From Armatimonadetes bacterium CG06_land_8_20_14_3_00_66_21 (GTDB lineage: Bacteria > Armatimonadota > Abditibacteriia > CG2-30-66-41): a stretch of DNA of 52,368 nt. The notes beneath the pieces are model-generated. The model made no database searches. It had not been told where the DNA came from and was given only the letters and a program-made list of their open reading frames with translations. Both the position numbers and the translations under genes were made by a program. The stretch lies in NCBI GenBank assembly GCA_002779825.1, contig PEVN01000148.1, forward strand, positions 1 through 52,368. Reading direction: 5' to 3'. Of this stretch, positions 1 to 52,368 are shown piece by piece; the first letter of the stretch is position 1, and every line of letters begins with the position of its first letter.

Positions 1-111
1 AATACACCGAAGTGGAAGTTCGCAGAACTTCACCCGTGGGCGTGTGGTGAGCACCCAACACACTGCTGTGCACGCAGAGGCGTCGAACTTGTGCAATACC
101 TTCGGTGTATT
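1..111. repeat. Terminal inverted repeat pair next to truncated kinase
   Basis: AATACACCGAAG at 1-12 is the exact reverse complement of CTTCGGTGTATT at 100-111. Just inside lies a second small dyad, GAAGTTC/GAACTTC around 15-31. The pair lies inside the part of the frame that does not resemble kinase. It could be a small non-autonomous insertion; no target duplication can be checked because the window begins at the first base of the repeat. Confidence 0.4.
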
Positions 112-462
112 CCTAACCTTCGCGAGTATAGCGCGTACTGGAGGCAAGTGCATACCCCCATTGCAGATTTGGCAGGGCACGGCGGTGGACCGCAAGTCCG
201 CAAGTCCGCAATCCGCATCGACGTTCAAGACACCGGCGTCGGCATCCCGCCCGAGAACCTGCCGAAGATCATGGAGCCGTTCTTCACCACGAAGGCGGAA
301 GGCAGAGGGACGGGACTGGGATTGGCGATCTGCAAGCGCATTGTGAGCGAGCACGGCGGGACGCTGAGCGTGGAGAGCGAAGTTGGCAAAGGTACGACTG
401 TGTCGGTGACGCTGCCCACGGTAGAGCAACGAGCTGTAGAAATGTCGAACGGCATGCCCTAA
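1..462 (+). CDS. Histidine kinase, 3' fragment (HATPase domain)
   Basis: This is the C-terminal ATP-binding domain of a sensor histidine kinase. The frame is open from the window edge and ends with TAA at 460-462. From about 211 on, the N box remainder and G1 box ([11 protein letters not shown]), F box (EPFFTTK) and G2 box (GTGLGLAI) are seen, followed by the usual last strands ([20 protein letters not shown]). The roughly 200 bases before that translate without a stop but do not look like kinase: there is no N box or dimerisation helix, and the joint reads through a short tandem GCAAGTCC repeat (about 193-208). Either the kinase was cut by an inserted repeat or the contig is mis-joined here. 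The likely partner is the hybrid kinase/regulator that follows. Confident for the HATPase part only. Confidence 0.65.
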
Positions 463-509
463 TCCGCGCCGCCCCGATCCGAACCGTCCTGATCCGAACC
501 GCCGCCCTG

Positions 510-579
510 AATCCGAGCCGCGAAGGTGACAGAGCGGCAACGCTGCTGGGGCCGCTCTGTCACCTTCGCGGCTCGGATT
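510..579. repeat. Long perfect hairpin, AATCCGAGCCGCG family
   Basis: Arms 510-538 and 551-579 are exact reverse complements (29 bp) around a 12-base loop. The outer 13 bases, AATCCGAGCCGCG, are identical to the outer arm of the hairpin at 27118-27218. It lies between two genes read in the same direction. There is no T-run after it, so it is a dispersed repeat element rather than a simple terminator, though it could stop or stabilise transcripts. Confidence 0.85.
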
Positions 580-627
580 GGGGTCGCGGCTCGGACTGGC
601 GGCCCGCTGTCGTAGGAGCTGAATGAG

Positions 628-2634
628 ATGCAAACCAACCAAACCGCAGACCTAGCGCCGGCGCGCTTGCTCATTGTTGACGACGAAGTCGAACTGATGA
701 CCGGCCTGTGCGACGTCCTGCCGGGCTTCGGTTTTGAGACCAAGGGCGCCACCTCGGGGGCTGCGGCTCTCGAGGCGCTGAAGGCAGAACGCTTCGACCT
801 GCTGCTCACGGATATGATGATGCCGGGGATGGATGGGATCGAGCTGATCCGCGTGGCGAAGGCGCTGGACCCCAACTTGATCTGCCTGCTGATGACCGGG
901 CAGGGGAGCATCCAGACGGCAGTCGGGGCCTTGAAGGGCGGCGCCTTCGACTATGTGCTCAAGCCCTTTCAGATGAGCCTGCTGCTGCCGACGCTGGAGC
1001 GGGCGCTAAAGGCGCACCGGCTGCGGAGCGACAACCTCCAGATGCGGGAGACGCTGGCGGTCTACGAGCTGAGCATGGGCGTCGCCCAGTCATACAACCC
1101 GGAGGACATCCTCGCCAAAGTGCTGGAGGCCGCTGTGGACATCACTGGCGCCGACGAGGCGTCGATCATGCAGCCGACGCCCGCTGGAACGGAGCTGCGC
1201 GTGACCACGGTTCGCGGCGGCGACCGCGAGGCGCTGGTGGGAGAGACAGCGCCCCTGGAGCAAGGCGTCGCCGGCTGGGTCGCGCGCAATCAGGAGCGAG
1301 TCGTGTTGGAAAGCGAGGTGAATGACGCTCGGTTCGACCCGGTCAAGCCTCGGGCCGACATTCTCTCCGCGCTGTCCCTCCCGCTGATCGCAGGCGGCCG
1401 GTCGGTGGGCGTCCTCAATCTCAACCGCAAGCGGGCGGAGGCAGAGCTTCAGCAGACCAACGAGCTCCTTCGCAACGCCTTCGCGCAGCTCGAGAACAGC
1501 CAACAGCAGCTCGTCCGCCAGGAGCGCTTGCGCGCCCTTGGGGAAATGGCCAGCGAAGTCGCCCACGACTTCAACAACGCGCTGTCGCCTGTGCTCGGCT
1601 ACAGCGAACTGCTCCTCCTGGACCCAACAGCGCTGGACGACCGCGAGAAGATGAAGCGCCATCTCGAGATCATCAATACGGCAGCCCGAGACGCCGCCAA
1701 TGTTGTCCGGCGCTTGCGCGAGTTCTACCGGACCCAGGACGACGACGAGGAGTTCCTGCCGGTCGACCTCAACGCGCTGGTTGAGCAGGCCGTGGACCTC
1801 GCTCAACCCAGGGGGAAGGACGAGGCGCAGTCGCGAGGACTGGACGTCTCGGTGAAGACGGAGCTGGCCGCCGTGCACCCCATCTTCGGGCACGAACCTG
1901 AGTTGCGCGAAGTGCTCCCCAACCTGCTCTTCAATGCCGTGGATGCCCTGAGACCCGAGGCCGACGGCAGCGCCCAGGGCGCCGTCACGCTGCGCACCCG
2001 TGCCGAGGGAGACCCAGTGGCCCTCGAGGTGAGCGACACTGGGGCAGGGATGGCCCCGGGGGTACGCGAGCGCTGTCTGGATCCGTTCTTCGCTACGAAA
2101 GGGGAACGGGGCACGGGGCAGGGGCTTTCCATGGTTCACGGGATCGTCGGCCGGCATCGCGGCACGATTGACATCGAGAGCGAGCCGGGAAGCGGCACGA
2201 CGTTCATCTTGCGCTTCCCGGTCGGCGCGCCCGCCGAGGCCGCGACCGTCTCCCTGCTGGACACCGCGCCCGCCCGGCCGCTGCGGGTCCTCGCAGTGGA
2301 CGACGAACCAACGTTGCAGAACTTGGTGAAGGAGTTCCTCTTGACGGACGGTCACGAAGTGGAGACAGCGGTGAGCGGTCTGGACGCGCTGGAGAAGTTC
2401 CGCGCCGGCACGTTCGACTTGGTCGTCACGGACCGAGCCATGGCGGAGATGGGCGGGAACGAGCTGGCCGCCACGCTGAAGGAACTGGATCCTGCCCAGC
2501 CCCTCCTCATGCTGACCGGCTTCGGCGAGCTGATGAACGCGCAGGAGGGGAAGCCCGCAGCCGTGGACTTGGTGATCGGGAAGCCGCCGAAGTTGGCTGT
2601 CTTCAGAGCAGCGGTGGCGAAGCTGACAGCGTAG
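628..2634 (+). CDS. Hybrid sensor kinase: REC-GAF-HisKA-HATPase-REC
   Basis: A 668-residue soluble two-component protein. Domains in order: receiver (about 13-130, phospho-acceptor Asp62 in LLLTDMMMPG, Lys112 in LKPF), GAF-type sensor (about 145-268), a short coiled linker, dimerisation domain with His313 in EVAHDFNN, ATP-binding domain (G1 DTGAGMAPG, F box DPFFATK, G2 GTGQGLS), and a second receiver (about 551-668, Asp602 in VVTDRAM). No membrane segment is present, so it acts in the cytosol, probably as a relay taking phosphate from an upstream kinase at the first receiver. The kinase fragment just upstream is the obvious candidate. The HDFNN form of the H box is typical of chemoreceptor- or NtrB-like kinases with no dedicated response regulator. 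The start ATG at 628 follows GGAGCTGAATGAG. The output target is unknown. Confidence 0.9.
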   Translation: MQTNQTADLAPARLLIVDDEVELMTGLCDVLPGFGFETKGATSGAAALEALKAERFDLLLTDMMMPGMDGIELIRVAKALDPNLICLLMTGQGSIQTAVGALKGGAFDYVLKPFQMSLLLPTLERALKAHRLRSDNLQMRETLAVYELSMGVAQSYNPEDILAKVLEAAVDITGADEASIMQPTPAGTELRVTTVRGGDREALVGETAPLEQGVAGWVARNQERVVLESEVNDARFDPVKPRADILSALSLPLIAGGRSVGVLNLNRKRAEAELQQTNELLRNAFAQLENSQQQLVRQERLRALGEMASEVAHDFNNALSPVLGYSELLLLDPTALDDREKMKRHLEIINTAARDAANVVRRLREFYRTQDDDEEFLPVDLNALVEQAVDLAQPRGKDEAQSRGLDVSVKTELAAVHPIFGHEPELREVLPNLLFNAVDALRPEADGSAQGAVTLRTRAEGDPVALEVSDTGAGMAPGVRERCLDPFFATKGERGTGQGLSMVHGIVGRHRGTIDIESEPGSGTTFILRFPVGAPAEAATVSLLDTAPARPLRVLAVDDEPTLQNLVKEFLLTDGHEVETAVSGLDALEKFRAGTFDLVVTDRAMAEMGGNELAATLKELDPAQPLLMLTGFGELMNAQEGKPAAVDLVIGKPPKLAVFRAAVAKLTA

Positions 2635-2735
2635 CGCGGAGGTGGGTGAGCCCGCGAACCGGGAGGGACCCGGCCGGTCTGTCCCCGACTCCGCTTGACC
2701 GCAGCGCTGCCGCGAAGGTAGAATCGCTACTCTGT

Positions 2736-3488
2736 ATGTATGAACCACGCATTCGCGCGTTACTGGAGTCCGTCCGCACCGGCGCTACCGACGTCGACGC
2801 GGCAGTGAAGGAACTGCGAGACCTCCCCTACGAGGACTTGGGGTTCGCCAAAGTCGATCACCATCGCACCTTGCGGCAGGGCTTTCCGGAGGTCATCTTC
2901 TGCCAGGGGAAGACTCCTGAGCAGGTTGTCCGCATCGTCGAGAGCTTGCGCAAGCGCGGCGTCGCCGTCCTCGCCACGAGGGCGGACGCAGAAGCCGCCC
3001 GGGCAGTCCTGCAGGCGCTCCCCGAGGCGACGTACCACGAGACGGCCCGAGTCATCACCGTACCGGCGGACGACCCGCCGGCGCTTTGCGAGGACCGCGG
3101 ATTCATCCTCCTGTGCTGCGCCGGCACCGCGGACCTGCCGGTAGCCGAGGAGGCGGCCGTCACCGCGGAGGCGGCCGGCGCGCGCGTCGAACGGCTGTAT
3201 GACGTGGGCGTGGCAGGCATCCACCGGCTGCTCGTCCACCGCGACGCCCTTGAGCGCGCCACGGTCATCATCGTCGTCGCCGGCATGGAGGGCGCCCTGG
3301 CAAGCGTCGTCGGCGGGCTGGTCGACAAGCCGGTAATCGCCGTCCCCACCAGCGTCGGCTACGGCGCCTCCTTCAACGGCCTGGCGCCACTGCTCACCAT
3401 GCTCAACAGTTGCGCTTCGGGCGTAGTAGTGGTCAACATCGATAACGGTTTTGGGGCAGGCTACTTCGCAGCGATGTTGGCGCGGTAG
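2736..3488 (+). CDS. larB: LarB, nickel-pincer cofactor biosynthesis carboxylase
   Basis: Pyridinium-3,5-biscarboxylic acid mononucleotide synthase, the first enzyme of nickel-pincer nucleotide cofactor synthesis; it carboxylates and hydrolyses nicotinic acid adenine dinucleotide. 250 residues, normal for the family. The AIR-carboxylase (PurE-like) fold is recognisable in the second half: VIIVVAGMEGALASVVGGL, PVIAVPTSVGYGASFNGL and the Gly-rich end NIDNGFGAGYFAA. The N-terminal part (EDLGFAKVDHHRTLRQGFPEVIFCQGK) is LarB-specific. The ATG at 2736 is preferred over the one at 2646 because the latter adds 30 residues unlike any LarB. It lies 155 bases before larC on the same strand. LarE is not in the window, so the cofactor pathway must be completed elsewhere, and the nickel enzyme served is unknown. 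Confidence 0.9.
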   Translation: MYEPRIRALLESVRTGATDVDAAVKELRDLPYEDLGFAKVDHHRTLRQGFPEVIFCQGKTPEQVVRIVESLRKRGVAVLATRADAEAARAVLQALPEATYHETARVITVPADDPPALCEDRGFILLCCAGTADLPVAEEAAVTAEAAGARVERLYDVGVAGIHRLLVHRDALERATVIIVVAGMEGALASVVGGLVDKPVIAVPTSVGYGASFNGLAPLLTMLNSCASGVVVVNIDNGFGAGYFAAMLAR

Positions 3489-3497
3489 ACGCGCCGC

Positions 3498-3627
3498 GAA
3501 GGGAAGACAGGAAGGTTAGGAGGTTAGGAGGGTGGAAGGTTGGAAGAGTGGAAGGCTGGAAGGACCCGAGGCGCGCCCTTCCAGCCTTCCTGCCTTCCAC
3601 TCTTCCAGTCTTCCGCCCTTCCATCCC
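3498..3627. repeat. Purine/pyrimidine GGAAG-type mirror hairpin
   Basis: A purine-rich tract (GGAAGGTTRGAGG-like units, about 3498-3563) is followed by its pyrimidine-rich counterpart (3577-3627). 3541-3563 pairs with 3577-3607 apart from an 8-base insertion in the right arm. It fills nearly all the larB-larC gap. The units are low complexity, so slippage or recombination is the likely origin. It can form a long hairpin in RNA between two co-directional genes. Confidence 0.7.
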
Positions 3628-3643
3628 CACAGAGGACCCTTAC

Positions 3644-4822
3644 ATGCGCATTGCCTACTTCGACTGCTTCTCCGGCGCCAGTGGAGACATGATCCTCGGC
3701 GCGCTCGTCGCCGCCGGCGTGCCCGAAGAGGCGCTGATCTCCGAGCTGCGGAAGATCCGCGACATCGAGTGGGACCTGGCCGCTGAGCCTGTCGTTCGGG
3801 CTGGCATCTCCGCGGTGCAGGTGCGGCTGTCCTCACCCGACCACGCCCACGAGCGAAGCTTCGCCGAGATCTGTGCGATCCTGGACAACAGCGAGTTGAG
3901 CCAGGAAACGCTCGCTCGGGCAAAGGCCATTTTCCGCGTGGTTGCGGTGGCAGAAGCAACCGTTCACAACACCACCCCGGAGCACATCCACTTCCACGAG
4001 TTGGGCGGTCTCGACTCGGTGCTGGACATCGTCGGCGCCGTGATCGGGCTGCAACTGCTGGGCATCGAGAAGGTGTACGCCTCCACCATGCCGCTCAGTC
4101 ACGGCACCATCCGCTGCGCTCACGGTGTGCTGCCCGTGCCCGCGCCGGCCGTGGTGGAGATCCTCAAGGACGTCCCCTTCTATGCGACCGACGTCGAGGG
4201 TGAGCTGATCACCCCCACGGGTGCGGGCATCCTCAAAGCCTGCGCCGAGTCGTTCGGCGGGCCGCCGCCCTTCAGCGTGCAATCCATCGGCTACGGGAGC
4301 GGCACGCGAGACCTGGGCGCGCGCCCGAACCTGCTGCGGCTGTTGGTGGGAACTGCGACGACGACGCCTCTCCAAGCTCAGCCCCTCACGCTGCTGGAGA
4401 CGAACATCGACGACATGAACCCGGAGCTGTACGACTACGTCATGGAGCGGCTGTTCGCCGTCGGCGCGCTGGACGTGTTCCTCACGCCCATCCACATGAA
4501 GAAGAACCGGCCGGCAACGCTCCTGAGCGTCCTCTGCGACGCCGCGACCAGCGGCGGAGCCCTGCAGGTGCTCCTGCAAGAAACGACGACGTTAGGGGTC
4601 CGCTCTGCCCCGGTGGAGCGCTTCTGCCGCCCCCGAACGAGCCACACCGTCGAGACGGAGTTCGGCGCGGTCCGGGTGAAGACGGCCGCAGGCGATACTG
4701 AGCCCGAATGGCAAGCACCCGAGTACGACGACTGCACAGCCCGAGCGCGCGAGCGCGGCGTGCCTGCCTGGCGTGTCTACGAAGCCGCCCGCGAGGCGGC
4801 CCGCCGGCCCCCTCGCCCTTGA
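3644..4822 (+). CDS. larC: LarC, nickel insertase of the pincer cofactor
   Basis: Pyridinium-3,5-bisthiocarboxylic acid mononucleotide nickel chelatase, which inserts Ni in the last step of cofactor synthesis using CTP. 392 residues, as for single-frame LarC proteins. The N-terminus MRIAYFDCFSGASGDMILGAL is the family hallmark, followed by HFHELGGLDSVLDIVGA, TPTGAGILKA and the LarC2 half (TNIDDMNPELYDYVMERLFAVGALDVFLTPIHMKKNRPA). The start at 3644 matches this hallmark; the ORF upstream to 3548 is translated repeat and is rejected. In lactobacilli larC needs a programmed frameshift between LarC1 and LarC2; here both parts are one continuous frame. The last ten residues are Arg/Pro-rich. It forms a unit with larB. 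Confidence 0.93.
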   Translation: MRIAYFDCFSGASGDMILGALVAAGVPEEALISELRKIRDIEWDLAAEPVVRAGISAVQVRLSSPDHAHERSFAEICAILDNSELSQETLARAKAIFRVVAVAEATVHNTTPEHIHFHELGGLDSVLDIVGAVIGLQLLGIEKVYASTMPLSHGTIRCAHGVLPVPAPAVVEILKDVPFYATDVEGELITPTGAGILKACAESFGGPPPFSVQSIGYGSGTRDLGARPNLLRLLVGTATTTPLQAQPLTLLETNIDDMNPELYDYVMERLFAVGALDVFLTPIHMKKNRPATLLSVLCDAATSGGALQVLLQETTTLGVRSAPVERFCRPRTSHTVETEFGAVRVKTAAGDTEPEWQAPEYDDCTARARERGVPAWRVYEAAREAARRPPRP

Positions 4823-4908
4823 CCCGGTTGCTGCGGGCGGAACGTCGCCGAGGGCGCGCAGTCCCTTTGCGGGTACGCGCAGCAAGTCCCAGGCGCCCAG
4901 TGCCTCGG

Positions 4909-4938
4909 TTGACACCGTCAGTTCCCCACAAGTAGAAT
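4909..4938 (+). promoter_or_regulatory. Sigma-70-like promoter for discoidin gene
   Basis: TTGACA (4909-4914), an 18-base spacer and TAGAAT (4933-4938) precede the gene at 5025 by about 85 bases. The -35 is a perfect consensus match. It lies just after larC, giving the next gene its own start of transcription. Confidence 0.6.
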
Positions 4939-4964
4939 GAGCGCGTGTGCGAGCGTGAAGCCTC

Positions 4965-4992
4965 GTTGTTGGAGAGAGGTCTCTCCAACAAC
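4965..4992. promoter_or_regulatory. Near-perfect 28-base dyad in the leader
   Basis: GTTGTTGGAGAGA (4965-4977) and TCTCTCCAACAAC (4980-4992) are exact complements separated by two bases. It begins about 25 bases after the -10 at 4933 and ends 32 bases before the start codon. Either an operator for a dimeric repressor or a leader RNA hairpin; the two-base loop is too tight for a perfect RNA stem, which slightly favours a DNA-binding site. Confidence 0.5.
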
Positions 4993-5024
4993 ATCCGCAT
5001 TCTCACAGGAGTGTCCGCAGGAAC

Positions 5025-5762
5025 ATGCAAACCACCGAGCCCACCTTCGCCCCTTCGTCTGCGAGCCGGCTGCGCCACCGTTGGATCGACCTCAAGCCGG
5101 CTGCCTGGCTGGTTGCGGCCCTGTGCCTATGGGTCCCCTCACTGGCGTGGGCTGAGGCGGAAGCGCCCGCCGCGACACGGAACGTGCTGGCCGCCGCCAA
5201 CGGCGGCAAAGTGATCTCTGGGACCAGCCAGTTGGATGACGAGTACTGGCGCAAGGAGAACCTGATCGACGGGTTGCTCGCCTCCCAAGACCTGAAGTCC
5301 AATGGCTGGGCCTCCAAGACCTTCTCCGACGACGATGCAGGCAACTACCCGCAGGAGATCGTCTTCGCGGTGGCAGGGGATCACGCCAGGCTGCTCACCA
5401 AAGTGGTCATCGATGCGAAGACCCCCGACTGGCCGTTGCTCGGGCGAGGCGCGAAGGACATTGAGATCCTTGTGTCCGGCGAGACCGCGGACGGGCCGTG
5501 GAACCACGTGGCCAAGTACTCCCTGCTCAACCAAGGCGGAGCGCAGACCATCACCTTCAAGCCTACTGAGGCGAAGTACCTCATGCTCCGCGTGCTGAGC
5601 AATTGGGGCAGCGACCGGATGGTCGCTCTCGGTGAGGTGGAGGCCTACGAGGCGATCATGGGCTCAGGAGAACTGGACCAGTTGATCTCCCGGCTCGAGC
5701 AGATACTCACCGACCTCAAGCGCTATCGCGACGAGATGCAGGGGACTGGGACTGGCGAGTAA
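5025..5762 (+). CDS. Secreted discoidin (F5/8 type C)-like protein
   Basis: 245 residues. A charged N-terminus is followed by a hydrophobic stretch (about 26-43, AAWLVAALCLWVPSLAWA) ending in an AxA-type site, so export by Sec is likely. The body (about 50-212) looks like a discoidin/F5-F8 type C beta sandwich: LIDGLLASQDLKSNGW near the start, then VVIDAKTPDWPLLGRGAKDIEILVS and YLMLRVLSNWGSDRMVALGEVEAYE, the usual carbohydrate- or surface-binding domain. The last 30 residues form a predicted coiled coil (LDQLISRLEQILTDLKRYRDEM). No catalytic domain is seen, so a binding or structural role on the cell surface is inferred. The gene converges on rsmI with only six bases between stops. Confidence 0.8.
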   Translation: MQTTEPTFAPSSASRLRHRWIDLKPAAWLVAALCLWVPSLAWAEAEAPAATRNVLAAANGGKVISGTSQLDDEYWRKENLIDGLLASQDLKSNGWASKTFSDDDAGNYPQEIVFAVAGDHARLLTKVVIDAKTPDWPLLGRGAKDIEILVSGETADGPWNHVAKYSLLNQGGAQTITFKPTEAKYLMLRVLSNWGSDRMVALGEVEAYEAIMGSGELDQLISRLEQILTDLKRYRDEMQGTGTGE

Positions 5763-5768
5763 GTCAGG

Positions 5769-6638
5769 TCAACCCCGCGGCAGCTCCTGCGCAAGCTTGT
5801 AGACAGCGTTGCGCGGCGCGCTTAGCTCGGCGGCAACCCGCCGCACGGCATCGCGCACCGACAGCCCGTCTTCCAGAGCGACCGAGAGCGCTGCTGACAG
5901 CTCCGCCTGGCTCCCCGGTGCCTGCTGGGCTGGCACTTCGTCCGGTGGGCTGACGACAATCGTGACCTCGCCCCGGACCTCCTCCCCCCGAGCCCACTCC
6001 GCCAACTCAACAAGCGACCCGCGCACAACCTCCTCGAACTTCTTAGTCAGTTCGCGACACACGACCGCTCGCCGATCACCGAGGCTTTCGGTCAGATGGG
6101 TCAATGTCGCCCCCAGCCGCCGAGGCGACTCGTAGATGACAATGGCGCCGTCCCCCATCGCGGCCAGTCGCTCCAGCGTCTCCCGGCGTTCAGTCCCTCG
6201 ACGGGGCAGGAACCCCTGGAACCAGAACCGCGCAGCGGGAAGCCCGGACACGGAGACGGCCGAGGTAACAGCAGCAGGTCCGGGCACCGGCACCAACGAG
6301 ATCCCCGCCTCCAGCGCAGCCTCCACCAGGGCGGCCCCCGGGTCGGAGATGGTGGGCGTGCCGGCATTGCAGACCAGCGCCACGCTCTGCCCCCCCAACA
6401 GCCGCTCCACCAACTGGCGCAGACGATCCGGACCCGAGTGTTGGTGGCAGCTCAGCAGGGGCGTGTGGAGGTCGTGGTGCGCAAGTAGTTTGCGGGTGAC
6501 CCGGGTGTCCTCAGCAGCGATAACAGCGCACTCGCCCAGCACGCGCAGCAGCCGCAGCGACACGTCTTCCAGGTTGCCCAATGGGGTAGCGCAAACAAAC
6601 AGCTTCCCGGGAACTTCAGAGCAGCCACTTTCCGCCAT
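5769..6638 (-). CDS. rsmI: RsmI, 16S rRNA C1402 2'-O-methyltransferase
   Basis: 289 residues, typical length. It uses S-adenosylmethionine to methylate the ribose of C1402 in 16S rRNA. Family motifs in order: KLFVCATPLGNLEDVSLRLL (N-terminal), VIAAEDTRVTRKLLAHH, GPSVALVCNAGTPTISDPG-type glycine-rich loop (seen as SVALVCNAGTPTISDPG), LVPVPGPAAVTSAVSVSGLP, FWFQGFLPRRGTERR, and VIYESPRRL. The tail (DGLSVRDAVRRVAAELSAPRNAVYKLAQEL) is the usual small helical domain. ATG at 6638 follows AGGTCATC. It may be read from the same promoter as the small basic gene upstream on this strand. Confidence 0.95.
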   Translation of the reverse strand: MAESGCSEVPGKLFVCATPLGNLEDVSLRLLRVLGECAVIAAEDTRVTRKLLAHHDLHTPLLSCHQHSGPDRLRQLVERLLGGQSVALVCNAGTPTISDPGAALVEAALEAGISLVPVPGPAAVTSAVSVSGLPAARFWFQGFLPRRGTERRETLERLAAMGDGAIVIYESPRRLGATLTHLTESLGDRRAVVCRELTKKFEEVVRGSLVELAEWARGEEVRGEVTIVVSPPDEVPAQQAPGSQAELSAALSVALEDGLSVRDAVRRVAAELSAPRNAVYKLAQELPRG

Positions 6639-6761
6639 GATGACCTGCCGGGATCACTACCGGCGACGCCCAGCCTCCAACGAGAGGTTCCCCGCGCCGC
6701 CTGCCGTGCGGAACTGCAGGCAGTGGCGGGCACAGGGAAGTGAACGCCGGGCGTCCGAATG

Positions 6762-6785
6762 AAAAACGGCCCCCGGGCGCCGCCG
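6762..6785 (-). terminator. Possible intrinsic terminator after the small basic gene
   Basis: On the minus strand a CGGC...GCCG stem with a very GC-rich centre is followed by TTTTT, 23 bases after the stop of the 29-residue gene. The stem is short and partly self-ambiguous, so confidence is moderate. Confidence 0.4.
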
Positions 6786-6807
6786 GAGGGACGCCCAGCC
6801 GCCACGA

Positions 6808-6897
6808 CTACCGTCGTTTCTTGTGTCGGTTGGCCCGTCGGCGCTTCTTCTGCCAGTGCTTACGGACTTTCCGCTTGTGTTTCTTCTTGTCCGACAA
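6808..6897 (-). CDS. 29-residue basic protein, AURKAIP1/COX24-like
   Basis: A very small gene too short for ordinary ORF calling. It starts at TTG (6897-6895) and reads M-S-D-K-K-K-H-K-R-K-V-R-K-H-W-Q-K-K-R-R and nine further residues ending in HKKRR. GGAGG at 6905-6909 sits exactly seven bases before the TTG; the nearby ATG in another frame would be only two bases from it. About 60% of residues are Lys, Arg or His. The pattern K-K-x-H-K-x-K-x-R-K followed by a run of basic residues matches small bacterial proteins of the AURKAIP1/COX24 family, related to a mitochondrial ribosomal small-subunit protein. A ribosome-associated role is inferred. It has its own strong promoter and probably its own terminator. 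It could instead be an unrelated basic peptide, but promoter, RBS and composition agree. Confidence 0.65.
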   Translation of the reverse strand: MSDKKKHKRKVRKHWQKKRRRANRHKKRR

Positions 6898-6974
6898 CGC
6901 ATATCCTCCAGTTCCATGACAGGGGGCCCTGGGGCAGCGATGGCCGGTTACCCGCTGTTAGGTGGAAGCTGTCG

Positions 6975-7003
6975 ATTATAGCCAACACCGGGTCTCAAGG
7001 CAA
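6975..7003 (-). promoter_or_regulatory. Sigma-70-like promoter for the small basic gene
   Basis: Minus strand TTGCCT (7003-6998), 17-base spacer, TATAAT (6980-6975), with GGC directly before the -10. It lies 78 bases before the TTG start at 6897. One of the best promoters in the window; the same GGCTATAAT block precedes pilB and yedF. Confidence 0.65.
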
Positions 7004-7097
7004 TCGCTGCGCGGCATCGCGAGGCGCTCCCTCGCCCCCGCCGACAGCTCCGAGCCGCAACCTGCCATGGTCCACGGCGGGTTGCCAAGTCACTCAC

Positions 7098-7237
7098 GGG
7101 TGCCTCCCACGATTACGGGTCCTCAGTAGCGTAGCCCCGTGTGGGCGTCACCCCGCGCACCGGTGACGCCCACACGGGGCTACGCTACGAGGTGAACCGA
7201 GGGGGAGCCTCCCGCCCCGTAATCGCGGGATGCACCC
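7098..7237. repeat. Nested inverted-repeat element beside lysS
   Basis: Inner arms 7126-7152 and 7162-7188 are perfect 27-base complements (GTAGCGTAGCCCCGTGTGGG and on) around a 9-base loop. Outer arms 7098-7119 and 7216-7237 pair with two mismatches. The element ends three bases from the lysS stop (7240-7242). No transposase is nearby. It has the size of a MITE or a composite palindromic repeat and may also act as an end-of-transcript structure for lysS. Confidence 0.8.
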
Positions 7238-7239
7238 CG

Positions 7240-8835
7240 TCACCCGCTTGCCAAGTCCTCCCCGGCCAGCGCCTTGTCGAGCAGCTCGACAGTCTCCCTG
7301 AGGCCGTACAGGGCGATGAACGACCCCATCCGCGGCCCCGCGTTTTGCCCCAACAGAATCTGGTAGAGCGCCGCGAACCAGTCCTTCAGGCTGCCGAAGC
7401 ACTCGTGGCGCTTGCCGACTTCGTAGACGGCTGTCTGCACGTCTTCGGGCGAGGTCCCTTCGGGGAGGGCGACGAGCGCGGTCCGCAGGTCCTGCAGAGC
7501 CACCTGCTCCTCGGGCGTCGCCAGCCGGTACTGCTTGCCAGGCAGGACGAAATCCTGGTAGTAGGCGATGGCGAAGCGCACGAGCTGGTCGGTGATCGGC
7601 GAGCGTTCCGGCGTGACGTCCGGGGCGCTTCGGGTGAGGTAGTGCCAAAGGACGCCCGGCTCGTTGGAGTGGCAGACGCTGGCGAGGTTCAGCAGGAGGC
7701 TGAACGGAACGCTCGCCTCCGGCGCGGGCGGCGCACCGTTGTGAACGTGCCAGACCGGGTTGGATAGCCGTCCCGGATCGTCTTGCGTGGCGAAGGCTCG
7801 AAGCTGCGCCAGGTATTCGTCGACGTTCTGCGGGATGACATCGAAGTACAGCCGTCGCGCAGTCTTGGGTTTCTGGTACATAAAGTACGCCAACGACTCC
7901 TGCGGCGCATAGTTCAGCCAGTCCTCCACGGCCAACCCGTTCCCCTTGGACTTGGAGATCTTCTCGCCCTGCTCATCCAGGAACATCTCGTAGGTCAGAT
8001 TCTCCGGCGGCCGCCCGCCCAGAATCCGGCAGATTCGACCGGACAGCTTGACGGAGTCGATGAGGTCCTTGCCCGACATCTCGTAGTCCACGCCCAAGGC
8101 AACCCACCGCATGGCCCAGTCGCACTTCCATTGGAGCTTGCACCGCCCCCCGGTGACTGGCGTCTCGACCTTGGTACCGTCTTCGTCTTCGTACACGATG
8201 GTGCCCGCGTCCACGTCTCGCTCCAGCACCGGAACTTGCAGCACGTGCCCGGTCGTTTCGGAGACCGGCAGGAAGGCACTGTAGGTGGCCTGTCGCTCCG
8301 CGCCAAGGGTGGGCAGGATGACCGCCAGCACCTCGTCGTAGTGCCTCAACACGGAAAGGAGTGTCTCGTCGAACACTCCCGAGGCATAGCACTCCGTGGC
8401 ACTCCGGAACTCGTATTCGAACCCGAACGAGTCGAGAAACGACCGCAGCCGGGCGTTGTTGTGGTGGCCGAAGCTCTCGTGGGTGCCGAAGGGATCGGGG
8501 ATGCGGGTGAGCGGCTTCCCGAGGTGACGGGCGAGGAGTTCCTGGTTCGGGACGTTGTCCGGCACTTTGCGGAGACCGTCCATGTCGTCTGAGAAGCAGA
8601 ACAGCCGCGTCGGGAGTTGAGGTGCCAACAACTCGAACGCGCGCCGCACCATCGTGGTCCGCACAACCTCGGCGAACGTCCCAATGTGCGGCAACCCGGA
8701 AGGACCGTAGCCGGTCTCGAACAACACGTATCCCTTCTCCGGGGTCTCGCCTCTCAGTCTTTTCTGCAGAAGCTGACGGGCCTCCTGAAACGGCCAGGCG
8801 TTCGACTGGTTGGCGAGTTCTCGGCTGTCGGGCAT
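7240..8835 (-). CDS. lysS: Class I lysyl-tRNA synthetase
   Basis: 531 residues. Charges tRNA-Lys with lysine in the cytosol. This is the class I (Rossmann fold) enzyme, common in archaea and found in a minority of bacteria, not the usual class II form. The HIGH motif is GPSGLPHIGT (about 45-53) and the KMSKS motif is KISKSKGNG (about 295). The large connective and helical anticodon-binding parts follow (for example YFDVIPQNVDEYLAQLRAF and the C-terminal VELLDKALAGEDL). ATG at 8835 is chosen over the upstream start at 8949: it has GGAG nine bases before it, and the extra N-terminal residues are not family-like. Genes upstream on the strand are 115 bases away, so co-transcription is possible. 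Confidence 0.93.
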   Translation of the reverse strand: MPDSRELANQSNAWPFQEARQLLQKRLRGETPEKGYVLFETGYGPSGLPHIGTFAEVVRTTMVRRAFELLAPQLPTRLFCFSDDMDGLRKVPDNVPNQELLARHLGKPLTRIPDPFGTHESFGHHNNARLRSFLDSFGFEYEFRSATECYASGVFDETLLSVLRHYDEVLAVILPTLGAERQATYSAFLPVSETTGHVLQVPVLERDVDAGTIVYEDEDGTKVETPVTGGRCKLQWKCDWAMRWVALGVDYEMSGKDLIDSVKLSGRICRILGGRPPENLTYEMFLDEQGEKISKSKGNGLAVEDWLNYAPQESLAYFMYQKPKTARRLYFDVIPQNVDEYLAQLRAFATQDDPGRLSNPVWHVHNGAPPAPEASVPFSLLLNLASVCHSNEPGVLWHYLTRSAPDVTPERSPITDQLVRFAIAYYQDFVLPGKQYRLATPEEQVALQDLRTALVALPEGTSPEDVQTAVYEVGKRHECFGSLKDWFAALYQILLGQNAGPRMGSFIALYGLRETVELLDKALAGEDLASG

Positions 8836-8950
8836 GTCTTCGTTCTCCGGGTCGCGGCTGGGTGGGGTCGAGCAAGATACGGTAGCACATTTCGTGACTG
8901 CGCGCAGGAGGCGCGCCCCAAACCAAACCCGTCCGCCCGACCCATTCACT

Positions 8951-9970
8951 TCAGAACAGCTTCGTGATCTCGTCCTTGACGAACATCTGCAGCGGCGCAG
9001 CTTCTCCCCGCCGAACCAACCGGACTCCCGCTTCCGGCGGCGTCACCACACCGATCTGGGCGCAGGCAATCCCGGCGCTGTGCATACCCCTTCGCACACG
9101 GTCTGCCTCGTCTGGACTGCAGGTCAACACGAGTGCTCCCGAGCCGAGCGTGCCCAGCGGATCCAGACCGAACTCGGCGCAGAGCCTCGCCGACTCTGGC
9201 AGCACCGGAATCGCCTCACTCTCAATCTGCAGCCCCACCCCGGCCGCGGCGGCAATCTCGTGGAGGCCGGTGGCCAGACCGCCCTCCGTCGGGTCATGCA
9301 TAGAGTGGATTCGGCCGGCCCCGCACGCCGCTTGGGCGTCGCGCACAATGCTGATGCCGGGGTCGGTGAGGTAGTCTCGCGCGCGTTGAAGAAACGGCGG
9401 AGCGTAGCCCCGCTCCAGCAGGACCGCTTCCCGTTCCTGGGCGATGAGCGCCGTCCCCTCAACGGCGATCCCCTTGGTGAGCAGCACCACATCGCCGACC
9501 TGGGCACCGGCGGTGGTGACTAGTCGGTCTTTGGCGACCTCACCCAGCATCTGCCCCACCAGGATCGGCCGGCGCAGGTCGTGGGTGATCTCGGTATGGC
9601 CGCCTGCCAGCGTGATGCCCAGCGAGCGGCAGGCGTCGGCAACGCCCTGGAACACGCTCTCTACCAGGGCGAGGTCGGTAGCGCCCTCCGGCAGCAGCAC
9701 GGCGGCAAGGAACCACTTGGGCGTGGCGCCCATGGTGGCGATGTCGTTGGCGTTGATGTGGACCGCGTACCAGCCGATCCGGTCGGTGGCGAAGGTGATG
9801 GGGTCGGTCTTCGCGACCAGGTACCGGTCGCCGAAGTCGATGACCGCGGCATCCTCCCCTACCCCGGGGCCGACGACGAGGCGCTCATCGGCTGTGGGGA
9901 GACGACCGATCAACGCCTCGAGAAGGCGGGGATCCAGCTTGCCCGTAGAGAAGTCGTAGTCGGTCACCAC
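8951..9970 (-). CDS. AIR synthase / HypE-like family protein
   Basis: 339 residues of the PurM-HypE-ThiL-SelD superfamily, ATP-using dimers. Seen: VGPGVGEDAAVIDFGDRYLVAKTDPITF (metal/ATP motif with GEDAA), VHINANDIATMGATPKWFLA (NDI helix), AGGHTEIT, and MHDPTEGGLATGLHEIA. It lacks the Cys-bearing C-terminus of HypE and the N-terminal catalytic loop of SelD, and differs from PurM, so it belongs to the AIR-synthase-related family with no assigned reaction. A GTG start at 9970 has GGAGG eight bases before it. It lies between lysS and a TIM-barrel isomerase on the same strand with gaps of 115-125 bases. The substrate is unknown; phosphorylation of a carboxylate or amide is a family-based guess. 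Confidence 0.8.
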   Translation of the reverse strand: MVTDYDFSTGKLDPRLLEALIGRLPTADERLVVGPGVGEDAAVIDFGDRYLVAKTDPITFATDRIGWYAVHINANDIATMGATPKWFLAAVLLPEGATDLALVESVFQGVADACRSLGITLAGGHTEITHDLRRPILVGQMLGEVAKDRLVTTAGAQVGDVVLLTKGIAVEGTALIAQEREAVLLERGYAPPFLQRARDYLTDPGISIVRDAQAACGAGRIHSMHDPTEGGLATGLHEIAAAAGVGLQIESEAIPVLPESARLCAEFGLDPLGTLGSGALVLTCSPDEADRVRRGMHSAGIACAQIGVVTPPEAGVRLVRRGEAAPLQMFVKDEITKLF

Positions 9971-10094
9971 GTCTGCGTCCTCCGGCGCATTCGGCGTGCA
10001 CCCGGTCTCACACTTCCGGGAGGGTGAGATTGGGTGCGTCGAGCAGTTGCCGGTACTGGCGCGTCAGTCCGGGGCGGCACCGGGACGGGCAGAG

Positions 10095-10949
10095 TCATGC
10101 ACAGGCGCCCTCGAACCCGCGCTTCATGAACGCCAAGCTCTCCCGGGCCAGCGTGTCACCATCCGGCGCGAGGCTCCGCCAGATGGCCGCAGCGGCCGCG
10201 ATCTCGGGGACGGCGGGGACGAATGACTCGACCACCATCCACCGGTCGTAGCCAATGCGCTTGAGGGCCTCGAAACTGCCCTGCCAGTCCACGTGACCGG
10301 TCCCCACGATCCCGCGGTCGTTCTCGCTGCAGTGGAAGTGGAACAGGCGGTCACCGCACGACTCAATAGCGGCGACCGGGTCCTTCTCCTCGATGTTGGC
10401 GTGGAAGGTGTCGTAATGCGCGCCGACGTTGTCGCAGCCGGTCTCGGCGGCGAGGGTCAGGGCGTCAGACACGACGTTCAGGAAGTACGTCTCGAACCGG
10501 TTTAGCGCCTCCAGCGCCAGCACCATCTCAGCCTGCTTGGCATGCACCGCCACTTCGCGGATAACCTCGACGGCGCACTTGCGCTCGTCAGGCGTGGGGC
10601 CCCGGCCCACCAAGTGGCCGACGGGCGAGTACAGCGGCCCGCACATGGTCCGGGCACCCAAGGCGTGCCCCAGGTCTACCAACCGTTTGAGGAAGTCGGT
10701 TGCGTTGGCACGCACGGCCGGGTCGGGGTCGATGGGGTTCGCCGTCGGCGGCACCACCGCACACAGCAGGGCTTCCAGACCGGCGTCATCGAGCGCTTGC
10801 TTCGTCTTCCGGGGGGCGATCTGCTCCAGCACGAACGGCGGCAGTTCCACGCCGTCGAAGCCAAGCGACTTGGCTCTGTCGAAGAGCGGAAGGTCGGTAT
10901 CGCTATTGAACGAGCCGGTCCAGAGCAAGGAGTTGACGCCGTACTTCAT
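10095..10949 (-). CDS. Sugar phosphate isomerase/epimerase-type TIM barrel
   Basis: 284 residues of the xylose-isomerase-like TIM-barrel superfamily, close in layout to ketose 3-epimerases of the tagatose/psicose type. Seen: MKYGVNSLLWTGSFNSD at the start, GFDGVELPPF, LALEALNRFETYFLN (metal-binding Glu), VGAHYDTFHANIEEKDP (metal-binding Asp/His), FHFHCSENDRGIVGTGHVDW and WMVVESFVP (second Glu). These side chains are the expected divalent-metal site. ATG at 10949. It probably works with the zinc dehydrogenase just upstream on the same strand in sugar or polyol breakdown; the exact sugar cannot be read from sequence. Confidence 0.85.
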   Translation of the reverse strand: MKYGVNSLLWTGSFNSDTDLPLFDRAKSLGFDGVELPPFVLEQIAPRKTKQALDDAGLEALLCAVVPPTANPIDPDPAVRANATDFLKRLVDLGHALGARTMCGPLYSPVGHLVGRGPTPDERKCAVEVIREVAVHAKQAEMVLALEALNRFETYFLNVVSDALTLAAETGCDNVGAHYDTFHANIEEKDPVAAIESCGDRLFHFHCSENDRGIVGTGHVDWQGSFEALKRIGYDRWMVVESFVPAVPEIAAAAAIWRSLAPDGDTLARESLAFMKRGFEGACA

Positions 10950-11086
10950 GTTGGTTCGCCTTTCTGGTCAAGGGGCGGGCGCCGGGCGGGAATCCCCTGC
11001 GGGCCATGAGGGCGCGGCAGGCAACTGGCGGCGGAAGAAGATTCCTCGCCCTGCAGTTGGGGGGCACACACGGCTTGGCGGCGGAT

Positions 11087-12163
11087 CTACGCCTCCAAGA
11101 CAACCTGGGCTTTGAGCGGGTTCCCGACTCGGTTCTTCACTTCGGTCAGGCCCTGCGCGAGCGACTCCAACGGGTATGTGTGCGTCCCCAGTCTGGACAC
11201 GTCAACCAGCCCGTTGGCAAGCGCCTGCAATGCTACGGGCCAGGTGCCCGGGGCGAGCCAGGAGAAACGAATCGTCTTGTCCCACAGGATGGAGGGCAGC
11301 GCGGGCACGTGCACCACATCGGCATCACCAGGCAGACCGAAGAAGACGACGATCGACTTCCGGCCCGTGATCTCCAACGCCATGTGCATGGAGTCCAGTG
11401 AGCCGGTCGCGGTGATGGCGCGGTCGGCGAACATGCCCTTTGTCAGGTCGCCGATGGCTTCCTTGACGTCGGCGCAGTAGTATTGCGAGTCCTTGTCCGT
11501 GGGGTTGAGCACGACATTGGCGCCCATGGCCTTCCCGGCCTCAAGCCGGTAGTCGCGGGTGCCCACGAGGACGATGGTGCCGGCGCCGTATGCCTTGGCG
11601 AGCTGCACCATCATGAGCCCGATGGCTCCCGGACCAAAGACCACCACGAAGTCGCCGAGGCCGATGCTGGCGTTCTGGACCGCGTACACGGCGTCAGCCA
11701 GCGGCTCCGCAAACGCCGCCTGCGACAGCGTCACGCCGTCGGGCAACTTGTAGGTGGCGGTGACCTTGGACTTGGAGTACTCAGCAAAGCCGCCGTCCAC
11801 CGAGACGCCGAGGACGCTCTTGTTCTCGCAGAGGTTGGTCTGCCCTTTGCCGCAGACTCCACATGCGTTGCAGTACTGGACCGGGTTGAGGACGACGCGG
11901 TCGCCTTCGTCCAGGAGCCCGGCGGCCATGGAGCCTCGCTTGACTACCGTGCCGGCGTACTCGTGCCCGAGGATCAGCGGGCCTTTGCCCGACTCCGTCT
12001 CCAACGACGCATCGCCGAAGTAGTACGCGATGTCAGAGCCGCAGATGCCGCAGCAGTTGACGCGCACCAACACCTCGTCCTCGGCGATCTGCGGGACGGG
12101 CACCTCCTCAAGGGACATCTTCCCCGGTTCGTAGAACACCTGTGCTCGCATTGTGTCTGGCAT
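11087..12163 (-). CDS. Zinc-dependent medium-chain alcohol/polyol dehydrogenase
   Basis: 358 residues. NAD(P)-linked oxidation of a secondary alcohol or polyol, sorbitol/threonine-dehydrogenase type. Catalytic zinc site: CGICGSDIAYYF and GHEYAGTV; structural zinc: CNACGVCGKGQTNLCENK with four Cys; nucleotide fold: FVVVFGPGAIGLMMVQLAKAYGAGTIVLVG. ATG at 12163 is chosen because a G-rich ribosome site lies eight bases before it; the ORF reaches 12202. Likely paired with the epimerase-like gene 137 bases downstream. The hydrophobic end LESLAQGLTEVKNRVGNPLKAQVVL is the usual family C-terminus. Confidence 0.9.
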   Translation of the reverse strand: MPDTMRAQVFYEPGKMSLEEVPVPQIAEDEVLVRVNCCGICGSDIAYYFGDASLETESGKGPLILGHEYAGTVVKRGSMAAGLLDEGDRVVLNPVQYCNACGVCGKGQTNLCENKSVLGVSVDGGFAEYSKSKVTATYKLPDGVTLSQAAFAEPLADAVYAVQNASIGLGDFVVVFGPGAIGLMMVQLAKAYGAGTIVLVGTRDYRLEAGKAMGANVVLNPTDKDSQYYCADVKEAIGDLTKGMFADRAITATGSLDSMHMALEITGRKSIVVFFGLPGDADVVHVPALPSILWDKTIRFSWLAPGTWPVALQALANGLVDVSRLGTHTYPLESLAQGLTEVKNRVGNPLKAQVVLEA

Positions 12164-12375
12164 GACGCGTTCCCCCTGTGCTTCCTGAGGTTGTACGGAC
12201 ACGTTACGAAGGCGTTGCGGTCACCGCGACAGACCGTAGCTCGCGATTGAGCCGAACAACAACTCCTCCCATAGCGCGCCCAGTTGTAGCCGTATGGTAT
12301 TCGGCAGACGCGGCGACGTCAAGAGGACAGTAGCGCGCGCACGCCCCTGACCCTCACTCGATTCGTCGCCTGCGG

Positions 12376-12403
12376 TTGCTTTTTGAGGGGAGGGCGGTAT
12401 ACT
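12376..12403 (+). promoter_or_regulatory. Candidate sigma-70 promoter, ABC-DUF1854 gene
   Basis: TTGCTT (12376-12381), 16-base spacer, TATACT (12398-12403). It would give an untranslated leader of about 280 bases before the GTG at 12687, longer than usual but consistent with the structured segment that follows. Confidence 0.4.
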
Positions 12404-12572
12404 GGGCAACGTCGAAACCCATAGTACGGCGCCTCAGACACCAATCGCGCAGTTTGAGCGGCAGCGGTGTGGCGCCTTGGAACGCTAGCGAACCTATCTG
12501 GAAAACGGCTGGTCCGGTCTCCCGCACGAGACAGCTCACCACCAACCACATTCCGGGTAGGTTCCCACTTTT

Positions 12573-12640
12573 TGTGGCACCTGACGTCGTCGCTCACCCG
12601 AGCGGCTGAATCGCGGCTCACAGCCGCCCGCTGTGCCACA
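12573..12640 (+). promoter_or_regulatory. Structured leader before the ABC exporter
   Basis: TGTGGCAC (12573-12580) pairs with GTGCCACA (12633-12640), and inside it GCGGCTG (12602-12608) pairs with CAGCCGC (12621-12627). The nested stem ends 46 bases before the start codon. It matches no riboswitch class I know; it may only be a repeat remnant. Confidence 0.35.
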
Positions 12641-12686
12641 GGCTGCCCGAGCGATTGGCTCTGGCGTTGAAGGTAGGTGACTGACG

Positions 12687-15600
12687 GTGGCGCTTTTTCA
12701 GAGGAAGGACGAGGGCCCGGAGACTGACAACGGCGCCGACGCCGAAGAGCAGGCCCCGGAACCAGTTCTCACGGTGGCGACGGAGGTCCTGGGGGGCGCT
12801 CCGGAACTCGTCTGTTCCTCCGACCTGACGCTCGCAGGCGATTACCAGACGCTCTGGCTGGTCGCCAACCAGCACCGCGTGGCGGTCGTTACGCCCGACG
12901 AGGAGGAACCGAAGGTCCTTCGCGAGTTCACGATTGCCGAGGTCGGGAAGTTCGCGACGGAGAAGTTCGTCGGTAACGCGGTGCTGCGGGCGGAGGTCGG
13001 CGGCGACGAGCGCGACGTCGTGCGGTTCTCGCTGGCGCAGACCGACAAGTTCGAGCACGCTTGCGAGCAGTTGGAGGAGTTCCGCAAGCGGGGACTGGGC
13101 GAGGAGAAGGACGAGCACCAGGAGTCCAGCTCCAGCCGGTGCCCGAAGTGCCACCAGACCATCCCTGCTTGGGCGGATGAGTGCCCCAAGTGCAAGCCCA
13201 AAGGGAAGGTACTGCTGCGCGCGCTCAAGTACCTCCTGCCCTGGTGGCACCTGTCGCTGGTGACGCTGGCATTGATGTTCATCGTCAACGGGCTCGGCCT
13301 GGCGTCGCCCCTCTTCATGAAAATTCTGTTGGACGACGTGCTCTCCGACAAGAAGATCGCCCTCGCGCGACCTGTGGGTCCTACCGAGGCATTCCTGCCG
13401 ACGGAGACGCCGCCGCAGGGCTGGCCGGTGAAGCCCACACAACGCAAGCTGCTGATTGGTGACGAGCGGATCGAGTACAAGCATGTCTCCCTGGAGAAGC
13501 CGTTCGGGTTCGCGGGCTGTGTCCGCGGCACCGCCGGCACTCACCCCTCGCCCCACAAGAAAAGCGACCTGCTCCGCCCCAAGCCTCGGCCCCTGAGGGA
13601 GTCGCTACGACTGCTGTTTCTGGTCGTGTTCGGTGGCATCCTGGGAACGCGCGTCGCCTCAGCAGTGCTGGGAGCGCTGCGCGCTTACATGATGCGCTAC
13701 CTGGGCGAGAAGATCATCATGGGACTGCGGCAGCAGATCTACGCGCATCTCCACCGGCTGTCCCTCGGCTTCTACGACCAGCAGCAGACCGGTTCGCTGA
13801 TGTACCGCGTCAATGCCGACACCGGGCGACTGCAGGGATTCATCGCAGGCGCTCTGCAGGATCTCCTGCGGGACATCACCACCGCCCTCATCATCTGCGT
13901 GATCCTCTTCAGGATGCATGCCGGTCTCGCCCTGATCGTCCTGGGGCCGGTACCGCTCATCGTGTGGGGCAGTCGGGCGTTCGGGAAGCGGATGAACCGC
14001 CTCTACCATCGCGTCTGGCGGATCGGTTCGGCCGTCAACGCCGTGCTGGCTGATGCCATCCCCGGCGTGCGCGTGGTGAAGGCGTTCGACAAAGAACGCT
14101 ACGAGGTCCGGCGCTACGCACACATGCAGCACAAGGGCTTCCGTGTCTCCATGCGCGCCTCGATGCTGTCCAACATGTTCTACCCGGCGTTGGGGCTGCT
14201 GTCGATGGCGGGGACGCTCAGCATCTGGGGCTACGGCGGCTACCTGGTGCTGACGGGCGCGAGCAGCACGCTCACCCTTGGCACGCTGATCGCCTTCCTG
14301 GCCTATGCGGGCAGGTTCTACCAACCGATCAACAGCCTGGCGCGGTTCAACGACGAAATCCAGCGCGTCTCCACCAGTGCAGAGCGCGTGTTCGAGATCC
14401 TCGACGCACACCCCGAGGTCGCCGACCGCGAAGACGCCGTGGTGCTGAAGGACGTCCGGGGCGAGATCGAGTTCGACCGCGTCTCCTTCGCCTACGCCGA
14501 TCACGACCCAGTGGTCAAAGATCTTACGATGACGGTCCACCCGGGCGAGATGATTGGCGTCGTGGGCCCCAGCGGCGCCGGCAAGACCACACTCATCAAC
14601 CTGGTTTGCCGTTTCTATGACGTGACCTCCGGTGCCATCCGCCTCGACGGTGTGGACCTGAAAGACCTGGGCGTTCACTCGCTGCGGTCGCACATCGGCG
14701 TGGTGCTGCAGGAGCCCTACTTGTTCCAAGGGACGATTGCCGAGAACATCCTGTACGGCCGTCCTGACGCCACGAAAGAGGAGATCCTCCGCGCCACTGA
14801 AGCCGCCTTCGCACTGGACATCCTGGTCCGCTTGGACGACGGCTTCGACCAGTTGGTTGGGGAGCGCGGCGCGCGGCTCTCAGGAGGCCAGAAGCAGCGC
14901 CTGTCCATCGCCCGAGCGATTCTCCGAAACCCGAAGCTGCTGATCCTTGACGAAGCCACTTCCGCAGTCGACTCGGAGACGGAGGACAAGATCCGCCGCG
15001 CCATCGAGTCGCTGGTGCAGAACCGCACCACCATCGCCATCGCCCACCGCCTCTCGACCTTGCGGCGCGCCAGCCGGCTGGCCGTCCTGGAGAAAGGCGT
15101 CCTCGTCGAGTTGGGCACTCACGCGGAGCTGTTGGCACACGAAGACGGGCTGTTCAAGCGGCTCTGGTCCAAGCAGATGAGCGTGGCCGCCGACGAAGCC
15201 CTGAGCACCGGCGCTTTGGCTGAGCTGGAGGACACGACAGAAGAGGAAGCCCCCGAGGAGACGATGCTCCGCCTCGATCCCGAGGAGACCCGACTCGCTA
15301 TTGAGGACGACCTCTTCCTGCAGGTGTCCGGCAGGGACGGAGTGCTGTTCGAGAAGGTCCGGCCTGCTCGGTCGTTCCCGTTGACGGCTCCGTGGGAGCT
15401 GATCCTCCTGTGCGACGAAGAGGACCAACCGGTGGCGTTCCTACCGCACACGAAGGCCCTGGAGGATGCGTCGTTCCAGGCGCTCCATCAGTGCCTGTTC
15501 TGGCGGTACTTTGTCCCGCAGATCCTGGAGATCCGCAGCGTCGCGGTCGAGAGCGGCTCGGCGACGAAGTGGGACGTCGTCACCAACCGCGGGGAACGGA

Positions 15601-15752
15601 GCTTCCTGGTCAAGAAGCGCAGCGACGCGCGCACCCTCGACCCGCGGCGGCTCTTCATCACCGATTCAGAAGGCAACCGGTACAATCTTCCCGACTACGG
15701 CGATCTTCTGCCGCCGAGCCAGGTTGCCCTGGAACGGCTGCAGTTCGTGTAA
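12687..15752 (+). CDS. ABC exporter fused to zinc ribbon and DUF1854
   Basis: 1021 residues in one frame from a GTG start. Order: a beta-rich N-terminal domain (about 25-140) resembling a membrane-anchoring PH-like fold; a zinc ribbon with Cys152, 155, 166 and 169; an exporter membrane domain (about 175-560) with a long insert between the first two helices (about 230-300, Pro-rich); an ATPase domain with Walker A GPSGAGKTT near 630, signature LSGGQKQR near 732, Walker B LLILDEATS near 750 and His-loop AHRLS near 787; and a C-terminal DUF1854 domain (about 870-1021). DUF1854 is usually a separate small protein next to an ABC exporter in cyanophycin gene sets of proteobacteria. No cyanophycin synthetase is seen here. 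Likely works as a homodimer in the inner membrane; the cargo is unknown. Confidence 0.9.
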   Translation: MALFQRKDEGPETDNGADAEEQAPEPVLTVATEVLGGAPELVCSSDLTLAGDYQTLWLVANQHRVAVVTPDEEEPKVLREFTIAEVGKFATEKFVGNAVLRAEVGGDERDVVRFSLAQTDKFEHACEQLEEFRKRGLGEEKDEHQESSSSRCPKCHQTIPAWADECPKCKPKGKVLLRALKYLLPWWHLSLVTLALMFIVNGLGLASPLFMKILLDDVLSDKKIALARPVGPTEAFLPTETPPQGWPVKPTQRKLLIGDERIEYKHVSLEKPFGFAGCVRGTAGTHPSPHKKSDLLRPKPRPLRESLRLLFLVVFGGILGTRVASAVLGALRAYMMRYLGEKIIMGLRQQIYAHLHRLSLGFYDQQQTGSLMYRVNADTGRLQGFIAGALQDLLRDITTALIICVILFRMHAGLALIVLGPVPLIVWGSRAFGKRMNRLYHRVWRIGSAVNAVLADAIPGVRVVKAFDKERYEVRRYAHMQHKGFRVSMRASMLSNMFYPALGLLSMAGTLSIWGYGGYLVLTGASSTLTLGTLIAFLAYAGRFYQPINSLARFNDEIQRVSTSAERVFEILDAHPEVADREDAVVLKDVRGEIEFDRVSFAYADHDPVVKDLTMTVHPGEMIGVVGPSGAGKTTLINLVCRFYDVTSGAIRLDGVDLKDLGVHSLRSHIGVVLQEPYLFQGTIAENILYGRPDATKEEILRATEAAFALDILVRLDDGFDQLVGERGARLSGGQKQRLSIARAILRNPKLLILDEATSAVDSETEDKIRRAIESLVQNRTTIAIAHRLSTLRRASRLAVLEKGVLVELGTHAELLAHEDGLFKRLWSKQMSVAADEALSTGALAELEDTTEEEAPEETMLRLDPEETRLAIEDDLFLQVSGRDGVLFEKVRPARSFPLTAPWELILLCDEEDQPVAFLPHTKALEDASFQALHQCLFWRYFVPQILEIRSVAVESGSATKWDVVTNRGERSFLVKKRSDARTLDPRRLFITDSEGNRYNLPDYGDLLPPSQVALERLQFV

Positions 15753-16515
15753 CCTCGCAGAACGCCGCGCGGACCTCCGCCAACGTTCGGCGACCGTCTG
15801 CAGCCAGCGTGGTCAGCAGGGAGCGGGCAGCCGCCGGCGAGAGCAGCGGGGGAAGCGCGTTGGCCCTCGGCTCGGCGGCGTCACATCGCCGGCACTGGTC
15901 CGTCCTCTCGTCCCACTCCCACATCAGCCGGTGGCCGCCCTCGGTGGAGCCAGCGTAGGCATGAGACACGCGGCGGAGAGTCGTCCGTGCGCTCCCCCGA
16001 ATGCGCAGGAACAGGGCCAGGTCCAGCCGCTGGAAGTCCTCCTCGGCAACGCCGAGTTCGGGGGAGCACACAATGGCGCGCAGCTCGGGGAGTGTGTCGG
16101 CATGGAGGCACGAAGCGAACAGGTGCTGTTCTCGGGTGGCCTCAAACAGCCGCGCCACCTCCCTACCCCACAGGTAGCCGAACCACGGGCCCGATCCCAG
16201 CTCGTGCGGGAGAAAGCACACCGGGTCGTCGTGCTGCTGGTGGAGCACTGCCGGGCTTGAGACCGTGACAAGCCGAATGCCCGGCGGCAGGAAATTGAGC
16301 AATGCCGCCATTACCGTCGTCTTCCCCGCCCCACCCGGTACGGCAGCCGTAAGCAGCGAGACGCCGGCGCTCACGCGCGACGCCAACTCGGCGGCCATGT
16401 CGAGGCTAAGCGTGTTGGCTTCAACCAAGTCCACCAAGCTGAGCATCCGCCCCCCGCGCTGGTTGAGCCTCTCGAGCTCATTCAGGTTGTGCTGGTCCAG
16501 GTCGCTCAAAGGCAT
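15658..16515 (-). CDS. P-loop ATPase of unknown role, secretion-ATPase-like
   Basis: 285 residues. Walker A AAVPGGAGKTTVMAAL near residues 58-74, then SSPAVLHQQHDDPVCFLPHE and a region (REQHLFASCLHADTLPELRAIV) that resembles the His/Asp box of VirB11/PilT-type ATPases (their STLHAND). Near the C-terminus sits a CxxC pair (CRRC) and a winged-helix-like segment. No N-terminal PAS/MshEN domain, so it is a shortened relative at best. It starts six bases after the lipoate ligase stop and so is the last gene of the glycine-cleavage operon. Its 3' end overlaps the 3' end of the exporter gene on the other strand by 95 bases. Function not assigned; the fold call is by motif only. Confidence 0.7.
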   Translation of the reverse strand: MPLSDLDQHNLNELERLNQRGGRMLSLVDLVEANTLSLDMAAELASRVSAGVSLLTAAVPGGAGKTTVMAALLNFLPPGIRLVTVSSPAVLHQQHDDPVCFLPHELGSGPWFGYLWGREVARLFEATREQHLFASCLHADTLPELRAIVCSPELGVAEEDFQRLDLALFLRIRGSARTTLRRVSHAYAGSTEGGHRLMWEWDERTDQCRRCDAAEPRANALPPLLSPAAARSLLTTLAADGRRTLAEVRAAFCEVTRTAAVPGQPGSAAEDRRSREDCTGCLLNR

Positions 16516-16521
16516 TCAGCT

Positions 16522-17307
16522 TCACCACCCCTGTTGGTACTTCGTCGCAGCCAGTCCAGACGCCGCGTCGCGTTCGGCAGGAGTCAGTTCGCCGAGGCAC
16601 AGAGATACGTCAAGCGCTTCCTCGAATCCATGCTTCAGGGCCTCGATCACCTCGCCAGGCGTCACGTCTCCGATGAGTTCGGCAAGGGCCGTCGCGCAGT
16701 CGCCCGGATCTCCGGTGGGGCCCAGCGCCGTCCGCAGCAGTTGCCGATCAAGGGTCAGCGGCAGAGCGCCGTGCTGGAGGAACGCTTGGCTCCCTCGCGC
16801 CTGCGCGCTGCCCACCAACTTGCGGCCCTCGACCACCAAGTCGCAGCGGGCGGCAGAGGTGAGACAGGAAGGCGAGCCCTTGTCGAGACGCTGCGACACC
16901 CCACCCGGCCTTCGCGCCAGCTCCGCGGCAATCCCCAGCCTTGATAACCCGGCGATCAACCCCGAGGACGCCCAGCGATATGTGGCCATGACGCTTGGCC
17001 CCAACGGACACGCCGCAATCGGCGCCACCACGGAGTAGGTGATCTCGTGGTCGTGTAGCAGCGCGCGCCCGCCGGTGGGCCGACGAACGACCTCCAGCCC
17101 GCGCTCGCGCAAGAGGCCCGCGTCAACGACATCGGCCTGCTGCGCTCTGCCCAGCGAAACGCAAGGCGGCGACCACGTATAGAACCGGAGCGTCGGCGGC
17201 GGCGTTCGCGTTGGCGCTCCCGCACTGCGGAGGAGGGCTTCGTCGACGGCCATGTTCTCGGCACCCGACGCGCATCCGGTGAGCAGCAGGCGCCATTCGC
17301 TACTCAG
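16522..17307 (-). CDS. Lipoate-protein ligase A family protein
   Basis: About 261 residues of the biotin/lipoate A/B ligase fold. Seen: [50 protein letters not shown] (lipoyl-AMP loop with RRPTGGRA) and [27 protein letters not shown] with the catalytic Lys in RKLVGSAQ. It would attach lipoate (or transfer octanoate) to GcvH, encoded two genes upstream. There is no ATG, GTG or TTG near the expected start: the ATG at 17448 adds 47 residues that are only gcvPB read in another frame, and the ATG at 17254 removes the conserved first strand. A CTG at 17307-17305, five bases after GAGAGGG and overlapping the gcvPB end, gives the right length. The start is therefore a proposal. Confidence 0.8.
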
Positions 17308-18808
17308 GGCTGCCCTCTCCCAGGCGGTCCGGCCACCGATAGCGAAGGTTCGGCTTCCGGGCCGCGGTCGCTTCGTCCAGTCTCGATACGGGGGTCGTGA
17401 TCGGGGCCTCGTGGAGGCAGTCGGGCGACTCCGCTGCTTCTTCAGCAACCTGATTCAGGGCGTCGGCGAAGGCGTCGAGGACGGCCTTCGTCTCGGTCTC
17501 TGTCGGCTCCACCATCAGCGCCTCTTCCATCACGATTGGGAAGTAGACGGTGGGCGGATGGAAGCCCAGATCGATCAGGCGTTTGGCGACGTCCAAGGCG
17601 CGAATGCCTTTCTCGCCCTTCAGCCGCCGCGCACTCACGACGAATTCGTGCTTGCAGTGAGAGCCGAACGGTCGGTCGTACGCCTCGCTCAGCAGAGACA
17701 GCAGATAGTTGGCGTTGAGCACTGCCCGCTCCGTGACCTGGGTGAGCCCTTCGCCTCCGTTACTCAGGATGTACGCGTAGGCGCGCAGCAGGACGCCGGC
17801 ATTCCCGTGGAACGCGTGGACCTTCCCAATCGAGTCCGGCCGGTCGTGGTTGAGGACATACCCGTCGGTATGGCGCTCGACGACCGGCACCGGCAAGAAC
17901 GGCTCCAGGAGGCTCTTCACGCCCACCGGCCCGGCTCCGGGTCCGCCGCCGCCGTGGGGGGTCGAGAACGTCTTGTGGAGGTTGAAGTGCATTACGTCGC
18001 AGCCCATGTCGCCCGGCTTCGCCTTTCCCATGATGGCGTTCATGTTGGCGCCGTCATAGTACACCAGCCCGCCGGCTTCGTGCACCAGCCTCGCTGCTTC
18101 GGCGACGTGCTTCTCAAACAAGCCGAAGGTGTTGGGGTTCGTCAGCATCAGCCCGGCCGTGTCGTCGCCCAGGGCGCGCTTCAGCGCTTCCAGGTCGAGG
18201 CAACCGTCTGCCCCGGAGGCGAGGCTCACCGTCTCGTACCCGCAGCGCGCGGCGCTGGCGGGGTTTGTTCCGTGGGCCGAATCGGGGATCAGGATGACCC
18301 GCCGCTGGTCCTCCTCGCCGTGCTTCTCGTGATAGGAGTGGATCAGCAGAAGCCCGAGGAACTCCCCCTGCGCACCAGCGGCCGGCTGCAGCGTCACGGC
18401 GTCCATGCCGCCGATCTCCGCCAGTGCCTCCTGGAGCGCGTGCAACACCGCCAGCCAGCCCTGCATCGTGGCGGGATCTTGCAGAGGATGCACCTGAGTG
18501 AGCCCGGCGAGCGCGGCAACTCGCTCATTGAGCTTCGGGTTGTACTTCATCGTGCAACTGCCCAGCGGATAGAAGTGCGTATCCACCGAGAAGTTGCGCT
18601 GCGACAGTCGGGTGAAGTGCTGCACTACGGTGCGCTCTTCGACCTCCGGGAGTCGCACTGCCGTCTTCCGCCGCCGGTCCGCCGGAAGGGCGACGTCGAG
18701 GTCGACCAATGGCACATCCGCCAAAGCGGCATAGTTGCTGCGCACGGACGCCGTGCGTCCGCCGCGTCCCGGCGCGCTGTACTCGTGAATGAGTGGTTCC
18801 GTCTTCAT
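17300..18808 (-). CDS. gcvPB: Glycine dehydrogenase (decarboxylating) subunit 2
   Basis: 502 residues, the PLP-binding half of split P-protein; with GcvPA it decarboxylates glycine and passes the aminomethyl group to lipoyl-GcvH. The N-terminal part has [20 protein letters not shown] and [12 protein letters not shown]; the cofactor site includes [25 protein letters not shown] and [16 protein letters not shown] with the PLP lysine near residue 280. ATG at 18808 overlaps the gcvPA TGA in the 4-base form ATGA, so the two subunits are translationally coupled. ORF extension to 18877 is rejected for that reason. The C-terminus ends within the start region of the lipoate ligase. Confidence 0.96.
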
Positions 18809-20148
18809 GTGCACAGCTCCGCCAGAACGGACACAAGGGCGTCGAGTTCGTGGCGACGGCGCTTCTCGGTCACGCACAGCAACAGGCCGTTGGGAAGCCA
18901 GTCGAAGTCGCGGCGCAGCGGGTAGCCTCCGAGGAGGCCCGCTTCCCGCAGCCGCCCGTTGACCTGGTGCGCCGGCGCCGGACAGCTCACTGTGAATTCC
19001 TTGAAGAACGGTGCCGAGAACGGCAGCTCGATGCCTGCCAGCTCAGCGAGGCGCCTGCGCGTGTAGTGGGCCTTCTGCAGGCAGAGCTCTGCAACGGCAC
19101 GCACCCCCCGCGGGCCCAGCGCACACAGGTACACCGTGGCCGCCAGCGCACACAGCCCCTGGTTTGTGCAGATGTTCGAGGTGGCTTTCTCGCGCCGGAT
19201 GTGTTGCTCGCGGGTTTGCAGCGTGAGCACATATCCCGGCTTCCCGTTGACATCGGTCGTGGCGCCCACCAACCGACCGGGCAGCCTGCGGAGCAGGTCC
19301 TGCTTTGCGGTCATGATGCCAAGCCCCGGTCCTCCCAAAGACTGACCGATCCCCAACGCCTGCCCCTCCGCCACCGCCAAGTCGGCGTCGTACTCGCCCG
19401 GGGTCTCGACCAGCGCCAACGAGATTGGGTCGAACACCGAAATGAGCCGGCCGCCGCGTTCGTGGACCAGGCGCGAAACGACCTCGCACTCCTCCAGGCA
19501 GCCGAAAAAGTTGGGGTTCTGCACCACCGCCGCCGCGAACGGCGCCTGTGCCAGGTCAGAAAGATGATTGAGGTCGATCACGCCGCTGCGACACCGGACC
19601 GGCTCCAGCTCGATGTGAGAGCGGTGCGTGTATGTGTCCAACACAGCGCGGTAGGCCGGATGGACCGATTCGGGGACGAGAATCCGCGGGCTGTGCGACA
19701 CGCTGAGCGCGACGAACGCCGCCTCGGCCAGGGCGCTGGCGCCGTCGTATAGTGAGGCGTTGGCAACGTCCATCCCGGTCAGATCGCAAAGGAGCGACTG
19801 GAACTCATAGATGACTTGCAGCGTTCCCTGGCTGGCTTCCGGCTGATACGGCGTGTAGGAGGTGACGAACTCGCTGCGCGTGCACAGGGACGACACAACC
19901 GCCGGCACGTAGTGGTCGTAGCAGCCAGCGCCAAGGAAGGACGGCGTCCGGTCGCTGGACAGGTTGAGATCTGCCAGGCGCTGAAGGCGCGCCTCTACCT
20001 CCATCTCTGACAGGCCGGGAGGCAGCTCGAGATCGGCGCTCTGCCTCAGCTCCTCCGGGATGTCGGCGAACAGGTCCTCGACGCTGCCCGTCCCCAAGCG
20101 GTCGAGCATCTGTCGGGTGTCGTCCTCTGTGTGGGGCCAGTAGCCCAA
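18805..20148 (-). CDS. gcvPA: Glycine dehydrogenase (decarboxylating) subunit 1
   Basis: 447 residues, the other half of split P-protein. Seen: [40 protein letters not shown] (family signature), [18 protein letters not shown] and [19 protein letters not shown]. The start is a TTG at 20148-20146, seven bases after a GGAGG that lies in the last codons of gcvH; the resulting protein has the usual length. The longer ORF to 20241 overlaps gcvH and is not supported. The C-terminal TGA is shared with the gcvPB ATG. Position between gcvH and gcvPB is the standard order in bacteria with a split P-protein. Confidence 0.95.
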
Positions 20149-20150
20149 GG

Positions 20151-20534
20151 CTATGCCTCCTCGAGCATCTGCCGGTACTGGGCTGCGCTCATCAGTAGCT
20201 GCGTCTCCCCGGCGTCGGCCAGGCGCACCTTGAGCATCCACCCTTCGCCGTATGGGTCTTCATTGATGCGCTCAGGTTCCTCATGCAGGAGCGTGTTCAC
20301 CTCGACCACGGTCCCGGTGATGCCCGCAATCAGGTCGGACACAGCCTTGATGGACTCGATCACGCCAAACGGCGTGTCGGGTCCCACGGTGTCGCCCACT
20401 TCGGGCAGCTCGAGGTAGACGACTTCGCCCAATTCGTCTTGAGCGAAGTCGGTGATGCCCACAGTGGCAACGCCTTCCTCTACCTTGACCCATTCGTGGG
20501 TCTTCGAGTACAGCAGTTCTTCTGGCGTATTCAT
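20151..20534 (-). CDS. gcvH: Glycine cleavage H protein (lipoyl carrier)
   Basis: 127 residues, normal for GcvH. It carries the aminomethyl group on a lipoyl lysine between the P, T and L proteins. Lys63 in GVIESIKAVSDL is the lipoylation site; other landmarks are KTHEWVKVEEGVATVGITDFAQ, GEVVYLELPEVGDTV, and the end DPYGEGWMLKVRLAD. ATG at 20534 has AGGAG nine bases upstream; the ORF start at 20711 would add 59 residues of non-homologous sequence. The stop TAG is three bases from the gcvPA TTG. The gap to gcvT (about 170 bases) holds no clear element and no glycine riboswitch pattern that I can see. Confidence 0.97.
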   Translation of the reverse strand: MNTPEELLYSKTHEWVKVEEGVATVGITDFAQDELGEVVYLELPEVGDTVGPDTPFGVIESIKAVSDLIAGITGTVVEVNTLLHEEPERINEDPYGEGWMLKVRLADAGETQLLMSAAQYRQMLEEA

Positions 20535-20707
20535 GGTGGGGTTCTCCTTCGGCAACGGGTGCGCGCGGCGTAAGGGCGGTGCCTGCGTGCCCGCCCCGGC
20601 AAGGGCCGACAAACTTGGCGGGCGCACCGGGCAGACGCATGGGTCTGTCCCTGCGGTGCGGTGCGTCTTCCGCGGTTGGGGTGGGCGCTTGACCAATCCA
20701 TGCGGCC

Positions 20708-21811
20708 TCACATGCTCTCGGAACGGTAGAACGGCAGTGGCACCACGGTAGCCGCGTGCAATCCCTGCCGGATCCGAATCTCCATCTGCTCGCCGACAGC
20801 CGGAGCGGGGTGCTCCACGTACGCCAACGCAATCCCTTTGCCGAGTGTCGGCGAGAACGTGCCGCTGGTCACTTTGCCGACGACTGCGCCGTTCCGGACA
20901 ACCTCATAGCCTGCGCGGGGAACAGCCCGGTCGGGCGTCGCCAACCCGACCAATCGGCGGCGGTTACCAGACTCAGCCAAGTGCTGGAGAGCGGCCTTCC
21001 CCACGAAGTCAGCCTTGTTCAGTTTCACCGCCCACGCGAGCCCGCACTCCATCGGCGACCGGTCCTCGGTCAACTCGTGTCCGTACAGCGGCAGCGCCGC
21101 CTCGAGCCGGCACACATCGCGCGCCGCCAGGCCGCAGGGCACCCCACCCGCGTCTGTCAGTGCGGTCCACAGCCCGGCGGCCGCTGCGGCCGGGGCCAGG
21201 ATCTCAAAGCCGTCTTCGCCGGTATAGCCCGTGCAGGCGAGGACGACTTCGACACCCTCCAACTCCACCTGCATGAACCCATTGCGGGGCAGCAAGGCGG
21301 CGAGGTCGGCCAGCGCACCCGACGCCAGCGTCCGGGCGAGCGGGCCCTGTACGGCAATCGCAGCTTCCCACTGAAGCGCAAACGACACCTCGCCGTGCGC
21401 GTGTCGCTTCATCCACCCCAGATCGGTCTCCGCCCGAGAGGCGTTGACGAGACAGCGCCACTCCTGCTCGCCGAACCGGTACGCCAGCAGGTCGTCTACC
21501 ACGCCGCCGTTCTCGTTGCACAGGGGCGAGTACGCCGAGCGACCAGTCTTCAGGTCGGCGACGCGATTGGTCAGCAGGTGGTCCAGGTTCGCGGTGGCGT
21601 CACGGCCGGAAACGAGCACTTGCGCGAGATGTGACACGTCGAACACCCCGACTTCTGTGCGCACCGCGCCCACCTCGGACAGGATACCCGCGTAGGACAG
21701 CGGCAACTCCCACCCGGCGAACTCACCCATCTTGGCGCCAAGCCGAAGGTGGCAGTCGTGCAGGGGCGTGCGTCTCAAAGTTGGCGGTTGTTCATCCATG
21801 CTCATCGGCAC
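20708..21811 (-). CDS. gcvT: Aminomethyltransferase (glycine cleavage T protein)
   Basis: 367 residues. It transfers the methylene carbon from aminomethyl-lipoyl GcvH to tetrahydrofolate, releasing ammonia. Seen: RTPLHDCHLRLGAKMGEFAGWELPL, GVFDVSHLAQVLVSG, GGVVDDLLAYRF, ACTGYTGEDGFEIL and GLAARDVCRLEAALPLYGHEL, EDRSPMECGLAWAV, all standard. The start is either GTG 21811 or the ATGs at 21805 and 21799; the GTG lies three bases after the stop of the upstream DUF2993 gene, so coupling to that gene is likely. gcvT leads the set gcvT-gcvH-gcvPA-gcvPB-lipoate ligase. The L protein (lpd) is not in the window. Confidence 0.95.
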   Translation of the reverse strand: MPMSMDEQPPTLRRTPLHDCHLRLGAKMGEFAGWELPLSYAGILSEVGAVRTEVGVFDVSHLAQVLVSGRDATANLDHLLTNRVADLKTGRSAYSPLCNENGGVVDDLLAYRFGEQEWRCLVNASRAETDLGWMKRHAHGEVSFALQWEAAIAVQGPLARTLASGALADLAALLPRNGFMQVELEGVEVVLACTGYTGEDGFEILAPAAAAAGLWTALTDAGGVPCGLAARDVCRLEAALPLYGHELTEDRSPMECGLAWAVKLNKADFVGKAALQHLAESGNRRRLVGLATPDRAVPRAGYEVVRNGAVVGKVTSGTFSPTLGKGIALAYVEHPAPAVGEQMEIRIRQGLHAATVVPLPFYRSESM

Positions 21812-21814
21812 TAC

Positions 21815-22729
21815 TCACTGTGCGCCCGCCTTTGGCAGCGACACCCGACAGTGGATCGCGACGCCCCCTGGGGTGATCGCGACGCCGGTAATGGCCCCCG
21901 CCAAGGGAGCCAACGCCTCGAAGGGCACGTGGAACACCGGCTTGAGGCTCTCCATCATGGACTGGACAATCCGCGCCGGCACGGACAGCCCGACCAGCTT
22001 GACCTTCGGGTCCACCAAGGTGAGGTTCTGCCCGTCCGGCGAGCCCAATCCAGCGAGGCAGGAAAACCGCACCGGCACGATGAGCACGGTCTTCGTGCCG
22101 GAGAGTTCCAGGCGCCCTTGCTCCAGGCGGACCTTTATCTTGCTGACCTCCGGGAGTTCCTTGGCGGCCATCGTCCGCAGGGCTTCGGGCCCCACTTTGA
22201 AGACCGCGGTGCCGTTCTCCAGCGCTTGGATGTTGATCTTCCCGTTGGTGAGAAGCTGTTCAACGTTGTAGCGCACGTGCCGAATCTCAACGGTCAGCTT
22301 GCCCACGGGGATCCCTGCGTAGGTGAAGTTGGACGCACTCAGCACCACTGTGCCGATGGTGGACTCCTTCGGAAAGCGTGGTCTCAGCCGCTCGCTCAAG
22401 GGCGTCGGGAACCCGATGTGCCGCGAAGGTTCCGGCGCGCGCCACGCTTGGCGCGGCTGTTCCACTTTGGCGCCCGCCTCAGGAGCCACTGCAGCGAGGT
22501 CCCCCAGGAAGACTTCCTCCACCTTGAAGCCCCGCAGTTCCAGCTCCACCCGCTCGAAGTCACCCCGCATGGCGCTCATCGCGCCGCCGACCTCCACATG
22601 AGCACTGACTTGATCAACCTGTTTCAGCTCGCGCCGCACGATCTGGACCAACTGCGTCTCGATGGCGCCGGGCTTGATTGTCGAATCCAGGGCAACTACG
22701 CCGCCAAACAGCAAGGCCAGGAGGCCCAT
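21815..22729 (-). CDS. DUF2993 (LmeA-like) secreted lipid-binding protein
   Basis: 304 residues. The N-terminus MGLLALLFGGVVALDSTIKPG is a short signal or membrane anchor. The body has the DUF2993 pattern: an early segment (AIETQLVQIVRRELKQVDQVSAHVEVGGAMSAMRGDFERVELEL) in which the protein typically begins its lipid-binding tubular fold, a middle part (SNFTYAGIPVGKLTVEIRHVRYN) and repeated beta strands near the end. Relatives in actinobacteria and cyanobacteria bind phospholipid at the outer side of the membrane. A similar role is inferred. It is the first gene of the operon with gcvT, three bases apart, which is an odd companion: either chance packing or a shared promoter. No clear promoter was seen upstream, only a hairpin repeat. 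Confidence 0.75.
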   Translation of the reverse strand: MGLLALLFGGVVALDSTIKPGAIETQLVQIVRRELKQVDQVSAHVEVGGAMSAMRGDFERVELELRGFKVEEVFLGDLAAVAPEAGAKVEQPRQAWRAPEPSRHIGFPTPLSERLRPRFPKESTIGTVVLSASNFTYAGIPVGKLTVEIRHVRYNVEQLLTNGKINIQALENGTAVFKVGPEALRTMAAKELPEVSKIKVRLEQGRLELSGTKTVLIVPVRFSCLAGLGSPDGQNLTLVDPKVKLVGLSVPARIVQSMMESLKPVFHVPFEALAPLAGAITGVAITPGGVAIHCRVSLPKAGAQ

Positions 22730-22789
22730 TGCTTCACCTCAGCTCGCGCGTTCCTGCAGTCATGCCCCCCAGCCACTGCCGCCCGCATC

Positions 22790-22853
22790 GCGTAGGTCTC
22801 CGACCTGTGCCCCAGCGGAACTCGGTCTCGGGCTACAGATCGGAGACCTATGC
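22790..22853. repeat. Imperfect hairpin GTAGGTCTCCGACC
   Basis: Arms 22790-22808 (GCGTAGGTCTCCGACCTGT) and 22835-22853 pair over 19 bases with two mismatches around a 26-base loop. It sits between the divergent DUF2993 and Zn-peptidase genes. Same general design as the hairpins at 510, 7126 and 27118 but with a different sequence. Confidence 0.6.
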
Positions 22854-22952
22854 TACTGGGGGCTGGAACCGTAACTGCAGGTTACCGTCCAATGGTATCA
22901 GGTCGGTCGCCCGCTGCCAATGGCTCGCACCTCCCTGGGCGCGGTGAGGCGG

Positions 22953-22980
22953 CTGACATGCCTTCCCAATCTGCTACAAT
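22953..22980 (+). promoter_or_regulatory. Candidate promoter for Zn peptidase
   Basis: CTGACA (22953-22958), 16-base spacer, TACAAT (22975-22980), about 33 bases before the start codon at 23014. Both boxes are one base off consensus. Confidence 0.45.
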
Positions 22981-23013
22981 CAACGGGACTGCACGCCCCA
23001 ACGGAGGCTCTCG

Positions 23014-23721
23014 ATGTTCTACCCGATGATAATGGATCCCGTCTACTTGGTGACGGAGCTGATCGCGGTGCCAGCGATCCTGTTCGCCCTGTACGCCCAG
23101 TTCAAGGTCAAAGGGACCTTCGAGCGCTATTCCCGCGTCGCCGCTCGTAGTGGGTTGACAGGCGCAGAGGCCGCCCGACGGCTCTTGGATCGGCACGGCA
23201 TTCGCGATGTCACCATTGGCACTGCCGGCGGCTGGCTGGGCGACCACTACGACCCGCGGAAGAAGCAGCTCAACCTCTCCGACCGCGTGTACAACGGGAA
23301 CTCCCTCGCCGCCCTTGGCGTTGCCGCGCACGAGACCGGTCACGCATTCCAGCACGCGGAGAAGTACGGCGCGCTCGCACTCCGCAACGGGCTTGTGCCG
23401 CTCACGTACACGTCCCAACTGGCCATGCCGCTCGCCTTCGCCGGCTACTTCTTCCACTCACCCACAATGATCCTGATCGGGATCTGCCTGTTCTCGGCAT
23501 TCGTCGCGTTCACGCTCATCACGCTTCCCGTAGAGTTCAACGCCAGCAGCCGCGCCGTTCAGCTTCTGCAAGACAGCGGAATCGTTGGCTTCGACGAGGC
23601 GCCCCACGTCCGGGCCGTGCTGAGCGCAGCAGCGCTGACCTACGCGGCAGCGGCGGCCGTCGCGATTGCCCACCTTCTCCGGCTGGTTCTCCTGTTCACC
23701 ATGTCCTCGCGTGACGACTGA
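23014..23721 (+). CDS. Membrane zinc metallopeptidase, YugP type
   Basis: 235 residues, Zn_peptidase_2 family. Membrane segments at about 10-30 (VTELIAVPAILFALYAQF), 138-175 and 200-230. The zinc site is the HExxH-type AAHETGHAFQHAEKYGAL (residues about 107-124), with a distal Glu expected in PVEFNASSRAVQLL. Upstream, VTIGTAGGWLGDHYDPRKKQLNLSDRVYNGNSLAALGVAAHE is strongly conserved in the family. Thought to be an intramembrane or membrane-proximal protease of unknown substrate. ATG at 23014 has GGAGG about 15 bases before it, which is a bit far; a second ATG six codons in is possible. The downstream secreted gene starts 88 bases later. Confidence 0.9.
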   Translation: MFYPMIMDPVYLVTELIAVPAILFALYAQFKVKGTFERYSRVAARSGLTGAEAARRLLDRHGIRDVTIGTAGGWLGDHYDPRKKQLNLSDRVYNGNSLAALGVAAHETGHAFQHAEKYGALALRNGLVPLTYTSQLAMPLAFAGYFFHSPTMILIGICLFSAFVAFTLITLPVEFNASSRAVQLLQDSGIVGFDEAPHVRAVLSAAALTYAAAAAVAIAHLLRLVLLFTMSSRDD

Positions 23722-23809
23722 GCGAACCCCGCTGCGAGGGTTTGGGCGGCGGGCACCGAACAAGGGAACGAGACGATGCGTCCAGTCTCGGAGAGGTGCT
23801 CGCCGACTC

Positions 23810-25986
23810 ATGAACCGCCTCACCTTCCCCGCCTGCTTCTTCTGCGCCGCGGCGCTCATGGTCGCCCTCGCCCCTCAACCCGCGAAGGCCGAAGGGACGC
23901 AACAGAACTCCCCCTCGGCGCGTGGACCGCGGTCGGTAGCTGTATGGATCGACCGGGACCTGACCCCGCCCCCGCCCACCGATCCCCAAGCGCTTGCCGA
24001 GCTGCTGGAGCGCGAGGGGTTCCACGTCACGCGATTGTCCACCGCCGACCTGACTTCCAACGACCGGATGGACCCTCGTCGGTTCAACGTCCTTGTGTTG
24101 CCCTACAGCGAGGTGTACCCGGCCGCCGGAGGCGCCGCACTTGAGACATTTCTCGCTTCGGGCGGCGCCTACGTGGCCCTCGGAGGGTGCGGCCCTACTG
24201 CGCCGCTGTACCGAAGCGGGGACGGCTGGCTCCGCGCCGATGCCGTGGGCAAGACCGCCTGGGCTGACACCGGCACCGAGGCATGGGACTCGAACCGCCG
24301 CGGTGACGAAACCGGCCTTGCCGTTGCCGCCACCGAAGAGGGAGCGCTCTTCTCCACGGCGGAGGTCGCGGCGTACGCGTACGCCGGCCGCAAGCTGCCG
24401 CCACTACCACCCACCGCGAGCGTCCTCTGCTTCGACGCCCGCGGCGACGGGCGGACGCCCTTTCTGTGTCTGGAGCTGCGCGAGCGGGACGGCTCTCGCT
24501 GGAAGCACGTTCTGCCGCTCTCGGAACAGTGGCAGAAGCGCCGCCTCCCGTTGACGACCGTGGCGAGCTACGCCAGCAAGCAGCGGGGGACGAAGGGCGA
24601 CTACCTCCATGCCGATCGTGCCGAGAGCCTGTGGTTCGGGTTCACTCGGGCGATGGTGGGGCCCGGCGCGCATGAGTTCCGGATCCGCGGTCTCCGGTTC
24701 GCCGAATCGCCTGTCCCGCCGGACGAGATTGCAGCGTCTCCCTCCCACAACCCCAACCACGTTCTGGCTGCTCGGTTCTTCGGGAAGGACCTCGTGTCGG
24801 TCGGCGAGGCGGCCGATCTGTCGTGCGGGCCGCGCGCCGCACGCACCTCGGGCCGCCTTGGCGTGACAAGTGGGGTGATGCCCGTCCATTTCCCCCTGTC
24901 GGCCGACCAAGCCGCGACTGTCACTGCCTGCCCGCTCACCCCGTTGCCGACGGCGGGAACCCGACTCGTGCCGCTGTTGGAAGTGGTTCGCGACGACACG
25001 GCTGAACGGAGTGTGGTCGCCGCGATGGTCATGAACTACAGCGGACCGTACTCCGGCAGCGTCCGGGCCGCCATTGGAGTCAGCGGCGTGGACCTGCTGG
25101 CAGGCGTGATCCCCGGTATGCGCGAGGGAACCGTCGACCTTTGCCGCTTCCTCTGCGAAGGCATCGTGTGGGGCGACCCGCGACTGGAGTGTCGTCCGGT
25201 CGGTCAGGACGTGCGGCTATCCGTCACCTGTCCGCTGCTCAGCCGCGCTGAAGGGCCTGCGGTCGTTGCGAGCCATGGGGCACTGGTCTCGGGGCAGGCT
25301 CGCGAGGAGCGCAGCGCCAGCGTGACCCTGAAAGCACACGGCACCGCTCAGCTCTCGCTGGGAGAGTTCCCCGCGTCGGCGGCGGACTGGCGCGACTGGT
25401 CGGTCAGCGCCCGGTGGTGCCCCTCGACAAGCCAACGCGCATCTTCGCTCCGGAACAGAACACCTACACCATCGGCTGCACCCTTGCCGCGGCGTACGCC
25501 TACGCCCGGCTCACCGGCGACCCGAAGGACGAACAGGCAGCACAGCGCGACGCCGAATGGCTTATGGCGCGAGCGCAGAACCTGCACGGCGCGTTCGTGG
25601 AGAGCTTCCTGTACGCCCACGCCTTCACCACCGACGAGCAGCAGCGGGCGAAGTACGCCGAGTTCCTGCGCACCCACTTCGTCGAGGCAATGTGCAGCAA
25701 CCAGACGGACTGGTGGCAGAACAGCGCCGGGCGCAGTGCGCTAAACCTGGACGGTCTGGTCTACTGCTACGCGCATCTCGGTCAGGACCCTCGCGTGCTC
25801 GCCCAGATCATCAGTGCCACGAGCGCCCTCTTCTCGCCGCACTCGCCGCAGTCGCTCTACCAACTGCGGAATCAGCCCGCCCTCTCCGTTGACGAGGGAA
25901 TCTACACCTGCTTCAGCTACTGCAGCCTGCCCGACGTGATCCAGCCGATGATCACGATGAAACCGTTCGAGCGCGTCAGGCAGTGA
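23810..25986 (+). pseudogene. Secreted multi-domain protein broken by a frameshift
   Basis: A single gene seems split. From ATG 23810 comes a signal peptide (MNRLTFPACFFCAAALMVAL, AxA site near residue 26), then a GATase-like/Rossmann-like segment (SVAVWIDRDLTPPP to TFLASGGAYVALGG), a beta-sandwich region containing WKHVLPLSEQWQKRRLPL, and further strands up to about 25390. After that the frame degenerates into Ser/Arg/Thr-rich shadow sequence, while the frame one base back becomes protein-like: VVPLDKPTRIFAPEQNTYTIG then helices of an alpha/alpha type (LAAAYAYARLTGDPKDEQAAQRDAEWLMARAQ) up to the stop at 25986. One missing base near 25380-25410 would join them into about 725 residues. The enzyme activity is not recognised; carbohydrate-related by context. 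Confidence 0.6.
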
Positions 25987-26015
25987 CTGCCCAAGCCGCG
26001 ACGCACGTCCCCTCG

Positions 26016-27059
26016 TCAGACCACAACGACCCCGGCCCCGTCGGTGACCTCCCCGACGACGCGGAACTCGTGCCTGGCGGCGGAGTCGCGGAGCCGCTCC
26101 AGCCCGTCGGGCGAAAGCGCGGCCAGCAGCCCGCCCGAGGTTTCCGGCGTGAACAGCAGCGTCCGGTACTCATCGCCGAGGGGCAGCTCGAACGACACCC
26201 GATCCGCATACGCCTGTTCGTTGCGGCACGCTCCAGCGGGGAACAGCCACTCCCGGGCGTACTGCTTCGCCCCCTCGTGATAGGGCAGGTCGTCGAACCG
26301 GAGGCGCACCTGGACGCCGCTCTCCAGCGCAATCTCGGCCGCGTGTCCCAGCACCCCGAAACCGGTCACGTCGGTGACGCACCGCACGCCAGCCCCCTTG
26401 AGCGACTGCGCCGCTTGGCGGTTGAGCACCTTCATCGCCGCCACCGCGCCCGCGACGTGCGCCGCTTCGGCCGCCTCGCCCGCAGCCGCGGTGGTGATGA
26501 TCCCGACTCCCAGTGGTTTGCTGAGAACCAGCACGTCCCCCGGACGGGCGGCGGCGTTGGTGGTCAACTCGGCCGGTGGAACCATCCCGACAACGCTCAA
26601 CCCGTACTTCGGTTCGTTGTCATCGATTGTGTGTCCGCCGGCGATGACGCCTCCGGCCGCCGCCACGGCGTCGGCGCCGCCGCGCAGGAGGTCGGCGACG
26701 ACCCCGTCAGGCAGCTCCGGCGGCAGCGCCAGCAGATTCAGCGCAAGGAGGATCTCGCCCCCCATGGCGTACACGTCGCTCATCGCGTTCGCGGCGGCTA
26801 TGTAGCCAAAGTCGTAGGGGTCGTCGACGATAGGCGGGATGAAGTCGGCCGTGCAGAGCAACACCCGGTCGTCGTCCAGACGATAGGCAGCGGCGTCGTC
26901 CGGGTGGCCCAGACCGACCAGCAACTCGGGGTGCTCCGCAGCGGGGAAGCGCGCCTGTAGCGGGCGCAGGACCTGCGCCAGGGCATCGGGTGCCCGCTTG
27001 GCCGCTCACCCAGCCGCACGGGTCATTTGCGTTAGCCGTAGCTTCTCTTCTTTGTGCAT
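26016..27059 (-). CDS. selD: Selenide, water dikinase with in-frame UGA (Sec18)
   Basis: SelD makes monoselenophosphate from selenide and ATP, the selenium donor for Sec-tRNA. Read from ATG 27059 it has 347 residues, the same as E. coli SelD. Codon 18 is TGA (27008-27006) in the context A-A-G-UGA-A-A-K; in Cys-type enzymes this is G-C-x-x-K, so UGA stands at the catalytic Cys and Lys21 is the essential lysine. The region before it (M-H-K-E-E-K-L-R-L-T-Q) matches the SelD N-terminus, and the frame after it runs unbroken into CTADFIPPIVDDPYDFG, AANAMSDVYAMGG, AGGHTIDDNEPKYGL, and TDVTGFGVLGHAAE. Ordinary ORF calling would start at TTG 26924 and lose the active site. A stem-loop follows the UGA. 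yedF lies upstream on the same strand. Confidence 0.9.
26977..27002 (-). promoter_or_regulatory. Candidate bacterial SECIS stem-loop
   Basis: Directly after the UGA, on the transcript: GCCA, a three-base bulge AGC, GGGCA, loop CCCGA, TGCCC, TGGC. The loop starts 15 bases and its G lies 19 bases after the UGA, within the distance known for bacterial SECIS elements read by SelB. The G is fourth in the loop rather than first or second, so the match to the known pattern is good but not perfect. Confidence 0.6.
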
Positions 27060-27117
27060 TGTGGACCTGTCTGACCGATCGGGCTGATCCGACGGATGAT
27101 GTCCTGCGAAGACGCGT

Positions 27118-27218
27118 TGTCAATCCGAGCCGCGCCGTGAGGGAGCGCGTGAGCCGTCGGCGTCGCGGACCAAGTCAGCTTGTCACGCGCTCCCTCACGG
27201 GCGCGGCTCGGATTGACA
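27118..27218. repeat. Long hairpin of AATCCGAGCCGCG family, yedF-selD gap
   Basis: Arms 27118-27152 and 27183-27218 pair over 35 bases with a single bulged C, around a 30-base loop. The outer arm contains AATCCGAGCCGCG, shared exactly with the hairpin at 510-579; the inner part differs. It lies in the gap between yedF and selD. In RNA it would be a very stable stem, and could lower or time expression of selD relative to yedF. Confidence 0.85.
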
Positions 27219-27270
27219 GCGCCTTCTCCGTTGGAGTGCTCAAGCGAAACGCGAACACGGAGGATCCCTA

Positions 27271-27867
27271 TCAAGGAGACAATACAGTGCCCGCTCCCGC
27301 CAGTGCCTCCACGATCTCAAGCATGTTCGACGCCTCACCCACGGCGAGCCTGTCCTCAACGTTGAAGTGCTTCAGGCAAGTGCTGCACACCAACACGCGG
27401 GTGCCGGCCGCTTCCAGGGCCCGCAACGGCTCGACCGTCTCGGCTTCCCCGACGGCCAACAGCGCGCCCGTGTTGAGGCACGCGACTGCGCTCGGGGGGC
27501 GGTCGGCCTTCGCCAGCGTTTCCAGAAAGGTGCGCATGAGGAGCTGCCCCAGGTCCACGGCGCCGCTGCCCAACTCGTCGGAGCCCAACAGCACCGCAAG
27601 CGGGCCGGAAGACCCGGAGACCGAGGTCAGCGGACGTGGCTCCACCTCGGCGACGCCCTCTCCGCGCTGAATCGTCAGGTAGAAGTCGCCGTCGCGCTCC
27701 TCCGTGTCCACAGTACACCCCTTGGATTCCGCCATCCGCGACACGTTGTTCCTGGAGATCTCGTTGTCGACGATAGTCACTACCACGTTGCTCTCGGTCA
27801 GCGCCGCCCGGGTCTCAATCACTGGTTTCGGGCACGCGAGTCCGCGGGCGTCCACAGTCCTCGGCAT
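27271..27867 (-). CDS. yedF: YedF, selenium-metabolism sulfurtransferase-like protein
   Basis: 198 residues. The N-terminal 75 residues are a TusA-like domain with the redox Cys in DARGLACPKPVIET; the C-terminal part is a DsrE-like domain (GPLAVLLGSDELGSGAVDLGQLLMRTFLETLA, with CLNTGALLAV and VLVCSTCLKHF). This two-domain form is the one linked in genomes to selenium use and often sits beside selD; it is thought to bind or hand over reduced selenium. Reads before selD on the same strand with a hairpin between. Start ATG 27867 has GGAGG nine or ten bases upstream. Confident in family; the exact role is not settled in the field. Confidence 0.9.
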   Translation of the reverse strand: MPRTVDARGLACPKPVIETRAALTESNVVVTIVDNEISRNNVSRMAESKGCTVDTEERDGDFYLTIQRGEGVAEVEPRPLTSVSGSSGPLAVLLGSDELGSGAVDLGQLLMRTFLETLAKADRPPSAVACLNTGALLAVGEAETVEPLRALEAAGTRVLVCSTCLKHFNVEDRLAVGEASNMLEIVEALAGAGTVLSP

Positions 27868-27905
27868 CCTTGCACGACCTCCAAGCGAATGTCATGAAGT
27901 GCTCT

Positions 27906-27911
27906 ATTATA
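27906..27911 (-). promoter_or_regulatory. Candidate -10 of yedF-selD promoter
   Basis: TATAAT on the minus strand, preceded by GGC, 39 bases before the yedF start codon. The -35 region is poor (GGGTGG). The GGCTATAAT block also occurs before pilB and the small basic gene. Confidence 0.45.
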
Positions 27912-27936
27912 GCCTGCCGCGAGCCTCCACCCCGGG

Positions 27937-27966
27937 TTGCCCCGATTCCGTTCGGTCGCCTATAAT
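27937..27966 (+). promoter_or_regulatory. Promoter for the SLH-tailed FAD oxidoreductase
   Basis: TTGCCC (27937-27942), 18-base spacer, TATAAT (27961-27966), 35 bases before the ATG at 28001. Divergent from the yedF promoter, about 25 bases between the two -10 and -35 boxes. Confidence 0.55.
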
Positions 27967-28000
27967 GGCTGCCAGTCCAACTGGGGGCAAGGAGTCCTTG

Positions 28001-30820
28001 ATGACTGTGTGTGCAATGCTGTTCACTCTCCTGTCGATGGGTCTCCGTGCGAGTGCTGCCCCGGCCGAGGCCGTGTGGCGGCAAGGCTTTGACACACCGC
28101 GATCGGTTGCTGCAAACTGGCGGGACAGTGCGTCGCCGCCGTTGGCCAACTGGCGGGTGCTCGGGGAAGTCGACGGGCGAACCGGCGTCCTGATCGGCTC
28201 CGGTGTCAAACAGCAGTCTTCGTTCCTTTCGCTACCCGTCCCGCTGCCCGGAGACTGCTTCGCGCTCACCGTTCGCGCCCGCGCCCAGTCGGAAGGCACC
28301 CTCCGCGGTCTCACCTTCGGGCTGTCTCAGGGCGACCCGCAAGAGATGGGGAACCGAGTCTGTCAAGCCGGTCTGCAGGCTTCAGGCCACTTCGCGGTGT
28401 TCGGCGGCGTCAAGTGGGTGGCCGTGGCGCCCTACACTCCGGGCGCCTGGGTAGAGATGCGGCTGGTGTGCGATGTGCGCTCCAAGACCATGGACGTGTA
28501 CCTCGACGATCGGAAGGTCAACCAGTGGGCGCTCAACCAGTGGAACCACCTCCGCCCGGACACGGTGTTCCTCAACGACTTCGCCCCGGACGGTGACGGC
28601 GCCGAGATCGCGGTGGACGAGATCACCGTCGAGCCGACACCGCAACTGGCTCCGCCGGGGAGCGTGCGACTCGACATCCGGTCGGCTACCGAAACCGCGC
28701 TTGAGTGGAGCCCCCTCGCCGGCGAAGCGGCCAACGAGGTCCGCGTCTACCGGGACGGCGAGTTGATCGCCACTGAGCCCGCGGGTCGCGGACTGCACGT
28801 CGACCGCGACCTGCAGCCCGTCACCTGGCACGAATACTCCCTCGCCGCCGTACTGCCCGACGGCCGCGAGGGTCTCCGAAGCTGGCCCATCGCGGCACTG
28901 ACCCGGCCTGCCAACGAACCTCGGCAAGGTGCGGCCGCAGAGTACGACGTCGTTGTCGTGGGTGCTACCCCCAGCGGCATAGCGGCAGCCATCGCCGCAG
29001 CGCGACTGGGCAGTCGCGTGGCGCTGGTTTCCCCGGAGCTGTGGATCGGCGGCATGATGACAGGCGGTCTTAGCCGGACGGACTTCGGCCGCAAGGAGGC
29101 CTGCGGCGGCCTGTTCCGGGAGTTCATGGATGCCGTGTACGAGCACTACGTGACCGCCTATGGAGACGAGTCACCGCAGGTGAAGGCGTGTCGCGAAGGC
29201 TTCTACTTCGAGCCGAAGCTGGCGCGCGAGATCTTCACGAAGTGGCTGAGCGGCTACCCCAACCTCACGCTGTTCCGCCAGCACCTGCTCCGCGGCGCGA
29301 CGATGAAGAACGGCGCCCTGACGGGCATCCTGGTCTTCGACAAACGCCGGTTCGTCAGGAAGCAACTGCGCGCCAAGGCGTTCATCGACGCCACTTACGA
29401 AGGCGACCTCGCGGCCTTCACTGGCGCGGCCTATCACGTCGGGCGCGAGCGCAGAAACCAGTTCGACGAGTCCCTCGCAGGCGTGCTGTACTGGGACGTG
29501 TGGAAGCGGAAGATCGTTAGCGGCACCGGCGAGGGCGACAAGAAGGTGCAAGCCTACAACTACCGCCTGTGCCTGACCAATCTCCCCGAGAACCGTATCG
29601 CCCCTCCCCCACCCCACCAGTATGACCGCGACCGGTATGTGACGCTGATCGGCGACATCGAGAACGGCAAGCTGAAGGCGCTCGGATTCGCGCTGAGCAT
29701 CCTGCCGCTCCCCAACGACAAGTACGACGCCAACAACCACCCCCAGGGAAACCCCTCGTCGGACTTCATCGGCGGCAACTTCGCCTTCCCGGAGGCAACC
29801 TACGAGGAACGGGAGAAGTCGATCCGGGCCCACACCGACCACGTTCTCGGGCTGCTCTACTTCCTTCAGCACGACGCAGACGTACCGGACGCCTTCCGCA
29901 AGGAAGCGCGGACGTGGGGCTTCCCCCGCGACGAGTTCACCGACAACGGCAACTTCCCCACCCAGCTCTACATCCGCGAGGCCCGCCGGATCGTCGGCGA
30001 CTACGTGTTCACCCAGAACGACGCCCAGATCGCGCCGGGCGATCAGCGCCCTCCGCTGCATCACGACAGCGTCGCTGTGGGCGCCTACTCACTGGATTCC
30101 CACGCCACCACCGCCCCCAGGCCCGAGACGCCATACGAGTTGGAGGGCTTCTTCTACACCAAAGCCGATCCGTACCAAATCCCCTATCGCTGTCTGCTGC
30201 CAAAGGGCATCACCGGGCTGCTGGTCTCCGGATGCGTCTCCTCCACGCACATCGGGTACGGCACGCTGCGCATGGAACCGGTGTTCGTCGCCATGGGGCA
30301 GGCTGCCGGCACGGCCTGCGCGCTCGCGACCACAGACCACGTCACGACGCGGACGCTGAACGTATCCAAGCTCCAACGGCAACTGATCGACCACGGGCAG
30401 GTCATCACTCTCTTCGAGGACGTAACACCCGCCCATCCGCACTTCGCCGCGTTGCAGTACTTCGGCACACGGGGCTTCTTCCCGGGCTACAAGGCCGAGG
30501 CAGACAGCCTGGTGACGCGAGAGGCCGCTGCGCAGTGGCTGTGGACCTGGCTCAAGGAGCGCCGCCCGAAGCTGCGAAAGGACGTCTCCGGGGGGCCGCA
30601 CTACGCAGACGTGCCCGCCGCCCACACGAACTACGCCGCCATTGAGTCGCTGCGAGCTCTCGGCGTTTGCCCGGAGCGCACCTTCCGGCCGGACGATCCC
30701 CTGCGGACGGATGAGTTGGCCCGCTGGCTACGGGCGTTCGCCCCCAAGACCCGGGTGGCCGGCGACCCCGAGGCAACGGTCACTCGCGGGGCGCTGTGCG
30801 AGCTGTTGTACCGGTGGTAG
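28001..30820 (+). CDS. Secreted FAD-dependent oxidoreductase with SLH-like tail
   Basis: 939 residues from ATG 28001, which follows AAGGAG. Signal peptide 1-20 (TVCAMLFTLLSMGLRASAAP). Next a concanavalin-like domain (about 22-220), a fibronectin-III-like segment (about 222-300), then the FAD core (about 312-780) of the xanthan-lyase-associated oxidoreductase type: VVVVGATPSGIAAAIAAARLGSR, GGMMTGGLSRTDFG, FIDATYEGDLAAFTGAAY, DEFTDNGNFPTQLYIREARRIVG and IPYRCLLPKGITGLLVSGCVS. The last 130 residues (YFGTRGFFPGYKAEADSLVTREAAAQWLW to FRPDDPLRTDELARWLRAF) look like SLH motifs that bind the cell wall. The substrate is unknown; such proteins occur in polysaccharide gene sets. The paralog at 44123 has the same core with different flanks. 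The ORF start at 27704 is rejected. Confidence 0.85.
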   Translation: MTVCAMLFTLLSMGLRASAAPAEAVWRQGFDTPRSVAANWRDSASPPLANWRVLGEVDGRTGVLIGSGVKQQSSFLSLPVPLPGDCFALTVRARAQSEGTLRGLTFGLSQGDPQEMGNRVCQAGLQASGHFAVFGGVKWVAVAPYTPGAWVEMRLVCDVRSKTMDVYLDDRKVNQWALNQWNHLRPDTVFLNDFAPDGDGAEIAVDEITVEPTPQLAPPGSVRLDIRSATETALEWSPLAGEAANEVRVYRDGELIATEPAGRGLHVDRDLQPVTWHEYSLAAVLPDGREGLRSWPIAALTRPANEPRQGAAAEYDVVVVGATPSGIAAAIAAARLGSRVALVSPELWIGGMMTGGLSRTDFGRKEACGGLFREFMDAVYEHYVTAYGDESPQVKACREGFYFEPKLAREIFTKWLSGYPNLTLFRQHLLRGATMKNGALTGILVFDKRRFVRKQLRAKAFIDATYEGDLAAFTGAAYHVGRERRNQFDESLAGVLYWDVWKRKIVSGTGEGDKKVQAYNYRLCLTNLPENRIAPPPPHQYDRDRYVTLIGDIENGKLKALGFALSILPLPNDKYDANNHPQGNPSSDFIGGNFAFPEATYEEREKSIRAHTDHVLGLLYFLQHDADVPDAFRKEARTWGFPRDEFTDNGNFPTQLYIREARRIVGDYVFTQNDAQIAPGDQRPPLHHDSVAVGAYSLDSHATTAPRPETPYELEGFFYTKADPYQIPYRCLLPKGITGLLVSGCVSSTHIGYGTLRMEPVFVAMGQAAGTACALATTDHVTTRTLNVSKLQRQLIDHGQVITLFEDVTPAHPHFAALQYFGTRGFFPGYKAEADSLVTREAAAQWLWTWLKERRPKLRKDVSGGPHYADVPAAHTNYAAIESLRALGVCPERTFRPDDPLRTDELARWLRAFAPKTRVAGDPEATVTRGALCELLYRW

Positions 30821-30919
30821 GCACCTCGCAGCGTTTCCGCGCGCCGCAAGGTGGTCAGCCAGGCGGGAGCGAACTTACAAGGCCGCGTGACCGCTGTGAT
30901 TGAGGGAGGAGACAGCCTC

Positions 30920-31897
30920 ATGGAAGAGACTAGAGTTGCATTCATCGGCGCTGGCGGCAATGCCAGCGGGCACATGAAACGAGTCAAGGAAGTTGACGGC
31001 GCAACCATCGTCGCCATCTGCGACGTGGCGGAAGACCGGGCGCAGGCCGCCGCCGCCGAGATGGGCGCTTCAGCGTGGTACGCAGATCACCACGCCCTTC
31101 TCGACAAGGAGGACTTCGACGCCCTGTACATCAGCGTGCCGCCCTTCGCCCACACCGATGCCGAGATCCTGGCGGCTCAGAAGGGCGCTGCGCTCTTCGT
31201 TGAGAAGCCGGTTGTGCTCGACATGGAGAAGGGCATCGAGATCCTCGAAGTCATCGAGAAGGCCGGCGTGGTCTCGTGCGTCGGCTACCAGCTTCGCTAC
31301 CTGGATGCCGCGCAGCGGGTGAAGCAGTACCTGTCCGACAAGACCGTCGCCATGGTCTCTCATCACCGCTGGGGCGGGCTGCCCGGCACCGCGTGGTGGC
31401 GCGTCATGGAGCAGTCCGGCGGGCAGTTGGTCGAGCAGACCACCCACGGCGTCGACATGATGCGCTATGTTCTCGGCGACATCGTCGAGGTGTACGCCAA
31501 GTACGCAACGAGAACGATGGCGGACGTGGAGAACCTCACCATTCCTGACTCTCAAGAGGTGCTGCTGGAGTTCGACACAGGCGCGCTCGGCCTCGTCTCC
31601 ACTGCCTGTATGGGCGGCGGCAAGAGCGACATGTCGTTCCTGCTGAGAGACGGCACGTTGGAGTTCGGCTACACCAACTACAAGATCTCCCCAGACCCCG
31701 GCGGTGAGTACGCCGAGCCGCTGGCGGAGACCGCGTCCATCGACGACGTCTTCATTGAGGCTGTCCGCGCCAAAGACCAGTCCAAGATCCTGTCGTCGTA
31801 CCGCGACGGGCTGAAGACCTGCGATGTAACGCTCGCCGCGAATAGGTCGGCAACGCTGAATCGGCCGGTGCGGCCGTACTTCGCGGACAACTACTGA
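30920..31897 (+). CDS. Gfo/Idh/MocA family oxidoreductase
   Basis: 325 residues. NAD(P)-dependent dehydrogenase of sugars or sugar-derived compounds, cytosolic (no signal). Rossmann start RVAFIGAGGNASGHMKRV, then VAICDVAEDRAQAAAAEMGA, DALYISVPPFAHTDAEILAAQKGAALFVEKPV (EKP motif with catalytic Lys), and the beta-sheet C-terminal domain. GGHMKR-like Gly/His after the nucleotide loop differs from the usual GxGxxG by lacking the third glycine. In place of the usual GGGxLxDxGxH there is QSGGQLVEQTTHGVDMMRY with Gln-Thr-Thr-His. ATG 30920 follows a GGGAGGAG block. Followed 46 bases later by a second family member; together they could interconvert an oxidised sugar. Confidence 0.9.
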   Translation: MEETRVAFIGAGGNASGHMKRVKEVDGATIVAICDVAEDRAQAAAAEMGASAWYADHHALLDKEDFDALYISVPPFAHTDAEILAAQKGAALFVEKPVVLDMEKGIEILEVIEKAGVVSCVGYQLRYLDAAQRVKQYLSDKTVAMVSHHRWGGLPGTAWWRVMEQSGGQLVEQTTHGVDMMRYVLGDIVEVYAKYATRTMADVENLTIPDSQEVLLEFDTGALGLVSTACMGGGKSDMSFLLRDGTLEFGYTNYKISPDPGGEYAEPLAETASIDDVFIEAVRAKDQSKILSSYRDGLKTCDVTLAANRSATLNRPVRPYFADNY

Positions 31898-31943
31898 CGC
31901 TTACCCCACCCCCGAGCCGCGACCACACGGGAGAAACACCTCC

Positions 31944-32927
31944 ATGGCAGACCAGACACTGCGAATCGGGCTCATCGGCTGCGGCGGCATTGCCCCCACC
32001 CACCTCCAGTGCTACCAGGCAAACGAACGCGCGAAGGTTGTCGCGGTGGCCGACCTCAATGAGGCTGCGGCGGCGGCCCTCGCCGAGAAGGCGGGGGCGA
32101 CTCCGTATGCCGACTACAGGCAGATGCTCGCCAAGGAGCAGCTTGACGCCGTCGGGCTGCTAACGCCGCCGGCGACCCATCGGGCCCTCGCGGCCGATGT
32201 GTGCGACGTGGGGCTGCACCTCTTCTCCGAGAAGCCTCTTGCCAGCACCGCCGACGACGCTCGGGCAATGGCCGACGCCGCGGCGGCGGCGGGCAAGCTG
32301 CTGCTTGTGGCGCAGTGCCACCGCTTCCACGAACCGGTGCGGCGCGCGAAGGCGCACATTGCGGCCGGCGACCTCGGGGAACTCTCGACGTACCGGAACC
32401 GCTTCGGCTACCTGGCCGGCAAGCCAGACGACCGAACTCGCGGCCGCGGCGGCATCCTGCTGGACAACGGGTCGCACTCCAGCTACCTGTTTCGCTACCT
32501 CGTCGGCGAGGTAGCTTCGGCCTTCGGGTGGGCGCCAGCAGACCAACTCGCCCAGATCGAGGACCTGTGCGTTTGCACCATGCTCCTACAGGCCGAGAAC
32601 GGCATCGGCGGCATTGTCGAGCTGGACGGCGCCGCTACGCCTTGCCCCAACGCCATCGAGGTGTTCGGGACAGCCGGCAGCGTCACTGTCGACTACGGCG
32701 GCGGCCCCAGCCTGTTCCGCCCGGCCCAGGACGACCCCGTTTCGCTGGACGACCCGTCGCTCTCCGGCAGCCACCGGTTCCAGAGGGAAGTCGATCACTT
32801 CGTGGCTTGCGTGTTGGACGGCGAGCAGCCAGAGATCAGCGCGGAGGAAGGTGTCGCGGATCTGCGAGTGCTTGAGGCGGCATACAAGGCGATGGGGACG
32901 GGCCACGCAGAAGTCGTTGGGTCGTGA
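31944..32927 (+). CDS. Gfo/Idh/MocA family oxidoreductase (second copy)
   Basis: 327 residues, distinct from the neighbour. Nucleotide fold LRIGLIGCGGIAPTHLQCYQ (canonical GxGGI), VVAVADLNEAAAAALAEKAG, DAVGLLTPPATHRALAADVCDVGLHLFSEKPL (EKP), and RGRGGILLDNGSHSSYLFRYLVGE, which fills the place of the G-G-x-L-x-D-x-G-x-H metal-like motif in the family. The gene follows the first dehydrogenase by 46 bases and both have their own ribosome site. Substrate specificity cannot be read. The region after it turns to a toxin-antitoxin pair on the opposite strand. Confidence 0.9.
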   Translation: MADQTLRIGLIGCGGIAPTHLQCYQANERAKVVAVADLNEAAAAALAEKAGATPYADYRQMLAKEQLDAVGLLTPPATHRALAADVCDVGLHLFSEKPLASTADDARAMADAAAAAGKLLLVAQCHRFHEPVRRAKAHIAAGDLGELSTYRNRFGYLAGKPDDRTRGRGGILLDNGSHSSYLFRYLVGEVASAFGWAPADQLAQIEDLCVCTMLLQAENGIGGIVELDGAATPCPNAIEVFGTAGSVTVDYGGGPSLFRPAQDDPVSLDDPSLSGSHRFQREVDHFVACVLDGEQPEISAEEGVADLRVLEAAYKAMGTGHAEVVGS

Positions 32928-32945
32928 GCTGGCGTTGGGGGGCTG

Positions 32946-33284
32946 TCAGGCGACGGCATTCTCAGTTTGGCCGATGACCCGCCGAATCTGTGCGCGGGAA
33001 ATGTCGGACGGGTCCGCCTTGCAGTAGATCGTCACCAGTACCACGCGAGCCGGGGTTGGTGCCCAGTAGACCATCCGGTACCCCGAGCGCTTCCCTCTGT
33101 GGATGTCGGTGTTCTGGATTCGCACTTTGTAGACCCGCCGCCCCACTCCAGGTACCTGATCCCCTGGCAGTGCGCCGTTCCCGAGGTCGGCGATCACAGG
33201 CTCAACATTCGACCGAATACTGCGGTACTTCCGGGCCAGACCGCCGAGGTTACGCCGGAACTCGGGCGTGTACTCGACCTTCAC
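32946..33284 (-). CDS. RelE/ParE-superfamily toxin
   Basis: 112 residues from a GTG at 33284-33282. The fold is that of the RelE/ParE toxins: KVEYTPEFRRNLGGLARKYRS at the start, GVGRRVYKVRIQNTDIHRGKRSGYRMVYW with the basic RKSGYR-type strand, and VLVTIYCKADPSDISRAQIRRVI at the end. Such proteins cut mRNA on the ribosome or poison gyrase. It begins four bases after the stop of the small gene upstream, the usual antitoxin-toxin layout. The longer ORF to 33347 would overlap the antitoxin and is not used. RelE vs ParE activity is not decided by sequence. Confidence 0.8.
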   Translation of the reverse strand: MKVEYTPEFRRNLGGLARKYRSIRSNVEPVIADLGNGALPGDQVPGVGRRVYKVRIQNTDIHRGKRSGYRMVYWAPTPARVVLVTIYCKADPSDISRAQIRRVIGQTENAVA

Positions 33285-33288
33285 GCGT

Positions 33289-33516
33289 TCACCCGGTCGT
33301 GTTGTCACCGAGGTTCTCCCACAGGTCCGCGATCGGGTGAGTCTCACCGGAAACCGCTTCGGCCCAGCCCCGCCGGAAGCTCTCTTCGGCGGGTGCGAGA
33401 GACACGGTATCCCGGAAGAGGCGGACCATCGCGAGCAGGTTCGGCAGGAACTCGGGGGGCACGAGCCGAATCTCTGTCGCGAGCTGGTCTTCGTACGTCG
33501 AGGCGTTCCTTGTCAT
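33289..33516 (-). CDS. Probable antitoxin partner of the RelE-like toxin
   Basis: 75 residues, ATG at 33516, stop four bases before the toxin GTG. No DNA-binding fold is obvious; the middle (LPNLLAMVRLFRDTVSLAPAEESFRRGWAEAVSG) is predicted helical, and the end (IADLWENLGDNTTG) is short and polar. Antitoxin role is inferred from size, order and spacing alone. The pair stands alone between two dehydrogenases and a beta-helix protein, facing the other way from the dehydrogenases, which is typical of a stand-alone stability module. Confidence 0.65.
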   Translation of the reverse strand: MTRNASTYEDQLATEIRLVPPEFLPNLLAMVRLFRDTVSLAPAEESFRRGWAEAVSGETHPIADLWENLGDNTTG

Positions 33517-33641
33517 CTGCCGAGCTCCAAAGGGTTGAGGCGGTACCCCACGATTCTAACACATGACGCGCGCAGCTTCTGCCGCCGCCACCCCGGTCCT
33601 TCTCCGTGCGCTCCGCGTCTGAGTGGTTCGGTGACCGACGT

Positions 33642-36326
33642 TTACTTGGCTGCCTCCAGCTTCAAGTTATCCAGATAGAACACCGCCGTGTCAGTCGCCA
33701 GGCTGATGAAGCCGAACCACTGCAGCCGGCGGAACTCCTTGTGACCGAACGGGAGTTGCTCGAACTTGCACGGCTGCCCACCCTCGAGGGTAACGGTCAG
33801 GTCGTACGTTCCCGCGGCCGCCTTGCCAACGGGGCAGACGAACTCGAAGTGGACCCATTTCCCGGCGGGTACGTTCATCAAGGTCTTCCCGCCGGCCGTC
33901 AAGTCGCCGCTCTTTTCGACGCGGATTGAGGGGCCGACTCGGTACGGGTTTGAGGCGTCGCGCCATTCGTTCCACCCGAGGGCGCCTGCTTCGACGCGCA
34001 GGTCGTAGCTGGCGCGAACGGTTCCCCGGGCGAACTTGCATTGGTAGTACAGGTGGGGTTGCCATTCGCGAGACAACCCGGGTGCGTCGGTGAACTTCAG
34101 GCTATGCTTGCCGCTGGCTGCCGTCTCGTCGGTCACCCGAATGGAGGCCTCGTTCTCTTCTCCATTGGTTCGGGCGTTGGCGGCTGGCTGCCCGGCGGCA
34201 GTCGCCTCGAAATCGTCAGCAATCGGCTCGGCGCCGGCGGTCGGCGGGAACGCAAAGGGCTCGCGAGCGATCTTCCGTGGCGCTTCTACCCACTCCGGTT
34301 CGCCGTAGAGTCCCCCGGCGCTCAGGTCGAACGGCTCGAAGCCCAGCTTGAGCGCGGGAGAGCCTTCCTTCAGCCGGAAGTCGTGATTCTGCGCGTCGAC
34401 AAAGAGCGGGTCGGCGACCACGCCGTGCACATCCTTGCCCTTCGCCTGCCACTCAGCGAAATCCATGCCCAGGAACTCAGGTTCGTCGCCCGAGATGTCC
34501 CAGTACAGGTTGCTGTCCAGCTTGAACCTGTCGGCATCCAGCTTGCCCCCGACAGGCTCGTGGTTGTTGGTCAGCACGAGGTTCCGTTCGAACGTCAGCG
34601 TGTTGGGCAAGTCGCCGCGTGAGCTCTTGACGTTATCCTCGACGGCGAACCCGAAGATGTTGTTGCGGACGACGTTGTTCTGTCCGTAATGCTGGTGAAA
34701 GCCGCCGCTCTTCGTGTTGTAGGCGACGTTCTTCTCCAACAGCATGCCGGAGCTTCCTTCGTCGGTGTACAGCCCCCAGCCGCCGTAGGAGTAGGACGAC
34801 ACGTCATGGATGACGTTGAATCGCTCAACCGACTCCGGCGACACGCCCAGAGAGTAGATGCCGCCCATGTCGCTCAGCACGCCCTTGCCGAGGTCGTGGA
34901 TGTGGTTGTACTCGAAGAGGTTGTGGTTCGCCGTTGTGGCAGCGTAGCCCCAGCTCCACCCAACGGAGCAGCCGCTGTAGTAGAAGTCGCAGATCTCATT
35001 GTGCGAGACAGTGTTGTAGCTGCTCCGGCCGATCCACACCCCGATGCCCGCTCGGAACACATGCCCGCCGTCGTGGATGAAGCAGTTGTCCACCACGTTG
35101 CGCTCGGCCTGGCGCTCCGGCTCCTGCGGCAGCGCAGTCTCACCAACCCGCACGCCGCCGGCGCCGAGATCGTGAAGGTGGCAATGCACGACGCGGTTGT
35201 CCTTGCAGCCCTCGCCGAGGATCAGCCCGTACTCGCCAACATGGGCGATCTCGCAGTTCTCGAAGGCGACATTGCGGGCACCGTTGGCGACCACGGCCGC
35301 GCGGGTGTGCACGGCCGCCTGTCCGTCCAGGACAGCGTCCTTCGCGCTCTGCCAGTCGGCGTTCTGGAACGACAACCCGCGCAGTAGCAGGTGCGCAATT
35401 TGCAGGCCCAACTCCGCTTCGCCCTGGATCTCAACCAGACGCGTCAGCCGCGGCGCGACGACCTGCGCCTTCGTCATGTCTTCACCCGGCAGCGGCCAGT
35501 AGTACAGTGTGCCGGTCTTCCGTTCCAGGTACCACTCGCCGGGCTGGTCCAACGCCTCCCGGTAGTTCTCCAGGTGGTACCGCTCGTTGCCTTCCCACCA
35601 CCCCACCGGCCAGCCCGTCGCGTTCGTGAAGCGAACGGTTCGCTCCTTCTCGTTCAGCTCCTTGATCCAGTGAAGCGACGCCGTCCACGAGTGATACAGC
35701 ACCACGTTCACATCGTCGAGTTCGTCCCAGCGCTCCACGTCGCCCTCCGCGTACCGGAACCCAAGCCGCATCTCCGGCGTCGCCTTGGACCGATCTCGGA
35801 TCAGCGGCACCAGCGTTCCGGCAATACGCAGATAGCCCTCGTTCGGCGTCCGCGCCCGCGTTCGGCGCTGGCCGTTGACGAAGAGCTGGTGGAAGTACCA
35901 ATTGCCAGCCTTCACCTCGGGCACCACGGCAGTCCACAGCTCACCCTCGCCCTTCTTCCAGCCGGTGATCGCGCTGCCGCCGCTGAAGACGGGCATCTCG
36001 CCGGGGTACGCGGCGTAGGTGACCGGCGCGTTCTCGGCGCCGGAGTCCTGCGGGCCGAAGCGGAGCGGCTCAGCCAACTCGTAGACCCCGCCCCGGATCA
36101 AGACGGTGACCGCGCGTTCCAGTGCCGCCCCACGCGCTTCACGCACGGCCTGCTGCGCTCGCCCCAACGTTGCGAAGGGGCCGTCGTTTGCAGCGGCGTT
36201 GGGTGCGGCAAGCGTGCCGGACCACGTGTCATTGCCCGCAAGGGATACGTAGAAGTCGCCCGCTGGCGGTTCCGCGGCCACCAGTGGACAGGTAGCAGCA
36301 ATAAACACGACAATGAGAGAGAACAT
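33642..36326 (-). CDS. Secreted right-handed parallel beta-helix protein
   Basis: 894 residues from ATG 36326, placed eight bases after GGAGG; the two upstream ATGs (36341, 36359) lie before that site. Signal peptide MFSLIVVFIAATCPLVAAEPP. The first 45 residues after it (GDFYVSLAGNDTWSGTLAAPNAAANDGPFATLGRAQQAVREA) are typical of beta-helix glycoside hydrolases such as GH141, followed by a long region with repeated N/H/V ladder turns (NVAFENCEIAHVGEYGLILGEG, NTVSHNEICDFYYSGC, NNVVRNNIFGFAVEDN). A jelly-roll-like C-terminal domain (about 690-894) is probably a carbohydrate-binding module. Fucosidase or xylanase activity is possible from family but not proven. Faces GH2 on the same strand. Confidence 0.85.
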   Translation of the reverse strand: MFSLIVVFIAATCPLVAAEPPAGDFYVSLAGNDTWSGTLAAPNAAANDGPFATLGRAQQAVREARGAALERAVTVLIRGGVYELAEPLRFGPQDSGAENAPVTYAAYPGEMPVFSGGSAITGWKKGEGELWTAVVPEVKAGNWYFHQLFVNGQRRTRARTPNEGYLRIAGTLVPLIRDRSKATPEMRLGFRYAEGDVERWDELDDVNVVLYHSWTASLHWIKELNEKERTVRFTNATGWPVGWWEGNERYHLENYREALDQPGEWYLERKTGTLYYWPLPGEDMTKAQVVAPRLTRLVEIQGEAELGLQIAHLLLRGLSFQNADWQSAKDAVLDGQAAVHTRAAVVANGARNVAFENCEIAHVGEYGLILGEGCKDNRVVHCHLHDLGAGGVRVGETALPQEPERQAERNVVDNCFIHDGGHVFRAGIGVWIGRSSYNTVSHNEICDFYYSGCSVGWSWGYAATTANHNLFEYNHIHDLGKGVLSDMGGIYSLGVSPESVERFNVIHDVSSYSYGGWGLYTDEGSSGMLLEKNVAYNTKSGGFHQHYGQNNVVRNNIFGFAVEDNVKSSRGDLPNTLTFERNLVLTNNHEPVGGKLDADRFKLDSNLYWDISGDEPEFLGMDFAEWQAKGKDVHGVVADPLFVDAQNHDFRLKEGSPALKLGFEPFDLSAGGLYGEPEWVEAPRKIAREPFAFPPTAGAEPIADDFEATAAGQPAANARTNGEENEASIRVTDETAASGKHSLKFTDAPGLSREWQPHLYYQCKFARGTVRASYDLRVEAGALGWNEWRDASNPYRVGPSIRVEKSGDLTAGGKTLMNVPAGKWVHFEFVCPVGKAAAGTYDLTVTLEGGQPCKFEQLPFGHKEFRRLQWFGFISLATDTAVFYLDNLKLEAAK

Positions 36327-36412
36327 GAGTAGGACCTCCATGGTCGGAAACCTCGTCAACTGGTTCGGCCCCGAATGGGTGGACCCTGCCGGCGACGCGC
36401 TGAGCTGACAGG

Positions 36413-39400
36413 TCAGCGACCTGTCCTCCGGAACTCAACGCGGTCGATGTGCGCGTTGCGGTCGTACGGGACGACCTGCCGGTCGTTGGTGAACTCGAGC
36501 CGTAGCGTGAGGTCGCCCTCAGGCAGGTCGAGCTCCCCTACCCGATGGGGCTGGAAGGAGTCGCTGCGGAGTTCGACCGTGCCCTGCTGTTGGCCGTTGA
36601 CCAGCACCTCGAGGATCGGGTACTCGTTCTCCACCGGCGTTCCCCAGCCGACGACGTCGACCAGGTAGCGGCCGGTCTTCGCCACCTGCACCTTCCCTTC
36701 CGCGCCGCCACTCGTGCCCAGGTACAGCTCTGTGCCCTGGACGCGGTTCCACTCTCGCTCGGGGACGATGGTCATGGACTCGCCTTCCACGATGCTCGCG
36801 CTACTGACCGAGAAGGTGGCACCCAGACCGGTCAGCAGACCCGTCAGCGCACGCAGCCCGCGGGAACCGGCATGGGGCGAGTCGTCCCAGCGGAGGCAGT
36901 CGATCAGCACGCGACCATTGCCGGCCGGGAATGACACCACCGCCGCCGGTGAGGTGAGCACTTCGACTCCCTCGACGCGCGGCGCCGGCTGGAGGGTCAG
37001 TTCGCGGACGTACAGGTTGCGGTCCTGCCCGTCGAGGTTGGCGTCGTTGACGAACGCGAGCGACACTCGGTGCTCGCCGGCGGGCGCGTCCACCGAGACC
37101 GCGTAGTCGCGGAACTCGCCGCCAGACAAAGCCATCGTCCCGCATGCCTGCCCGTCGATCCGCACTTCTGCCACGGGATACTTCCCCCCGGCCGGTGACC
37201 CGCCCAGGCTGCCGCCGATCAGCAACGGACCTCCCTTGCCGAGGTCCACCGTCGCCTCCGCCTCGCCAGCGGTGGCGCAGATGATCTGGTCGCCCCGCAG
37301 CTCGACGATCTGACCCACGGGATTCAGTTGCGCCGCCGGGACCACTTTGGCTTTCGCGCGATCTGTGGCAGGCGCCAGTGCCGTGTCGATCATGTCGCTG
37401 GCGGCCGGGAGTGGGCTGTAACTGGCGCTGAGGTCCAGCCAGTACAGGTCCTCGCGGAGGACGTGCTCGGCCAACGGCGACGTGCCGACGCGGCTGACCG
37501 GGCCGGCCGCGGGGGCGAAGGAGAGACCGAGCGACGTGGGCAGGAACTGACCGGCCGTGGCTGCCGTCGGCCGATGCAGGTACAGCGTGCCGCCTTCCTC
37601 CACTGCCGACCGGGCCAACGAAACAGCGTCGGCGGGCAAGTCGCCGGAGGCGAACAGAATCTCCCGGGTTGGCTCAGGGGCACCCGCTGCCTGCAACACG
37701 CGCGTTCGCTCCAGCACGGTGCGAACATTGTCTGGTGCCGACAGCACGCGCAGGCGCTTCTGCTGCTGTGGATGGTCGGCGGCGTAGCGGATCAGGTTAT
37801 TCAGCAGATGCCTGGCCGCCGGTTCGCTATCGGCCTTCTCGACGAGCCGAAGCTGGGACAATAGAATAGTCCCCGCTCCTGCCGGGTACTCGATGAGCGG
37901 CGCCGTCTGGAGACCGTCCTTGCTCCCCGTAAACACGAGTGCGCGTCCGCCGACGGGGCGTGACGGCTCCCGTACCGCGACGCCGTGTTCGCCATCGCCA
38001 GCCCACCAACGGAGGTCTGCGGAAGTCAGCCCGGACAGCGCCGGATGGCCTTCCGTGGTGGCGAAGCACATCGTCGGGTTGCGGTCGGTCAGGTTCGTCG
38101 GGAACAACCCGGTTGGGTACGTAGTCTGGGCCAGCACGAGTACCGTGCCACCCCGGTCAAGAAAGCCAGCGAGTTCCGTCGTGTCCGACTGCTCGTCGCC
38201 AATGACCGGGGTGGGGCGCTCGGGCACAGCGAAGGCCCCGTCGCCGACGACGAGTAGCTTCGCGTCCGGAGGTAGGTCGGACAGGTTGGCAACCTGTCGC
38301 CACGAAGCACCAAAGAGCTTTCCGGTTGTCCCCGTGGGGTCGAAAAGGACAGCGTCTTTGGGCGCAACGGCGAGCGGCTCCCGGGGCCAGATCGTGCAGT
38401 CCAGCTTCTGTTCGTACACACCGTCCTGTCCGCGAACCAGGGAGAGCGTGAGGGTGGCGCCGGTTCGCTCTGTAGCCGCTGGCGCGTCGATCGCGTACTC
38501 AAGCTCCTTGAATTGGCAGGGAGGCAACTTGACGGGGACGCGCCCCGTTGCCGTAGGCTGTCCCGCAACGCCGAATGTCCACACGAACTCCAGCGCCGCG
38601 TCGGCGAAGCTGTCGTTGAAGACGCGCACGTGGCGCGTCACGTGGTCGTCGGCAAAGAACCGCGTGTTCAGCTCCAGCGGGAACGCCGCCAGCGGCGCCA
38701 TGGCGTCGCGCTGCGCGGCGTAGAGCGGGTTCTGGTCGAAGTCCAGCGGACCGCCTTCAGCCATCGTCCAAGGGCTGAGGCCGCTTGCCCGGTAGTAGCG
38801 ATATGCCTGCGTCTGCAGCCGCCAGGCTTCGGCTTTGGACAGTTGGTGATAGCGCTGCGGACTGGCGTAGGCTTCGTCGCCAAAGAACACGGTGCCAAGG
38901 GCAGGCGTGTTGTCAGGGCACCACAGGTACTCGCCGAGGTAGATCGGCTTGTCGCGCTTCCAGGTCCACTGCTTGCCATCGCCCGGTTCGTACCAGTGCG
39001 TGCGCCGAATGGGCTTGTCCATCCAGTACGCGGCGTCAGGGTAGGCGTAGACGCTGGGTAGCTCCCACGGGTAGTGAATGCCGATGACATCCACGCTGCC
39101 GAACGGATCGCCGTCGCTCTCCAACATCACTGGCTGCGTTGGCGCAAGCGTCCTGGCGAACTGCACCAAGTCGGCGAGTTGCTGCGTCGCGAACTCGTTC
39201 TTCTCGTTCTGGCAGCCGCCGTACAGCTCGTTCTCCAGGCTCCACAGGGCCACGCTGGCGTGGTTGCCAAGGGTGCGGATCATGCTCTCGACGTGGGTCC
39301 GGTAGTTGGTCCAGAACGCCGGGTCGTTGAGCCGGTAGGAGCAGTCGTCGTTCCACACGGCGCCCTCGGGGATCATCAGCAGCCCGACCTCGTCCGCCAC

Positions 39401-40459
39401 TTCGTAGAACAGCTCCGGCCACGGCTGGGTATGGGTGCGGAAGCAGAACACGTTCGCGGCCTTGACCTCGCGCCAGTAGTCAGCGATCTCCTCGCGGGTG
39501 CGCAAGCTCATCGGCCAGTTCGAGGACGACCGCAGCAGAACCGGCACGCCGTTGAAATAGAACTGCGGTCCCTCACACCACAACTGACGCCAGCCGAAGC
39601 GCTGCCGGTAGACATCGACCGGCTTCCCGTTGCGTTGCACGGTCAGTTCCAGTGTGTGCAGGTAGGGATCGTCGGGCGACCAGAGGTGCAGATCCGCTGG
39701 CGCGGCAAGCTCAACCGTCACCGTGCCCTTAGTCTCGACCTCAGCCGCTTTGGGTTGTAGCCGGAGCATAGTCTTCCCCGCAGTGTCGAGCACCTGTCCG
39801 GACACAAACACACTGCCAGCAGCGGACTCGCTCGCAACCTCGGCAACCACCTCAAGCCGCTGCTCCTTCACGACGGCACGGATTGACGCATGCGCGACGC
39901 GCATCGGTGGCACGTACTGCAGCGCGACGCGGTCCCACAGCCCGAAGTCGCCAAAGCGTCCTCCGAGGGGCGCCAGGAGTCGGTCTTTCGGCGCCTCCCG
40001 CGCGCCGTGGAAGTCGTTGGGGATGTCTACTTGCTCTCCGGGCGAGAAGACCCCGGTCCAATCGCGGCAGTGCACCCGCAACGTGTTCGGCTTGCCCGAC
40101 AACAAGGCACCGGCTGCATCCAGCTCAAACGCGTCGTAGCCGCCAAAGTGTCCGCCGATCTCCCGCCCGTTGAGCCACACGCGGGAGTTGTACTTGGCCC
40201 CGCCGAAGTGCAGCAACGCCCGCCACCCCGCCGGCAACGGCGGCGCGTCGAAGTCCTTCTCGTACCACGCCGACTGGTACTGGCCGGTGGCGAAGGTGTG
40301 GGGAAGACCAACGGTCTGCCACTGGTCGCCCGGGGCGCCCTCGGGAGTGTCGACCTTCTGGGTGCGCCAACCCTCGTTGAGTGGCAGCGATTGGCGCTGC
40401 TGCGCCGAAGCCAGCCCCGAGGTTGCCACGAGCACGACGAGCGACGTCATCCAAACCAT
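36413..40459 (-). CDS. Secreted glycoside hydrolase family 2-type enzyme
   Basis: 1348 residues from ATG 40459 (GGAGG seven bases upstream). Signal peptide 1-19 (WMTSLVVLVATSGLASAQ). The N-terminal jelly roll (LPLNEGWRTQKVDT to YDAFELDAAGALLSGKPNTLRVHCRDW), an Ig-like domain, and the TIM barrel (about 300-600) fit GH2. The acid/base Glu is in ALWSLENELYGG near residue 412 (Asn-Glu pair) and the probable nucleophile in PIYLGEYLWCP near 507. More than 700 residues follow, which include an alpha/beta segment (about 700-1000) and two beta-sandwich repeats of the carbohydrate-binding kind (about 1010-1120 and 1250-1348). Galactosidase, glucuronidase or mannosidase activity cannot be told apart. 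Lies 86 bases from the beta-helix gene on the same strand, likely co-transcribed. Confidence 0.88.
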   Translation of the reverse strand: MVWMTSLVVLVATSGLASAQQRQSLPLNEGWRTQKVDTPEGAPGDQWQTVGLPHTFATGQYQSAWYEKDFDAPPLPAGWRALLHFGGAKYNSRVWLNGREIGGHFGGYDAFELDAAGALLSGKPNTLRVHCRDWTGVFSPGEQVDIPNDFHGAREAPKDRLLAPLGGRFGDFGLWDRVALQYVPPMRVAHASIRAVVKEQRLEVVAEVASESAAGSVFVSGQVLDTAGKTMLRLQPKAAEVETKGTVTVELAAPADLHLWSPDDPYLHTLELTVQRNGKPVDVYRQRFGWRQLWCEGPQFYFNGVPVLLRSSSNWPMSLRTREEIADYWREVKAANVFCFRTHTQPWPELFYEVADEVGLLMIPEGAVWNDDCSYRLNDPAFWTNYRTHVESMIRTLGNHASVALWSLENELYGGCQNEKNEFATQQLADLVQFARTLAPTQPVMLESDGDPFGSVDVIGIHYPWELPSVYAYPDAAYWMDKPIRRTHWYEPGDGKQWTWKRDKPIYLGEYLWCPDNTPALGTVFFGDEAYASPQRYHQLSKAEAWRLQTQAYRYYRASGLSPWTMAEGGPLDFDQNPLYAAQRDAMAPLAAFPLELNTRFFADDHVTRHVRVFNDSFADAALEFVWTFGVAGQPTATGRVPVKLPPCQFKELEYAIDAPAATERTGATLTLSLVRGQDGVYEQKLDCTIWPREPLAVAPKDAVLFDPTGTTGKLFGASWRQVANLSDLPPDAKLLVVGDGAFAVPERPTPVIGDEQSDTTELAGFLDRGGTVLVLAQTTYPTGLFPTNLTDRNPTMCFATTEGHPALSGLTSADLRWWAGDGEHGVAVREPSRPVGGRALVFTGSKDGLQTAPLIEYPAGAGTILLSQLRLVEKADSEPAARHLLNNLIRYAADHPQQQKRLRVLSAPDNVRTVLERTRVLQAAGAPEPTREILFASGDLPADAVSLARSAVEEGGTLYLHRPTAATAGQFLPTSLGLSFAPAAGPVSRVGTSPLAEHVLREDLYWLDLSASYSPLPAASDMIDTALAPATDRAKAKVVPAAQLNPVGQIVELRGDQIICATAGEAEATVDLGKGGPLLIGGSLGGSPAGGKYPVAEVRIDGQACGTMALSGGEFRDYAVSVDAPAGEHRVSLAFVNDANLDGQDRNLYVRELTLQPAPRVEGVEVLTSPAAVVSFPAGNGRVLIDCLRWDDSPHAGSRGLRALTGLLTGLGATFSVSSASIVEGESMTIVPEREWNRVQGTELYLGTSGGAEGKVQVAKTGRYLVDVVGWGTPVENEYPILEVLVNGQQQGTVELRSDSFQPHRVGELDLPEGDLTLRLEFTNDRQVVPYDRNAHIDRVEFRRTGR

Positions 40460-40490
40460 GCTTACTCCTCCAGAGAGCCGGGCACCCGCG

Positions 40491-41333
40491 TCAACTCCTC
40501 AGCCACTCCACGCTTATCCCGATCACTTGCTTCGTCCACTCCGCCGTATAGAAGTTGTGCGGCGCGCCCTTGATCCAGTGTGCGTCGTGCCTGACATCGT
40601 GATCGTCCAACCACTTCCCAAAGAACGCACATGAGTCTGCGGCCTCCGGGTCCTGGGTGCCGTAGATTGTGAGGCACCGGCCCCGGAATCGCTGGAAGTC
40701 CTTCAGGATGTCGCGGCGCGAGGTCTTGCGCTCCTTCTCCCCGTCCCCGCCTTCCTTGTCCTTTGCCAGCGTCTGCACGGCGCCGCTCACGTTGGCGCGG
40801 CCGGACAGCAGCTTCTTCCAGGCGTCGGCGCTGAACGCCTTCTTCAGATACTGCCTCCGCAGCGCCGCCTTGCCCCGGTCCTTCTTCCCGTGTGCTGCTG
40901 CCTTGTGCTCCATGAAGGGCAGTAGCGACCAAGCAATGAGCGCCTCGGTCTCGTCCGGCATCAGCGAGGCGGCGCCGATCGACACGTTGGCGCCCGAGCA
41001 GAGCCCCAGGAAGGTGAGGCGCCGGATGCCGTGGTGCTCCTTGAGCCACAGAACGGCCGCGAGGGTGTCCTCGATCATGCCGTCCAGGGAAGCGGCCGTC
41101 GGGTCGCCCTGCGAATCGCCTCTGCCCCGGAAGTCAAACCGGAGGCAGGTAAGGCCGCCCGCCGCCAACGCTTGGGAAGCCTCAAACAGGATCCGTTGTG
41201 GGCCGTATCGCGCGCCTCCCCATCCGCCGAGGAGAATCACCCCGCGGTCGGAGCCTTCGGCGACGTGCACGGTCCCGATCAGCGTTTCGCCCTGACTGGT
41301 GAAGGAGACGGGCAGGACTTGTGGTTTGCTCAC
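40491..41333 (-). CDS. Alpha/beta hydrolase, exosortase-associated-hydrolase-1-like
   Basis: 280 residues, GTG at 41333 overlapping the upstream stop as GTGA. Typical alpha/beta hydrolase: oxyanion region VILLGGWGGARYGPQRIL, LTCLRFDFRGRGDSQGD, nucleophile elbow LGLCSGANVS (Ser in GLCSGA), and Asp/His late (YGTQDPEAADSC, GAPHNFY). A Lys-rich helical insert sits between about 140 and 200. The FDFRGRGDS and GGxxxxxGxHR-like pattern resembles hydrolase 1 of exosortase-linked gene pairs, but no exosortase or PEP-CTERM gene is in the window. Probably esterase-like; substrate unknown. Confidence 0.8.
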   Translation of the reverse strand: MSKPQVLPVSFTSQGETLIGTVHVAEGSDRGVILLGGWGGARYGPQRILFEASQALAAGGLTCLRFDFRGRGDSQGDPTAASLDGMIEDTLAAVLWLKEHHGIRRLTFLGLCSGANVSIGAASLMPDETEALIAWSLLPFMEHKAAAHGKKDRGKAALRRQYLKKAFSADAWKKLLSGRANVSGAVQTLAKDKEGGDGEKERKTSRRDILKDFQRFRGRCLTIYGTQDPEAADSCAFFGKWLDDHDVRHDAHWIKGAPHNFYTAEWTKQVIGISVEWLRS

Positions 41334-42109
41334 TGTAGTCCTCCCAACAGCAACTCAGCCGCGGCGTTCACAAGCTCATCGTAGCCCGCGGGGGTGTGCG
41401 CGTTCCAGAACGGCTGGGCCACGGCGCACGTCACCGGAATGCCGTCTTCGCCCCACGCCTTCAGCAGCTTCTGGATGTCGAGAGTCAACCTGTCGTTGAA
41501 GGAGCACTGGAACACGCGCACATCGGGCGGTCTGGTCAGCTTGGTCAGGTCGAGCTTCGCCAGCTCGTCGAACAGCGTCTCCGACAGGACCTGCCCCTCG
41601 ACCTCAGTGGGACCCCCCGCCGGGCGTTCGGCTGCATCCGTGAGGGAGTCCTGAATGAGCCGGCGCTTGCGGGCGGCAGACAGGTAGGAGCTGCCGCTGG
41701 CGACGGGGTTCCAGAGAAGCAGTCGCTCCGTGGCCGACGGGCGGTGGTTCGCGTACCAGGCTGCGAGCAACCCGCCCAAACGGCACCCCGCCAGGTACAG
41801 CGGCGCCGTTCCCGCGCGCTCCCGCAAGAAGGCGACTGCCGCCTCCAGATCATCGCACCACCCCGCAAGCGACGCCTCCGCCAGAGAGCCCTCGCTGTTG
41901 CCACACCCATACAGGTCGGGGTGAAGCGCGCCGATGCCACGACTCGCCAATCCGCTGCAGAACTCCGCCATTGCCCGCTGCGCGGATCGGCGTTCCTCGA
42001 ACATTGGTGGCAGCACCATCACGCCAGCAGGAGGCTCAGCGTCGGGCGCGTAGTAGACGCCGAGGCGCCCGGGCGAATAGCAGCAAGGTTCACAAGCTCG
42101 GGTAAGCAA
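41330..42109 (-). CDS. Alpha/beta hydrolase-fold protein lacking the Ser
   Basis: 259 residues, TTG at 42109 with GGAG six bases upstream. The fold is visible (VMVLPPMFEERRSAQRAM, HPDLYGCGNSEGSL, LYLAGCRLGGLLAA, VFQCSFNDRLT, AQPFWNAHTP). The elbow reads G-C-R-L-G, with Arg at the place of the nucleophile Ser and Cys just before it. This G-x-R-L-G form is also found in the second hydrolase of exosortase-linked pairs, so the protein may be a non-catalytic partner of the first, or use Cys. Translated directly before its partner, stop codons coupled. Whether it is an enzyme is open. Confidence 0.7.
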   Translation of the reverse strand: MLTRACEPCCYSPGRLGVYYAPDAEPPAGVMVLPPMFEERRSAQRAMAEFCSGLASRGIGALHPDLYGCGNSEGSLAEASLAGWCDDLEAAVAFLRERAGTAPLYLAGCRLGGLLAAWYANHRPSATERLLLWNPVASGSSYLSAARKRRLIQDSLTDAAERPAGGPTEVEGQVLSETLFDELAKLDLTKLTRPPDVRVFQCSFNDRLTLDIQKLLKAWGEDGIPVTCAVAQPFWNAHTPAGYDELVNAAAELLLGGLQ

Positions 42110-42207
42110 GGCGGACTCCTGGGGATTTCAGCTTGCAGATTGTGCGGGCGGCGGAGCGGCGGAGTGGCGGGGTAGTTCAGCACTCCACTGCTCCACCGGT
42201 CCGCCCG

Positions 42208-42945
42208 CTACCGCTTCCGATACACGACCAGCACGTTTGCGCCGAAGCTGCCGGCGCGGACGTGCCTGCGGAGGAGACGCTCCAAGGCGGCGGTGCGGCG
42301 GAGGCCGCACCACTGAATGGCCCTGCGCTCCAGTTCGTCGAAGCCGCACGAGTTGGCGACGGCTCGCCACCAGTTGGGGTACTCGAAGTGGCGGATGCGG
42401 TTGTTGGGGCGGAGCCACGTGCCCAGCCCGCGCCGCCGCAGCCGTAGCAACAGCGGATGAGGCATGCTCGCCGCCAGCAATCCACCGGGTCTGAGCAGCT
42501 TGGCGGCGTGTCGGAAGGCGGTCTCCGGTCGCCGCAGGTAGTGCAGAAACGCCGTCGCCAAGACGAGGTCACACGTCCCCCACGGCAAGTCCAACGAGTC
42601 CAGCGAACCCTCCAGATCCGCGATCAGCCGGCAAAAGCGCGGGTGCTTGAAGGCTGGCTTCTCCGGCAGGTCATTGTAGTCCAGCAGCGTGATGCCAGTC
42701 ACCCGCTCGAACCACGCACCGACAGCAGAGCGAAGGAGCAGAACCGGCATGGCCCCATCCGCACAGCCAAAGTCGACCACCTGGAGGTTCGTGTGCCCGG
42801 CGTACTGCCGCGCAACGAACTCCACCAACGCCTCGGCCTTCTGACTCCGTCGCGAGGTGAGGCTGCGGCCGTCGGCATAGCGGTCAACGCACCGGTCGCC
42901 TGGGTGCATGTCTGATGCGTGCCTTTCGAGAAGCGCCTGCGACAT
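42208..42945 (-). CDS. Class I SAM-dependent methyltransferase
   Basis: 245 residues from ATG 42945; a TTG at 42975 would add ten. Motif I VVDFGCADGAMPVLLL (D-F-G-C-A-D-G), motif II-like DLEGSLDSLDLPWGTCDLVLATAFLHYLRR, and the post-motif PGGLLAASMPHPLLLRLRRR. Arg-rich near the end (LERLLRRHVRAG). Acceptor unknown; small molecule or lipid-like methyltransferases share this layout. It lies about 100 bases before the hydrolase pair on the same strand and may be one unit with it. The short sequence between (42110-42207) has no further gene. Confidence 0.85.
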   Translation of the reverse strand: MSQALLERHASDMHPGDRCVDRYADGRSLTSRRSQKAEALVEFVARQYAGHTNLQVVDFGCADGAMPVLLLRSAVGAWFERVTGITLLDYNDLPEKPAFKHPRFCRLIADLEGSLDSLDLPWGTCDLVLATAFLHYLRRPETAFRHAAKLLRPGGLLAASMPHPLLLRLRRRGLGTWLRPNNRIRHFEYPNWWRAVANSCGFDELERRAIQWCGLRRTAALERLLRRHVRAGSFGANVLVVYRKR

Positions 42946-43114
42946 TTGGGACACCAATGATACCCCAAGCGGCAACTTGCCTCAGCCGCGGCGAGGAAGA
43001 CGCGAGAGAGACGCGTCGACGGCAGGCCGGCCGTCGCGGCGACCCGACGCGCGCTCAACGAGACCGGAGGGGGTACAATCTACTGCGGGGCAAGTTGACC
43101 ACGGAGGCAACAGG

Positions 43115-44089
43115 ATGAATCACGACCTCAACCGACGGCAGTTTCTCGGCAGCACCGCTGCCCTTGGGGCAGGAATGACAGTGTTGGGCGCCGGCGCTGG
43201 TGCCGCCCAAAACGCGCCTGCCAAGTCCAGCGTGCTCAAGGCGACGCGCGGCGAGGCCACCAAGGAGAGGGTGGTCAGTGCACCCGTCATCCGCGAGATG
43301 GTCGACGCAGTAGTGATGAAGCTGTCCGGCAAGTCCACGCCGGCAGGAGCTTGGGCAACGTACGTCAAGCCCGACGACGTCGTCGGCATCAAGATCAACA
43401 CACTGTTCGGCGTCGGGGCATGCACGCATCCGGAGGTGACGGACGCAGTCATCCAGGGCTGCAAAGCCGCGGGAGTGCCAGCCGACAAGATCATCGTGTG
43501 GGATATGCGTGACGGACACTTGCAGAAGAGCGGCTACGAGATCAACCGCGACCGGGGCGTCAAGTGCTACGGCGTGAACGACGAGTGGGAAGCAGAGCCG
43601 GTGGCCATTCACACCTGTCAAGGCCGACTGGCCAAGGTGCTCACCCGCACGTGCACTGCCCTGATCAACGTGCCAGTCCTCAAGAGCCACAGCGGGGCTG
43701 GCATCACCCTGTCGATGAAGAACCACTACGGCAGCTTCGATTGCCCGGGCAAATGCCATGACAACTTCTGCGACCCGTACATCGCGCACCTGAACGAGCT
43801 CGCACCGATCAAGGCGAAGACCCGTCTGATCGTCGCCGACGCGCTGACGCCCGTCGCGGAAGGCGGCCCGCAAGCGCGGGACCAGTTCACCTACGAGCAG
43901 AAGACGATCCTGGCGGCAACGGACACGGTGGCCATCGACTATGTAGCACTGAAGCTGCTCGACGCACAGCGCGCGAAGATGGACCTACCCTCGCTGGAGA
44001 CCACCGGCAAAGCGAAGCATGTGCTGACTGCAGCCGAGATGGGGTTGGGGGTGGCAGACCTGGCGAAGATCGAGGTCGTGGAGGCGTAG
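43115..44089 (+). CDS. Tat-exported DUF362 protein
   Basis: 324 residues from ATG 43115. The twin-arginine signal NRRQFLGSTAALGAGMTVLG (residues 6-25) indicates export in folded form, usually with a cofactor. The rest is DUF362: TYVKPDDVVGIKINTLFG, HPEVTDAVIQGCKAAG, IIVWDMRDGHLQKSGYEI, INVPVLKSHSGAGITLSMKNHYGSFDCP, and DALTPVAEGGPQ with DTVAIDYVALKLLD. Cys residues near GVGACTHPE and CPGKCHDNFCDP could bind metal. DUF362 proteins are of unknown function, often in iron-sulfur and anaerobic contexts. Followed 33 bases later by the FAD oxidoreductase, likely the same transcript. Confidence 0.85.
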   Translation: MNHDLNRRQFLGSTAALGAGMTVLGAGAGAAQNAPAKSSVLKATRGEATKERVVSAPVIREMVDAVVMKLSGKSTPAGAWATYVKPDDVVGIKINTLFGVGACTHPEVTDAVIQGCKAAGVPADKIIVWDMRDGHLQKSGYEINRDRGVKCYGVNDEWEAEPVAIHTCQGRLAKVLTRTCTALINVPVLKSHSGAGITLSMKNHYGSFDCPGKCHDNFCDPYIAHLNELAPIKAKTRLIVADALTPVAEGGPQARDQFTYEQKTILAATDTVAIDYVALKLLDAQRAKMDLPSLETTGKAKHVLTAAEMGLGVADLAKIEVVEA

Positions 44090-44122
44090 CCCGACCACCT
44101 TCTGGAGTGGCAATCGACGACG

Positions 44123-46303
44123 ATGCTCCCAGCCTTTGCCCTGCTCCTGCTTGCGGGAGCGGTCCATGGCGAGAACCCTCCCTCCGGCGACCTCGTGGTG
44201 TACGGCGCCACCCCGGCCGGTGTCATGGCTGCCGTCGCCGCGGCCCGGCAGGGCGATCAAGTCGCTCTGGTCGAGCCGTCCGCGCACGTCGGCGGGGTCG
44301 TCAGCGGCGGGCTTACCGTCAGCGATGTCGGGAAGGTAGAGACCGTCGGTGGCCTGGCGCGGGAGTTCTTCGACCGCGTCCTGAAACACTACACGGACAC
44401 CTACGGCGAGGAGTCGCCGCAGGTCCGGGACTGCCGCAGTGGGACCCATTTCGAGCCGCACGTGGCCGAGGCTGTGTTCGAAGCGCTCCTCGCAGAACAG
44501 CCAGCCATTCATGTGTGGCGGCGGCACCGCCTCAATTCGGTCACGACGGACGGGGCGACGATCACCGGGCTGGTCGCCGATGATCTCGCCACTGACGAGC
44601 GGCGCACATTCGCCGGCAAGGTGTTCGTCGACGCTTCCTACACCGGCGATCTCATGGCCCTTGCGGGCGCCGCCTACCGGGTGGGGCGCGAGAGCCGCGA
44701 GGAGTATGGAGAGTCCCTCGCCGGCATGAACAGCGGCGGCCCGGAGCTGCACGGCCGCGGGGACCACCGCATTCAGGCGTTCAACTACCGCGTCTGTCTC
44801 ACCGACCGTGCCGACAACCGCCTGCCGATCCCCAAGCCGGAGCCATACGATCCCGAGCTGTTCCCGGGGATGCGCAAGGCGATCACGGAAGGCAAGGTGG
44901 CTCGCTTCGACGAGCTGTTCCGCGGCTTGGAGCGATGGCGCGTGCCCAACGACAAGCTCGACGCCAACCTCGCCGACAATCCCGGCGCGAACTACGCATA
45001 CCCGGAGGGAGACTGGGCAGTTCGCGCACGGATAGAGACAGACCAACGAACCTACTCGCTGAGCCTCCTGTACTTCCTCCAGAACGACCCGAGGCTCCCC
45101 GAGCCATTCCGGCGGTCCGCGCTCGAGTGGGGGCTGCCCAAAGACGAGTTCACCGACAACGGCGGCTTCCCCCACCAAGTGTACGTCCGCGAGGCTCGGC
45201 GGCTGATCGGTCGCTACGTCCTCCGCGAGCAAGACGTGACCGAGGAACGGCACAAACCGGATGGCGTCTGCCTGGGCAGCTACGGCATCGACTGCCACTC
45301 CGTGCAACGGCTGATGGGACCGAAGGGATGGACGCTGGAGGGCGGGACTGCGTCTCCCACCACCCCCTACGAGATCCCCTACCGCTGCCTGACACCGCAC
45401 GCGCCAACCAACCTGCTGGTCCCCGTCTGCGTCTCCGCCACGCACGTCGCGTACTGCACCGTTCGCATGGAGCCGGTCTACATGATGCTGGGACACGCGG
45501 CGGGTCTCGCAGCCCATCTGGCCCTGCAGGGCAACGGCAGCGTGCAGGAAGTGGACGTTGAGCAACTGCGCCGTCTGCTTCGAGAACAGGGACAGCTTCT
45601 GGACGCACCCTTCGAGCCGCGCGTTGCCTTCACCTGGGCGCCCCAAGACCCAGTACCCGGTCAGGCCGTAGCTTTCGCGGTCCAGGAACTCGAAGTGAGG
45701 ACGCCGTTGGTCAAGTTCTGGTGGGACTTCGACGGGGACGGCGTCGTGGACAGCCAGGAGCCCGCGCCGACCCACCCGTTCGCGAACCCAAGGCGCTACA
45801 CGGTTACGTTGCTGACGGAAGACCAAGCCGGTGGGAAGTCTGGCTACCGGGTGGAGCAAGTGAGCGTCGGCGGGAGCAGCGACGGCGACGTGACCGTGGA
45901 CGACGCCGACGAAGGCGCCACGCGAACCGCCGGTTGGCAGAAGTCTACTGCCCTCGGCTCCTTCTGCGGGCGGACCTACTACCACGACGAGAACAGCGGC
46001 AAGGGCCAGCTCGCCGCTCGGTTCCGGCCCAACCTGCCGCGGGCCGGAAGGTACCTGGTGTGCGTCGCCTACACCCCCAACCCGAACCGCGCGTCGAACG
46101 TCCCGATCACCATTTGTCACGCAGGTGAGGAGAGCACAATCAGCCTCGACCAACGGACCGGCCCCACGGTCTTCCCCTTCTTCCCGGTGGGCGAATACGC
46201 CTGCGACGCCGGCACCGACAACTACGTCCTGATCAGCAACACCGAGACCGACGGCTACGTGGTGGTCGACGCTGTGCGCTGGGTGTGGGTAGGGGCGAAG
46301 TAA
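44123..46303 (+). CDS. Secreted FAD oxidoreductase with PKD-like and CBM tail
   Basis: 726 residues, signal peptide 1-17 (LPAFALLLLAGAVHG). FAD core (about 22-490): LVVYGATPAGVMAAVAAARQGDQVALVEP, GGVVSGGLTVSDVG, FVDASYTGDLMALAGAAYRVG, DEFTDNGGFPHQVYVREARRLIG, YEIPYRCLTPHAPTNLLVPVCVS. Then a PKD-like beta domain (about 498-605, FWWDFDGDGVVDSQEPAPTHPF) and a golvesin-like carbohydrate-binding domain to the end (DDADEGATRTAGWQKST to VVVDAVRWVWVG). The core is clearly paralogous to the gene at 28001, but this one lacks the N-terminal lectin-like and the C-terminal SLH-like parts. Oxidation of sugar or polymer ends is a guess. 33 bases after the DUF362 gene. Confidence 0.85.
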   Translation: MLPAFALLLLAGAVHGENPPSGDLVVYGATPAGVMAAVAAARQGDQVALVEPSAHVGGVVSGGLTVSDVGKVETVGGLAREFFDRVLKHYTDTYGEESPQVRDCRSGTHFEPHVAEAVFEALLAEQPAIHVWRRHRLNSVTTDGATITGLVADDLATDERRTFAGKVFVDASYTGDLMALAGAAYRVGRESREEYGESLAGMNSGGPELHGRGDHRIQAFNYRVCLTDRADNRLPIPKPEPYDPELFPGMRKAITEGKVARFDELFRGLERWRVPNDKLDANLADNPGANYAYPEGDWAVRARIETDQRTYSLSLLYFLQNDPRLPEPFRRSALEWGLPKDEFTDNGGFPHQVYVREARRLIGRYVLREQDVTEERHKPDGVCLGSYGIDCHSVQRLMGPKGWTLEGGTASPTTPYEIPYRCLTPHAPTNLLVPVCVSATHVAYCTVRMEPVYMMLGHAAGLAAHLALQGNGSVQEVDVEQLRRLLREQGQLLDAPFEPRVAFTWAPQDPVPGQAVAFAVQELEVRTPLVKFWWDFDGDGVVDSQEPAPTHPFANPRRYTVTLLTEDQAGGKSGYRVEQVSVGGSSDGDVTVDDADEGATRTAGWQKSTALGSFCGRTYYHDENSGKGQLAARFRPNLPRAGRYLVCVAYTPNPNRASNVPITICHAGEESTISLDQRTGPTVFPFFPVGEYACDAGTDNYVLISNTETDGYVVVDAVRWVWVGAK

Positions 46304-46347
46304 GCGGGCAGCAGCGCGCGACGCTCAATCCGGCAGGGACGGCGGCC

Positions 46348-46743
46348 CTACTTCGACTCCCCCTTTTTCACCGTCTCCACCTCAATACGCACGCCCTTCT
46401 TCGTGTGGGCCTTGAGCAGCACCTGGAGGTCGCGCATGATAACGACCGTGGCCTCTCCTTTGCCGAATTCCTTGCGCCGCGCGTCGCTCAGCCGCAACAC
46501 CCAGTCACGAGCCACCGCCTCCATGGCGGCTGCACCAGCAGTGGGCTGCACCTCGATGTACAGCGTGTCACCTGTGCAGCGAAGCGAGACTATGTTGGTG
46601 TAGGTGGCCCGGTGGGCAGCTTGGAAGGCTCGGATGAACGCGCCTTCCTTCTGACCTCCGCTCTGGACCCACCACCCGGAGGCGATCGCCAAGGCGAACA
46701 GGCCTACGAGCGCCCACGCTGCGGCTTTCCCGGCGTGATTCAT
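46348..46743 (-). CDS. Small one-TM protein of unknown function
   Basis: 131 residues from ATG 46743, with GGAGG eight bases upstream. One N-terminal membrane segment (AWALVGLFALAIASGWWVQ, about 8-28) anchors a small domain outside. The body has VSLRCTGDTLYIEVQP, a helix with AVARDWVLRLSDARRKEFGKGEATVVIMRD, and a basic end. It aligns loosely with the next gene, and both have a Cys near residue 55-60. The ORF start at 46824 overlaps the neighbour and is rejected. Not recognised as a known family. Reads just before the PilB-type gene; a role in a pilus or envelope system is a guess from place only. Confidence 0.65.
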   Translation of the reverse strand: MNHAGKAAAWALVGLFALAIASGWWVQSGGQKEGAFIRAFQAAHRATYTNIVSLRCTGDTLYIEVQPTAGAAAMEAVARDWVLRLSDARRKEFGKGEATVVIMRDLQVLLKAHTKKGVRIEVETVKKGESK

Positions 46744-46790
46744 TGGGTTCCTCCAATCCGTCCGTGCAGAACTGGGCGCTCTCAGGCCAC

Positions 46791-47180
46791 CTACTTCGGC
46801 GGTCCTTCGGCCACCAAGCTGCATATTCCGTCGCGCCCATAGGCATGCCAGATGGGCTTGCCCTCGTACGCGAGAATGACCGTGACGGTCTGGCTCCCCA
46901 GGTTCTCCTGCCTAAACTTGCTGAAGCTCATTGCCAATGAGCGCGCGGCTGACCTCTCGTTCGCCACCTCCTGCCGCTGGATCACCCGGGCCGCCAGCGT
47001 CTCTTCGCTGCACTCGATGGACTCGATATAGTCCGTGCCGATCTGCGCAGTGAAGTGCTTCATAGCGTCCGCCACGAACTCGTCCTTCCTATCCTCCCCA
47101 ACCTGAAGGTGCCAACTGAACCAGCCGGCCAGCACGAATAAGAAGGCAAGGACCCAGGGCGCATACCGATTGAGTTTCAC
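46791..47180 (-). CDS. Small one-TM protein, paralog of next gene
   Basis: 129 residues. Membrane segment 8-22 (PWVLAFLFVLAGWFS), then a compact domain: DYIESIECSEETLAARVI, a helix SAARSLAMSFSKFRQENLGSQTVTVILAYEG, and a short tail with HAYGRDGICS. The block S-[IL]-x-C-[ST]-x-[ED]-T-L and the helix-strand that follows match the gene at 46348, which suggests a duplication. Start ATG 47180. Unknown function. Both genes lie on the minus strand about 150 bases after the ATPase gene. Confidence 0.65.
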   Translation of the reverse strand: MKLNRYAPWVLAFLFVLAGWFSWHLQVGEDRKDEFVADAMKHFTAQIGTDYIESIECSEETLAARVIQRQEVANERSAARSLAMSFSKFRQENLGSQTVTVILAYEGKPIWHAYGRDGICSLVAEGPPK

Positions 47181-47334
47181 TACTTAGGGCCTCAACTTGG
47201 TGCTCGCTGCCTGGTTGCAGCCCCGCAGACTGTCCGCTCACTGGGGCACGCCTCAGGCAGCAGTAGCGTAGAGTTTACCGCACAAAGCGCGGCACTGTGG
47301 AGGGGCCGTCGCCGAATCGTCCCTCGCGAGTCGC

Positions 47335-49107
47335 TCACCCCGGCGCGGGGGCGGCAAGCGGAGCAACCACCGGCGGGGCCGTTTCGGCTTCGGCCGCGTC
47401 AGCCTCTTCGTCCAAGAACTCGAAGAGAACACGCGACAGCTCGTCGGGAGTGGTCAGTCCTTTGGCAATCTTCACCAGCCCGTCATCCCGCAGCGTCCGC
47501 ATCCTGTGCGTGACGGCCAGCCGGCGGATCTCCATCGTCGTGGCACCCGCAAAGATCGCCTTCCGGATCGGCTCGCTCATCACCAGCACTTCGTAGATGC
47601 CGAGCCGTCCCGCGAACCCCGTGTGCCCGCAATTGTTGCAGCCGACGCCGTGGTAGAACTTGATCTTGGCGGCGTCCGTGGGAGTCAGGCCGATGCGGTC
47701 CAAGTCGAGCGAAGAGGGTTCGTACGGCTCTCGGCAATGCTTGCAGATCGTCCGCACGAGGCGTTGCGCAAGGATTGCGATCACCGACGCCGCGATCAGG
47801 TAGGGCTCAACCTGCATGTCCACCAACCGCACCGGGGCGCTGCTGGCGTCGTTCGTATGGAGCGTGCTCAGCACCAGGTGTCCGGTCAGCGCGGCCCGGA
47901 ACGCCATCTCGGCCGTATCGCGGTCGCGGATCTCGCCGACCAGGATGACATCCGGGTCCTGCCGCAGGATGGCGCGGAGCTGGGTGGCAAAGTCGAGGCC
48001 GATGTCGTAGTGGACCTGGGTCTGGTTGATCCCCTCCAACTGGTACTCGACGGGATCTTCGACCGTTACCACGTTCTTCGTCTCCGACTTGCAGCGGTTC
48101 AGGGCAGCGTACAGGGTGGTGCTCTTCCCGCTACCCGTCGGCCCGGTGACAAGGATCATCCCCTGCGGCCGCATCACCAGTTCCTCGAACAGCTTGCCGA
48201 TCTCCGGCAGAAACCCCAGGTCGCTCAACTCGGCCTTGAGTGCCGACTTGTCCAGCAACCGCAGCACGATCTTCTCGCCGTGGTAGCAGGGGAGCGAAGA
48301 CGTGCGGAAGTCGATCTGGCGCCCCTGGAGCGTCAGCCGGAACCTGCCGTCTTGCGGCATCCGCATCTCGGCGATATCCAGACCGGCCAAGATCTTGAGG
48401 CGCGAGAGGATGGGCGCCTGCATCGGCTTGTCGAGTTTGCGCGGCGGCCGCAGCACGCCATCCACCCGATAGCGCAGGTAGAGCCCATCGCCTCTCGGCT
48501 CTACATGCACGTCGCTCGCGCCCTGCTTGACGGCTTCCTCGAGGATCGCGTTGACAATGCGGACCGTCGGGGCCTGGTCCACCAGCTCCTGCACGTCCTC
48601 GACGTTGTCGATCCCCGCTGAACCGACGGTAGCCGACGCCGCGTCGGCAGCGCGACTCATCGCTGCGGAGGTGTAGCAGCGGTTGACCACCTCCATGATC
48701 TGCTGGATGGTGGCCGCTACTGCCTCCACGCGCTTCCCGGTGACGCGGGAGATCTCATCTTGCGCCGGAAGGTCCGTCGCATTGGCCATCGCCACCCGCA
48801 ACGTGCCCCCCTGCACGCCCAGGGGGATGAACTGCAGCTTCACGCAGGTCTCCCGATCCACCAGCATGAGCGCTTCGGTGTCGATCTTGATGTGGGCGAG
48901 ATCAACAGCAGTGCCCTTGCCCGCCGGCTCCGCCGGCGCGTACTCGGCCAACTGCTCCTTGGTGATCAGTCCCATCGCAACGAGCACATCCCCGAGGCTC
49001 TTGCCCGCCCCCCGCTGCTGAGCCGCCTCCTGTACCTGTCCGAGGGTCACCAGCCCCTCCTGCATCAGGGCTTTTGCGAGTTCTTGATCGCTCACGGAGA
49101 GCACCAC
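47335..49107 (-). CDS. PilB/GspE-type secretion or pilus ATPase
   Basis: 590 residues. N-terminal MshEN domain (ELAKALMQEGLVTLGQVQEAAQQRG, KSLGDVLVAMGLITKEQL), then the ATPase core: VRIVNAILEEAVKQGASDVHVEPRGDGLYLRYRVDG, Walker A TGPTGSGKSTT near 318-328, Asp box VVTVEDPVEYQLEGINQTQV, Walker B DVILVGEIRDRDTAEMAFRAALTGHLVLSTLHTND, and the zinc site CKHCREPY ... GVGCNNCGHTGFAGRLGIYEVL. Drives assembly of type IV pili or a type II system. No pilin, PilC or GspF gene is in the window. The last 30 residues are Ala/Pro/Glu-rich. Start at GTG 49107; a promoter lies just upstream, leaving a leader of about 20 bases. Confidence 0.93.
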   Translation of the reverse strand: MVLSVSDQELAKALMQEGLVTLGQVQEAAQQRGAGKSLGDVLVAMGLITKEQLAEYAPAEPAGKGTAVDLAHIKIDTEALMLVDRETCVKLQFIPLGVQGGTLRVAMANATDLPAQDEISRVTGKRVEAVAATIQQIMEVVNRCYTSAAMSRAADAASATVGSAGIDNVEDVQELVDQAPTVRIVNAILEEAVKQGASDVHVEPRGDGLYLRYRVDGVLRPPRKLDKPMQAPILSRLKILAGLDIAEMRMPQDGRFRLTLQGRQIDFRTSSLPCYHGEKIVLRLLDKSALKAELSDLGFLPEIGKLFEELVMRPQGMILVTGPTGSGKSTTLYAALNRCKSETKNVVTVEDPVEYQLEGINQTQVHYDIGLDFATQLRAILRQDPDVILVGEIRDRDTAEMAFRAALTGHLVLSTLHTNDASSAPVRLVDMQVEPYLIAASVIAILAQRLVRTICKHCREPYEPSSLDLDRIGLTPTDAAKIKFYHGVGCNNCGHTGFAGRLGIYEVLVMSEPIRKAIFAGATTMEIRRLAVTHRMRTLRDDGLVKIAKGLTTPDELSRVLFEFLDEEADAAEAETAPPVVAPLAAPAPG

Positions 49108-49436
49108 CTTCCCACACGGATGGCGCTATTATAGCCGGGAGAGGCAAGGGAACCAACCGGACGCAACGGCAGCTTGCCTCGCAACGGCCGCCACCTTCCT
49201 GACAGCCGTCGTCCCGGCTTCTCCCGACGCCACTCATGAACTTGGCTGTCTGGCGGCCCGACGGGGCTGTACGCGTCGCCCTGAGGGTCGGACAGACGCG
49301 ACGCAGGAGCGACTGTCCGAGGGACTGGAGCGCGTCGAAGGGCCGCCGGTGCGCCGGGGTCTCGACCCCCTCGGCTTCGGAGTCCTGCGAACTCCACGCC
49401 GCGGTCGCCCAACCTGACGCAGGCTGACAGGGCGCC
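49108..49436. other. Intergenic region between pilB and activator gene
   Basis: About 330 bases. The promoter for pilB is at 49128-49156. A small dyad TCGGACAG/CTGTCCGA (49288-49295, 49313-49320) is present. No frame has protein-like composition; the ORFs that cross it are Arg/Ser-rich shadows. Confidence 0.55.
49128..49156 (-). promoter_or_regulatory. Candidate promoter for pilB
   Basis: Minus strand TTGGTT (49156-49151), 17-base spacer, TATAAT (49133-49128) preceded by GGC, 21 bases before the GTG at 49107. Same GGCTATAAT block as two other promoters here. Confidence 0.5.
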
Positions 49437-50189
49437 TCAGCCCTTCGCCAACAGGGCGGCCCCCAAGGCAACCGCAAACCGGGGCTCGTCGGGGACGATC
49501 ACGGCCGTGTCGAGACTGGCTTGGAGCAACCTCACCAGGCAGCCGTTGGTAGCGACTCCGCCGGCGAAGACGACCGGCGGCACGAGGGAGACGCGCTTGA
49601 GCATGGCCGTGGCGCGTTTCGCGACGGCGTGGTGGATGCCGGCAGCCACTGCGGGGCGGTTGGCGCCTCGGGCGATGAGGCCGACGACTTCGGACTCCGC
49701 GAACACGGCGCAGGTGCTGTTGACCGTGACGGGCTCGGCCGCGGTCAGTGCTTCGCGCCACAGGTCGTCATAGCGGCAGTGGAGGGCAGTGGCCATGACT
49801 TCCAGGAAGCGGCCCGTGCCGGCGGCGCAGCGGTCGTTCATCTCGAACCGCAGGACCTGCCCCTGGTCGCCGAGGGCTACGGTCTTCATGTCCTGTCCGC
49901 CGATGTCCAGCAGTGTCCGGCAACCGGGGACCAGCGCCGACGCGCCTCGCGCCAATGCCTTGATCTCGGTGACGACCTGACAGTCGTAATGCTCGGCGAA
50001 CAGGTGTCGGCCGTAGCCCGTCGCCACCAGAGCCTCCGGGTGCCGCCCCTCCAACAGAGCGGCGCACACGGACAGCGGGTCGTGGGACGTGTCGCGGGCC
50101 TCCCGGACGACCGGCTCGCCGGTTCCCAAGACGACGAGCTTGGTCGTGCGGGAGCCGATGTCAATGCCGGCGGCGCGATTGGGACTCAG
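49437..50189 (-). CDS. ATPase activator of the double-cubane protein (HgdC/YjiL-type)
   Basis: 250 residues of the BadF/BadG/HgdC ATPase family. It binds ATP, holds a [4Fe-4S] cluster between two subunits and injects low-potential electrons into its partner. Seen: AGIDIGSRTTKLVVLG (phosphate-binding start), LVATGYGRHLF, ALARGASALVPGCRTLLDIGGQDMKTV, MNDRCAAGTGRFLE and VNSTCAVFAESEVVGLIA (the two cluster Cys), VVFAGGVATNGCLV. Ordinary calling starts at TTG 50129 and drops the first phosphate motif. Upstream there is no ATG/GTG/TTG; a CTG at 50189-50187 overlaps the partner stop as CTGA, with GGAG eight bases before it, and gives the normal length. The CTG start is a proposal. Confidence 0.85.
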   Translation of the reverse strand: MSPNRAAGIDIGSRTTKLVVLGTGEPVVREARDTSHDPLSVCAALLEGRHPEALVATGYGRHLFAEHYDCQVVTEIKALARGASALVPGCRTLLDIGGQDMKTVALGDQGQVLRFEMNDRCAAGTGRFLEVMATALHCRYDDLWREALTAAEPVTVNSTCAVFAESEVVGLIARGANRPAVAAGIHHAVAKRATAMLKRVSLVPPVVFAGGVATNGCLVRLLQASLDTAVIVPDEPRFAVALGAALLAKG

Positions 50190-51460
50190 GAGAGTTGCTC
50201 CACGAACGCCTCGACCCGCGTCTTGAGCTGCCCCGTGTCCTCGGCGCCGTAGTCAGTCTCCAGGCGGAGCAGGGGCAAGCCCTCGGCGTCCAGGCGTTTC
50301 TGCACATTGCGGGCTTCGATGGTGTACGGTCCGCAGAACTGCAACGCGTAGTGGATAATGCCGTCGACCTTGGCAGCTCGGGCAGTCTCGACGATATGGT
50401 CGAGGCGCCCTTCGTTGGGCGTGAACACGGCGCAGTTGATCGACATGTACCGGTCGGTCAACCGGTCGACCAGGTCGGCCACCGTCCCGCCCTCCTCGAC
50501 GACCAGGTCGCGCGTGTTGCGCTCGCCCACGCACGATTCCTCGGCGACGATCACGGCGCCCGCCTCCTCGACGACCACGGGCAGCTTCCAGTTGGGCACT
50601 GCCATGGGGCACCCGGCGATCATCAGCTTGACTGGGTTGCCGCTGGCGACCTCCACCCCGTCCTTGCCCCGCTGCTCCAACTCGTCGCACAGCGCATTGA
50701 CGCTGCCGGTGAAGCGTGCCGGGTCGTCGTAGAAGGCGATCTGGTTGATCAGCAGGGCGTCGCGACCGGAGATGACCGTGGGGTACTGGTAGCGGAGCCT
50801 GGTGAGGCGTTGGAGCGCGCGGCGTCGGTCGTTGACGGTCGTGATGGCGGCGCGCAGCCTGTCGGCGGTGATCTCCACGCCGGTGAGCTGCTCCACCCTC
50901 TCCTTGAAGCGCACGATCTCCGCCCGCCAGAGCACGCGGTCGGCGGCGCCCTTCCTCTGCGGGATCTCCATCACGTAGAGATCCTTCAGCTCGGCGAAGA
51001 TCTCGTAGGCTTTCTTCTTGCCGTCGCACGTGGTCTCGCCGACCACCAAGTCGCACGCGTTGGTGTAGGGGCACACCCCGGCCAGCTTGAAGCCGAAGAA
51101 GGAGCGAATAAGCGCGCAGGTGTTGCGAGGCAGGTACTCATCGGCCAGTTCGGGGGCAATCTCGGCGCCTGCGCACAGGCCGACGCAGATAGCGTTGGCG
51201 GCCAGGATCAACTCCTCGGGGGCGTAGACGCAGAAGGTGCCGATGACTTTGCGCCCGTGTGCCTGCGCGTCCAACAGCTCCTTGACCCGCAGCCCATGCA
51301 CTTCCCGCATGACGAAGTCGAAGTAGCCCATGCCCTCCGGGCGGTTCTGCTGCTTGAGGAACACCTCCCGGTACTGCTTGCCCAAGACCTCCAGCAGCCC
51401 GTCGTGCGCCTCCAGGTTCAGCCCCAGCGATTCCCACATCTGAATGTAGTCTTTGGACAT
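50186..51460 (-). CDS. 2-Hydroxyacyl-CoA dehydratase family, double-cubane type
   Basis: 424 residues from ATG 51460. HgdB/BcrC family iron-sulfur protein: GTFCVYAPEELILAANAICVGL, CALIRSFFGFKLAGVCPYTNACDLVVGETTCDGKKKAYE (several cluster Cys), LMIAGCPMAVPNWKLP, and the end GIIHYALQFCGPYTIEA. True 2-hydroxyacyl-CoA dehydratases need two such subunits; here there is one plus one activator, as in the double-cubane-cluster reductases (C. hydrogenoformans type, E. coli YjiM/YjiL). So a homodimer holding an [8Fe-9S] cluster and carrying out a demanding ATP-driven reduction is inferred. The natural substrate is unknown. Implies at least occasional anaerobic life. Start from 51595 rejected: the extra 45 residues are not family-like. 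Confidence 0.88.
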   Translation of the reverse strand: MSKDYIQMWESLGLNLEAHDGLLEVLGKQYREVFLKQQNRPEGMGYFDFVMREVHGLRVKELLDAQAHGRKVIGTFCVYAPEELILAANAICVGLCAGAEIAPELADEYLPRNTCALIRSFFGFKLAGVCPYTNACDLVVGETTCDGKKKAYEIFAELKDLYVMEIPQRKGAADRVLWRAEIVRFKERVEQLTGVEITADRLRAAITTVNDRRRALQRLTRLRYQYPTVISGRDALLINQIAFYDDPARFTGSVNALCDELEQRGKDGVEVASGNPVKLMIAGCPMAVPNWKLPVVVEEAGAVIVAEESCVGERNTRDLVVEEGGTVADLVDRLTDRYMSINCAVFTPNEGRLDHIVETARAAKVDGIIHYALQFCGPYTIEARNVQKRLDAEGLPLLRLETDYGAEDTGQLKTRVEAFVEQLS

Positions 51461-51695
51461 GTTCGAACACCTCTCCGTGTTTGGCGGTAGTTGCAGCCCG
51501 CCCCACGGAGAGCGCGTTCTCAGACGCCGATCGACCTCCCGGGGAGCAAGCCACGACAACACCGGAACCAAACTGGTCCCGCCGTGCGCTGTCAAGTTCT
51601 GTGGAACGTGAGCATCATGCTCCCCTTTCTGATGGAGTTCCTCCGAGCAGGCGCATTTTGGCGGATTGGGTAGGGAAAGTCAAGTGAGTGCCGCA
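51461..51695. other. Leader region of the double-cubane genes
   Basis: 235 bases without a gene. It contains the odd palindrome GAGCATCATGCTC (51610-51622), which could be an operator, and a TTGACA on the minus strand (51595-51590) with a poor -10. Nothing firmer. Confidence 0.3.
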
Positions 51696-51906
51696 CTACG
51701 CGTTGGGGATGTCCCCTGGGCGCGAGGTCTTCTCCGCGTGCACGGCGTCCTCAGCGACCGGCGTTCCGTTGGCCCGGAGCTCGTGCTCGCTCAACTCGAG
51801 GTCGTCATTCCAGGAGACGCCGTAGCCCCCCGCCATCGACACGCACCGCCCGGAAGAAGGCCGGGGCAGGGAATTCAGGGCGGTGGCGGCGCAGATTGAC
51901 GAGGTG
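51696..51906 (-). pseudogene. DUF2442-like fragment with frame break at a run of six C
   Basis: The last 46 codons (to TAG at 51698-51696) read G-G-Y-G-V-S-W-N-D-D-L-E-L-S-E-H-E-L-R-A and end in SRPGDIPNA; the YGVxWNDDLxLSxxxLxxNG pattern resembles the end of DUF2442 proteins. Upstream protein-like sequence (PAFFRAVRVDGG) is in another frame; removing one G from the run at 51826-51831 joins them. Either sequencing/assembly error or decay. No good start was found further upstream because the region then overlaps the partial gene on the other strand. Confidence 0.4.
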
Positions 51907-52368
51907 ATCGCTGAGATGTCCGCGGCCGCCTGGAACACCGTGACTGCGGCGGGCGAGGCGTTGTATGCCGCCGACGACTCAGCCAATCGAGAGGCTGACG
52001 CTGACAGTGGCCAGGTGAACATTCTGTGCGCGCAGCTCAACGAGCTGTGCCGGAGCATCCGGACCATCGGCAAGTCCCGCTTCAGGCTGACCGATCCCGT
52101 CTTGTCGCGCCAGTTCCACGACGTGCCCTCCGCAGCCTACTCGGTGGACGACGCGCTGACCCGAGCGAAGAACCTGGACGCCCAGTGGGGCCGAGTGCCG
52201 CCCCCCCGAGACGTGGGAACCGATCCCAAACCTCACCTCACGCGGACGCCGTTCCAGGCAAAGATCACCGCCCTGGAGGCGGCGTTCAGGGACGCGCAGG
52301 ACAAGGCGAAGGCAGCGCAACCCCTCCACGCCAACGCCAAAGCCAAGGCCGCCCAGATCCATCAACTC
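51883..52368 (+). CDS. Partial ORF of unknown function, runs off the window
   Basis: Open to the last base (162 codons, no stop), so its C-terminus lies outside the window. GTG 51883 or ATG 51916 may start it. The translation is Ala/Asp-rich and largely helical: IDEVIAEMSAAAWNTVTAAG, NILCAQLNELCRSIRTIGKS, then a turn-rich part (VPPPRDVGTDPKPHLTRTP) and a final coiled-coil-like helix (KITALEAAFRDAQDKAKAAQ). No signal peptide, no known domain recognised. Coding character is fair, and the opposite-strand ORF over the same bases is poor. Confidence 0.5.
   Translation, partial: MAAQIDEVIAEMSAAAWNTVTAAGEALYAADDSANREADADSGQVNILCAQLNELCRSIRTIGKSRFRLTDPVLSRQFHDVPSAAYSVDDALTRAKNLDAQWGRVPPPRDVGTDPKPHLTRTPFQAKITALEAAFRDAQDKAKAAQPLHANAKAKAAQIHQL

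Follow-up and report, generated by a model that had tools for sequence, protein, structure and literature searches.

A putative selenocysteine-containing SelD with a covarying bSECIS hairpin in a bacterium with a predicted selenocysteine system

Selenophosphate synthetase, SelD, is the second most widespread selenoprotein family of prokaryotes (PMC13188914; PMC1794560). As early as 2006, 38 SelD sequences with selenocysteine (Sec) were counted, and all bacteria known at that time to contain selenoproteins had SelD or FdhA (PMC1794560). Conversion of Sec to Cys has been described for both SelD and FdhA, and some converted genes keep remnant SECIS-like structures (PMC1794560). According to the published model, the bacterial SECIS element (bSECIS) has a loop of 3–9 nt, a stem of 4–16 bp, a G among the first two loop positions and a spacing of 16–37 nt (PMC13188914). 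Complete Sec machinery and selenoproteins have also been published for planctomycete genomes (PMC4807772).

The gene described here occupies positions 26016–27059 on the minus strand of the window, that is, the whole stretch of 52,368 nucleotides that was analysed. Its frame runs from an ATG at 27059–27057 to a terminal TGA stop at 26018–26016 and comprises 347 codons plus the stop; the sole internal stop is the TGA at 27008–27006, codon 18, at the catalytic position, in the context AAG-U-AAK. With this codon read as Sec, the N-terminus is MHKEEKLRLTQMTRAAG-U-AAKRAPDALAQVL. The full frame matches the NCBIfam selD model TIGR00476 over residues 8–318 with 354.1 bits (cut-off 125) and NF002098 with 327.1 bits (cut-off 299). 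The alignment with the solved Cys-form SelD 3u0o begins at residue 4 and places U18 opposite the Cys of AGCGCK; U18-A-A-K21 thereby faces C-G-C-K, with the Lys three residues after the Cys/Sec, as in the SelD loop. By contrast, an open reading frame under table 11 is available only from a TTG at 26922–26924 (minus strand), from which a gene caller would begin a truncated SelD of 302 aa without the catalytic loop. The segment upstream of this TTG matches the 3u0o chain position by position. Thus, the sequence-only reading was right about the start, the length and the place of the UGA in codon 18; it had also foreseen both the truncation by automated annotation and an N-terminus that aligns with SelD proteins, Sec standing at the Cys/Sec site. 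For one gene, then, the annotation is corrected, since a plain table-11 caller would report the 302-aa product. We put the probability at about 97% that the gene encodes a selenophosphate synthetase with Sec at the catalytic position, decoded by SelB via a bSECIS, both Sec insertion and enzyme activity being predictions.

The distribution of Sec and Cys among relatives points the same way. Named relatives retrieved from GTDB genomes span Bacillota, Chloroflexota, Gemmatimonadota, Myxococcota, Planctomycetota, Actinomycetota, Fidelibacterota and others, and 52 out of 58 have TGA at the site of codon 18, the other six having a Cys codon. Within the phylum of the bacterium itself, 220 of 291 genomes gave some SelD match, many of them weak and probably PurM-like paralogs; TGA occupies the site in 26 of the best 30 matches. 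Sec is therefore the predicted majority form at the SelD catalytic site among the relatives retrieved. Because the codon recurs at the same position in so many genomes, the TGA is not a product of chance or assembly error. In the phylogeny, a fully supported clade unites the SelD of the window with L024, L025 and L083, all Sec forms, and with a single Cys form, L082; its identity to the closest named Sec forms, L023–L025, is 56–58%. L082, from genome G202, is nested among Sec forms, is 60% identical to the SelD of the window and has TGT in place of TGA. Downstream of this TGT a hairpin is still recognisable but damaged (GCGCACGTGCTGCGC; 6/7 pairs), so that L082 looks like a Sec-to-Cys conversion with a relic bSECIS.

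The candidate bSECIS of the gene itself lies at 26963–26979 (minus strand). Its 7-bp stem (GGCGCAG/CUGCGCC) begins 26 nt 3′ of the UGA, and its loop, GUC (26972–26970), lies at 33 nt; loop, stem and distance all agree with the published model (PMC13188914). A check of the fold had been proposed for 26970–27008: the hairpin is indeed there and covaries, but that range cuts off its 3′ arm. The codons for LAQVLRP overlap with the hairpin, so that the pairing could simply reflect protein conservation, a cause that needed to be ruled out. In 63 distinct sequences of the Sec form, 5.65 of these seven pairs are formed on average, whereas 1000 rounds of resampling synonymous codons by each gene's own usage gave 3.97 (sd 0.13, maximum 4.41) and 2000 shuffles of the 3′ arm among sequences gave 4.50 (maximum 4.84); since the sequences are mutually related, these figures are not strict probabilities. 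Compensatory changes are visible in arm pairs such as GCGCAG..CTGCGC, GCTCAG..CTGAGC, TCGCAG..CTGCGA, GGGCAG..CTGTCC, ATGCAA..TTGCAT and GCGGAG..CTCCGC, and the loop starts with GU in all 44 sequences that have at least six pairs. About 30% of the distinct Sec-form relatives fall short of six pairs out of seven in the exact register of the window. Taken by itself, the sequence of the window retains a seven-pair stem in ~9% of synonymous resamplings, and the support for the hairpin thus comes from the comparison, in which the predicted stem covaries far more than protein sequence or codon usage would account for. At gathering thresholds, an Rfam scan returned no matches in the window.

A Sec-containing SelD calls for the machinery that decodes it, and the sequence-only reading had supposed that selA, selB and selC would be found. 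All three are present in the same genome, a draft of 8.29 Mb in 578 contigs (93% complete, 6.6% contamination), where they are consecutive on contig C298 (17556–21141) and above their cut-offs: selB at 17556–19445 (360.7 bits), selA at 19498–20850 (534.4 bits) and the tRNA-Sec gene, selC, at 21049–21141, which scores 79.6 bits and has the anticodon TCA according to ARAGORN. A tRNA scan of the window itself found none. That the contigs belong together rests, in a draft genome, on binning, composition and shared repeats. The GC content of C298 is 66.2%, compared with 66.1% for the window, and their tetranucleotide profiles correlate with r = 0.97, whereas loci from other genomes give 0.37–0.71, but are shorter and so noisier. 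A near-perfect palindromic repeat with nested 23-nt and 18-nt arms (27114–27222, no strand assigned) lies upstream of selD, between it and a divergent gene, and its GAGCCGCG...CGTGAGGGAGCG motif is also present on two further contigs, C467 and C482, which makes it a dispersed repeat of the genome and probably no part of selD function; C467 also carries a Sec-peroxiredoxin-like gene. Given the GC content, the tetranucleotide profile and this shared repeat, contamination is an unlikely source of the contigs with the Sec machinery, and the bacterium can be credited with a putative, working-looking selenocysteine system. On the other side of selD, a gene of unknown family at 23807–25986 (plus strand) shows an apparent frame switch near 25,400–25,440, where the open reading frame with its end at 25744 no longer looks coding and the next frame runs on to 25986; this is probably an indel or an assembly error.

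SelD is not the only candidate for Sec in this genome, whose selenoproteome was surveyed family by family and not in full. A SelW-like putative selenoprotein (C468:5822–6025) has TGA at the redox Cys position, in FCNSUGYG. Furthermore, five of 17 AhpC-TSA matches contain one TGA each, always at the position of the redox-active Cys; these peroxiredoxin/TlpA-like putative selenoproteins are located at C467:35819–36211, C135:7682–8080, C364:3561–3929, C125:729–1067 and C364:17898–18272, and the contexts among them are ASWUPYC, TGGUTVEAC, LWUPMC, ASWUGC and PGURMC. These families independently support the use of UGA for Sec in this genome. Most UGAs of the SelW-like and AhpC-TSA genes are followed by sequence that could fold into a hairpin with G at the first or second loop position; the loop reads GGUCU for the SelW-like gene, for example, and GGUCG for the one on C467, whereas the case on C135 is weak. 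When the window and C298 were scanned for more TGA-interrupted genes, all hits were ordinary frames of adjacent genes or of the antisense strand and none was convincing; the scan is not exhaustive, since the selD TGA itself failed it. Overall, a bacterium known from a draft genome appears to have at least seven putative selenoproteins, SelD included.

These observations bear on how else the TGA could be read. If it were a genuine stop or an error of sequencing, selD would be a truncated or pseudogenised gene starting at TTG 26924, and the 302-aa frame that such a reading needs does exist. However, the 17 codons before the TGA, as well as those between the TGA and the TTG, are conserved with SelD, the TGA recurs at the same codon in the named relatives and in the best matches of the phylum, the hairpin covaries and the genome contains Sec machinery, which together make a truncated SelD very improbable. 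Still less credible is that UGA 18 is read as Cys or Trp, by suppression or under a reassigned code, instead of as Sec: selD itself terminates in TGA, the tRNA with the TCA anticodon is tRNA-Sec and, in the families checked, internal TGAs occur only at positions of redox-active Cys.

A Sec-decoded SelD could also be imagined as the sole selenoprotein, the Sec system existing only to make it. The formate dehydrogenase-like protein (C415:18119–18271), for which many Sec-decoding bacteria have Sec, is here a Cys form (NCARVCHAPS), and no 2-selenouridine synthase above the cut-off was found in the genome, both of which would fit such a system. Against it stand the six further putative selenoprotein genes, SelW-like and peroxiredoxin/TlpA-like, by which, provided that they come from one and the same organism, the idea is rejected. 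Since SelD is not the only selenoprotein candidate in the genome, a purely self-serving loop is very improbable.

We propose that SelB and Sec-tRNA-Sec would recode UGA 18 through the bSECIS hairpin, and that Sec18 and Lys21 would then form the selenium-handling loop. SelD would make selenophosphate from selenide and ATP, and SelA would use it to produce Sec-tRNA-Sec, as in the described pathway (PMC1794560; PMC13188914). Because selenophosphate feeds this synthesis by SelA, some SelD activity would be needed to make more SelD. Indeed, the genome has one SelD above the cut-off, a Sec form, so that, as far as the genome is complete, the synthesis of selenophosphate seems to require its own product. 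The term ‘autocatalytic loop’, used in the sequence-only reading, is fair as a description of a biosynthetic dependency rather than of kinetics, and the dependency is a known one. By the same token, the first SelD would not be makeable without selenophosphate; that it is bootstrapped by a backup, whether the truncated TTG-started form, Cys or another residue inserted at a low level at the UGA, or a PurM-like paralog encoded in the window, seems improbable.

Compared with described systems, the Sec-SelD proteins of bacteria and archaea are the closest: they share the catalytic Sec in the N-terminal selenium-binding loop, the Lys at +3, the full-length family match, a bSECIS just downstream and Sec machinery in the genome, and differ only by sequence divergence. 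Cys-SelD, represented by PDB 3u0o, is homologous over the whole length and has the same loop and Lys, but carries Cys (AGCGCK) instead of Sec and needs no bSECIS. The second-best SelD match in the genome is a PurM-like protein of the HypE/ThiL/SelD superfamily (window 8951–9970, minus strand; match at 9173–9943); it shares the AIRS and AIRS_C domains, but scores 103 bits against the SelD cut-off of 125 and has neither a TGA nor the Sec/Cys loop. The novelty implied for a Sec-containing SelD was therefore overstated, as this is the majority form in our set and is well described. The Sec-SelD of this bacterium is well supported as real but ordinary, its form having been described since at least 2006, and it adds a further example to a widespread family whose general picture is unchanged.
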